Below, piece after piece: positions 1-39,927 of a stretch of DNA of 39,927 nt. This DNA comes from Dehalococcoidia bacterium (GTDB taxonomy: Bacteria; Chloroflexota; Dehalococcoidia; SZUA-161; SpSt-899). The notes beneath the pieces were generated by a model, which worked only from the letters and a program-made list of their open reading frames with translations, was not told the DNA's origin and did not search any database. Numbering within the stretch: position 1 is the first letter of the stretch; the number at the start of each line of letters is the position of its first letter. The DNA lies in NCBI GenBank assembly GCA_028711995.1, contig JAQTRE010000015.1:1-39927 (forward strand), written 5' to 3'. Made by a program: the position numbers and the translations under genes.

Positions 1-2058
1 CTCGACGGTCTTGGCGTGAATCATGGTGAAGATGTTGAACCGGGGCCAACGGGCGCTCGTCTGGCGCTCGTAACAGTGGGTAACCTGGGGGAAAGCGGCC
101 ATCTGCTGTCCCACTTCGTCAACGCGATCCTGTGGAACAGCCCAACACACCAGCGCATTGGCAACAAATCCGGCATTCCTCTGATCGAGGGTGCCCCCGA
201 AGCGGCGCATTATTCCTCGCCCCCTCAGAGATCGGCACTGAGCAAGGAATTCATTGACTTCCATTCCGGCGCTTGAGGCCATTTCATCGAAGGGTCGCGG
301 CACAATCGGCAGGTTCGTCTGCACCTGATTGATTACCGCCCGCTCCGCGGGCTCCAGGGGCACGGCACGCCGAGCCCCTCCGGTTTTCTGATTGGTCTGC
401 TTCCGTGATGTTGTTCCTTCCAGGTCAAAGAACAGCCTGATCTTGAAAATCCTCAGCGCGGGCAGCTCAACCATTGCCTCCGGTGCTAGCTGCTCCTCCA
501 GTTGGCAGAGGGTTCGGGCTAACTCGGGCTTGTTCCGAACAGCCAGGGTAAACCACAAATTGTAGGTATGGTCGCGCTGATAATTGTGCCCCACACCGGG
601 ATGCTGATTGATGATCTGCGCTGCCGATTCGATCCTCTCCGAAGGAAATCTCATAGCTACCAGCGTGCTTTCATAGCCGAGGGCTCTCGAATCGAAGACG
701 GGGCCGATGGATCGGATGATTCGATCCTCTTTGAGTCGGGACACACGCTGGATTACTTCTGCTTCGTCGATGCCGATCTTTGAACCAATGTCGGCGAACG
801 GCTCCAGCGTCAGGGGAAAGTCAGTTTGCAGCAGATTCAGCAAGCGCCGATCGGTCTCATCTAATGAGCCTTTGATTAAGTTCGACTCACTTTGATTCCC
901 TTTTGCCGGCTGGTAAACACAATACGGTTCCGCCTGGAGGTAATCGCCTGTGGACTCGTAGGCGCGGGCGCGGCAACCGCCGCACAGTCGCTTATACTCA
1001 CACTCTCCGCATTTGCCCTTGATTCCAGAAAGGTCTCTCAGTTCATTGAAAAGGGATGACCCATTCCAGACTTGGGAAAAGCTCTCTTTCTTGAGATCGC
1101 CTGCTGCCACATCCAGATAGCCGCAGCCCTGCACTCGGCCCACGTGGGAAATGAAGCAAAAACCTACACCGGCCAGACATCCCCGGGTGGTCCTATTCAT
1201 GGCCGATTGTCCTTTCATAGAAGGGGACTCAGGGGAATTAGGGACTGTTTCCAACCTTTCGCTAAACCCCCTAGCCCCCATCTCTTTGGGGGAATGTTGA
1301 ATTGGGTGGGCGACGAAAGGATTCTTTCCCCTTCGTTGCGCCGCAATCCGCATGTAATGGGGAGCATCGGTGGGTTTGAAGAAGATGCGGTCGCCGAGTT
1401 GGGATTGCTTCTCATAAACCCAGTTCAGGATACGCTCATATTCTTCGGCAGGAAGCTCCTCACTCGCCAGGCCTTTTCCGCGACCCGTCGGCACCAGCAT
1501 GAACGGATGGAAGGCGACGGCTCCCAAATCCAGGGCCAGACCAAGCAGTGCCTCCAGATGGGGGGCATTCATCCGGGTGATGGTGCTGTTGATCTGCACT
1601 TCGATTCCGGCTTTTTGCGCTGCTTTGATTCCAGCCACCGCCGCATCGAAGGCACCTGATTTACCCCGAAACTTGTCCTGCAAATCCGGCACAGGAAAGT
1701 CGAGGCTGATTCCCACTCGGGAGATCGGTACCTCGGCCATTCTGGCAGCCAATTCATCAGTGATGATCGTCCCATTGCTGCCGATCACCACCCGCAATCC
1801 TCTCTCAGTGGAGTATTTACCGATTTCGAATACATCCGGTCGAAGCAGAGGCTCTCCCCCGGTGAGGATCAGGATCGGCTGGCCAACCTCCAGAATGCTA
1901 TCGACGACTCGGAAGCACTCCTGCGTGGAAAGCTCGCCAATGTAGTCAGTATCCAGAGCTTCAGCCCGGCAGTGGGCACAGAGGAGGTTGCATTTCCGGG
2001 TGATCTCCCAGGCAACCAGACTGAGTCTCGGAGTAAGAAGATTCGGCTCGTGGCTCAT
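1..2058 (-). CDS. ahbD: Fused AhbD-like radical SAM / AhbA-AhbB siroheme decarboxylase (3' end outside window)
   Basis: One uninterrupted reading frame of 686 codons runs from an ATG at 2058 to the window edge; I translated it by hand and found no stop. Residues 1-370 are a radical SAM enzyme with the CxxxCxxC cluster motif at C23/C27/C30, GGEP, and the C-terminal GCLAG...CFISHVG block and Cys-rich tail (CGECEYKRLCGGCRARAY) typical of AhbD, the Fe-coproporphyrin III decarboxylase that makes heme. After a linker of about 16 residues come two Lrp/AsnC-like modules. The first (LDETDRRLLNLL, then PGVGHNYQRDHTYNLWFT) matches AhbA. The second (NAGFVANALVCW, VTHCYERQ, WPRFNIFTMIH) matches AhbB, which with AhbA decarboxylates siroheme. 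The C-terminal ~40 residues are missing only because the window ends. The ATG overlaps the ahbC stop as ATGA. An insertion of about 28 residues near 252-280 includes repeat-derived sequence. The fusion would join the first and last steps of the alternative heme route in one polypeptide. Confidence 0.9.
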   Translation of the reverse strand, partial: MSHEPNLLTPRLSLVAWEITRKCNLLCAHCRAEALDTDYIGELSTQECFRVVDSILEVGQPILILTGGEPLLRPDVFEIGKYSTERGLRVVIGSNGTIITDELAARMAEVPISRVGISLDFPVPDLQDKFRGKSGAFDAAVAGIKAAQKAGIEVQINSTITRMNAPHLEALLGLALDLGAVAFHPFMLVPTGRGKGLASEELPAEEYERILNWVYEKQSQLGDRIFFKPTDAPHYMRIAAQRRGKNPFVAHPIQHSPKEMGARGFSERLETVPNSPESPSMKGQSAMNRTTRGCLAGVGFCFISHVGRVQGCGYLDVAAGDLKKESFSQVWNGSSLFNELRDLSGIKGKCGECEYKRLCGGCRARAYESTGDYLQAEPYCVYQPAKGNQSESNLIKGSLDETDRRLLNLLQTDFPLTLEPFADIGSKIGIDEAEVIQRVSRLKEDRIIRSIGPVFDSRALGYESTLVAMRFPSERIESAAQIINQHPGVGHNYQRDHTYNLWFTLAVRNKPELARTLCQLEEQLAPEAMVELPALRIFKIRLFFDLEGTTSRKQTNQKTGGARRAVPLEPAERAVINQVQTNLPIVPRPFDEMASSAGMEVNEFLAQCRSLRGRGIMRRFGGTLDQRNAGFVANALVCWAVPQDRVDEVGQQMAAFPQVTHCYERQTSARWPRFNIFTMIHAKTVE
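1265..1303 (-). repeat. Partial copy of the dispersed hairpin repeat, inside the AhbD domain
   Basis: Read on the minus strand, this stretch has the same CCCCC-loop-GGGGG hairpin followed by GCTAGGGGGTT as the repeats at 18694, 23504 and 32164. Here it is in frame and encodes roughly residues 252-265 (HSPKEMGARGF), between the conserved APHY and GCLAG blocks, where family members have a much shorter spacer. Confidence 0.7.
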
Positions 2059-3224
2059 GGGGTAATTCCGATTTCTTCGTCGGTCAGGTAGCAGGCCGGA
2101 TCCTCGGCCCAGATATCATCGAACACTGCTTCGGCCCGCGCCCGCAGGTTGCCGTTGCAGATTTCCAGATGCTGACAGACAGCACAGCGCCCCTTAAGCA
2201 GACCCCGGCGATTCTTGAGCCCGGCCATGATCGGATTGGAGGTATCCAGCCAGATATCGCCGAAAGATCGCTGGTGGACATTTCCGAAAGAGAGGCTCTG
2301 CCAGAACTGATCGGCGTGGACGTTGCCCCTTGAATCCACCGCCCCGATGCGAATACCGGAGTTGTTGCCGCCGTTGGTTTGCAGCAGCTTTAGCACATTC
2401 GCCGCCCGTTTTTCATCGCGCGATTTGGCTTTGAGATAGAGATAAACGCCGTCGGCATGATTGGCCACCAGCAAGACTTCCTTTTTCAGCCCCCGTGAAT
2501 AGAGGTCGAGGGTGCGATCGCAAATGAGATCGACCATTCTTCGCGTTTCGGCATGGTTGAGATCGATACTTCGGAGGTCGTTTCCTCTGCCGGCATAGGC
2601 CAGATGATAGAAACAAACGCGGTCGATGTTCTCCCGCTCCAGCAGATCGAAGATGGCCGGAATCTCCTGGTGATTGGCGCGGGTGACGGTCATCCTTAAA
2701 GACACCCTTTGCCCTACGGTGATGCAGTGGCGGATGCCATTGAGAGCAGCTTCGAACGCCCCTTTCTGGCCGCGAAATACATCGTTTTGCTCACCTACGC
2801 CATCGAGGCTGATTCCCACTTCGCGAAATCCGATGTTGCGCATCTCGACGGCCATTTGTGAGGTGATCAGCGTGCCGTTGGTGGAAACCACCACACCGAG
2901 TTGATTGGCGACGGCGAAGCGAGCAAGCTCAAGGAAATCCTTCCGGAGCGTCGGTTCGCCGCCGGAGAAAAGCAACACCGGGACGTGAAACTCGGCAAGC
3001 TGTCGGATGAATGTCTTCCCCTCGGCAAGGGTCATTTCCTCAGAGGCTCTTTGAGCGGTGGCATCGGCGTAACAGTGGATACAGCGCAGATTGCATTGCC
3101 GGGTGCAGTTCCAGACCACAATGGGTCGAGCTTCAGAGGCTGGCGAAAGGCCTTCCCCCTGCCCGTAGCGCAAATGATCGCCGGGGCCGATTTCGTCGCA
3201 AAGGAGCCTGGAAACGGAGATCAT
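2055..3224 (-). CDS. ahbC: AhbC-type radical SAM enzyme (12,18-didecarboxysiroheme deacetylase), NirJ family
   Basis: A 389-residue radical SAM protein of the AhbC/NirJ group. AhbC removes the acetate side chains of 12,18-didecarboxysiroheme to give Fe-coproporphyrin III in the siroheme-dependent heme pathway; the related NirJ acts in heme d1 synthesis. Visible motifs are C44/C48/C51 (NCTRQCNLRCIHC) for the SAM-binding [4Fe-4S] cluster, FSGGEPTLR, the family-typical FYHLAYAGRG, the DSRGNVHADQFW block, and a C-terminal second-cluster region (GRCAVCQHLEIC...WAEDPACYL). Length is normal. It overlaps the upstream regulator by four bases (ATGA) and the downstream ahbD fusion by four bases, so the three genes are almost certainly translationally coupled. 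Having AhbA, AhbB, AhbC and AhbD functions together, with no heme d1-specific gene in view, favours heme b rather than d1. The AhbC-versus-NirJ choice is from memory of the motifs. Confidence 0.85.
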   Translation of the reverse strand: MISVSRLLCDEIGPGDHLRYGQGEGLSPASEARPIVVWNCTRQCNLRCIHCYADATAQRASEEMTLAEGKTFIRQLAEFHVPVLLFSGGEPTLRKDFLELARFAVANQLGVVVSTNGTLITSQMAVEMRNIGFREVGISLDGVGEQNDVFRGQKGAFEAALNGIRHCITVGQRVSLRMTVTRANHQEIPAIFDLLERENIDRVCFYHLAYAGRGNDLRSIDLNHAETRRMVDLICDRTLDLYSRGLKKEVLLVANHADGVYLYLKAKSRDEKRAANVLKLLQTNGGNNSGIRIGAVDSRGNVHADQFWQSLSFGNVHQRSFGDIWLDTSNPIMAGLKNRRGLLKGRCAVCQHLEICNGNLRARAEAVFDDIWAEDPACYLTDEEIGITP

Positions 3225-3877
3225 TTGGATTCTGCAACTTCCTGGTGATAATTCTGATGGGCCGTCACCAGAGCAAGCAACGCCTCATCGGTAATCCAAT
3301 TGACCAGCGGGATGGCCTCGGCGGCGCGTTCATTGAGTGCCTTTTTCTTCTTCAGAAGGTCGGCGGCCGCATTGACCAGCGGCGAGCGATGCAGCAGAAA
3401 GGCCTCCAGCGAATCGGAGAGGGAAATCTCCAGTTCAGCCAGAAGGGCACCGAACTCGCTCCCGATCTGGCGAGCCATTTGCAGCGTTTCATCCCGTTTG
3501 GTCGGTTTGGTGATATAGGTGATGACCACGCCGTGGATTCGTTTTCCCAGTTCGCGGAGCTTGTCTCGCGATTCCAGATCGAGTTTGTTGTACCAAGGGG
3601 CGTCGGCGAAATGGTCCCTGGCAATCTGGATATCCTGGGCAGGAGCCATCTCCATCCGGGCCACCACATCTCTGATGCCATGCCTCCGCTGCCGAGTGCC
3701 CATGAATCGGCGCAGCTCATCTTCCTGGTAGCGGCGATGTCCGCCGGGGGTGAGAAAGACCTTGATCTGCCCCTCATCGGTCCACTGGCGCAATGTGATC
3801 TCGCTAACGCCCAGCAGCTTGCTGGCCCGGCTGATGCCCAGGAGAGAACTTCTACTGGCAGATTCGCTTGCAGTCAT
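3221..3877 (-). CDS. MerR-type regulator with RsbRD_N-like helical C-terminal domain
   Basis: A 218-residue protein. Residues about 13-60 form a MerR/excisionase-type winged helix-turn-helix (GISRASKLLGVSEITLRQW...TPGGHRRY), the usual DNA-reading module. The remainder (about 85-215) is all-helical and resembles the RsbRD_N-type sensory bundle found in stressosome-related proteins; that match is by eye and tentative. It is the first gene of the heme operon and overlaps ahbC by four bases, so it probably controls these genes, perhaps in response to heme, iron or redox state (inference). No ribosome binding site is obvious before the ATG (upstream bases are AT-rich, TATCTATTCGAC), so the transcript may be leaderless. 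It has no cysteine cluster of the SoxR or metal-sensing MerR type. Confidence 0.75.
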   Translation of the reverse strand: MTASESASRSSLLGISRASKLLGVSEITLRQWTDEGQIKVFLTPGGHRRYQEDELRRFMGTRQRRHGIRDVVARMEMAPAQDIQIARDHFADAPWYNKLDLESRDKLRELGKRIHGVVITYITKPTKRDETLQMARQIGSEFGALLAELEISLSDSLEAFLLHRSPLVNAAADLLKKKKALNERAAEAIPLVNWITDEALLALVTAHQNYHQEVAESK

Positions 3878-4037
3878 GTCGAATAGATACCCAAAATCTA
3901 AAGAAATCTATAAGGAGAATAACATCCCGATAAGGCAAAGGCAAGGGCAGCATCTGCTTTGAGAGTCCACCATGAGGTGTGCATGGAATGAGGAAAGGGG
4001 CCAGGATCACCAGTGATTCGGGCTTTGCCAGGGGCGC

Positions 4038-4187
4038 TCAGATCAAGAGCCCCGCATTGAGGAGAACAAGACCGGCAACCAGCACAGCCAGCCAATCGCC
4101 GTTTCCCGGTTTGCGCCGGGTGGCAATCACTCTGACCATACCGATCCCCGCCATCACCAGGCCAAGCAGAATGAACGGTGTAGACAT
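4038..4187 (-). CDS. 49-residue membrane protein, function unknown
   Basis: A short gene encoding MSTPFILLGLVMAGIGMVRV, then a basic loop (TRRKPGNGD), then a second hydrophobic segment ending LLNAGLLI. It predicts two membrane helices joined by a positively charged turn. A strong ribosome binding site (GGAGAAG, 4 nt spacer) precedes the ATG, and a TATAAT box lies 17 nt upstream of the start, which is why I call it a gene despite its size. It lies alone between the heme operon and the MBL operon. I recognise no family. Confidence 0.6.
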   Translation of the reverse strand: MSTPFILLGLVMAGIGMVRVIATRRKPGNGDWLAVLVAGLVLLNAGLLI

Positions 4188-4204
4188 CGAGCTTCTCCAT
4201 CCAC

Positions 4205-4234
4205 ATTATAGTCTCTCATGACAGGGCTTCCCAA
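4205..4234 (-). promoter_or_regulatory. Promoter for the 49-residue membrane protein gene
   Basis: On the minus strand TTGGGA, an 18-bp spacer and a perfect TATAAT (4210-4205) lie upstream of the ATG at 4187. The short leader carries the GGAGAAG ribosome binding site. Confidence 0.5.
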
Positions 4235-4392
4235 TAGTGTGCGCCCCATGATTTCCGGGGGATATCACCAAAAATCAGGCGTCTGCTTCCAAGAAGAGGC
4301 GATGAACCGACCCACATTCGGGACGCTCTCTATTCCAGAGGTTTGCTATTGAAAACAACGGTTACGTGACCGGCTATTGCGAAATGGCAACT

Positions 4393-5451
4393 TCACAGGA
4401 TGCAATAGCTTGCCACACCATTGTTCATGCTGCTCAATGTGATTGTGTGGTTTTCCAGCAAGTACTCTACGTGGGCCTTTATCTCTTCTATCGCACCGAG
4501 CTTTTCTTCATCTCCCAGATTGTCAATCGATGGTGCCCCGATGAGCTTGGGATGTTGCCGGTAGTATTCATCGGTAATCTGATAAAGGTTGATCTCTTTC
4601 CGACACAGTTCAACGATCTCTCTCAAGCGTTGCTGATGAAATAAATCTATCGCCCGGGCTCGCTGATTGACGGGATAAACAGTACCCTCATGCCCTGCCA
4701 ATCCCAGCGTTTCTCCCAGACTCTCAATCTTCTTGAGGGAAGCCAGATACGTTCCCAGTCCGGTCCCCTGCTGTTCATTTCGAGGAAACTGGTGAGGTGT
4801 AGTAGAAGACAGAATGTGATCCCCCAAAAACAGCACCGGGCCCACTTGCAGGCAGATATGCCCAGAGCTATGTCCCGGCGTGTGAATCACCTTGTAGCCG
4901 TTGATAATCTCTTGCCCGTCGCTAACCTCTATGACATCCTGGTCTTTGGGCCGGAAGGGTAGCCTTGCGGGTTCTGCCCAATGATCCTCGCCAACCGGAT
5001 CATAGGGAAGTCTTACTTCTCTGGCGAGTTCGCTGAGATTTCGTCTCCACTGATTGTAGACGAAGTCATAATCCTTAACATGCACGCTATCCGAATGATG
5101 GACGTATATCTTCTTGCCTTGAAGTTCTTCACTGGCCAGCACCATGCCAAAATGGTCGCCGTGTCCGTGGGTAATAACAATATTGGCGATATCCCCAAAC
5201 CCAACGTCTTCTCCAAAATCCTGATTGATGATGGCAATCCCTTCTTTGAGGTCGGACATCGCTTTGTTCATATTGGAGCCGGCATCTACCAGGCTGACCT
5301 CCTCATCGAGGATCAGATACACATTGGTGAAAAATTTGGGTATACTCTCTACCTTGATTCGATATATGCGAATATCATTCAGGGCATATTGAACAATGCC
5401 TCTCCTGCTGGTTTGCGTTACCTGGGTAGAGCCGATTTGTATCTCCGGCAT
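4393..5451 (-). CDS. MBL-fold metallohydrolase
   Basis: A 352-residue protein of the metallo-beta-lactamase fold. It has the dinuclear metal site motif THGHGDH (H95, H97, D99, H100), the later TPGHSSGH histidine (H194) and the FLGDH aspartate (D211), as in glyoxalase II/ETHE1-like and other thiol-ester or lactone hydrolases. The substrate cannot be read from the motifs. The C-terminal ~100 residues are helical, as in the YflN-like and related long MBL proteins. I chose the ATG at 5451 because GGAG lies 9 nt before it; an upstream TTG at 5472 would place that site inside the gene. It is the third gene of an operon with a MoaD/ThiS-like sulfur carrier and a DUF6125 protein (gaps 65 and 57 bp), so a role in handling a thio-adduct is possible but speculative. 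Confidence 0.85.
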   Translation of the reverse strand: MPEIQIGSTQVTQTSRRGIVQYALNDIRIYRIKVESIPKFFTNVYLILDEEVSLVDAGSNMNKAMSDLKEGIAIINQDFGEDVGFGDIANIVITHGHGDHFGMVLASEELQGKKIYVHHSDSVHVKDYDFVYNQWRRNLSELAREVRLPYDPVGEDHWAEPARLPFRPKDQDVIEVSDGQEIINGYKVIHTPGHSSGHICLQVGPVLFLGDHILSSTTPHQFPRNEQQGTGLGTYLASLKKIESLGETLGLAGHEGTVYPVNQRARAIDLFHQQRLREIVELCRKEINLYQITDEYYRQHPKLIGAPSIDNLGDEEKLGAIEEIKAHVEYLLENHTITLSSMNNGVASYCIL

Positions 5452-5516
5452 CTGAAAACACTCCTGTTGCAAGTTAGTCTGCCTTCTCCCACTGAATCTC
5501 GAAAGGCAATCCTGCC

Positions 5517-5795
5517 TCAGCCGCCGATGGCTGCATAGATGAGCATCAGAATATCCCCCTCATTGATGAGGGTGTCCAACCCCTTCAAAAGGCGGATGTC
5601 TTTGTTGTTGAGGAGTATCAGGGTGGGCGGGCTCTGCTGGCTACTGGAATCGCTGAGGATATCTTCCAGTTTGGGATAGCGCCGCTTAATGTCTTCCAGC
5701 GCTTGGTGCACGGTATCCCCGTGCGCCTCCAGCGTCTTTGGGAGGCCCAACAAGCTCTGCATCATAGAGGATGTTTTTATATTGACTGTGGCCAT
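5517..5795 (-). CDS. MoaD/ThiS-like ubiquitin-fold sulfur carrier protein
   Basis: A 92-residue beta-grasp protein ending in ...LMLIYAAIGG. The terminal Gly-Gly is the mark of MoaD, ThiS and related sulfur carriers, which are adenylated and thiocarboxylated at that tail to donate sulfur to molybdopterin, thiazole or other acceptors. The middle (DTVHQALEDIKRRYPKL, then LILLNNKDIRLLKGLDTLINEGD) follows the MoaD pattern of helix, strand and the N-K-D/L-x-T-x-x-x-x-D stretch. AGGAGG lies 4 nt before the ATG. No MoaE, ThiG or ThiF-like partner lies beside it; the neighbours are an MBL hydrolase and a DUF6125 protein, so its acceptor is unknown. mogA at 11.3 kb shows the cell makes molybdenum cofactor. 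Confidence 0.8.
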   Translation of the reverse strand: MATVNIKTSSMMQSLLGLPKTLEAHGDTVHQALEDIKRRYPKLEDILSDSSSQQSPPTLILLNNKDIRLLKGLDTLINEGDILMLIYAAIGG

Positions 5796-5852
5796 GGGAC
5801 CTCCTCTTGCTGCTTCTCCAGCGCGAGTATCGGGTATGCGTGGTTACGGGGT

Positions 5853-6371
5853 TCAGGGATTCTCGATGATCACTTCCCAACGACACCAGATATCGGAAGA
5901 GCGCTCATCGGGTGGAGCAGAGACGCATCTGACTTTTGCCCGTGGGTCCACTGCCGCAGCCGTATTGGCATAGCAGAGGTAGGCGGGCTCTTTGCAGGCG
6001 AACTCCCCTCGCCCCAGCCTTAACCTTGCCTCCTGAACAGGGCAACTTTTGTAGACCAGTACGGATCGGTTGGGGGCTTCTTCCTCTATCTCGAAATCGG
6101 GGTATCCATGGATGCAATTGACGAAATCAAGCGCTTTCAGTACATCTTCCATGCCCCCTTCGAGGCCTAAAACCTTTTTGAGCCTTCTCCCCTCCAGGAC
6201 GCTTTGTCGTTCCCACATCTTCACATCAAGTTTGAGGGCGGCTTCACTGCCGAATGTATCCTCTACGCCCATATACCAAAAGCCATCTACGCTGATCCAG
6301 TTCTTGCCCAGCATCTCAATGATATCGATCAGTGTCTTTTTGGACAGGCTCTCAAGGTTTGTTTTAAGCAT
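5853..6371 (-). CDS. DUF6125-like protein (related to L-2-amino-thiazoline-4-carboxylate hydrolase-like proteins)
   Basis: A 172-residue soluble protein. The segment NWISVDGFWYMGVEDTFG, followed by a helix LKLDVKMWERQSVLEGRRL, is the pattern I associate with DUF6125 proteins of anaerobic bacteria and archaea. The C-terminal half holds four cysteines (KSCPVQEAR, EFACKEPAYLCYAN, VRCVSAPPD), compatible with a metal or redox site. Function is unknown. It is the first gene of the operon with the sulfur carrier and the MBL hydrolase; AGGAA precedes the ATG and an extended -10 promoter lies upstream. The family name is from memory of the motif and should be treated as likely, not proven. Confidence 0.65.
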   Translation of the reverse strand: MLKTNLESLSKKTLIDIIEMLGKNWISVDGFWYMGVEDTFGSEAALKLDVKMWERQSVLEGRRLKKVLGLEGGMEDVLKALDFVNCIHGYPDFEIEEEAPNRSVLVYKSCPVQEARLRLGRGEFACKEPAYLCYANTAAAVDPRAKVRCVSAPPDERSSDIWCRWEVIIENP

Positions 6372-6451
6372 TTGGGATTCCTGCTTGCGGAGCGCAAATG
6401 CCCCACAAAGACTTCCTCGCGAAGGGAGAAACTGAAGGCTTCTCTGAGTTT

Positions 6452-6460
6452 ATTATAGCA
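6452..6460 (-). promoter_or_regulatory. Extended -10 promoter for the DUF6125-MoaD-MBL operon
   Basis: The minus strand reads TGCTATAAT (6460-6452): a perfect -10 hexamer with a TGn extension and no good -35. It lies about 80 nt upstream of the ATG at 6371, with nothing else between. Confidence 0.5.
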
Positions 6461-6578
6461 TAGGCAAATGGGTAGACAGCCGAGTATGTTGCTGACAACC
6501 CCCTCATGCAACATCAACACTTCAATGTTCGCTCAGAGAGCGCCTGCATAAGTTGACAGCCAAAAAAAGAGAGAACAC

Positions 6579-6606
6579 TTGACATAGTACACATAAATGC
6601 TATCCT
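6579..6606 (+). promoter_or_regulatory. Promoter TTGACA-N16-TATCCT at the head of the kinase leader
   Basis: A perfect -35 (6579-6584), a 16-bp spacer and TATCCT (6601-6606), pointing toward the histidine kinase. The start codon is 565 nt further on, so the transcript would carry a very long leader or encode an RNA of its own. A weaker second candidate -35 (TTGACA at 6754-6759) has no good -10. Confidence 0.5.
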
Positions 6607-7170
6607 TATAACTAACAAAAGTCGTAATCACCCTATTGCGGATGATCGGGGCATGCTTCGGGCAAGCCCCTCCAGAAGGGTGCTCCACTCAGCCGGAAGT
6701 TCTTTTCATAAGGTTGCCCGATATGAGAGATAGCCTGTATCTACCCTTGGGGGTTGACATGGTTTCGTCTGAAATCTCTATCTGATAGGCTAGATCGGGG
6801 AACCACCAACAATTCAGTTTAGGAGAGCAGTGAGACAGAGTCCTGTCCCGAAAGTAGACGACCCGGTTCCTGAGCCGTCCGGAATGCCCTCCCTGACGAT
6901 CGCCAATTCTCTCTTTTCTGAATGCCTCTTTATCCCTTCATGTGGCACATCTACACAAGAACGGCTGAATTCCAATCCGTATTGCCGTATTCAATTTACG
7001 GACGCTCCGAATAAGTGTTATCAGCCCACTAGCCCTCAGGCCAGCAGCAGGAGGAATCCTTCACCACTTGATCAGAGGTTCCTTGGTATTTTCCCAACTG
7101 CTCACCCATCCCCTGAAACAGACTTTGTGTCCCCTTCTATGCTATCCTTGACCAAGATTGGTGAGGTACA
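6607..7170 (+). other. Long stretch without a convincing gene: probable structured leader or small RNA plus a repeat fragment
   Basis: No frame here looks coding. A frame at 6830-7174 exists but is rich in Pro and Ser, runs through a repeat copy and lacks a well-spaced ribosome binding site. Structure is visible near the promoter: a hairpin at about 6648-6670 (GGGGC-a-TGC, loop TTCGG, GCA-a-GCCCC), and TAGCCT near 6731 able to pair with AGGCTA near 6787. A partial dispersed repeat occupies 7018-7077. A good ribosome binding site (GGTGAGG) for the kinase ends the region. It may be the kinase leader, a separate RNA or decayed sequence. Confidence 0.4.
7018..7077 (-). repeat. Partial copy of the dispersed TIR repeat
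   Basis: On the minus strand it starts with CTCTGATCAAG (7077-7067), then GTGGTGAAGGATTCCTCCTG, like the full copies at 18694 and 32164. It then jumps to GGGCTAGTGGGCTGATAA, so the central double hairpin has been lost. Confidence 0.65.
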
Positions 7171-8988
7171 ATGATTTACATGGAAAAGCTGGCCCATGAT
7201 GAACTGGAAGGACGACTGGCCGAGGCCGAGGCACTTGTAGAGGCCCTGAGGAGCCAGCAAACAAATACCGGCGTCAACGGGCAAAAAGCTTCATTGACAC
7301 ACCTCCCCAAAGCGGTGGAGCCATTCTGGGAACTGGAGAATAACTATAGCAGGCTGATAGAGAACGCTTTCGATGGGATTGCTATCATTGAAGGATCCGC
7401 GGTCACATTTGCCAATCGAGCGTGTTTGAAGATGTTTGGTTGCGAGAGTGAAGCTCAGATGGTGGGCTGCCCATTCACTGACTTCTTGGCGCCGGAGTAT
7501 CGCCATCTCGTGGGCGAAAAGAACAGCGCATGGAAAGATGAAGCTCATTTACTCAGTTCCTATGAGATCAAGGCATTGCGAAAAGACGGTACCGAATTTG
7601 ATGTTGAACTGCATGTGACCAGAATCGTCTATCAGGGACGCATAGCAAACCAAGGAATAATCCGAAATATCACCGAACGTAAACGAGCGGAAGAAGAAAT
7701 CCTCCGGCTAAATAGAGAACTCTCCGCCCTGAACAAAATGGCAACTACAGTGAGCCAGCTTTATGATTTCAGGCAAATCCTGAACAATGCTTTGATTGAA
7801 GTGTTGGAGATCGTTGACATGGAATCTGGCGCCATCGCTCTGATCGGGGAACAGGATGAGGTGATGGATGCCATAACCCAAGGCTTTTCCTGGGAGTTCA
7901 GAGAAGCAAGTTCAAAGCACCTAATAGATGAGGGTCTGGCGGGAATCATTGCCCAATCGGGACGCCCGATTTGGGTGGAAGATATGTCAACCGATCCGAG
8001 AGTATCCCGAAAGGATGCCGTCCAAAAGGAAGGGTTGAAGACCTTTGCCGGAGTACCGCTGAAGACGAGGGAAGGGATTTTGGGAGTGCTGTGTGTGATG
8101 AGCAGAAAAGCCAGAATGATTTCCTCCTCTGATCTGCAACTGCTGGGGACTATCGGGGCGCATCTGGGCATGGTCAGCGAGAATGCGCGACTCATGGCGG
8201 AGGCTTCCCGGTTTCACGCATCGAAGGAAGCGGATCGTCTGAGAACTGAATTTCTGGCCAGCGTATCACACGAGTTGCGCACTCCTTTGACAGCCATCAA
8301 AGGCCTTGCCAGCACCTTGCTTCAACCGGATGTTGAATGGGACTTCAGGACACAGAGAGAGTTTCTTGAGGTGATCAACAAAGAGTCGGATATACTGGTG
8401 CATCTGGTCAATGACCTGTTGGAAATGTCCCAATTGGAGACAGGCACAACACGGCTGGAGAAAACGCGGTGTAGAATATCTTCCTCCATAAACCAGCTTG
8501 ACAACAAATTGCGGGGGCTCGTAGGGAATCATGCGTTTGAAATAAAAGTTCCTTCCAACTTGCCTTTGATCCACGTCGATGAAGTGCGCCTTGGTCAAGT
8601 GGTTACCAATCTAGTAGAAAACGCTGCCTCTTATTCCGAGGAAGGCACTCAAATTACTCTGGAAGCCAGATTGGGGCGGAATGAGATCGTGGTAAGTATC
8701 ATCGACGAAGGCGTTGGCATCCCGTCTGAAGATCTGGAAAAGGTGTTCGAGCGATTCTATCGGCTAGAGAGTGGTATTGTCCGCCGGAGGAGTGGCTGCG
8801 GCCTGGGATTAGCGATCTGTAAGCGGCTGGTAGAAGCTCATGGCGGCAGGATATGGGCTGAAAGCAAACCCGGTCAGGGGTCAAAATTCAACTTCACACT
8901 GCCTATTTCGGACGCTGAGCCCCGAAAGGATCCCACCATCACAGTCCGAAGCACCTTCGAAAAAGAGAGGCAGGAGAGAGCACAGTGA
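7171..8988 (+). CDS. Soluble PAS-GAF sensor histidine kinase
   Basis: A 605-residue cytoplasmic histidine kinase with no membrane segment. Order: a short N-terminal coiled coil (4-30), a PAS domain (about 55-172, ending in the PAC-like [15 protein letters not shown]), a GAF domain (about 195-345), a HisKA dimerisation domain with the phosphorylated H367 in SHELRTP, and a HATPase domain with the N box around N484, DEGVGIP (G1) and [12 protein letters not shown] (G2). It senses something inside the cell: a ligand, redox state or light through PAS/GAF. No heme- or flavin-binding residue is clear, and GAF cysteines of phytochrome type are absent. A ribosome binding site, GGTGAGG, lies close before the ATG. 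The response regulator at 9210 follows after 221 bp and is the likely partner. Confidence 0.92.
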
Positions 8989-9209
8989 TGCTTCCTTTAT
9001 GGGATTTTGGGACATCCCAGTTCCTCTTTGCCCTTCCACAGAAGTGTGTCGACAGGCAATTCCTAAGACTTAATCGAATATTCTTCACCAAGAAGTGAAT
9101 TCGCTCATCGAATCCTTGAGAGGATAGTTAATAGTGCTTGGGCCTGAATGGTAAAACCGGGTTAATTTCGGTTCTCAAGCCTCACTTGATGCAGGGGGGG
9201 TATTGAAAG

Positions 9210-9947
9210 GTGAACAAGACATGCGTTCTAGTTGTGGATGACGACCCAATCATACTCAAGTTCGTCGCTGCTAACCTGAGGGCGCGCGACTTCGAGGTCA
9301 TAATGGCCGAAGACGGGCCATCCGCCCTGAAATCCATGGAGGAAAAACTCCCTGACCTGGTGATTCTGGATATCATGATGCCGGGAATGGATGGCATCGA
9401 AGTGTGCCACCGGATTCGAGAATGGTCTCCGGTTCCGATCATCATGCTCAGCGCCAAGAGTGAGGTGGGGAATAAAGTAGACCTGCTGAATCTAGGCGCT
9501 GACGATTACATTACAAAGCCTTTTGGAATTGAGGAACTGATGGCCCGTGTGAGAGCGGTAATGCGCCGCAAAACAAGATCGGACCACGTCGATTCAGCAG
9601 CCTTTGTCAGCGATGACCTGGAAGTCAATTTAGGGAGAAGAGTGGTAACTGTCGGTGGCAAGCAGATCAAGCTCAGTCCCATTGAGTATAGTTTGTTGCG
9701 AGAGTTGGTCCAAAATGCCGGCAAGGTCATCACTCATCAGATGTTACTATCGAGAGTCTGGGGCCCTGAGTATGGCGAGGAAATTGAGTATTTGCGAGTA
9801 TACATTGGCCGCCTTCGCAACAAAATAGAACCCGATCCACAGAATCCGAAACACATCCTCACCGAGTCCGGGGTAGGTTATTCCCTGCGGAAAATGGAGC
9901 CTCCTGAGCTTAAATCTTCTGATCAAGCAAATAATGCCACTCCGTAA
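9210..9947 (+). CDS. OmpR/PhoB-family response regulator
   Basis: A 245-residue two-domain regulator. The receiver domain (1-120) has the acidic pocket D10-D12, phosphoacceptor D54 (LVILDIMMPGMDG), S81 and K103 (KPF). The C-terminal winged helix (about 135-230; LSPIEYSLLRELVQNAGKVI, RVYIGRLRNKIE, LTESGVGYSL) is of the OmpR/PhoB type and closest by eye to KdpE. No kdp potassium genes are nearby, so I give no symbol. The start is a GTG with a GGGGGGG run about 10 nt upstream; no ATG in frame gives a complete receiver domain. It is probably phosphorylated by the soluble kinase just upstream. Targets are unknown. The 221-bp gap may allow separate expression. Confidence 0.92.
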   Translation: MNKTCVLVVDDDPIILKFVAANLRARDFEVIMAEDGPSALKSMEEKLPDLVILDIMMPGMDGIEVCHRIREWSPVPIIMLSAKSEVGNKVDLLNLGADDYITKPFGIEELMARVRAVMRRKTRSDHVDSAAFVSDDLEVNLGRRVVTVGGKQIKLSPIEYSLLRELVQNAGKVITHQMLLSRVWGPEYGEEIEYLRVYIGRLRNKIEPDPQNPKHILTESGVGYSLRKMEPPELKSSDQANNATP

Positions 9948-10030
9948 CCCTAACCCGTCGGCATCGAAGCAGTTAACCGGGGAGATTCCGACAGCCTCAT
10001 TGTGAGGGTAAAGACAGGGACTGCATCGTC

Positions 10031-10060
10031 TTTACATCATTTACCTCCATGGAGTATCCT
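10031..10060 (+). promoter_or_regulatory. Promoter of hisS-mogA
   Basis: TTTACA, an 18-bp spacer and TATCCT, 32 nt upstream of the hisS ATG. No T-box-like leader or attenuator fits in the short 5' region. Confidence 0.45.
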
Positions 10061-10092
10061 ATATCCGAATTCCAGTGATGATGAGAGGTTAA

Positions 10093-11355
10093 ATGGTGTA
10101 CCGGGCTCCACGCGGGACTTTTGATATCTTGCCTCAGGATCAACCCTATCGCCGATATATCGAGGCGAAGGTCGGGCAGATCTGCCAGCTTTACGGATAC
10201 GAGCGCATCGACACCCCCGTTTTTGAGGATGCCGGCCTTTTTGTCCGCAGCATCGGAGAAGAGACCGATATCGTCGAGAAGGAGATGTACACCTTCGAGG
10301 ATCGAGGCCGGGACAAACTTACTCTGCGTCCCGAAGGAACCGCCTCCGTATGCCGCGCATATCTGGAACACGGGATGCACAACCTCACTCAGCCGGTCAA
10401 GCTCTACTATATCACCCAGATATTCCGATACGAGCGACCCCAGGCAGGTCGGTTCCGCCAGCACTGGCAGTTTGGATTTGAAGCCATCGGTGAGGCCGAT
10501 CCCGCCGTCGATGCCCAGGTGATCGATATGGCCTGGAATCTTTACGCCGCTCTCGGCTTGCAAAATCTGGTGTTGAAGTTGAACAGCATCGGATGCCGCC
10601 AGTGCCGTCCGGCATACATCAAAACACTGAAGGACTACTATGCCGGAAAAGTCGAGAATCTGTGTCCCGACTGCAAGCGCCGGGCGGAGAGAAACACCCT
10701 TCGACTGCTGGATTGCAAGAACGAGTCGTGCATTCCTTTCACCGAACAAGCTCCCAAGAGCGTCAATTACCTCTGTGACGAATGCGGCGCGCATTTCGAT
10801 TCTCTGAAGAAATACCTCCATATTCTGGGACACGATTTTAACGTTGACCACCGGCTGGTCCGAGGGCTCGACTACTACACCAAGACGGTCTTTGAAATCC
10901 AGCCACCCGGCCAGTTGGGAGCCCAGAGCACAGTGGGCGGCGGAGGCCGTTACGATAACCTCATCGAGGAGATCGGAGGCAGGCCAACGCCGGCGGTGGG
11001 ATTTGCCACGGGCATCGAGCGCATTATCCTCAACCTGAAAAACCAGGATATCTCTGTTCCTGCCCTTTCTCAACCGGGAGTCTTTGTGGCCTTCCTTGGA
11101 GAGGCGGCCAAAGACAAGGCGCTGGAGTATGCGGCAAAAATGCGCCAGGACGGGATGGGGGTTATCCTTGCTTCCGGAAGCCGGAGCTTGAAGGCTCAAC
11201 TGAAGCAAGCCAATGCTCTGAATGCCCGGCATGCGCTGATTATCGGCGATGACGAACTGAGAGACGGAATGGTGATGTGGCGCGATATGGGCAAAGGAGA
11301 ACAGCAGCGTTTGAGCTTCGATGAAGCCCGGAAATGCGTAAGGGGTGGCTTATGA
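10093..11355 (+). CDS. hisS: Histidyl-tRNA synthetase
   Basis: A 420-residue class II synthetase that charges tRNA-His. Motif 2 (FRYERPQAGRFRQHWQFG), the histidine-specific RGLDYYTKTVFE and GGGGRYDNLIE segments and motif 3 (AVGFATGIERI) are all present in order, followed by the HGTP anticodon-binding domain. The insertion with IGCRQCRP, CPDCKRR and LDCKNESC is the usual bacterial zinc-ribbon-like insertion. Length is normal. GAGAGG precedes the ATG. The stop overlaps the mogA start by four bases. Confidence 0.97.
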   Translation: MVYRAPRGTFDILPQDQPYRRYIEAKVGQICQLYGYERIDTPVFEDAGLFVRSIGEETDIVEKEMYTFEDRGRDKLTLRPEGTASVCRAYLEHGMHNLTQPVKLYYITQIFRYERPQAGRFRQHWQFGFEAIGEADPAVDAQVIDMAWNLYAALGLQNLVLKLNSIGCRQCRPAYIKTLKDYYAGKVENLCPDCKRRAERNTLRLLDCKNESCIPFTEQAPKSVNYLCDECGAHFDSLKKYLHILGHDFNVDHRLVRGLDYYTKTVFEIQPPGQLGAQSTVGGGGRYDNLIEEIGGRPTPAVGFATGIERIILNLKNQDISVPALSQPGVFVAFLGEAAKDKALEYAAKMRQDGMGVILASGSRSLKAQLKQANALNARHALIIGDDELRDGMVMWRDMGKGEQQRLSFDEARKCVRGGL

Positions 11356-11855
11356 AAGCAGCCAATCTGGGCATTTTGACATTGAGCGATAAGGGCTCAA
11401 AAGGAGAGCGGGTGGATGAGAGCGGAAAAGTTATCCGGGAGATGGTATCCGGCATTGGTTTCAAAGTAGCTCGATATGAGGTCATTCCCGACGAGAAAGA
11501 CCTGATCTCACGAAAGCTGATCGAATGGGCCGATAACGAGCATCTCGATCTGATCCTCACCACCGGGGGTACAGGGCTTGCCCCGCGGGACGTCACGCCG
11601 GAAGCTACGCTGGAAGTGGTGCAGAAACTGGCTCCCGGCATTTCCGAAGCCATGCGAGCGGAAAGCCTCAAAAAGACCCCCCATGGAATGCTGAGCCGGG
11701 GAGTCTCCGGAATCCGGGGAAGAACGCTGATCATCAACATGCCCGGCAGTCCCAAAGCCGTCCGGGAGTGTCTGGGAGTTATCCTGCCTGCCCTGCCCCA
11801 TGCCGTGGAGACCGTCCGGGGGGAAGCATTCGAGTGCGCCACGAGTCAGGAATAG
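11352..11855 (+). CDS. mog: MogA/MoaB-family molybdopterin adenylyltransferase
   Basis: A 167-residue protein that adenylates molybdopterin before metal insertion in molybdenum (or tungsten) cofactor synthesis. The MoCF-biosynthesis fold is shown by LGILTLSDKGSKGER, the LILTTGGTGLAPRDVTPEAT active-site loop and INMPGSPKAVRECL. I chose the ATG at 11352, which makes an ATGA overlap with the hisS stop and has AAGGGGTGG upstream, over the ATG at 11334 that lies inside hisS. Coupling of a cofactor gene to a tRNA synthetase is probably incidental. The cell therefore uses a pterin cofactor enzyme, although none is encoded in this window. Confidence 0.93.
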   Translation: MKAANLGILTLSDKGSKGERVDESGKVIREMVSGIGFKVARYEVIPDEKDLISRKLIEWADNEHLDLILTTGGTGLAPRDVTPEATLEVVQKLAPGISEAMRAESLKKTPHGMLSRGVSGIRGRTLIINMPGSPKAVRECLGVILPALPHAVETVRGEAFECATSQE

Positions 11856-11932
11856 GGATCGTAGTTTAATCGCCTTACGGTCTAATTCCCCACCGCTTGC
11901 GGCGAGGCAGTTCATCCTGATGCAAAGCCCTG

Positions 11933-11959
11933 TTGGCACCCGCTTTTCTGCGCTATAAT
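11933..11959 (+). promoter_or_regulatory. Promoter of leuS, -10 box 9 nt from the start codon
   Basis: A perfect TATAAT (11954-11959) with TTGGCA 15 bp upstream (a short spacer). Transcription would begin within a few bases of the ATG at 11969, so the GGAAGAG between box and start would be largely excluded from the mRNA. Confidence 0.45.
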
Positions 11960-11968
11960 GGAAGAGCA

Positions 11969-14410
11969 ATGATCGAAAAATATAATCCTTCGGAAATAGA
12001 AACGAAATGGCAATCGCGATGGCACCAGGACCAACTCTATAAAGTAACAGAAACCAGCGACCGCCCCAAGTTCTACCAGTTGACCATGTTCCCCTATACG
12101 TCCGGCAACCTTCACATCGGGCACTGGTATGCCATGGCTCCGGCCGATGTGCATGCCCGGTTCATGCGAATGAAGGGCTACAATGTTCTCCATCCCATGG
12201 GTTTCGATGCCTTCGGCCTTCCCGCTGAGAACGCTGCTATCAAGCACAATATCCATCCTCATAAATGGACGATGGACAACGTCGAACACATGCGCCCTCA
12301 GCTCAAAAGCCTCGGCGCCATCTATGATTGGGATCGGGAGGTCATCACCTGCCTCCCCGAATACTACCAGTGGACTCAGTGGCTGTTCCTCAAGCTCTAT
12401 GAAGCGGGCTTGGCTTATCGGGCAAACGCACCGGCCAACTGGTGTTCCAAGTGCCAGACAGTCCTGGCCAACGAGCAGGTGGTCGATGGTGAATGTGAGC
12501 GCTGTAATACGCCGGTGATCAGGAAGCAAATGGAGCAATGGTTCTTCCGCATCACCAGATACGCCGATGAGTTGATGCAACATGAAGGACTGGACTGGCC
12601 GGAGCGGGTCAAAACCATGCAGCGCAACTGGGTAGGTCGAAGCGAGGGAGCGGAAATTAGTTTCGGTATCGAAGAATACGGGCTCGATGAAAAGGAAATC
12701 TGTATATTTACCACCCGGCCGGACACGGTTTTCGGTGTCACCTTTATGGTTCTGGCTCCGGAACATCCTCTGGTTGAGAAGCTGACTACTCCCGAACGAA
12801 GGAAAGAGGTTGAGGATTACGTCAACTGGACTCGTCGCCAATCGGAGATCGAAAGGCTTTCCACCGATCGGGAGAAGACCGGCGTTTTCACTGGGGCCTA
12901 TGCCGTCAACAAACTGACCGGCCAGAAGGTGCCGATCTGGATTACCGACTATGTGCTGCTCAGCTACGGCACCGGCGCGGTGATGGCCGTACCAGCCCAT
13001 GATCAACGCGATTTTGAAATGGCCACGAAATTCGGCATGCAGATCAAGGTGGTCATTGCGCCAGAAGGATACAAGGGTGAGCCATTTGCCCAGGCCTATG
13101 AGGGAACCGGAACGATGATCAACTCCAGCCAATTCGATGGCCTGCCCAGCGAGGAAGGGAAGAAAGCCATCATCCAATTCCTGGAGAAAAAGGGTTTTGG
13201 CAAGGGAGCCATCACTTATCGCCTGCGAGATTGGCTCATCTCCCGCCAGCGATACTGGGGCGCGCCTATTCCGATGATCTACTGTCCTAAATGCGGCATC
13301 GTGCCGGTGGCAGAAAAAGACCTGCCGGTGCTTCTGCCCGAGGACGCCGAATTCAAGCCGACCGGGGAATCTCCGCTGAAATACTGTGAATCGTTCGTCA
13401 ATACCACCTGCCCCCGATGCGGCGAACCAGCCAGACGAGAGACCGATACCATGGACACGTTCATGTGTTCCAACTGGTATTTCCTGCGCTACACCAGCCC
13501 GAAATACACCGAAGGGCCATTCGATCCCGATCAGCTGAAATACTGGATGCCCGTCGACCTCTACACCGGCGGCGTTGAACATGCCGTGATGCACCTGTTC
13601 TATGCCCGTTTCTTCACCAAAGCCCTTCGCGACGTAGGGCTGGTCAAATTTGATGAGCCGTTTCTGCGGCTCTTCAACCAGGGAACCATCATCCTGAACA
13701 AGCAGAAGATGAGCAAATCGCGCGGCAACGTAGTTAGCCCGGACAGTCTGGTGGCCGAATACGGCGCTGATGCGGTTCGAGCGTATCTGATGTTCATCGG
13801 GCCGTGGGAGCTGGGCGGGGAGTGGAACGATAGCGGACTGGTTGGAGTGGCGCGATGGATCAACCGCATCTGGTCTCTGGTTTTGGACGAATCCTGCGGC
13901 GCTTCACCCGTGACCCAGGAAAAAGAGATTCGCCGCCAGACGCACAAGACGATCAAGAAGGTGCAGGAGGATCTGGAAAAGATCCGCTTCAATACAATGG
14001 TAGCCGCTCTCATGGAATTCACCAATTATCTGGCCAAAGTCAAAGAAACCAGCGCCGTCTCAGACAATCCTGCCTGGAAGGAGGCCATGGAATCCCTGAT
14101 CCTCCTGCTGGCTCCAACGGCGCCGCACCTGGCCGAAGAACTCTGGGAAAAGACAAGCCATAGCTATAGCATCCACAATCAGCCGTTCCCTGCATGGCAG
14201 GAGGAACTGGTTGCCGAAGAGCAATTCACCTTGGTGATCCAGATCAACGGAAAGCTGCGGGACAAGATCGATGTGCCGGTTTCCATCGCTGAGACCGAAG
14301 CCACAGAACTGGCGCTAAGCCAGGAAAAAATAAAGGCTCAATTGAAGGACCGCGAGGTATTCAAGGCACTTTATGTGCCGGGACGGCTGGTAAATATTGT
14401 GATAAAATAA
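11969..14410 (+). CDS. leuS: Leucyl-tRNA synthetase
   Basis: An 813-residue class I synthetase that charges tRNA-Leu. It has the HIGH signature (PYTSGNLHIGHWY), a zinc-type cysteine cluster (WCSKCQTVLANEQV...CERC), the CP1 editing domain (TTRPDTVFGVTFMVLAPEHP, and GTGAVMAVPAHDQRD with the editing Asp), a second Cys pair set (CPKCG, CPRCG), the KMSKS loop (KMSKSRGNVVSP) and the anticodon-binding and C-terminal domains. Length is normal. The ATG at 11969 matches the family start; 12 extra codons upstream would overlap the promoter. A -10 box ends 9 nt before the start, suggesting a near-leaderless mRNA. Confidence 0.97.
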   Translation: MIEKYNPSEIETKWQSRWHQDQLYKVTETSDRPKFYQLTMFPYTSGNLHIGHWYAMAPADVHARFMRMKGYNVLHPMGFDAFGLPAENAAIKHNIHPHKWTMDNVEHMRPQLKSLGAIYDWDREVITCLPEYYQWTQWLFLKLYEAGLAYRANAPANWCSKCQTVLANEQVVDGECERCNTPVIRKQMEQWFFRITRYADELMQHEGLDWPERVKTMQRNWVGRSEGAEISFGIEEYGLDEKEICIFTTRPDTVFGVTFMVLAPEHPLVEKLTTPERRKEVEDYVNWTRRQSEIERLSTDREKTGVFTGAYAVNKLTGQKVPIWITDYVLLSYGTGAVMAVPAHDQRDFEMATKFGMQIKVVIAPEGYKGEPFAQAYEGTGTMINSSQFDGLPSEEGKKAIIQFLEKKGFGKGAITYRLRDWLISRQRYWGAPIPMIYCPKCGIVPVAEKDLPVLLPEDAEFKPTGESPLKYCESFVNTTCPRCGEPARRETDTMDTFMCSNWYFLRYTSPKYTEGPFDPDQLKYWMPVDLYTGGVEHAVMHLFYARFFTKALRDVGLVKFDEPFLRLFNQGTIILNKQKMSKSRGNVVSPDSLVAEYGADAVRAYLMFIGPWELGGEWNDSGLVGVARWINRIWSLVLDESCGASPVTQEKEIRRQTHKTIKKVQEDLEKIRFNTMVAALMEFTNYLAKVKETSAVSDNPAWKEAMESLILLLAPTAPHLAEELWEKTSHSYSIHNQPFPAWQEELVAEEQFTLVIQINGKLRDKIDVPVSIAETEATELALSQEKIKAQLKDREVFKALYVPGRLVNIVIK

Positions 14411-14432
14411 GGTATCAAAAGAGGGAGATGCA

Positions 14433-14684
14433 ATGCATTCCGATCTGATCAGTAAAATTGAAAAGGCCAATCGCTATGCCGGGGAGCGGGAGCGAATCCA
14501 CATTCGAAATATCAGCGTGGATTTTCAAGGCACTCATGCAGTCCATCTCACAACCCTGAAAGATGCAAAATGGAGCTGCACCTGCCAATTCTTCACCAAG
14601 TGGGAAACCTGCAGCCACACCATGGCGCTGCAGAAAATACTCGGGGATATGCTTCCGGAAGAGGCTCGGTCTCCCTTCGCCTAA
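14433..14684 (+). CDS. SWIM zinc-finger mini-protein
   Basis: An 83-residue protein consisting almost only of a SWIM zinc finger: C49-x-C51-x8-C60-x-H62 (CTCQFF...CSHTMALQ). SWIM fingers bind DNA or proteins in transposases, SWI2/SNF2 ATPases and other contexts. Here no other domain is attached. GAGGGAG lies just before the ATG. It starts 22 bp after leuS on the same strand and may be co-transcribed. The role is unknown. A strong hairpin ends the unit. Confidence 0.75.
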   Translation: MHSDLISKIEKANRYAGERERIHIRNISVDFQGTHAVHLTTLKDAKWSCTCQFFTKWETCSHTMALQKILGDMLPEEARSPFA

Positions 14685-14702
14685 GGCTTTGGCTTCTCCT
14701 CA

Positions 14703-14730
14703 GTAGGGACACGGCACTCCGTGCCCCTAC
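14703..14730. terminator. Hairpin between convergent genes (SWIM protein and fabF)
   Basis: GTAGGGACACGG, loop CACT, CCGTGCCCCTAC: 12-bp arms with one mismatch. No U-run follows. It lies between converging genes and may serve both; the sequence also resembles a type of short palindrome scattered in environmental genomes, so it may be a mobile palindrome acting as terminator. Confidence 0.5.
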
Positions 14731-14732
14731 TT

Positions 14733-15983
14733 TCACGCCTCAAACTTCCTGAATACCAGACACGCGTTCTGTCCACCGAAACCGAATCCATTGGAGAGCA
14801 CCGTTTTGACGTCCTTCTTGCGTGCCACATTCGGTACATAGTCGAGGTCGCACTCCGGATCGGGAGTTTCGTAATTGATCGTGGGATGGATGATGCCATC
14901 GGTGATCGTCCTCACGCAAGCGATCGCTTCCACCGCCCCCGTGCCCCCCAGAAGATGGCCGGTCATCGACTTCGTAGAGCTGATCGGCACCTTGTAGGCA
15001 TAATCCCCGAACAGCTTTTTGATGGCCGCCGTTTCCGAAGAATCATTGAGCGGAGTTGAGGTCCCATGAGCATTGATGTAGTCGATATCTTTGGGCGTGA
15101 TTCCGGCATCTTGAATTGCCCAGCGCATAGCCCGAGTGGCCCCTGTAGTATCGATGGCCACCGGATTGTGCGCATCGGAAGAGATTCCGAATCCGACGAT
15201 CTCCGCCAGAATTCGAGCGTCGCGTCTTAAAGCATGTTCCATGCTTTCCAGAACAAGAATACCCGCTCCTTCGGCAGGAATGAAACCATCGCGGTTGGCA
15301 TCGAACGGACGGCTGGCCTTGGTAGGTTGGTCGTTTCGACTGGTCAATGCCTTCATGACGGCAAAGCCACCTACTCCAATCCCGGTTATTCCCGCCTCTG
15401 TGCCTCCTGAAACCATCACATCGGCGCTGCCTCTCCGGATCACTTCCGCAGCCTCACCAAGTGCCTGAGTGCTGGCGGCACATGCCGTTGTCACCGTAGA
15501 AGTATAGCCTTTCAGTCCCAGGGCAATGCTAACATACCCAGCAGCCAGATTGGCGAGAATCTTGGGCATAAAGAACGGATTGAGCCGCATCCCTCCTTTG
15601 GTGGTCAGTGTATTGCAGCCGTCCTCGATATCCCTCAGTCCGCCGATGCCGTTTCCCAGAAACACACCAAGCCGCTCCCGATCTTCCTTTTCGAGATCTA
15701 GAGCCGCGTCTTTTACGGCCATCGTAGCTGCAGCTACGGCAAACTGAGTGAAGCGGGCCATGTGTCTGGCCTCTTTGCGGTCGATGAACTGCAAAGGGTC
15801 GAACCCCTTCACCTCGCCCGCAGTCCGGCACGAGAGCGTTGAGGCATCAAAGAGGGTAATCGGTCCGGTCCCTGACTTTCCTTCAATGAGCCCTCTCCAG
15901 AATTCCTCGACGCTGTTTCCGACCGGATTCAATGTCCCCATTCCGGTGATGACTACGCGGTTCCTGCCTCTTGAGTCTTTCAT
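14733..15983 (-). CDS. fabF: 3-oxoacyl-ACP synthase II (FabF/KAS II)
   Basis: A 416-residue condensing enzyme that extends acyl-ACP with malonyl-ACP in fatty acid synthesis. The Cys-His-His triad is visible: C168 in TACAAS, H306 in NAHGTSTPLND and H343 in STKSMTGHLLGGTG. The FabF opening (VVITGMGTLNPVGN) and end (SNGFGFGGQNA) are intact. GGGAGGG precedes the ATG by 6 nt. It is last in an operon with folC (27 bp upstream) and a CoA-transferase. No other fab gene or acpP lies in the window. Confidence 0.95.
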   Translation of the reverse strand: MKDSRGRNRVVITGMGTLNPVGNSVEEFWRGLIEGKSGTGPITLFDASTLSCRTAGEVKGFDPLQFIDRKEARHMARFTQFAVAAATMAVKDAALDLEKEDRERLGVFLGNGIGGLRDIEDGCNTLTTKGGMRLNPFFMPKILANLAAGYVSIALGLKGYTSTVTTACAASTQALGEAAEVIRRGSADVMVSGGTEAGITGIGVGGFAVMKALTSRNDQPTKASRPFDANRDGFIPAEGAGILVLESMEHALRRDARILAEIVGFGISSDAHNPVAIDTTGATRAMRWAIQDAGITPKDIDYINAHGTSTPLNDSSETAAIKKLFGDYAYKVPISSTKSMTGHLLGGTGAVEAIACVRTITDGIIHPTINYETPDPECDLDYVPNVARKKDVKTVLSNGFGFGGQNACLVFRKFEA

Positions 15984-16010
15984 TTGAATCCCTCCCCGAT
16001 TTTTCAGGTC

Positions 16011-17423
16011 TTATCGATTCCCGGACACCCGTTCCCCGTACGGATAGCGCTCTCCTTTTGTCCCCTTGATCTGCTCGATCACCTCGGCCACTAGAAAAAG
16101 CGATCCGGTGGCACAGATGAGGTCGCTCTTATCAGCCTGGGCTAAAGCGGCCTCAAGCGCCCCCCGGACATTTCTTGTTGCTTGCGCACGTATCCCTTTC
16201 CTGGCAAACTCGGTTGCCAGTTCATCAGGATCAGCGGCGCGCGGGTGTTCCGAAGCAGTAGTGATCACTCTATCAAAATACGACGCCAACTCGCCGATCA
16301 TTGCTGCCGAGTTCTTGTCGGCAGAAGTTCCCATGATGAGAATGGCCCGGTCAAACCGGAAATGCTTCTGAATAGCTTCCCTCAGCCTCCTGACCGAATC
16401 GGCATTGTGAGCGCCATCGACAATCAGCAAAGGCTCTTCGCCCAGTACCTGAATTCTCCCCGGCCAGGAAACATTTGCCAGACCTTCTCGAATCAGGCCT
16501 TCATCGATATCCAGAGCCTCCAGCGTAGCCACCGCCGTCGCTGCATTCTCCATCTGGTGCTCGCCCAGCAGAGGGATGGTGATGCGATAGTTTCTCTTGA
16601 GCCCTTTTACTTCAAACGATTGCGTTCTGGAAAGAACTGTTTCAATCCCTCGTGAATCCCCCGAATCCTGAATCCCAACCCACGTAACCTCCTGGCCAAC
16701 CATTATAAGTCGGGCCCCTTTGGCCCTGCAAACCGACCGGATCACTTCGGATGCCTCTGGAGTTTGCCGCGAACTTACCACGGTAGCGCCGGATTTAATA
16801 ATCCCCGCCTTCTCAGTTGCGATCTGAGCAACAGTGTTGCCCAGAACGGCGGTATGGTCCAGACTGATCGAAGTGATGACGCAGACGTCTGGATGAGGCA
16901 CCACATTGGTAGCATCCAGCCTTCCCCCCAAGCCAACCTCAAGCACCTGAATATCCGCCGATTGTTTTCGGAAATGGCAGAAGGCCAGGGCGGTCAGTAT
17001 CTCAAAGGTGCTGAGTTCACCAAAGCGGCTCCTGTTTTGCTCCTTAATGGCAGGCTTCATCTCGGATACTGCCTCGGTAAATTCACCTTCGGTGATGAAT
17101 TGCTTGCCGACTCTGATGCGTTCCCGCATGGTATGCAAATGAGGAGAAGTGTAGAGTCCGGCCTTCAAACCGGAGGCGTTGAGAGCGGAGGCGATCATCA
17201 CCGCCGTGCTGCCTTTCCCCTTCGTCCCGGCCACATGGACGGTTCTTCTTCCCAGATGAGGCGAGCCCAATCGCTGCAGGAATTCTTCCATCCGGCGCAG
17301 GTCCCACCGTTCGGCATACCCCGCTCCGGGCTGGCGCTCATAATCGGAGAATCCTAAAACGTAATCGAGGGCTGATCGATAATCCATTTCCATCCATTCA
17401 TCAGGGTAAACACGGAGGGTCAC
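16011..17423 (-). CDS. folC: Folylpolyglutamate synthase / dihydrofolate synthase
   Basis: A Mur-ligase-family ATPase of 470 residues that adds glutamate to dihydropteroate and folates. The P-loop AGTKGKGSTA (65-74), TSPHL, LEVGLGGRLDATN, SISLDHTAVLG and the domain-closing ADPDELA region match FolC. The outermost start is a GTG at 17423 placed within AGGGG with no proper spacing; in-frame ATGs at 17393 and 17387 (MEMDYRSALDY) are at least as likely. It sits between the CoA-transferase (21 bp away) and fabF. Confidence 0.93.
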   Translation of the reverse strand: MTLRVYPDEWMEMDYRSALDYVLGFSDYERQPGAGYAERWDLRRMEEFLQRLGSPHLGRRTVHVAGTKGKGSTAVMIASALNASGLKAGLYTSPHLHTMRERIRVGKQFITEGEFTEAVSEMKPAIKEQNRSRFGELSTFEILTALAFCHFRKQSADIQVLEVGLGGRLDATNVVPHPDVCVITSISLDHTAVLGNTVAQIATEKAGIIKSGATVVSSRQTPEASEVIRSVCRAKGARLIMVGQEVTWVGIQDSGDSRGIETVLSRTQSFEVKGLKRNYRITIPLLGEHQMENAATAVATLEALDIDEGLIREGLANVSWPGRIQVLGEEPLLIVDGAHNADSVRRLREAIQKHFRFDRAILIMGTSADKNSAAMIGELASYFDRVITTASEHPRAADPDELATEFARKGIRAQATRNVRGALEAALAQADKSDLICATGSLFLVAEVIEQIKGTKGERYPYGERVSGNR

Positions 17424-17444
17424 CCCTGCGGGAACGATTCTCTA

Positions 17445-18656
17445 CTATACCACACCTTTTTCCCTGAACTGCTGTATCTCCGCATCACTATAGCCGCCGA
17501 TTTCCCGAAGCACCTCATCGGTATGCGCCCCCAGTTCAGGCGCGGCAACGTGAGGACAGGTTTGTGCTTGGCCAAAACGGATGGGATATCCGGGAACCCT
17601 GGTTTTGCCAAATACCTGATGGTCGCAATCCACGATGTACCCGTTCTCGATCACCTGAGGATCGTCTTTCAGATCGGAGGGTTTGTTCACCGGGCAGGAA
17701 ATGAAATCGTATTGGCCGAAAAGACGATGCCATTCATCCCTCGGTTTGGTGGCGAATACCTTATCAAGGATAGGGATCAACTCCTTGCGGTTTTCCATTC
17801 GTTTCCGGTCGGTATCAAACCTGGGGTCGGCCTTCAGTTCCGAGCGCCCGATGAGCCGGCAGCAAATCTCCCAGCTATCCGCATGGCGAGGAATCGCCTG
17901 GATGGAAATCCATTGCCCATCCTGGCAGCAATAGTAATTTCGCAACGGGTCCGTATCCATCCGATCGTAGCGAGGAACCTCCATATCCGTAACCAGAGGC
18001 ATGATAACATTGAAATATTGAGCAAACATGGCTGAGCCAAGAAGCGAAGCATCAATCTCCTGACCGACCCCGGTCCGTTCTCTCATCAGAAGGGCAGTCA
18101 ATATTCCGTGGCTGATGGTAATTGCCGCTATTTGATCCATGACGCCAAACTGGAGAAGCAGCGGGGGCATATCGGCAGTTCCAATGGAAAACATAAGGCC
18201 TGATCTCGCCTGCCCCTGCTGGTCAAACCCGCCTCGCTTGCTGTCGGGTCCCAGGGAACCGTTTCCAGAGACATAAGCATATATGAGGGAGGAGTTAAAT
18301 TTGCGAAGCGCTGGGTAAGTCAACTGCAATCGCTCAACAGCATCCTTGCGATAATTGGTCAGAAAGACATCGCACTTCGCCACCAGACGATGCAGAATCT
18401 CCTGGCCTTTCTCACTCTTGAGGTCTATTGTGACGCTCTTTTTATTGCGATTTGCCCCCTCAAAGAACAAGCTCCTGCCCTTAAACTCAAAGCAAGTAGT
18501 CCCAAAGGCCATCAGCTCCCTGACCGGATCACCGATGCGCGGTTGCTCGATCTTTATTACTTCTGCTCCCAGTTCAGCGAGAATAGCCAAAGCCCCCGGT
18601 CCGGCATGGAAAACACCGCAATCGATGGCCCGAATCCCTTGCAGCGGGTAAAGCAT
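17445..18656 (-). CDS. CaiB/BaiF family (class III) CoA-transferase
   Basis: A 403-residue protein that moves coenzyme A between carboxylic acids through an enzyme-bound anhydride. The opening (PLQGIRAIDCG..AGPGALAILAELGAEVIKIE) and SVTIDLKSEKGQEIL are classic for the family. D145 in RGGFDQQGQARSG lies where the catalytic aspartate is found in formyl-CoA transferase. Substrates cannot be inferred from sequence; carnitine, formyl/oxalyl and aromatic succinate types all look alike at this level. AAAGGAG precedes the ATG. It leads an operon with folC and fabF, and the dispersed repeat at 18694 lies just upstream. Confidence 0.9.
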   Translation of the reverse strand: MLYPLQGIRAIDCGVFHAGPGALAILAELGAEVIKIEQPRIGDPVRELMAFGTTCFEFKGRSLFFEGANRNKKSVTIDLKSEKGQEILHRLVAKCDVFLTNYRKDAVERLQLTYPALRKFNSSLIYAYVSGNGSLGPDSKRGGFDQQGQARSGLMFSIGTADMPPLLLQFGVMDQIAAITISHGILTALLMRERTGVGQEIDASLLGSAMFAQYFNVIMPLVTDMEVPRYDRMDTDPLRNYYCCQDGQWISIQAIPRHADSWEICCRLIGRSELKADPRFDTDRKRMENRKELIPILDKVFATKPRDEWHRLFGQYDFISCPVNKPSDLKDDPQVIENGYIVDCDHQVFGKTRVPGYPIRFGQAQTCPHVAAPELGAHTDEVLREIGGYSDAEIQQFREKGVV

Positions 18657-18693
18657 GTCAGGCTCCTTTGTCCTCTCTTGTCATCCAAGTAAC

Positions 18694-18804
18694 CTCTGAT
18701 CAAGAGGTGCCGGATTCTTCCTGCCGGGGGTTCGAGAGTGTACCCCGAATGCCTCAACCTTCCCCCAACAGTGGGGGCTAGAGGGTTGAAAGACTTGATC
18801 AGAG
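18694..18804 (+). repeat. Full-length copy (111 bp) of a TIR-bounded dispersed repeat, MITE-like
   Basis: Begins CTCTGATCAAG and ends CTTGATCAGAG: perfect 11-bp terminal inverted repeats. Inside are two G/C hairpins, one around GGGGTTCGA...TACCCCGAA and one CCCCCAACAGTGGGGG. It encodes nothing. It lies between divergent genes (CoA-transferase and argF). Related copies are at 1265, 7018, 23504 and 32164. No clear target-site duplication is visible. Confidence 0.8.
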
Positions 18805-18843
18805 CTTTCTAAGAATATGACGCTAGTTCAGATCATATCAGAC

Positions 18844-18872
18844 TTGCCTTGTGCGATGCCAGTGCTTATACT
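18844..18872 (+). promoter_or_regulatory. Promoter of argF, -10 box 9 nt from the start codon
   Basis: TTGCCT, a 17-bp spacer and TATACT (18867-18872); the ATG is at 18882. The transcript would start at or within about three bases of the ATG. No ribosome binding site of usual strength is present. Confidence 0.6.
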
Positions 18873-18881
18873 AAGAGCATC

Positions 18882-19796
18882 ATGAAGAACAAAGACCTTC
18901 TTTCTGTAGCCGATCTCACCCCTGATGACCTTCGCCGCATCCTCGATAGCGCCACCACCCTGAAATCCAAAGAAGCTGGTCCGGTGTTCAAAGGGATGAC
19001 ACTGGCCATGATTTTTGAGAAACCTTCTCTGCGCACCCGCGTGAGCTTCGATGTGGCCATGTACCAACTCGGCGGCCATTCGCTCTATCTCTCTGGAGAC
19101 GAGGTGGGATTAAACAAGAGGGAACCGGTGAAAGACACTGCGCAAGTGCTGAGCCGTTATGTCAATGCCATTGTGGCCCGGACGTTTGCTCAGAGCACGG
19201 TGGAGGAGATCGCCAAATACTCCAGAGTCCCGGTAATCAACGGCTTATCCGATCAAGAGCACCCCTGCCAGGCTATCGCCGACCTGCTGACAATCCGCGA
19301 GAAAAAGGGCCGACTCGAGGGCCTGACGCTGGCTTATGTCGGAGACGGCAATAATGTGGCCGCAAGCCTGCTTCTGGCCTGCGCTCTGGCCGGAATGAAT
19401 TTCAAGTTCGCTTCCCCCAAAGGATATGATCTTCCGCCGCAAATTTTAAGCGCCGGAAGAGGACTGGCTGCATCCGGTAAGTCCAAGATCATCATCAGTG
19501 AAAGCCCCCAGGCTGCAGTCAAAGGGGCCGACGTGGTCTACACTGATGTCTGGACCAGCATGGGCAAAGAAGCCGAACGTGAGAAGCGCAACAAGGATTT
19601 TGCAGCTTATCAGATCACCCCAGGGCTTCTTTCCCAAGCCAAGGCGGATGCCATTCTGATGCATCCCATGCCGGTGCATCACGGTGAAGAATTCTCTGAG
19701 GGACTTATCGATTGCCCCCAATCGGTGCTCATCGACCAGGCGGAAAATCGCCTTCATGCCCAAAAAGCGATCCTCGTGGATCTGCTGAAGCGGTGA
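18882..19796 (+). CDS. argF: Ornithine carbamoyltransferase
   Basis: A 304-residue enzyme that makes citrulline from ornithine and carbamoyl phosphate in arginine synthesis. The carbamoyl phosphate loop is SLRTR (49-53; usual STRTR), HPCQ is at 127-130, and the ornithine-side loop is DVWTSMG (222-228). The usual HCLP motif is HPMP here (261-264), so the ornithine-contacting cysteine is replaced by proline. Length is normal and the fold motifs are otherwise intact, so I keep the assignment, though a shifted substrate is possible. The ATG at 18882 fits the family start and the promoter. No other arg gene is adjacent. Confidence 0.9.
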   Translation: MKNKDLLSVADLTPDDLRRILDSATTLKSKEAGPVFKGMTLAMIFEKPSLRTRVSFDVAMYQLGGHSLYLSGDEVGLNKREPVKDTAQVLSRYVNAIVARTFAQSTVEEIAKYSRVPVINGLSDQEHPCQAIADLLTIREKKGRLEGLTLAYVGDGNNVAASLLLACALAGMNFKFASPKGYDLPPQILSAGRGLAASGKSKIIISESPQAAVKGADVVYTDVWTSMGKEAEREKRNKDFAAYQITPGLLSQAKADAILMHPMPVHHGEEFSEGLIDCPQSVLIDQAENRLHAQKAILVDLLKR

Positions 19797-19867
19797 GGTA
19801 GAACCCACAACTGCTTATGATGTTTCCGATCACTCATCCCCTGACAGCTTTGTGAAGAGCTAGAACA

Positions 19868-20176
19868 ATGGATTGGTACGATTACATCGCTTATTTCTTT
19901 GCCGGTTTTTTCTTGTGCAACGGTATTCCCCACTTCGTGAACGGGATATCGGGGCACCGCTTTCAAAGTCCGTTTGCCTCTCCGCCGGGAGTGGGTGAAT
20001 CATCGGCCCTGGTGAACGTCATCTGGGGAATCACCAACTTCCTCATTGCGTATGCCCTCTTTGGCGTGGGTGAATTTGATCTTGGCGCCACCCGCGATGT
20101 CCTGATGGCAGGACTGGGTTTTGCCCTCATGGCAATAGTGCTCGGCCCCTATTTCGAGAGAGTGCGCCACAAATGA
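19868..20176 (+). CDS. Small membrane protein, about three helices, unknown function
   Basis: A 102-residue hydrophobic protein. Helices are predictable at about 8-26 (with NGIPHFVNGISG at its end), 48-66 and 77-95. The motif NGIPHFVNGISGHRFQSPFA looks conserved-type (a polar, Pro/His-rich loop after helix 1) and I have an impression of similar short proteins elsewhere, but I cannot name a family. It starts 72 bp after argF on the same strand. Downstream (20177-20363) I see no gene or clear signal. Confidence 0.6.
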   Translation: MDWYDYIAYFFAGFFLCNGIPHFVNGISGHRFQSPFASPPGVGESSALVNVIWGITNFLIAYALFGVGEFDLGATRDVLMAGLGFALMAIVLGPYFERVRHK

Positions 20177-20363
20177 TCCCAATTTATACCCCCCATGAGC
20201 TTTGGCCAAGCAGTTCACCTCTGAAGACAGCGTAAGCTCCTTAGCCCGAGGATTCTTGGCCCTCCCGAGCTTCATGCGAAAGCAAGACATCGGACACTTA
20301 GAGAGTGATATTGCCTGCAGAACCATTTTGGAGGCAGCTTCCATGAATCGCCTGGCTTCCGGC

Positions 20364-20816
20364 CTAGCCAAACATATATGATCCCCTACCCACGGCGATC
20401 AGTTGATTCTGGTCGTTACGCAATTCGGTTTGAACGGCTGCGACCTTGTTCCCCCAGCGAAGGATCGAGCCCGAAGCGGTGAATGACTTTCCTTTTCCTG
20501 GAATGAGATAGTCGACACGCGAATCAATGGTGCCACCTTTTCCAGTCCGCTCACCTTCCGTCCGTTTCGTGGCGAGTTCGAGAAGCACCAGAAAGGAGCC
20601 CTCGATATCCAGCACGGCTGAGATGACGCCTCCATGCAAAATGGGAGAGATAAGAGAATTTCCCACGAACTCATCCCGCATGTGAAATCTGATACAGCCA
20701 TTCTCTGCATCAAAACTATCCTCTGAAAGCCCGAGAAAAGTGTGAAAGGGCATCTGCTTGCCATAAAACTCGCTTGCCTTCTTCAAGATCATGCTCCGGT
20801 AGTTTTCCACAAACAT
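20364..20816 (-). CDS. PaaI-like hotdog thioesterase
   Basis: A 150-residue hotdog-fold protein. The LHGGVISAVLDIEGSFLVLLEL segment is the HGG motif and central helix of PaaI/YbgC-type acyl-CoA thioesterases, followed by TIDSRVDYLIPGKGK and a final beta-strand RGSYMF. The physiological thioester is unknown. GGAGG lies close to alternative starts: ATG at 20816 (3 nt spacer) and GTG at 20810 (9 nt). It stands alone, convergent with the small membrane protein. Confidence 0.85.
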   Translation of the reverse strand: MFVENYRSMILKKASEFYGKQMPFHTFLGLSEDSFDAENGCIRFHMRDEFVGNSLISPILHGGVISAVLDIEGSFLVLLELATKRTEGERTGKGGTIDSRVDYLIPGKGKSFTASGSILRWGNKVAAVQTELRNDQNQLIAVGRGSYMFG

Positions 20817-20952
20817 CAACCTCCGTGATCTGTATTCGGGTTACTTTCCCCCGTAAGGAAGGACTGAGACGGGCTCACTTAGAGTCAGCCCCCACCTGAA
20901 AGAACCGGCCATATTGTCGCAGTCCCATTATCGCTGACGCTCCACAAAACCC

Positions 20953-21654
20953 CTATACGAACAAATGCTCGCTTATCTGAGAAAGACTCCGTATCTTCAG
21001 GCACTCCGGATAGTCTTCAACGAGACCGCCACGATCTAGAAGCAGCCCCTTCATTCCAACGTTAATGGCCCCGACAATGTCAATTTCGTATTGATCGCCA
21101 ATGTATACTGCCTCAGAGGCATGCACCCCGGCTCGCCTGAGACCTTCGTGGAATATTTCCGGATGCGGTTTGCTGTAGCCGACATCTTTCGATGTGACTA
21201 CCACTCGAAGCAGCGACATGAGCCCCAACTGTTCCAGAATTGGGCTTATGTTTCGATCAGCGTTTGATATAAGACCCAAGATTGTTCCTCGATTGTTGAG
21301 GTCAGTCAGAGCTGGCATAACATCCTGGAAGAGTGTCAATTTCGTCTGCAATTGTTGCATCTTTTCAAGGAGACCAAGGACGACCTGTTTCGAGACCTCC
21401 AATCCTGCCTCCTTGAGCAATATTTCCTGACGCTGAACACGCAGGGCCATCTTGCCTTTCTCTGATCGCTCGCTTAGCGGAGAGCGATGGAGTTCCTGAT
21501 ACATAAATTTATCCGCGATGACCATAGGACGGAGAAAAATATCAGGAGACACCTCAATGCCGAAGTCCCTTAAAGCCCTCGCCTGAAGTTCTTCTGCAGT
21601 CGGCTCATAGCGAACCAGCGTCTGAAAAAAGTCAAAAAAGGCAGCTTTCACCAT
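20953..21654 (-). CDS. HAD-superfamily hydrolase, motif I without the second Asp
   Basis: A 233-residue HAD protein. Motif I is FFDFFQTLV, with nucleophile D8 but Phe at the +2 position where phosphatases have Asp. Motif II is LGLISNAD, the motif III lysine is in SKPHPEIF and motif IV is YIGDQYEIDIVGA. A cap domain lies at about 18-90. An aromatic residue at +2 is the pattern of haloacid-dehalogenase-type and REG-2-like members, so it may not be an ordinary phosphatase. The ATG at 21654 has GGAG four bases upstream; a longer frame to 21726 adds a tail with no family counterpart. Divergent from a small gene at 21739. Confidence 0.85.
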   Translation of the reverse strand: MVKAAFFDFFQTLVRYEPTAEELQARALRDFGIEVSPDIFLRPMVIADKFMYQELHRSPLSERSEKGKMALRVQRQEILLKEAGLEVSKQVVLGLLEKMQQLQTKLTLFQDVMPALTDLNNRGTILGLISNADRNISPILEQLGLMSLLRVVVTSKDVGYSKPHPEIFHEGLRRAGVHASEAVYIGDQYEIDIVGAINVGMKGLLLDRGGLVEDYPECLKIRSLSQISEHLFV

Positions 21655-21738
21655 TGTGCTCCTGACCACGGTCTTTGGGGGAACCCAGCTCATTTTAACC
21701 GATCCACAATTCATCTGCAAAATCACCTGGAAGCAGCA

Positions 21739-21927
21739 ATGAACGAGATCATCATGGAAAGAAAGCGGCGGTTGATGGGAAAAATCGATGTCCAGATGGT
21801 TGCTTTCCCGGACCGCATCGAAATCAGGGGATGTCTGCCCGCCCAGACACCCGGAAATAGGTGGGCTCCATACCTAGCGAAGCTCCACCAGTCCCAAATA
21901 GAGAAGGTGTTGGCGGGGGAGGAGTAA
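21739..21927 (+). CDS. Short protein resembling the C-terminal tail of a large serine recombinase; possible remnant
   Basis: 62 residues, with GGAAG five bases before the ATG. The core (DVQMVAFPDRIEIRGCLPAQ) reads like the small beta-rich end of resolvase/recombinase proteins, where a D-R-I-E-I-x-G-x-I-P-type strand is common. No catalytic serine domain lies nearby. It could be an independent small protein or a relic of an integrated element. The reading is tentative. Confidence 0.4.
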   Translation: MNEIIMERKRRLMGKIDVQMVAFPDRIEIRGCLPAQTPGNRWAPYLAKLHQSQIEKVLAGEE

Positions 21928-21989
21928 CACCGGCACGGAACATCACTTGAACGAGAAAATCCACTGATTGAGGGCAGCCTCAAGGCGCG

Positions 21990-22018
21990 TTGCCAGAACT
22001 TCCTTTTGATGCGATAAT
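21990..22018 (+). promoter_or_regulatory. Promoter of the pfkB-family kinase gene
   Basis: TTGCCA, a 17-bp spacer and GATAAT (22013-22018), 33 nt before the ATG at 22052. Confidence 0.55.
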
Positions 22019-22051
22019 CTGTCTTAATAACGCATCAGGCTGTCCGTGAAG

Positions 22052-22933
22052 ATGAAACCTCTGATTATCGGCATTGGCGAACTCCTCTGGGATATGCTCC
22101 CCCAAGGCAAACAGTTAGGTGGGGCACCTGCTAATTTTGCCTATCACGCTCAGGAACTCGGTGGCAAAAGCATGGTCGTTTCCTGCGTCGGGGCAGACGA
22201 TGATGGGCGGCAGATACTCCATCGATTCGATACGCTTTCTTTGAATTACAATTTTATCTCCATTGATACGGATCATCCCACAGGGGTAATCGATATCAAG
22301 ATCGACACGCAAGGCAAGCCGACCTACACGATTCATGAAAACGTAGCGTGGGACTTCATCCCCCAAACACCCCGCTCGGTGGAACTGGCCGAAAAGGCAG
22401 ATTGCATCTGCTTTGGAACGCTGGCGCAACGCTCGGAGGTTTCCCAGTCCACCATCCAGGCTTTTCTGAAACAGGCTTCCAAAGCGCCCGTCCGTGTTTT
22501 CGATATCAATCTGCGCCAGTCTTTCTTTTCGCGGGAGGTGATTGAAGCCTCTCTGGTGCTGTCCAATATTCTCAAGCTCAATGATGAAGAGATGGCCATC
22601 ATCGCGCCGATGTTTTCTCTCCAAGGCAGCGAACCGGCCCTTCTGGCCGAACTGGCGCGAAGGTATCATCTCCGCCTGATTGCGCTCACCAGGGGGAAAA
22701 ACGGCAGCGTTCTTTATTCGAACGGACGAACATCGATTCACCCCGGTTACAGGGTTGAAGTAGCCGATACGGTGGGGGCGGGTGATGCGTTTACAGCAGC
22801 ACTGGCGATAGGCATACTGGAAGAGCACGACATGGATGCCATTAACGACCATGCCAATCGGGTGGCTGCTTATGTCTGCTCGCAGCCGGGGGCTACCCCG
22901 CGGCTGCCTGCTGAACTACGCTTGATCTCATAA
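22052..22933 (+). CDS. PfkB-family sugar kinase, fructokinase-like
   Basis: A 293-residue ribokinase-fold kinase. GGAPANFAYHAQELGG (near 22) is the N-terminal signature, FDINLR is the mid-protein sugar/phosphate contact, and DTVGAGDAFTAAL carries the catalytic Asp and anion hole. The short lid and the L-L-W-D-M-L-P-Q-G-K-Q-L-G-G opening resemble fructokinases, so fructose to fructose-6-phosphate is the best guess; other sugars are possible. The ATG at 22052 is preferred; a GTG two codons upstream (22046) is also possible. No transporter or sugar operon is adjacent. Confidence 0.88.
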   Translation: MKPLIIGIGELLWDMLPQGKQLGGAPANFAYHAQELGGKSMVVSCVGADDDGRQILHRFDTLSLNYNFISIDTDHPTGVIDIKIDTQGKPTYTIHENVAWDFIPQTPRSVELAEKADCICFGTLAQRSEVSQSTIQAFLKQASKAPVRVFDINLRQSFFSREVIEASLVLSNILKLNDEEMAIIAPMFSLQGSEPALLAELARRYHLRLIALTRGKNGSVLYSNGRTSIHPGYRVEVADTVGAGDAFTAALAIGILEEHDMDAINDHANRVAAYVCSQPGATPRLPAELRLIS

Positions 22934-23065
22934 GAAGAGGAGCAAATATGGGCAAGAGAAGACCTGGACCATCACGACCGCGACTATGAAGTGGTAATTG
23001 CGGTGCGGGCGGTGAAATCGAACGGGCAGTGACCGCATATCATGTATTTGATGAGGTGAACAACG

Positions 23066-23509
23066 ATGAGATATACCGAAGCAAAGACCGGCAGAATATT
23101 CATCATCCGGCTGGAAGATGGCGAAAAGTTGCCCGGCGACATCGAAGACTTTGCCGCCAGGAATAATGTTCTCCGCGGCATGTGCATCCTCATCGGGGGA
23201 ATCAAGGATGGGGGGAACATCGTTGTTGGGCCGGAAGATGGGGATGTGTTGCCGCCGGTGCCGATGCTCTTTGGACTGGCCGGGGTCCATGAAGTCGCCG
23301 GAGTGGGCACCCTCTTCCCCAATAAAGAGGGAAAGCCCGTTCTTCATATGCATGCGGCGCTGGGCCGCGAAGGACAAACGAGGGCAGGTTGTATCCGGCC
23401 GGGAGTGGAAGTGTGGCAAGTAGGAGAAGTCATCCTGCTGGAACTTGTCGATAACACCGCGCAGCGATTGAAGGATGCTGCCACCGGATTTGATCTACTT
23501 GAGCCTTAA
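23066..23509 (+). CDS. PPC/DUF296 domain protein
   Basis: A 147-residue single-domain protein of the PPC (plants and prokaryotes conserved, DUF296) family. It has the typical opening RIFIIRLEDGEKLPGDIEDFA, the interior LIGGIKDG and the histidine-bearing HMHAALGREGQTRAGCI strand. Plant members are parts of AT-hook proteins; bacterial ones form trimers with a possible metal site at the histidines, and their role is unknown. GAGGTG is well placed before the ATG. The gene is followed directly by a dispersed repeat and converges with the MEMO-family gene. Confidence 0.85.
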   Translation: MRYTEAKTGRIFIIRLEDGEKLPGDIEDFAARNNVLRGMCILIGGIKDGGNIVVGPEDGDVLPPVPMLFGLAGVHEVAGVGTLFPNKEGKPVLHMHAALGREGQTRAGCIRPGVEVWQVGEVILLELVDNTAQRLKDAATGFDLLEP

Positions 23510-23627
23510 AGAGGTGAAGGTTTCCTCCTTCCGGGGGTTTGGGGAGCCTGTCCTGAGCTTGACGAAGGATGTCCCCCAAAAATCTAGAAATTCCCCCAAC
23601 AAGTGGGGGCCAGGGGGCTGAGTCAGA
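23504..23627 (+). repeat. Copy of the dispersed repeat carrying a nested insertion in its hairpin loop
   Basis: AAGAGGTGAAGG...TCCTTCCGGGGG and CCCCCAACAAGTGGGGGCCAGGGGGCTGA align with the copies at 18694 and 32164. The first hairpin is split: GGGGGTTTGGGG, then about 25 bases (AGCCTGTCCTGAGCTTGACG...), then GTCCCCCAAA. The inserted piece resembles another short repeat type found in many environmental bacteria. The terminal inverted repeats are degraded. It sits between converging genes. Confidence 0.7.
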
Positions 23628-23642
23628 CGATTTCAACACTCC

Positions 23643-24857
23643 CTATTGCAAGGCTACTCCACAGATAGAAACCAGGGAAGCGTTTGCCTCATCAGCAGGG
23701 CAGTGAGCATATCCGAGAGATTCTCCCTTGCTCTCACCCAGGACACGCAGGGCCAGATATATCGGCGCCAGGCCACAGATTCGCCGCTGGTCTTTCTCTT
23801 CTTTGATCCGGGCAAAGAAGCCTTCGGCATCCGCGGAACACATCGCTTCAATGAGCCTACCATCAGACGCGGTTGCTCTGGCGCGCCCCGGCGTGTCGAT
23901 GGGATAATGATCTCCAAACGCCGGTCCCATATGAGCCAGATCCGCTGCTGCCACCACCAGAGTTCGACGCCATTTTGACGCTTCTCGCAAGGTCTCAACA
24001 ACTGCGTCAATCGCCTCATCTTGACTCGGGCCAGCACTCTTGCCCATGAACTGCTCGAATGAACCGCAAAGAATGGGCACCAGTTTCGGACTCTTATCCC
24101 CCAGAAAATAGTGAAGCCAGATCAGCGCCAGCTCAATCGAGTGTTCGTGGCGATGATGCAGTTCATCCTGAAAAGCACCTTCGCCGCCTATGGCATCTGC
24201 AAGCCTGCTAACGATATCCCCATCGGTGGGCAAAATTCCCCAGGGCGTTGAGTAATTCTGCTGAGTGAGTGTAAACTGATTCCACCCGCCGACATGATCC
24301 GTGCCGAAGATGATTACCATCTCACTGTTCGCAATCGATTGGGCGGCATTGCTCCACACCTGAGCATAAACCGGCCCGCCCCGCTGGAAATCGATGTGCG
24401 GGCTTATCACGCCTCTGATGGGGACGGATATCCCCTCTTTCTGTTTGACCGGAACGGCCTCGACATATTGCCTCAGCAGGGCTCTCAACCCCTCTGGATC
24501 GGAAGGATAACCTCCTCCTGCCAGTGACGGTGGCCGGCAAGGCGCCATCCGAAACGCCTGCCGCGCAGCATCACATGCTTGCGCGAACCGCTCGTTGTCC
24601 AGGAGAAAGGCTTCATCAAGATGGGAAAGGATTTGCTCCAGGGTCGACCCACTCAGAGGGATACCCGTTCGGAGTTCAAAACCTTTCTGCAGAGTGCCCA
24701 TATCTCGTGTGCCATCGCAAAGGCCCAGGAGAACGGCCAGCGCTTGTGGGACGGCAACCGTTCCTTCAGTCAACCGCAGGGGATCTCCCAGCAGAATATA
24801 TGGAACGCCATCATGCTCGATAAGGTGCGGTTGTACGGCTCTGAGTTTTGGTTTCAT
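23643..24857 (-). CDS. amrB: AmmeMemoRadiSam system protein B (MEMO1 family) with N-terminal PqqD-like domain
   Basis: A 404-residue protein. Residues about 15-100 look like a PqqD-type winged helix (EGTVAVPQALAVLLGLCDGTRD...ILSHLDEAFLLD), and 145-400 are a MEMO domain with its metal/active-site histidines in ISPHIDFQRGG, FGTDHVGG and HRHEHSIELALIWL. MEMO proteins belong to the three-part AmmeMemoRadiSam set (AMMECR1, MEMO and a radical SAM enzyme). No AMMECR1 or radical SAM partner lies next to it here. Function of the set is not established. The gene is convergent with the PPC gene; upstream are the IS-related sequences. Confidence 0.85.
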   Translation of the reverse strand: MKPKLRAVQPHLIEHDGVPYILLGDPLRLTEGTVAVPQALAVLLGLCDGTRDMGTLQKGFELRTGIPLSGSTLEQILSHLDEAFLLDNERFAQACDAARQAFRMAPCRPPSLAGGGYPSDPEGLRALLRQYVEAVPVKQKEGISVPIRGVISPHIDFQRGGPVYAQVWSNAAQSIANSEMVIIFGTDHVGGWNQFTLTQQNYSTPWGILPTDGDIVSRLADAIGGEGAFQDELHHRHEHSIELALIWLHYFLGDKSPKLVPILCGSFEQFMGKSAGPSQDEAIDAVVETLREASKWRRTLVVAAADLAHMGPAFGDHYPIDTPGRARATASDGRLIEAMCSADAEGFFARIKEEKDQRRICGLAPIYLALRVLGESKGESLGYAHCPADEANASLVSICGVALQ

Positions 24858-25015
24858 AGGTCCTTCTTGCTTCTCGGATCAGACTTTTGGCATTCTCTCT
24901 GGCATGGTGTGAGAGAAATATCAGGTATGGCTGATATTCTACAGCATTGGCTGAAAAACGGGAACTCTTTGAGCAGAGCATTGCGGACAGCCTGCTCTGG
25001 GGCTGCCCATCAGGC

Positions 25016-25123
25016 AGTCTTTTCTAATCCCAAAATGAGCCCGAAAGGGTCATAATAATCGTTTCTTTCTTTGTGCACAGTGTGAATAGGTGGATAAACC
25101 GATGAACCCCCGATTCAGAGTCC
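25016..25123. repeat. IS-end repeat, copy 1
   Basis: AGTCTTTTCTAATCC, then AAATGAGCC-GAAAGGGTCATA and GTTTCTTTCTTTGTG-ACAGTGTG, is repeated at 39801-39927 with few changes. The right part contains the stop codon of the transposase remnant, so this is probably the end of an insertion sequence downstream of its transposase. Copy 2 has about 20 extra bases that duplicate the TTTCTTTCTTT motif. Confidence 0.75.
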
Positions 25124-25306
25124 CCGTCCATCATATCCGGATATTCTCTCAAAGAAATCGGGCCGTGCTTTCACCCTCCTTTGGGTAAATTCATTATCGC
25201 TCATTTTAGCGACCATCGCATCAAGTCTGGCAAAGGTTACTCCCGGAGTCAGATAATCTTGTGCCCCAGGCAACGATTTCAACTTCTCATAAGGGGTCAT
25301 CATTCC
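25115..25306 (-). pseudogene. C-terminal remnant of an integrase-type transposase
   Basis: The frame ends MTPYEKLKSLPGAQDYLTPG...LDAMVAKMSDNEFTQ and stops at 25115. The T-P-Y-E-K-L-K-S-L-P phrase is typical of the C-terminal tail of DDE integrase-core transposases (IS481/IS3-like). The catalytic core is missing; sequence upstream of about 25306 no longer matches. The adjoining repeat at 25016 would be the IS end. Confidence 0.55.
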
Positions 25307-25436
25307 CCTCCAAAAATCGCTCGATCTGTTCGGTTGTCTGCATACTTCTGTCATCCTTGATCAGCCGCATGGTCCCGATCATAAACGAGCTGCTCAAAAT
25401 CGTTAAGGCTCATCTTGTGTTGGAAGAAACTCAGGC

Positions 25437-25465
25437 TTGACTTGAATTCAGTCAGGATTTAATAT
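25437..25465 (+). promoter_or_regulatory. Promoter of the FmdB-like zinc ribbon gene
   Basis: TTGACT, a 17-bp spacer and TAATAT (25460-25465), 19 nt before the ATG at 25485, with AGGAGA between. Confidence 0.65.
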
Positions 25466-25484
25466 GGATTCATAGGAGAACGAA

Positions 25485-25709
25485 ATGCCAATCTACGAAT
25501 ATCGCTGCCCCGGTTGCAGTAACCGATTTGACCTCTTACGGTCCTTCAGCCAGGCCGATGAAGCCGTCAAATGCCCCAAGTGCGGCAAGAAGGCTAAAAG
25601 ACTCGTTTCATCTTTCGCGTCCTTCTCAAAAGGTGCCGGCGGAGAATCGACTCCCATTGGCGGAGGCAGTTCCTGTGGGAGTTGCGCGTCTTCCAGCTGC
25701 TCCACCTGA
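25485..25709 (+). CDS. FmdB/CxxC-type zinc ribbon protein
   Basis: A 74-residue protein starting MPIYEYRCPGCSNRFD and continuing AVKCPKCGKKAKRLVSSF: the two CxxC knuckles of the FmdB zinc-ribbon family, proposed as regulatory or nucleic-acid-binding proteins. The tail is Gly/Ser/Cys-rich (GGGSSCGSCASSSCST), as in many members. AGGAGA precedes the ATG and a near-consensus promoter lies upstream. Single-gene unit. Confidence 0.9.
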   Translation: MPIYEYRCPGCSNRFDLLRSFSQADEAVKCPKCGKKAKRLVSSFASFSKGAGGESTPIGGGSSCGSCASSSCST

Positions 25710-25806
25710 GGAGGTTAAAACAAAGGATACAGTCTGTGTCCACTCACCAAGCCACTCCCGAGAGAATTCAATCACCCTGCTGAAGATCGCGTCAACGGCA
25801 AACTGA

Positions 25807-25832
25807 GAGCCATTCGATCAAGTGAATGGCTC
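25807..25832 (+). terminator. Possible terminator downstream of the zinc ribbon gene
   Basis: GAGCCATTC, 8-nt loop, GAATGGCTC: a perfect 9-bp stem about 100 nt after the gene. The tail (CTTCACTTC) has few Ts, so it is only a candidate. Confidence 0.35.
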
Positions 25833-25920
25833 CTTCACTTCAAAAGGCCCCATGCAAGTGAGCATTCTGGGATCCCCGGACGTCTTTAAGGTGGAGCAAA
25901 GAACGCAAGGAGGTTGCAGG

Positions 25921-28203
25921 ATGAAAGCGAAAGTTTCTCAGGGGATCATTCTTCTGATGATCCTGGCACTGTTAATGGGGGCGTGCTCAAACTCCGGGAA
26001 TGATGAAAATAGCCCCACGGCAGCAACTCAGAAAGAAAGCCAGAACATCGCGGAACAGTTCGTGAAGAACAGCCCCACGTTTGCCTTCGATGGCATCCTC
26101 GAAGCCCTGAAGCTGACAGACACCCTCACACTCCGATGTCCTTCTTGCTGGACTTTCGTTTTTGAGTTCGATAGCCGACATGCCGGCTACGGAAATAGAA
26201 CAGGGCAAATACTCGCGCAAGTCATTACCCTGCACACAGCAACGATCACCGTAGTACAGGGAGAAGTCACACAAGCCAACCTGGACGAGAAATGGGATAT
26301 GATCGAGCAGAAGGAAATCACTTCCGTCGTTGGCGGGCCCTGCAAATATACGGACATCCCCGGAACGGCACGAATCACATCGATCAAAGACGCCGACCCG
26401 AACAGCGCCAACTGCAACGATGCGGTGGAGGTGATTTTCGATTTCACCCCTGATTCCCCATCTGCCATCGATACATACAGCTTCCCCAACTGGAAGGATA
26501 CCAATCAAAGCCTTACCTTCGGCGGCGGAATGAACCCATCAAGGGAATGGGTTGAGAAACAAGGGCTAAAAGAGGGCAGTGAGCTTGCCTGCATCCGATC
26601 AGAGATCACAGAGGGAACGTGCACGCCGGTGATCTTCTCATTCCCGACTATCAATTTCGAGGGATGGCAAGACGACTGCTATGAAAACGAATCTGGCGAG
26701 CAGGTGGCTGTGGATACCAGCTTTTCAGGCAAAGAAATCAAGGTGAAGGTTGGCCAATTGATACTAGTGGCTCTGGCATCTAACCAAACCACCGGGTTTA
26801 AATGGGAATTGATCTCCAACAGCGATGAGGAAGTCCTGCAAAAGACCAGCTACAGATACGAAGGACCAAAGACAACCGAGCCGCCCGCGCTTGGGGCTGG
26901 AGGCAAAGAAGTTTGGACCTTCAAAGCACTCAAGGAAGGCACAAGCACCATTTCCATGGCTTACAGCCGACCCTGGGAGAGCGTGCCTCCGGCCGAGACG
27001 TTCGTTTTGCCGATACAGGTCGGCCCGCAAGAGTCAGGAGAAGTAGGTAAAACAGAGATAATATCTCAAGTGAAAGGGGACAGCGCCTTCGCCTTCGACC
27101 TCTATCAACTGCTCAGCAAAGACGAAGGGAATCTCTTCTACTCTCCGTACAGCATCTCACTGGCACTGGCAATGACCTACGCCGGCGCTCGCTCTCAGAC
27201 GGAGCAACAGATGGCGGACACGCTTCACTTTATCCTCTCACAGGAAAATTTGCCTCCGGCCTTCAAATCTCTGGCTCTCGAACTTGCCAGGCGGGGGCAG
27301 AGCGCCCAGGGCAAGGACGGAGAGGGTTTCAGACTAAACATCGTCAATGCCATCTGGGGACAAGAAGGCTATCAGTTCCTCGCCCAATATCTCAATACCC
27401 TGGAAAACAACTATGGCGCCGGACTGAGGCCACTCGATTTCGAGAACGCGCCGGAGGAATCTCGCATCACCATCAACAACTGGGCCAGTAATCAGACGGA
27501 AGGCCGAATCAAAGACCTCATCCCGCAAGGCGTCATCGATATTCTGACCCGGTTGGTGCTCACCAATGCAGTCGACTTCAATGCCGCGTGGCAACATCCG
27601 TTCGTTGAAACCGCAACCAGCAACGGAGCATTTCATCTGCTCGATGGCAAGGAAGTCTCCGTGCCAATGATGCGGCAAGCCGAATCCTTAGGCTACACCA
27701 GCGGCGAGGGATATCAAGCAGTTGAACTTCCTTATGATGGCCATGAACTCTCGATGGTGATACTGCTTCCCGATACCGGCAACTTCAAGGCATTTGAAGC
27801 CTCTCTGAGCGCCGAGAGTGCGGAAACGATTTTGGATGATCTCGCATACCGGAAGGTGGCCCTGACCCTGCCGAAGTTCACCTTCGATTCAAGCTTTGGC
27901 CTCTCAAAAACCCTCGCCGATATGGGAATGCCGGATGCCTTCGATCCGTCCTCTGCCGACTTCTCAGGCATGGATGGCAGCCGGGACCTCTACATCAAGA
28001 CCGTAATCCATAAGGCATTCATATCTGTGGACGAAGCTGGCACCGAAGCTGCTGCTGCCACTGCCGTGGTGGTAGGAGTTACCTCTATCGAAACCGATCC
28101 GCCCATTCAGGTTACCGTTGATCGCCCGTTCATCTTCTTGATTCGCGATATCGAGACGGGAACGATTCTATTCCTCGGGCACGTGATAAACCCTGCTGCG
28201 TGA
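25921..28203 (+). CDS. Lipoprotein fusing a chagasin-like domain and a serpin: dual protease inhibitor
   Basis: 760 residues. The signal peptide has a lipobox LLMGAC (C22), so it is anchored to the outside of the membrane. Residues about 42-255 are a cysteine-containing domain I know only by pattern (RCPSCWTFVFEFDSRHAGYG). About 265-372 is a chagasin-type (MEROPS I42) domain with the three papain-blocking loops NQTTGF, GAGG and RPW. About 388-758 is a serpin (I4) with NLFYSPYSISLALAM and the hinge GTEAAAATAVVV (near 706), the Ala-rich form seen in inhibitory serpins. By alignment to antitrypsin P1 would be the Thr (or a neighbour) of VGVTS; the loop after it is about four residues longer than in antitrypsin. 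AGGAGG lies before the ATG at 25921. It would block both papain-like cysteine proteases and serine proteases from outside. Confidence 0.9.
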   Translation: MKAKVSQGIILLMILALLMGACSNSGNDENSPTAATQKESQNIAEQFVKNSPTFAFDGILEALKLTDTLTLRCPSCWTFVFEFDSRHAGYGNRTGQILAQVITLHTATITVVQGEVTQANLDEKWDMIEQKEITSVVGGPCKYTDIPGTARITSIKDADPNSANCNDAVEVIFDFTPDSPSAIDTYSFPNWKDTNQSLTFGGGMNPSREWVEKQGLKEGSELACIRSEITEGTCTPVIFSFPTINFEGWQDDCYENESGEQVAVDTSFSGKEIKVKVGQLILVALASNQTTGFKWELISNSDEEVLQKTSYRYEGPKTTEPPALGAGGKEVWTFKALKEGTSTISMAYSRPWESVPPAETFVLPIQVGPQESGEVGKTEIISQVKGDSAFAFDLYQLLSKDEGNLFYSPYSISLALAMTYAGARSQTEQQMADTLHFILSQENLPPAFKSLALELARRGQSAQGKDGEGFRLNIVNAIWGQEGYQFLAQYLNTLENNYGAGLRPLDFENAPEESRITINNWASNQTEGRIKDLIPQGVIDILTRLVLTNAVDFNAAWQHPFVETATSNGAFHLLDGKEVSVPMMRQAESLGYTSGEGYQAVELPYDGHELSMVILLPDTGNFKAFEASLSAESAETILDDLAYRKVALTLPKFTFDSSFGLSKTLADMGMPDAFDPSSADFSGMDGSRDLYIKTVIHKAFISVDEAGTEAAAATAVVVGVTSIETDPPIQVTVDRPFIFLIRDIETGTILFLGHVINPAA

Positions 28204-28217
28204 GCGGAACAGGCGCG

Positions 28218-28258
28218 GAGGAGGGCGTCACAAAATCAGATTTTGTGACGCCCTCCTC
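28218..28258. terminator. Strong bidirectional terminator
   Basis: A perfect inverted repeat with 20-base arms, GAGGAGGGCGTCACAAAATC and its complement, separated by a single A. In the folded RNA the loop is a few bases of ATCAGAT. CCATTTTC follows. It lies 15 nt after the serpin stop, and its left half contains the last codons of the converging DUF1461 gene. Confidence 0.85.
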
Positions 28259-28932
28259 CATTTTCTCAGATAATACCAGGCCCCACCGCCAAGAAGGCTG
28301 GCCTCCACCACTATCGCTACAATCAGCAAGATCGCAGCATCCCGGAAGAACGCCTCCGGGAACATCATGATCAGGTAATCTTCGGAAGGATCGAGCTGCC
28401 ACAGATCGTTGCTGAAGCTGGTCTGATGAAACGTCAGAAAGAGGCCGTCAAAATCGATTGCCGCCCATATTCCCAAGAAGGCCAATGCCCCCAGCGTGAA
28501 CACCCCTCCAAAGAAAACCAGTTGCATCAACCGGGGCAAGAATGATCTCTTCCACCTGACGAATCCGACGACGATATAGCCCAGCATATAAACCAAAGTG
28601 ATCCACTGGATAGTATAGAACAGCCGAATCAATCCCTTGACATCGCGGAGATGGTCGAGCTCTTTCTGGTTGAATAAATCGAACTGGTCGCCATCCGCAG
28701 TCACCTGGACCTGGGGAGACTCTCTTGATCCATTGAAATAGCCGATCAATCCTCGGGCCGCCTTCTTCAACTCAGGCCTCTCCAGTCCCGTCGCTTCTTC
28801 GGCATGATATCTGTCGAATCCGTATTCATAAAGGCGCAGAAAGCTGACTTCGGCCCGCAGGTTGAATCCAAGCAGCAAGAGGGGAAAACAAAGCACGAAC
28901 AGGCAGGCGGCGATTTTCTCAAGAGTCATCAT
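28228..28932 (-). CDS. DUF1461 (TIGR01906-type) integral membrane protein
   Basis: A 234-residue membrane protein. A first helix (KIAACLFVLCFPLLLLGF), an outer region of about 90 residues (YGFDRYHAEEATGL, ARGLIGYFNG, HLRDVKGLIRLFYTIQW), then three or four further helices with the conserved FHQTSFSNDLWQLDPSEDYLIMMFPEAFF loop. This layout is that of DUF1461 proteins, whose function is unknown. I use the ATG at 28932: a longer start at 28977 would cover the mazG promoter. The C-terminus (ASQNLIL) is encoded by the terminator hairpin, so the last residues may be dictated by RNA structure rather than protein need. Confidence 0.8.
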   Translation of the reverse strand: MMTLEKIAACLFVLCFPLLLLGFNLRAEVSFLRLYEYGFDRYHAEEATGLERPELKKAARGLIGYFNGSRESPQVQVTADGDQFDLFNQKELDHLRDVKGLIRLFYTIQWITLVYMLGYIVVGFVRWKRSFLPRLMQLVFFGGVFTLGALAFLGIWAAIDFDGLFLTFHQTSFSNDLWQLDPSEDYLIMMFPEAFFRDAAILLIVAIVVEASLLGGGAWYYLRKWRRASQNLIL

Positions 28933-28966
28933 CAGTGTATCCGTATGGTAGAGAGACCATCGTTGC

Positions 28967-28996
28967 TTGTCAAGCATCGCAGCTTGCAGTTATAAT
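28967..28996 (+). promoter_or_regulatory. Promoter of mazG, -10 box 9 nt from the start codon
   Basis: TTGTCA, an 18-bp spacer and a perfect TATAAT (28991-28996); the ATG is at 29006. With a usual start 6-8 nt after the -10, the mRNA has essentially no leader, and no ribosome binding site is present. Confidence 0.7.
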
Positions 28997-29005
28997 CTCC
29001 ATGAC

Positions 29006-29785
29006 ATGGAAGAAGACCTCGGAACGTTTGACGCCTTTCGTCGCATTATCACCAGGCTGCGCGCCCCCGATGGCTGCCCCTGGGACCGCAAGCAGACCCA
29101 TGATTCGCTCAAACCCTATTTGATCGAAGAAGCTTACGAACTGCTTGAGGCCATTGAAACCCAGGACTCTCATAAGATATGTGAAGAACTGGGCGACCTC
29201 CTGCTGCAAATCGGATTGCACACCCAGATCGCAGAAGAACGCGGCGATTTCGAAATGGCAGACGTTCTCAGACAAATCAACGAAAAGCTCGTCCGCAGGC
29301 ATCCTCACGTCTTTGGCAACGTTGAGGTATCCGGCCCGGAGGAGGTTTCGCTCAACTGGGAAGAGATCAAGCGTTCAGAGGGGAAATCTCCCAAATCACT
29401 TCTGGATGGCATTCCCAGGGATATCCCCGCTCTGGCATACAGTCAGATCATCCAGCAGCGTGCAGCTCGGGTAGGCTTCGACTGGAATGAGATCGAAGGT
29501 GTTCTGGATAAGGTGACCGAGGAGATTGAGGAGATCAGGCAAGCTGAAACACAACAGGAAAGAGCAGCGGAGTTCGGAGATTTGATCTTCGCTCTGGCCA
29601 ATGCTGCCCGATGGCTCCAGATCGACCTCGAAAGCGCCCTTAGAGGATCGAATGAGCGCTTCTCCAGACGGTTTGCTTATATGGAAAATCTGAGTCGAAA
29701 GCGAGGCATTTCTATGAACGGGCTCTCCATCGAAGCGCTGGATGCTCTCTGGAACGAGGCCAAGAAAGCGCTCGCGGATGCCTGA
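29006..29785 (+). CDS. mazG: Nucleoside triphosphate pyrophosphohydrolase MazG
   Basis: A 259-residue two-domain all-alpha NTP pyrophosphatase that clears non-canonical or excess NTPs. The first domain has LRAPDGCPWDRKQTHDSL and the metal-binding LIEEAYELLEAIE...CEELGDLLLQ; the second repeats the pattern (EIEEIRQAE...EFGDLIFALANAARW). Length is that of full MazG. The ATG at 29006 agrees with the family start and with a promoter that leaves no leader. The gene converges on xth with a 3-bp gap. Confidence 0.95.
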   Translation: MEEDLGTFDAFRRIITRLRAPDGCPWDRKQTHDSLKPYLIEEAYELLEAIETQDSHKICEELGDLLLQIGLHTQIAEERGDFEMADVLRQINEKLVRRHPHVFGNVEVSGPEEVSLNWEEIKRSEGKSPKSLLDGIPRDIPALAYSQIIQQRAARVGFDWNEIEGVLDKVTEEIEEIRQAETQQERAAEFGDLIFALANAARWLQIDLESALRGSNERFSRRFAYMENLSRKRGISMNGLSIEALDALWNEAKKALADA

Positions 29786-29788
29786 CCT

Positions 29789-30556
29789 CTAGCCTACTTT
29801 GATCGTGATCCCGATCGGGCAGTGATCGGAGCCCATCACCTCGGGCATAATAAACGCGCTGGAAACCGCCGGCAGCAGATTTTCCGTCACGAAGAAGTAA
29901 TCGATCCTCCACCCTACGTTTCTCTGCCGCGCCCCCGATTTCAAATCCCACCAGGTGTACTGATTAGGCTCCCGGTTGAACTGGCGAAAAGTGTCCACAT
30001 AACCGTGTGAGACGAACTTATCCATCCAGGCCCGCTCCATCGGTAAGAAGCCGGAAACTTTCTCATTCACTTTCGGTCTGGCCAGATCGATCTCTTTATG
30101 GGCAGTGTTCACATCACCGCAGATCACCAGCTTTTTGCCTGCCACCTTGAGAGAGTCTGCATATTGGAGAAAATCATCGTAGAAATCCATTTTGTATTTC
30201 AGACGTTCCTCACCTTGCTTTCCGTTCGGGAAATAGATGTTCAGCAGAGTGAACTCAGCATATTCAGCAATCAGGACCCGCCCCTCCAAATCCAGCGCCG
30301 TGCCGCTCCAGCCGGGCTGAACATTGATAGGCTTCTGCCGGGAAAAGATGGCCACGCCGCTGTAGCCTTTGCGCTCCGGGAAATTCCAGTACGCGGAGCA
30401 GCCTGAAGGAGCGCGCAGGTCGGGGGTTAATTGATCGGGATGCGCCTTTGTTTCCTGAAGACACAACACGTCAGGAGCTTGGATGTGCAACCATTCCAGC
30501 AGGCCTTTATCCTTCGCCGCCCGGATGCCGTTGACATTCCAGCTCAGCAGCTTCAT
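29789..30556 (-). CDS. xth: Exodeoxyribonuclease III (ExoA/Xth), AP endonuclease
   Basis: A 255-residue metal-dependent endonuclease/exonuclease/phosphatase-fold enzyme for base excision repair. The active-site motifs appear in order: SWNVNGIRA, CLQETKA (metal-binding Glu), KGYSGVAIFS, CGDVNTAHKEIDL (Asp/Asn), RNVGWRIDYFF and GSDHCPIGI (Asp-His). I chose the ATG at 30556, directly after GAGGGAA, over one seven codons upstream. It lies opposite mazG, so a dNTP-cleaning and a DNA-repair gene converge. Confidence 0.95.
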   Translation of the reverse strand: MKLLSWNVNGIRAAKDKGLLEWLHIQAPDVLCLQETKAHPDQLTPDLRAPSGCSAYWNFPERKGYSGVAIFSRQKPINVQPGWSGTALDLEGRVLIAEYAEFTLLNIYFPNGKQGEERLKYKMDFYDDFLQYADSLKVAGKKLVICGDVNTAHKEIDLARPKVNEKVSGFLPMERAWMDKFVSHGYVDTFRQFNREPNQYTWWDLKSGARQRNVGWRIDYFFVTENLLPAVSSAFIMPEVMGSDHCPIGITIKVG

Positions 30557-30659
30557 TTCCCTCATAACCAATTCCACCTTTGCTTCCCTGCGAAACAGCA
30601 GGACGATGAATAGAGCCTACAAAATTCCCTCTGGGACGTCAAGTGCCCTTTGCTACCTC

Positions 30660-30688
30660 TTGATGATGCGCACTCCAATTGATATACT
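30660..30688 (+). promoter_or_regulatory. Promoter of the methionine-rich lipoprotein gene
   Basis: TTGATG, a 17-bp spacer and TATACT (30683-30688), about 78 nt before the ATG at 30766, which has a GGAAGGAGAAGG ribosome binding site. Confidence 0.6.
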
Positions 30689-30765
30689 TATACCCGCTGG
30701 CCGAGATGTGGTCTTAAGCTCTATTAACATTGGCTCTATTATGAAGTGAAGGAAGGAGAAGGAAA

Positions 30766-31701
30766 ATGAAGAAGCTGATCTATCTAATCCTGGTGCTGGC
30801 ACTCGCCCTAAGCGTCTCAGGGCTAGCCGCCTGTGGCGGCGATGATGAAGACAATGGCGACACCCCTCAGGCCACTCAGCAAGGCGAGCCAACCGCGACC
30901 AAAACCGAAGCGGCCGCTGCAACGACGCCAACCGCAACGAAAACAACAACTGCAACACAAAAACCATCTGGCGACAGCAGTGAACTCGGCGACGTTGTCT
31001 CAATGGACGAGCTGAAGAGTTACAAGATGCACATGGTAATGAGTTCTCCCATGGGTGGCGGCGATATCACAACGGACATGGAAGTGGTCAATGATCCGCC
31101 ACCGAAAGCGACGCATACAGTGATGGATATGGGAATGGGTACCACGGAGATTATCACCATCGGGAATACCACCTGGACGAAGATGATGGGCATGGGCTGG
31201 ATGGAAAGCACAACAGAGGAATCCAGCGTCCAGGAACCGACAGACATCGCCGATTACATCGATATGGATAGCGATGTAAACTATCAGGGTAAGGAAAAGG
31301 TGAACGGCGTCAACTGCAAGCACTATGAAGTTGAGACGAATATGACTGTCGACACTTCCAGCTTCCAGGAAGGGGTATCCGGAGAGGTTACGGCCTCTTT
31401 CAAAGGGGAGGTCTGGGTAGCTGACGAAAGCGGAATGCCCAAGGTCATGATTCGACAGGTAGGAACCACAGAAATGGAAATGCCTGCACCCATCGGAAAG
31501 ATATCCATGGATATGGCAACGGATATCACCGAAATCAATGGGGCATTCACCATATCCCCACCTCCGGCCGATGAGATCACGCAAATGCCGGATATGGGCG
31601 ACTTTACACCGCCAGAGGGATTGGACGATTTTGAGATGCCGTGTCCCGATTTCGAACTGGGCAGTCCGGAATGGTTGGACTGCATGGGCATGGGCGGATA
31701 A
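30766..31701 (+). CDS. Methionine-rich lipoprotein, LolA/LppX-like fold suspected
   Basis: 311 residues. The signal peptide ends in LAAC (C23), followed by an acidic and then Thr/Ala/Pro-rich linker (about 24-70) as in anchored surface lipoproteins. The folded part has repeated beta-strand patterns such as SYKMHMVMSSPM, TVMDMGMGTTEIITIGNTTW, KVNGVNCKHYEVETNM and GEVWVADESGMPKVMIRQ, which is how LolA-, LppX/LprG- and outer-membrane-lipoprotein-carrier-type domains look. The C-terminus is Met/Asp/Pro-rich. It is unusually rich in Met (including MMGMGWM and MGMGG). It may carry a lipid or bind copper through methionines; both are guesses. It stands alone between a promoter and a strong terminator. 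Confidence 0.75.
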   Translation: MKKLIYLILVLALALSVSGLAACGGDDEDNGDTPQATQQGEPTATKTEAAAATTPTATKTTTATQKPSGDSSELGDVVSMDELKSYKMHMVMSSPMGGGDITTDMEVVNDPPPKATHTVMDMGMGTTEIITIGNTTWTKMMGMGWMESTTEESSVQEPTDIADYIDMDSDVNYQGKEKVNGVNCKHYEVETNMTVDTSSFQEGVSGEVTASFKGEVWVADESGMPKVMIRQVGTTEMEMPAPIGKISMDMATDITEINGAFTISPPPADEITQMPDMGDFTPPEGLDDFEMPCPDFELGSPEWLDCMGMGG

Positions 31702-31731
31702 TTAAAACATAGCCGTCAGTCGTTCAAAGGG

Positions 31732-31776
31732 GGGTGGAGTATCATACTTCAACATGATACTCCACCCTCTTCTTTC
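31732..31776 (+). terminator. Intrinsic terminator after the lipoprotein gene
   Basis: A perfect 14-bp stem, GGGTGGAGTATCAT / ATGATACTCCACCC, with an 8-nt loop, then TCTTCTTTC. It lies 30 nt after the stop and could also serve the converging thiamine-binding gene. Confidence 0.8.
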
Positions 31777-31819
31777 ATCTCAATCTGGAGAGCCGCTGGT
31801 AATTTGACAGGGAAAACCC

Positions 31820-32128
31820 CTAAGCCTGATGGAGCTTCTGCTGAACCGATCGAACCTTCTCCTCCATCATGGCGAGCTTGTCTCGCCGATCATCGATGCG
31901 GATCGAGGTCAGAACCCGCTTCACATCCTCATCGAACACGCTCTCATGCATTTGCCGGATCAAGGTCAGCACCTGATCCAGATCGCCCTCAAGGACGGTT
32001 CCCATCGGCGTAAGCTCAACCTTCACCCCTTTCTGCTTCTCTGCTACTTTGAGAGCACGGGCCACATAGTCGCTAACCGAAGGGGAACCGGTTCCTAATG
32101 GAACAACGCTCACACTGACAATGGCCAT
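31820..32128 (-). CDS. MTH1187-family (DUF77/YqgV) thiamine-binding protein
   Basis: A 102-residue ferredoxin-fold protein: MAIVSVSVVPLGTGSPSVSDYV, VKVELTPMGTVLEGDLDQVL and RVLTSIRIDDRRD are the family blocks. Members bind thiamine or related pyrimidines and often sit near transporters; here none is adjacent. GGAGGTGA lies 5 nt before the ATG at 32128; a longer frame upstream lacks a ribosome binding site. The dispersed repeat at 32164 separates it from the HAD gene on the same strand. Confidence 0.88.
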   Translation of the reverse strand: MAIVSVSVVPLGTGSPSVSDYVARALKVAEKQKGVKVELTPMGTVLEGDLDQVLTLIRQMHESVFDEDVKRVLTSIRIDDRRDKLAMMEEKVRSVQQKLHQA

Positions 32129-32163
32129 GGGTGTCACCTCCGTGAAATTATGCGTTATGTAAT

Positions 32164-32276
32164 CTGTGATCAAGAGGTGCAGGATTCCTCCTGCCGGGGG
32201 TTCGGGGGTGTCCCCCGAATTCCTTAAACTTCCCCCAAGAATGGGGGCCAGGGGGTTGATAAAAACTCAATCAGAG
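32164..32276 (+). repeat. Full-length copy (113 bp) of the TIR-bounded dispersed repeat
   Basis: Starts CTGTGATCAAG and ends CTCAATCAGAG (imperfect inverted ends). Inside is a perfect hairpin TTCGGGGG-TGT-CCCCCGAA and a second CCCCCAAGAATGGGGG. It lies 5 bp after the HAD stop codon (minus strand), so it could work as a terminator or processing site between the HAD and thiamine-binding genes. Confidence 0.8.
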
Positions 32277-32281
32277 CTTTC

Positions 32282-32926
32282 CTAATCCAGCGGGAGTTGC
32301 GTCAAGTCCGAGATCAGATAGTGAGGGTTCTGTCTTTGAAGCCGCCAGCGCGGATGATAGCTCCGATCCCTGACAATGGCTGTGGCCAGCGTATGGGCCG
32401 CTTTGGCAGCCACCAGGTCCTCTTCCATATCCCCAACATACATCGCTTCCTGCGGCCTCACGCCGAGTTTGCCGAGCGCCGCCAGAATGGGCTTGGGAGA
32501 GGGCTTTTGCTCATCACAATCCTCTTGCCCGACAATGGCCGTGAAATATCTTTCGAGGTCGAACTTCCTCAGATGTTCCCGCAAGAATACTGAGGGTATG
32601 TTTGAAGCCACCCCAAGCGCCATCCGCCTGCTTTGAAGCTCCTCCAAAACGCCAATAACCTCGGGGAAGATGCTGACCAAAGGCGCATATCGTGGATAGA
32701 ACTCGCGGAATTTGAGATCTATCTCTGAGACCAGATGCGCCGGAACCCCGTTATCTCTGTGGAACTGGGGAACGGGCAGTTTGAACTTCTCTCTGAACTC
32801 CTCCAGAGTATCGAAGCCATCCAGTCCAATGGTATGATAGGCATCGCAATTAGCTTTCCAGACAACGTGAATATCATCCAGAAGCGTTCCGCTGATATCG
32901 AAGATGACCGCTTTAACCCCGTTCAT
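32282..32926 (-). CDS. HAD-superfamily hydrolase (phosphoglycolate phosphatase-like shape), motif I D-x-S
   Basis: A 214-residue HAD protein with an alpha-helical cap (about 18-80). Motif I is VIFDISGTLLDD: nucleophile D10 is present but the usual second Asp is S12. Motif II is LGVASNIPS, motif III is QKPSPKPI and motif IV is YVGDMEEDLVAAKAA. Without the +2 Asp (the general acid in phosphatases) ordinary phosphatase activity is doubtful. On the minus strand a TATAAT box ends six bases before the ATG (TATAATGGGCTTATG), so the mRNA is probably leaderless, although the gene also follows gpsA by 50 bp and may be read from that operon. Confidence 0.85.
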   Translation of the reverse strand: MNGVKAVIFDISGTLLDDIHVVWKANCDAYHTIGLDGFDTLEEFREKFKLPVPQFHRDNGVPAHLVSEIDLKFREFYPRYAPLVSIFPEVIGVLEELQSRRMALGVASNIPSVFLREHLRKFDLERYFTAIVGQEDCDEQKPSPKPILAALGKLGVRPQEAMYVGDMEEDLVAAKAAHTLATAIVRDRSYHPRWRLQRQNPHYLISDLTQLPLD

Positions 32927-32976
32927 AAGCCCATTATATCATTTTTGACCGGATACCTGATTGTTCAGGCCTCCGG

Positions 32977-33990
32977 TCAGTCGATGTTCAACTCATGCTT
33001 GAGTTCCCGTTCCATGAGAGCGCGGACAGCCTGCCTCACTTCAATCCCTTCGAACAGTACCCGGTAAACCTGTGTCGCGATCGGCATCTCGACCCCCAAT
33101 TTGCCCGCCAACTCCAAGGCCGCCACCGTCGTATCCACTCCTTCAGCAATGCCGCTCATCGAAGAGAGTACCTCTTCCAGCTCTCGTCCCTTGGCCAGCT
33201 CCTGCCCCACAAAGCGATTTCGACTGAGCTGACTGGTGCAGGTGGCCACCAAATCCCCCATGCCTGCAAGTCCAGAGAAGGTGAGAGGATTGGCCCCCGC
33301 CGCTACACCTAATCGAGCGATCTCCATCAGGCCCCGGGTGATCAGAGCGGCACGGGTGTTATCACCATAACCCAATCCATCGGACATGCCAACCGCCAGG
33401 GCCACCACATTCTTGAGAGCGCCTCCGAGTTCGACCCCGATGACGTCGGCATTGGTATAGGCCCTGAAGTTGGAAGAGGATATGATCCGTTGGATAGCAC
33501 TGGCCACCTCCAAATTCGCTGAGGCCACCACCGTGGCCGTCGGCAAGCTCTGCACAACTTCCTGGGCAAAGTTGGGACCGGAGAGAATTGCGATCCGATC
33601 AGCAAATACGGAAGGAAGCTCTTCAGTAATAACCTCGGACATGCGCATGGTTGTCTCGATCTCAATTCCCTTGGCCAGGCTCAGCAGAAGCGTTTTCTCC
33701 CAAAGATGGTCTCTGATCAGCCCCAGATTGGCCCGCATCGCTTGTGCCGGCACACCAAGAACAGTCAATTCCGCCTCATCCAGAGCTTCCCCGGCAGAGG
33801 CCGTGACCCACAGATTTTCCGGAAACATGACCGAGGGTAAATGAGCCTTGTTCTGGGAATCCCTATTAATCTGGGCAGCTTCTGCTTCGGTTCGCGCCCA
33901 GAGAACAACATCCAACCCTTTCCGGGCCAGCATAATCCCCAGGGTGGTTCCCCAACCGGTGGTCCCGACAACAGCGACCTTGGGACTCAT
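32977..33990 (-). CDS. gpsA: Glycerol-3-phosphate dehydrogenase (NAD(P)+)
   Basis: A 337-residue enzyme that makes sn-glycerol-3-phosphate from dihydroxyacetone phosphate for phospholipids. It has the dinucleotide loop VVGTTGWGTTLG, SLAKGIE, LSGPNFAQEV, and the catalytic-lysine region GALKNVVALAVGMSDGLGYGDNTRAALITRG. The nucleotide loop is G-T-T-G-W-G rather than the more common G-A-G-S-W-G, a mild variant. It overlaps plsY by four bases, so the product passes straight to the next enzyme's step. Confidence 0.95.
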   Translation of the reverse strand: MSPKVAVVGTTGWGTTLGIMLARKGLDVVLWARTEAEAAQINRDSQNKAHLPSVMFPENLWVTASAGEALDEAELTVLGVPAQAMRANLGLIRDHLWEKTLLLSLAKGIEIETTMRMSEVITEELPSVFADRIAILSGPNFAQEVVQSLPTATVVASANLEVASAIQRIISSSNFRAYTNADVIGVELGGALKNVVALAVGMSDGLGYGDNTRAALITRGLMEIARLGVAAGANPLTFSGLAGMGDLVATCTSQLSRNRFVGQELAKGRELEEVLSSMSGIAEGVDTTVAALELAGKLGVEMPIATQVYRVLFEGIEVRQAVRALMERELKHELNID

Positions 33991-34613
33991 CGTTTTTCTC
34001 CCTTCTGCCCCAGCTTGTGTTCGGTGCCGGCTCTCAGGTTAGCGATATTATCCCGATGCCGATAGACAATCAAGATGGTGACGATCACGCAATAGATTAA
34101 ATATTCCGCCGGCTGATTTCCCGTGACGACGAAGGGTATCAGAATCGGAATGGAACTGAAAGAGCCGGTCATCGATCCGACGGAGACGTATCGTGTAATC
34201 AAGATCACCACCAGACCAATCGCCAGACTGGCGAACCCGATCCAGGGAGACATGGCAATCAGCCCACCGACTGATGTATCAACACCCTTACCTCCCTTGA
34301 ATTTGAGGTAGACCGGCCAGTTATGCCCCAGCACTGCCGCCAGCGCCCCCATCACCTGGCCAACGGCCATATGATCTCCGCCGATAATTTTCCCGCCGAG
34401 CCAGGCAGCCAGCGTCCCCTTCACGATATCGAGAACAAATGTGGCCAGCCCGGCTTTGGCTCCACACGTACGGAAAACATTGGCGAACCCGATGTTGCCG
34501 CTGCCATATTCGCGGACGTCAATGCCACGAGTCAGCTTGCCGATGAGAAGACCAAAGGGAATAGCCCCCAGGAGATATCCGATGAGAATAATGATCGCCG
34601 AATCGAAAGCCAT
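33987..34613 (-). CDS. plsY: Acyl-phosphate:glycerol-3-phosphate acyltransferase PlsY
   Basis: A 208-residue membrane enzyme that acylates glycerol-3-phosphate at position 1 using acyl phosphate. Motif 1 GSGNIGFANVFRTCGAKAG, motif 2 HNWPVYLKFKGGKGVDTSVGG and five or more helices (IILIGYLLGAIPFGLLIG and others) mark the family. It starts directly after the der stop and overlaps gpsA by four bases, making a phospholipid-precursor pair. PlsX is not in the window. Confidence 0.95.
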   Translation of the reverse strand: MAFDSAIIILIGYLLGAIPFGLLIGKLTRGIDVREYGSGNIGFANVFRTCGAKAGLATFVLDIVKGTLAAWLGGKIIGGDHMAVGQVMGALAAVLGHNWPVYLKFKGGKGVDTSVGGLIAMSPWIGFASLAIGLVVILITRYVSVGSMTGSFSSIPILIPFVVTGNQPAEYLIYCVIVTILIVYRHRDNIANLRAGTEHKLGQKGEKR

Positions 34614-35960
34614 TTATTCCTCGACAGAGTCTTTCTGGCCCGGTTGCCAATCCGATATCTTTTTCTTAAACACCAGCCTCAGAGGACTCCCGGCAAAACC
34701 AAAGGCATCGCGCAGGCTGTTCTCCAGATACCGTCGATAGGAAAAGTGAACAAAAGCCGGGTTGCTGACGGCAAAGACAAACGTGGGAGGAATTACATCC
34801 GCCTGGATTACCTTTTTGAAATAGAAGTTCTTTTTCGTCATCGGGGGATGACTCTCCACCGCGCGGGCAATGACCTCTTTCAGCTCATTGGGATCGATAC
34901 GCCTGGTTCTCCCCCGGCTGATCTCCTCGGCTTTGGGCAGGATATGCTCCACTCCGAATCCTGTTTTGGCCGAGACAAAAAGCACCGGGGCATAGTGCAG
35001 AAACCGGAGGTTCTTTTGCACTTCCAGGAGGCAATCCTTCTTCGTCGAGCCCAGATTATCGGCCAGATCCCATTTGTTGACTACGATGAGTATCCCCTTG
35101 AAGGCTTCCCGGATATATCCGCCAACATGGGCATCCTGCTCTTTCACCATGTCAGCAACATCGAGAACCAGCAGGCACACATCCGCCCGTTCAATCGATC
35201 TCAGCGCCCGCATCACGCTGTAAGTCTCTATTCCCTGCGCGATCCGGCCCCGCCTTCGAATACCTGCCGTATCGATGAAAAGAGCGCGTCGACCGTCCCG
35301 TTCCACTATGGTATCCACAGAATCACGAGTAGTCCCCGGCACATCGCTGACGATCATCCGGTCCTGCCCCAGCAGCGTATTGAGGAGCATCGATTTCCCC
35401 ACATTGGGTCGGCCGAGAATGGAGATCGTCATCATATCGGCGTCATAAGGAGAAGCCGGAGAAGGGGGGAGACTGGCGGTGACTCTGTCCATCAGTATAT
35501 CTATGTTTATATCGTGATAAGCACTGATCGTAATCGGATCATTTAAAGGCATCTCGTGGAACTCGAATGCCTGCCTGGAGCGTTGCTCGTTATCGCACTT
35601 GTTGACCGCCAGAACCACCGGTTTCTCCGATCGCCTCAGCCTTTCCGCAATTTCCTTATCCGGTATGGTGACCCCATTCTTGGCATCCACCAGCATGATG
35701 ATGGCATCGGCTTCCGCGACGGCAATTTCAACCTGATTCCTGACCCTGTCGCTCATATCTGAGCTGGGGTCCAACTCCAATCCGCCCGTATCGACGAGAG
35801 TAAAAGCCTGATCTCTCCAGATGATATCCGAATAAAGCCGATCGCGTGTGGTCCCCGGAAGGTCCTCGACCACGGCCAGGCGCTTGCCCGCGAGCCGATT
35901 GAAAAGGGTGGATTTCCCCACGTTCGGTCTGCCGACGATGGCGATGATGGGTTTAGTCAC
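34614..35960 (-). CDS. der: Ribosome-assembly GTPase Der (EngA)
   Basis: A 448-residue tandem GTPase needed for 50S subunit assembly. The first domain begins IIAIVGRPNVGKSTLFNRL, then DLPGTTRD and VDTGG; NKCD lies near residue 120. The second begins ISILGRPNVGKSMLLN near 180, then DVPGTTRDS, DTAGI and NKWD; a KH-like C-terminal domain follows. The start is a GTG at 35960 with GAGAGG about 9 nt upstream. It heads the der-plsY-gpsA operon. Confidence 0.96.
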   Translation of the reverse strand: MTKPIIAIVGRPNVGKSTLFNRLAGKRLAVVEDLPGTTRDRLYSDIIWRDQAFTLVDTGGLELDPSSDMSDRVRNQVEIAVAEADAIIMLVDAKNGVTIPDKEIAERLRRSEKPVVLAVNKCDNEQRSRQAFEFHEMPLNDPITISAYHDINIDILMDRVTASLPPSPASPYDADMMTISILGRPNVGKSMLLNTLLGQDRMIVSDVPGTTRDSVDTIVERDGRRALFIDTAGIRRRGRIAQGIETYSVMRALRSIERADVCLLVLDVADMVKEQDAHVGGYIREAFKGILIVVNKWDLADNLGSTKKDCLLEVQKNLRFLHYAPVLFVSAKTGFGVEHILPKAEEISRGRTRRIDPNELKEVIARAVESHPPMTKKNFYFKKVIQADVIPPTFVFAVSNPAFVHFSYRRYLENSLRDAFGFAGSPLRLVFKKKISDWQPGQKDSVEE

Positions 35961-36081
35961 AGTGTTCTACCTCTCGCCTATTCTATCATATCCAAAGAAT
36001 CGAACACTATCTTTCAGAGGAAGCTGAAACCGGTGATTCACGCCCGGCAGGAAGGATTCTGAGCCTATTTTCGAATCGGCC

Positions 36082-36110
36082 TTGACAGATCTACCGGATG
36101 CGTCTACATT
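36082..36110 (+). promoter_or_regulatory. Promoter of recF
   Basis: A perfect TTGACA, a 17-bp spacer and TACATT (36105-36110), 29 nt before the GTG start at 36140. Confidence 0.55.
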
Positions 36111-36139
36111 TAGCTCAGACTGATTGACTGACAACCACC

Positions 36140-37312
36140 GTGCACATTCAGCATCTGAGCCTGACAAACTTCCGCAATTACGTTCGGCTGGAACTCGATC
36201 TCCCGCCGGATATCTCCGTGTTTCACGGGGCCAACGCTCAGGGGAAAACCACTCTTCTGGAATCTGTTTGCTTTCTGGCCACCACCCGGTTCTCCCGGCC
36301 CGTTGCCGAAAGGGAAATCATCAACTGGAACGCAACAAACGAAAAGATGCCCTTCGCACGCCTTTCCGCCAATGTCCAGAGGAACTCGCGCACTATTAAG
36401 CTAGACATAGTCCTGCAACCACGGGCGGCCGTCAAAAACGAACAGGGGCTCCTCATTGCGCCGATGCAAAAACGTATTCGCGTCAACGGTGTGGCTCAGC
36501 GCGCAGCCGATCTGATGGGTCAGTTAAACATGGTCATGTTCAGCCCGCGGGACATTGACCTCATCGATGGAGAGCCTTCCTTGCGCCGCAGATACCTGGA
36601 TATGACCAACTCCCAGGTAGACCCTCACTATCTGAGAGCACTGCAGCGATACAGCAAGGTGCTGGCGCGACGCAATCACCTCTTGCGGCAAATCGCAGCA
36701 CACCAGGCCAGACCCGATGAACTCGCCTTCTGGAATCAGGAGATGATATCGACGGGGTCCTACATCATCTATCAGCGAGAGCGAGCCATCTCAGAGCTGA
36801 ATGACCTGGCCAATCCGATCAACGAGCAACTCAGCGGGGGTCGGGAAAAACTCAAGATGAAGTATCGCCGGAGCATCGATGCGAGTACTACCGAATTCGC
36901 CTCTCTCGGAGATGTGGATCAGGCTTTCCGCAAAGCGATCACAGAAGCTTATCCCAAAGAACTGGCTCGCGGTATTTCGCTGGTAGGACCGCATCGAGAT
37001 GATATGGAATTCCAGGTCAATGAAGTGGACATGGGTCCCTATGGTTCTCGCGGACAGCAGCGGACCATCGCGCTGGCACTCAAGCTGGCAGAGGTCAAGT
37101 TCATGCTGGCCCAGACCGGCGAAACGCCGGTGCTGCTCCTGGACGATGTACTCTCGGAACTCGATTCCGAAAGGCGTCGGCACCTGCTGGAATCGGTTGG
37201 CTCTTATCAGCAGGTGCTGATCACCACCACGGATCTGGATCGTTTCCCTCCGGATTTCCTGGCCGGGGCAAACCAATTCATTGTCGAGAACGGCCAGATA
37301 AGAAATCGGTAG
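36140..37312 (+). CDS. recF: DNA replication and repair protein RecF
   Basis: A 390-residue SMC-like ATPase that loads RecA at gaps. It has the opening MHIQHLSLTNFRNYVRLEL, Walker A GANAQGKTTLLE (about 34-45), the signature region PYGSRGQQRTIALALKLAE and Walker B PVLLLDDVLSELD. The start is a GTG without a visible ribosome binding site (CAACCACC upstream), which fits the weak initiation signals seen elsewhere in this window. It is not next to dnaA, dnaN or gyrB as in many bacteria. Confidence 0.95.
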   Translation: MHIQHLSLTNFRNYVRLELDLPPDISVFHGANAQGKTTLLESVCFLATTRFSRPVAEREIINWNATNEKMPFARLSANVQRNSRTIKLDIVLQPRAAVKNEQGLLIAPMQKRIRVNGVAQRAADLMGQLNMVMFSPRDIDLIDGEPSLRRRYLDMTNSQVDPHYLRALQRYSKVLARRNHLLRQIAAHQARPDELAFWNQEMISTGSYIIYQRERAISELNDLANPINEQLSGGREKLKMKYRRSIDASTTEFASLGDVDQAFRKAITEAYPKELARGISLVGPHRDDMEFQVNEVDMGPYGSRGQQRTIALALKLAEVKFMLAQTGETPVLLLDDVLSELDSERRRHLLESVGSYQQVLITTTDLDRFPPDFLAGANQFIVENGQIRNR

Positions 37313-37356
37313 AAAGAGAATCTCATCTCTCAGGTGGGTCGGGATCTCGTTTCTCC

Positions 37357-38517
37357 CTACTCGTTGCAGAGGCTCGATTCAGGACGAACCCCTTCGGCGC
37401 TGATGCCGCGGACATAGTAGTCGGGATCGTTGAGGAAGTTGAGGAATACGGTGACAAACGCCACCGCCGACTCGATCATCAAAGGCTTATCTTTATAGAG
37501 GATGGTCAGTTGTTTCTTCCGGGCCTTGGCGTCCGGTTGATCGAAGACAGACATCAGAAGCCCATCCAGACGATGGCCCGCGGCCGGGGGAGTCACCACA
37601 TCCAGATTGCCCGATTGCGCGTACGTCATCGTTTCCATCAGAAGCTCCCGGAAGGTTGAAACCGCCGTCTCGTGATATCCGAAAACATGCAGCGCTATCC
37701 TCTGGGCTTCCTTCATGCTGGCTTTGGCAAGGGTATTGAATATCTCCTGGCTGACGGGATCGCCGGTGGCTGCCTTTTTCTGCCTGATGAGCGACATCAA
37801 CATGATATTCTTGAATAGCTGGTAGAGACGTTGAGCGCCGTTCAAAATTACGGTCGGCTGGTGGGGTCTCTCGGGTCGATATCCGCGATAAGTGTTGGTA
37901 TACAGCATCTGAAACACATTTTCGAAGAAATCCACTCCCTGCAGGGGGTCTTCCAGGTCAATACGCATGTCAAAGGTGTTGTCCAACCGGTCCGCCAGCT
38001 TGACTCTCACTACTTCGGGGGCATTGCTGGCCTGATCGAGCAAACGACCAATGTACTGGTAGTAGGTCTCACCGGGCTCTTTGGTCAACCATTGCAGATG
38101 CTCCCGCAAACACATCTGGTGACCTTCCGGTATCTCCATCAAAAAGGACTGAAATTGCTTATCCAGTTTGATCCAGTTTGAGTTCTTGAACTGGCTAGGC
38201 CGGACATCCTCGAAGTTGTCATGAAGGAGGCAAGTCATCAAATCCAGCAGCTCTACTTTTTTGGATGCATGGGATAGCAGTGCCGTTGACCTGAGCGGAT
38301 GTAACACCGAGAAAGGCCCCAGATCACGCTTTCTCCTCCCGTAAACCTGGTGGAGGTAATCGCACACATGCAGCAACACGTCCTGATCATGGCTGGATAC
38401 AGACTTCCCCGGCAACATTATGGCAATGATATTGTCCCAGTTCACCCGCTTGGCGCTCAACTGGTAATTCAATACCGCAGAGAGCTTCAAAAAATCTGCC
38501 AGGTCATACGATTGCAT
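37357..38517 (-). CDS. HD-domain protein related to the SpoT/RelA hydrolase domain, no synthetase
   Basis: 386 residues. The N-terminal half has the metal-binding pattern of the (p)ppGpp hydrolase: HPLRSTALLSH, then LLHDNFEDV, then VKLADRLDNTFDMR, corresponding to H...HD...D in Rel/SpoT. There is no synthetase domain or TGS/ACT region; the C-terminal ~180 residues (RLYQLFKNIMLMSLIRQKKA, ALHVFGYHETAVSTFRELL) are helical and unfamiliar. It could be a stand-alone alarmone hydrolase or an HD enzyme for another nucleotide. A GGGAGAGAG ribosome binding site precedes the ATG. It follows the isochorismatase-like gene by 68 bp on the same strand. Confidence 0.75.
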   Translation of the reverse strand: MQSYDLADFLKLSAVLNYQLSAKRVNWDNIIAIMLPGKSVSSHDQDVLLHVCDYLHQVYGRRKRDLGPFSVLHPLRSTALLSHASKKVELLDLMTCLLHDNFEDVRPSQFKNSNWIKLDKQFQSFLMEIPEGHQMCLREHLQWLTKEPGETYYQYIGRLLDQASNAPEVVRVKLADRLDNTFDMRIDLEDPLQGVDFFENVFQMLYTNTYRGYRPERPHQPTVILNGAQRLYQLFKNIMLMSLIRQKKAATGDPVSQEIFNTLAKASMKEAQRIALHVFGYHETAVSTFRELLMETMTYAQSGNLDVVTPPAAGHRLDGLLMSVFDQPDAKARKKQLTILYKDKPLMIESAVAFVTVFLNFLNDPDYYVRGISAEGVRPESSLCNE

Positions 38518-38585
38518 CGATCTCTCTCCCTTTCCCCGTGAGCAACTGAGTTGATGATCCGTTACATAACCATATCACAATCGTC

Positions 38586-39164
38586 CTACCCGCTGCCAGG
38601 GGTAATCATGGATAAGAACTTCTCCAGAGGCATCGCTTGTAAGAGAGGATACATCGCCCCCTTGCCATACACCTTGATAATGGCCTCATGGTCCGGCCTT
38701 CGGTAGGCAGCGCAGCAATCTTCCAGCAGGATCGCCCGGAAATCATGGGCCACGCCATCCAGCACTGTGGTCAACACACAAACCGGTGTACTGATTCCGG
38801 CCACCGCTATGGTATCCACATCCATGCTTTGCAGCATACGGTCAAGATTCGTGCCCATGAAGGCGCTCATTCGGCGCTTGGGCAGAATGATATCGGTCTT
38901 CTGTGGTCCGAGCTCGGCAATAACCTCGGCGCCCTCGGTTCCCATGACGCAATGAGGCGCGCGTTTCATCTCCCGAAACATGAAATCATCGGGCAGGAAG
39001 CTATCGTTGGCGAAGATCACGGGCAAGCCTTTCTCCCTGGCCGCCGCCAGCAGGCGCTGAACGTTCGGGATGATCTTTCGGCCCTCTTCCCCGATGCTGA
39101 AACGGCAGCCCACGTCCAGAGTATCCTTGAGCATATCCACCACAATGACGGCTGTTTTCGGCAT
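38586..39164 (-). CDS. Isochorismatase-like cysteine hydrolase (nicotinamidase group)
   Basis: A 192-residue alpha/beta hydrolase of the isochorismatase superfamily. The catalytic triad pattern is visible: Asp in VIVVDMLKDTL (D10), Lys in LPKRRMSAFMGT and Cys in AVAGISTPVCVLTTVLDG. The substrate is not decided: nicotinamide, N-carbamoyl compounds and isochorismate all fit. The ATG at 39164 has a GGGGGGAG site upstream; a longer frame to 39200 would run close to the RNase P RNA. The RNA gene ends 43 bp upstream on the same strand. Confidence 0.85.
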   Translation of the reverse strand: MPKTAVIVVDMLKDTLDVGCRFSIGEEGRKIIPNVQRLLAAAREKGLPVIFANDSFLPDDFMFREMKRAPHCVMGTEGAEVIAELGPQKTDIILPKRRMSAFMGTNLDRMLQSMDVDTIAVAGISTPVCVLTTVLDGVAHDFRAILLEDCCAAYRRPDHEAIIKVYGKGAMYPLLQAMPLEKFLSMITPGSG

Positions 39165-39206
39165 CGGCTCCCCCCGGACAGAAATTCGCTGATGAACCAT
39201 CGGTTC

Positions 39207-39574
39207 TTGACCAAGTAGACCTGTAAGCCGAGTTCTGTATTCTTCCGAAGAAGAACGGTGACCATCTATCTAGCCGCGCCGTTACCGACGCGGTCGTGCA
39301 GCCAACCCGAGGACAGGCCAGGCACCTATCGTCCTCCTATTCGGCCTTGCTCCAGATGGGGTTTACCCGCCATCCACCTCGCGATGGACGCGGTGAGCTC
39401 TTACCTCACCATTTCACCCTTACCCCGAACGAGTCGAGGCGGTATGTTTCTGTGGCACTTTCCGCAGGTCACCCTGCCTGGGTGTTACCCAGCACCCTGC
39501 CCGGAGGAGCTCGGACTTTCCTCTCCGATGCCGGAAACCCGGCACCAGAGCGGCCACCCGGTCTACTTGGTCAA
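39207..39574 (-). ncRNA. rnpB: RNase P RNA, bacterial type A
   Basis: The RNA part of the enzyme that trims tRNA 5' ends. On the minus strand the 5' end TTGACCAAGTAGACC (39574-39560) pairs perfectly with the 3' end GGTCTACTTGGTCAA (39221-39207), a 15-bp P1. Between them are the conserved GAGGAAAGTCCGAGCTCC (P4 side 1), ACAGAAACATACCGCC, GGTGAAATGGTGAGGTAAGA with the GCTCACCGC return, AGATAGATGG and the 3' ACAGAACTCGGCTTACAG (P4 side 2). The whole length is about 368 nt, complete. Confidence 0.97.
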
Positions 39575-39584
39575 TTCACTTTCA

Positions 39585-39613
39585 AAGATAGCTCAGTAGC
39601 CCGATTTTAGCAA
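39585..39613 (-). promoter_or_regulatory. Promoter of rnpB
   Basis: On the minus strand TTGCTA (39613-39608), a 17-bp spacer and TATCTT (39590-39585). The predicted transcription start, about 7 nt further, falls within a few bases of the folded 5' end at 39574. Confidence 0.65.
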
Positions 39614-39639
39614 GTATCAACAGCGCCTGCCCTTCTCCC

Positions 39640-39770
39640 TCTTTCGGTCATTCCCGACCTGATCGGAAATCCAAAAGTCTCATCCCCCATCTGGATTCCC
39701 GTTTCCACGGGAATGACAGCTGCGTTGCGCTATTGGTCATTCCGGGATTGCCCGGTATCCGTTGTCGTTA
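39640..39770. repeat. Palindromic repeat region (CATTCCCG type) in the rnpB upstream spacer
   Basis: Contains the hairpin ATTCCCGT-TTCC-ACGGGAAT (39695-39714) and further TCATTCCCG and TCATTCCGGG pieces on both sides. Such GGGAATGA/TCATTCCC palindromes are a common intergenic repeat type. No gene is visible from 39614 to the window end. Confidence 0.5.
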
Positions 39771-39800
39771 CGGCCAGTTTCCAGAACAATCTGGCTCACT

Positions 39801-39927
39801 AGTCTTTTCTAATCCAAAAATGAGCCTGAAAGGGTCATAATAATCGTTTCTTTCTTTTTGCTACTTTTTCTTTCTTTGTGAACAGTGTGGACATGTGGAT
39901 AACCCCATAAGCCTCAGATTCTGCCAA
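39801..39927. repeat. IS-end repeat, copy 2, running off the window
   Basis: Matches 25016-25123 (AGTCTTTTCTAATCC, AAAGGGTCATAATAATCG, TTTCTTTGTGAACAGTGTG), with about 20 extra bases. In the last bases the minus strand has a TGA aligned to the transposase stop of copy 1, so another transposase gene or remnant probably begins just past the edge. Confidence 0.7.

Follow-up and report, generated by a model that had tools for sequence, protein, structure and literature searches.

The heme biosynthesis proteins AhbD, AhbA and AhbB are encoded by one continuous frame in the Dehalococcoidia bacterium studied here (G000). We regard this as probably a genuine and young gene fusion, most likely produced by a one-base insertion or deletion in an operon that is typical of the class, with modules that most likely keep their ordinary activities. 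The kind of fusion is already known, and the present one is an independently formed case in a bacterium of the Chloroflexota. The window, by which is meant the whole stretch of 39,927 nucleotides that was analysed, contains the following features of the fusion gene and its operon.

904 to 2058, minus strand: AhbD module, residues 1-385 (Pfam Radical_SAM and SPASM; NCBIfam TIGR04545, 432 bits)
1969 to 1992, minus strand: radical SAM cluster motif CNLLCAHC (CX3CX2C), residues 23-30, its three Cys invariant in alignment A4
919 to 1179, minus strand: SPASM Cys C294, C312, C350, C353, C359, C362 and C380, from motif comparison with PMC10452713 and invariant in alignment A4
865 to 903, minus strand: linker, residues 386-398, the fusion junction, where relatives carry the ahbD stop and the ahbAB start
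888 to 902, minus strand: putative relic of the ahbAB start, AAGGG (902-898), 7 nt, GTG (890-888), suggested by three-frame translation
421 to 864, minus strand: AhbA module (siroheme decarboxylase alpha; NF040708, 241.9 bits), with HNYQR, an HXYXR motif, at 574-588
1 to 336, minus strand: AhbB module (siroheme decarboxylase beta; NF040707, 202.8 bits), with HCYER at 64-78
2055 to 3224, minus strand: ahbC, 12,18-didecarboxysiroheme deacetylase, a NirJ1-type radical SAM protein (TIGR04054, TIGR04546), in the same place in relatives
3221 to 3877, minus strand: MerR-type HTH protein with a globin-like C-terminal domain, overlapping ahbC by 4 nt

The frame begins with an ATG at 2058 and runs for 686 codons to position 1, where it is still open. 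This edge of the window coincides with an end of contig C15, the window starting at the first base of that contig, and the AhbB module is cut there. Its final residues lie on a second contig, C69 (L038). When this genome was searched with the protein, residues 645-685 turned up a second time, with 100% identity, at the C69 end; the ends of the two contigs share 126 identical bp (window 1-128 against the end of L038), and a mismatch just past the overlap lies in the last two bases of C15. When the two contigs are joined the frame gives a protein of 722 aa that is terminated by a stop. Judging from this overlap C15 and C69 are very likely genomic neighbours, and the fusion is not created by the open contig end or by the cut of the window.

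The domain content agrees with what the sequence-only reading had described, a continuous minus-strand frame with an AhbD-type radical SAM domain followed by two AsnC-like modules. Pfam places Radical_SAM at residues 18-160, SPASM at 294-353 and then, twice, a NirDL-like HTH with AsnC_trans_reg2. The linker of about 16 residues proposed in that reading does exist, although its length is nearer 13 and varies with the chosen start of the HTH. The AhbD model TIGR04545 is the top match among 71 NCBIfam families, with a score below the curated cut-off of 500, and three class relatives likewise fall under it (437-463 bits). The AhbA and AhbB models score above their cut-offs of 140 and 125, respectively. 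The AhbD module is 54-68% identical to most class relatives and about 37% identical to a deep branch. Profile and motif matches together support the identity of the frame as AhbD plus AhbA plus AhbB.

Cysteines of the radical SAM and SPASM clusters have defined roles in AhbD (PMC10452713), as does the HXYXR motif in siroheme decarboxylases (PMC4145669). Both AhbD signatures, CX3CX2C and the C-terminal CX2CX5CX2CX17C, are found here, as CNLLCAHC and as C350-C353-C359-C362-C380, and HXYXR occurs in both AhbAB halves, as HNYQR at residue 491 and HCYER at residue 661. None of the modules has lost its catalytic motifs. The full eight-Cys SPASM motif that characterises a subset of AhbDs is represented by seven of its eight Cys. 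The AhbDs of Methanosarcina barkeri and Desulfovibrio, whose family is the best NCBIfam match, share the CX3CX2C motif and SPASM Cys with the present protein, but here the fourth AuxI ligand is changed from Cys to the Asp of TDAPHY (P0001 residues 230-235) and AhbAB is added at the C-terminus. At this position, which corresponds to Cys223 of M. barkeri AhbD, about 35 class relatives carry Asp and two carry Cys, a few rows of the comparison having matched another site. The C-terminal module matches the AhbA/AhbB pair 4czd and, over its whole length (profile match E 1.5e-105), the fused AhbAB / NirDL of PDB 4ch7, which is likewise a single chain with two AsnC-like halves but, unlike the present fusion, no attached radical SAM domain.

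The start ATG of the fusion gene overlaps, by 4 nt, the stop of the gene upstream. The product of this upstream gene scores 549 bits with the NirJ1 model TIGR04054 and 516 bits with TIGR04546, both under the cut-off of 650, and we call it AhbC because of its operon context and because cytochrome cd1 was not found. The assignment of AhbD, AhbA and AhbB to the fused frame, with AhbC supplied by the overlapping upstream gene, had been anticipated from the letters of the window and is supported. No second AhbAB was found in the 96% complete genome, so that the fused protein is the sole AhbAB found; nor was an equally close AhbD homologue, the other AhbD-like radical SAM proteins there being 35-38% identical. 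Elsewhere in this genome a CobA-HemD fusion is directly followed by a HemB-like frame (L140 1303-3000, plus strand, contig C104), and neither ferrochelatase nor cytochrome cd1 was found in the genome search. This set of genes fits the formation of heme b by the siroheme route. Heme d1 was considered as the end product and is not favoured, since cytochrome cd1 was not found.

The MerR-type protein carries a C-terminal domain of about 150 residues, and at least 20 class relatives have its gene immediately upstream of ahbC. It is a likely regulator of the ahb operon. Structural matches of its AlphaFold model (pLDDT 84.6), to globin-coupled sensor globins and to the pXO1-118 sensor domain, are weak in E-value (0.017) but consistent, and F160, H163 and R164 are invariant among its relatives (alignment A2). 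On the basis of the model the protein may be considered a candidate globin-like-sensor regulator. Two further observations concern other genes of this genome. More than 12 frames of 311-401 aa with two Lrp/AsnC HTH matches each (e.g. L001, L006, L008) represent an expansion of tandem-AsnC regulators that is distinct from AhbAB. In the window itself, a 793-aa protein (25822-28200, plus strand) combines a chagasin-like inhibitor domain (308-396) with a serpin (421-791), that is, two protease inhibitors in one chain.

Comparison with relatives of the same class shows how unusual the fused state is. The order ahbC-ahbD-ahbAB is conserved among them, and in a non-random set of 47 same-class genomes, taken from high-scoring matches and with both genes readable, ahbD and ahbAB are separate in 45 and fused in two, the present genome and G254 (L102). 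No further stop-free full-length match was found in the family of G254 (30 genomes) or, at a stricter cut-off, in 400 genomes of the phylum. The closest relative of the present genome, G003, is split by an in-frame TAG, and the genus of G254 is not uniformly fused, G349 being split like G391. Some long archaeal frames (L083 and L084, 698-723 aa) seemed to hold a reversed fusion and were set aside, as they are without an AsnC-type domain. Consistent separation in relatives had been named beforehand as an observation that would speak against the fusion; separation proved to be nearly general and not complete, G254 being independently fused.

The pair formed by G254 (fused) and G391 (split, L122) is informative about how such a fusion can arise. 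These two members of one genus are 95% identical over the 2.2 kb of ahbD-ahbAB, and the single internal gap between them falls exactly at the ahbD/ahbAB border, where G391 reads CTGATTCAG and G254 reads CTG-TTCAG. The base missing in G254 is the A of the ahbD stop TGA. Its loss joins the two frames and at the same time puts the ahbAB ATG out of frame. The junction in the window reads AAAAGGGAATCAAAGTGAGTCGAACTTAATC. Here the linker has no stop codon and, on reading its sequence, no in-frame ATG, GTG or TTG near the expected start of AhbAB, while its GTG lies one frame off the AhbAB frame and meets a TAA after four codons. The AAGGG and GTG together look like a disabled ahbAB start, which suggests that the window junction came from the same kind of indel as in G254. 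It is possible that a substitution was responsible in the window instead, because the closest relative is split by an in-frame stop.

The same features of the junction bear on whether AhbAB might in addition be translated on its own, from an unusual internal start such as an ATC that precedes the HTH by a few codons, or through ribosome re-entry after the GTG. The Shine-Dalgarno-like AAGGG upstream of that GTG would favour separate synthesis, but the GTG is in the wrong frame with a stop close behind it and the usual start codons are lacking near the beginning of the module, and we think this quite improbable.

It must also be asked whether the organism itself has two separate genes that one missing or changed base joins only in the assembly. 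That a single base suffices, as G254 and G391 demonstrate, that the Shine-Dalgarno/GTG relic lies one frame off in the window, and that 45 of the 47 relatives are split would all be in keeping with such an error. An early argument that the loss of both stop and start could not be explained by a single error was dropped, as in G254 one base does both. Against an error, the ahbC, ahbD and ahbAB frames of about 55 class genomes, 157.7 kb in total, showed no frameshift. Two split ahbAB cases in this survey are natural ahbA and ahbB genes, and the ahbC of G019, which has one nonsense codon, does not belong to the 157.7 kb set. At this rate error predicts at most about 0.02 fusions (95% upper limit, 47 junctions of 20 nt) compared with the two observed, a comparison on which it bears that the window itself was chosen because it is fused. 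Moreover, the sequence from the GTG relic to the AhbAB frame contains no homopolymer, and those genes of the 40 kb contig that were scanned span their Pfam domains with no obvious splits. An assembly or sequencing artefact is in our judgement unlikely.

The two fusions in the class are considered independent because the AhbD tree places each beside a split sister: G000 groups with G003, and G254 with G391, in different clades. The G254 protein likewise has AhbD-AhbA-AhbB in one frame with no stop, but is about 53% identical to the present one, belongs to a different family and arose by its own one-base deletion relative to G391. Outside the class, a paper of 2024 describes an ahbAB-ahbD fusion in five Methanomicrobia assemblies, cluster 36.2 (PMC11237513); an AhbD-AhbAB fusion, of which the sequence-only reading knew no example, is therefore not without precedent. 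A report of a bacterial AhbD-AhbAB fusion was not found in the open-licence literature. In cluster 36.2, too, a single polypeptide carries siroheme decarboxylase together with AdoMet-dependent heme synthase, and the feature that defines it, both enzymes in one open frame, is found here, the archaeal cases being known from the text; they differ in being archaeal, with a domain order absent from the main text, whereas the present fusion is bacterial and ordered AhbD-AhbA-AhbB. A local origin is argued from the split sisters on the class tree, and the origin of the present fusion appears to be separate from that of the Methanomicrobia fusions.

We therefore had to consider whether fusion has been favoured by selection. 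An earlier proposal was that the fused protein may bring the pathway together in a complex, and a tether between AhbD and AhbAB could in principle build a complex with AhbC, channel siroheme-derived intermediates or enforce stoichiometry. Two independent occurrences in the class and the five Methanomicrobia assemblies could be read in this way. But the fusion is rare and is not kept within genera, and the product of AhbAB passes to AhbC, not to AhbD. The fused modules catalyse the first and third steps with AhbC between, so that one would not expect an intermediate to pass straight from one of them to the other. In-frame neighbours in the split relatives are at the chance rate: of the 45 split junctions 15 have the same frame with at least one stop, 20 are shifted by one and 10 by two, and 15/45 is the one third expected by chance. 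We had also considered read-through of the stop in the split relatives, many of which have one in-frame stop; since the in-frame share equals one third there is no sign of dependence on it. An adaptive fusion is unlikely, and the proposal of a complex finds no support, as 45 of the 47 relatives keep the genes apart and the closest one is among them. The broader notion of a selected trifunctional heme synthase that forms a metabolic complex with AhbC and was repeatedly invented in Dehalococcoidia-like bacteria and methanogens is very improbable. The rare and patchy occurrence of the fusion indicates that the event was nearly neutral.

A young fusion by a small mutation could have proceeded as follows. 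The operon typical of the class consists of a MerR-like regulator, ahbC, ahbD and ahbAB, with genes tightly packed or overlapping. Where ahbD meets ahbAB, a minor mutation, most likely an indel of one base, would have removed the ahbD stop and placed the already fused ahbAB in the frame of ahbD. The protein is presumably made as one chain and active, each module of the single polypeptide most likely retaining its ordinary activity: the AhbAB module would decarboxylate siroheme, the separate AhbC would make iron-coproporphyrin III and the AhbD module would turn this into heme b. Tethering itself may be near neutral: it would mean that modules whose steps are not consecutive are synthesised 1:1.

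These genes illustrate that neighbours in an operon can become a multi-domain enzyme by one base, which is the whole difference in length between the sisters G391 and G254. Should the protein prove active, the fused and split versions in sister species would offer a direct test of tethering in siroheme-dependent heme synthesis. The fused frame would then also support a functional link between AhbD and AhbAB in bacteria outside the sulfate reducers.
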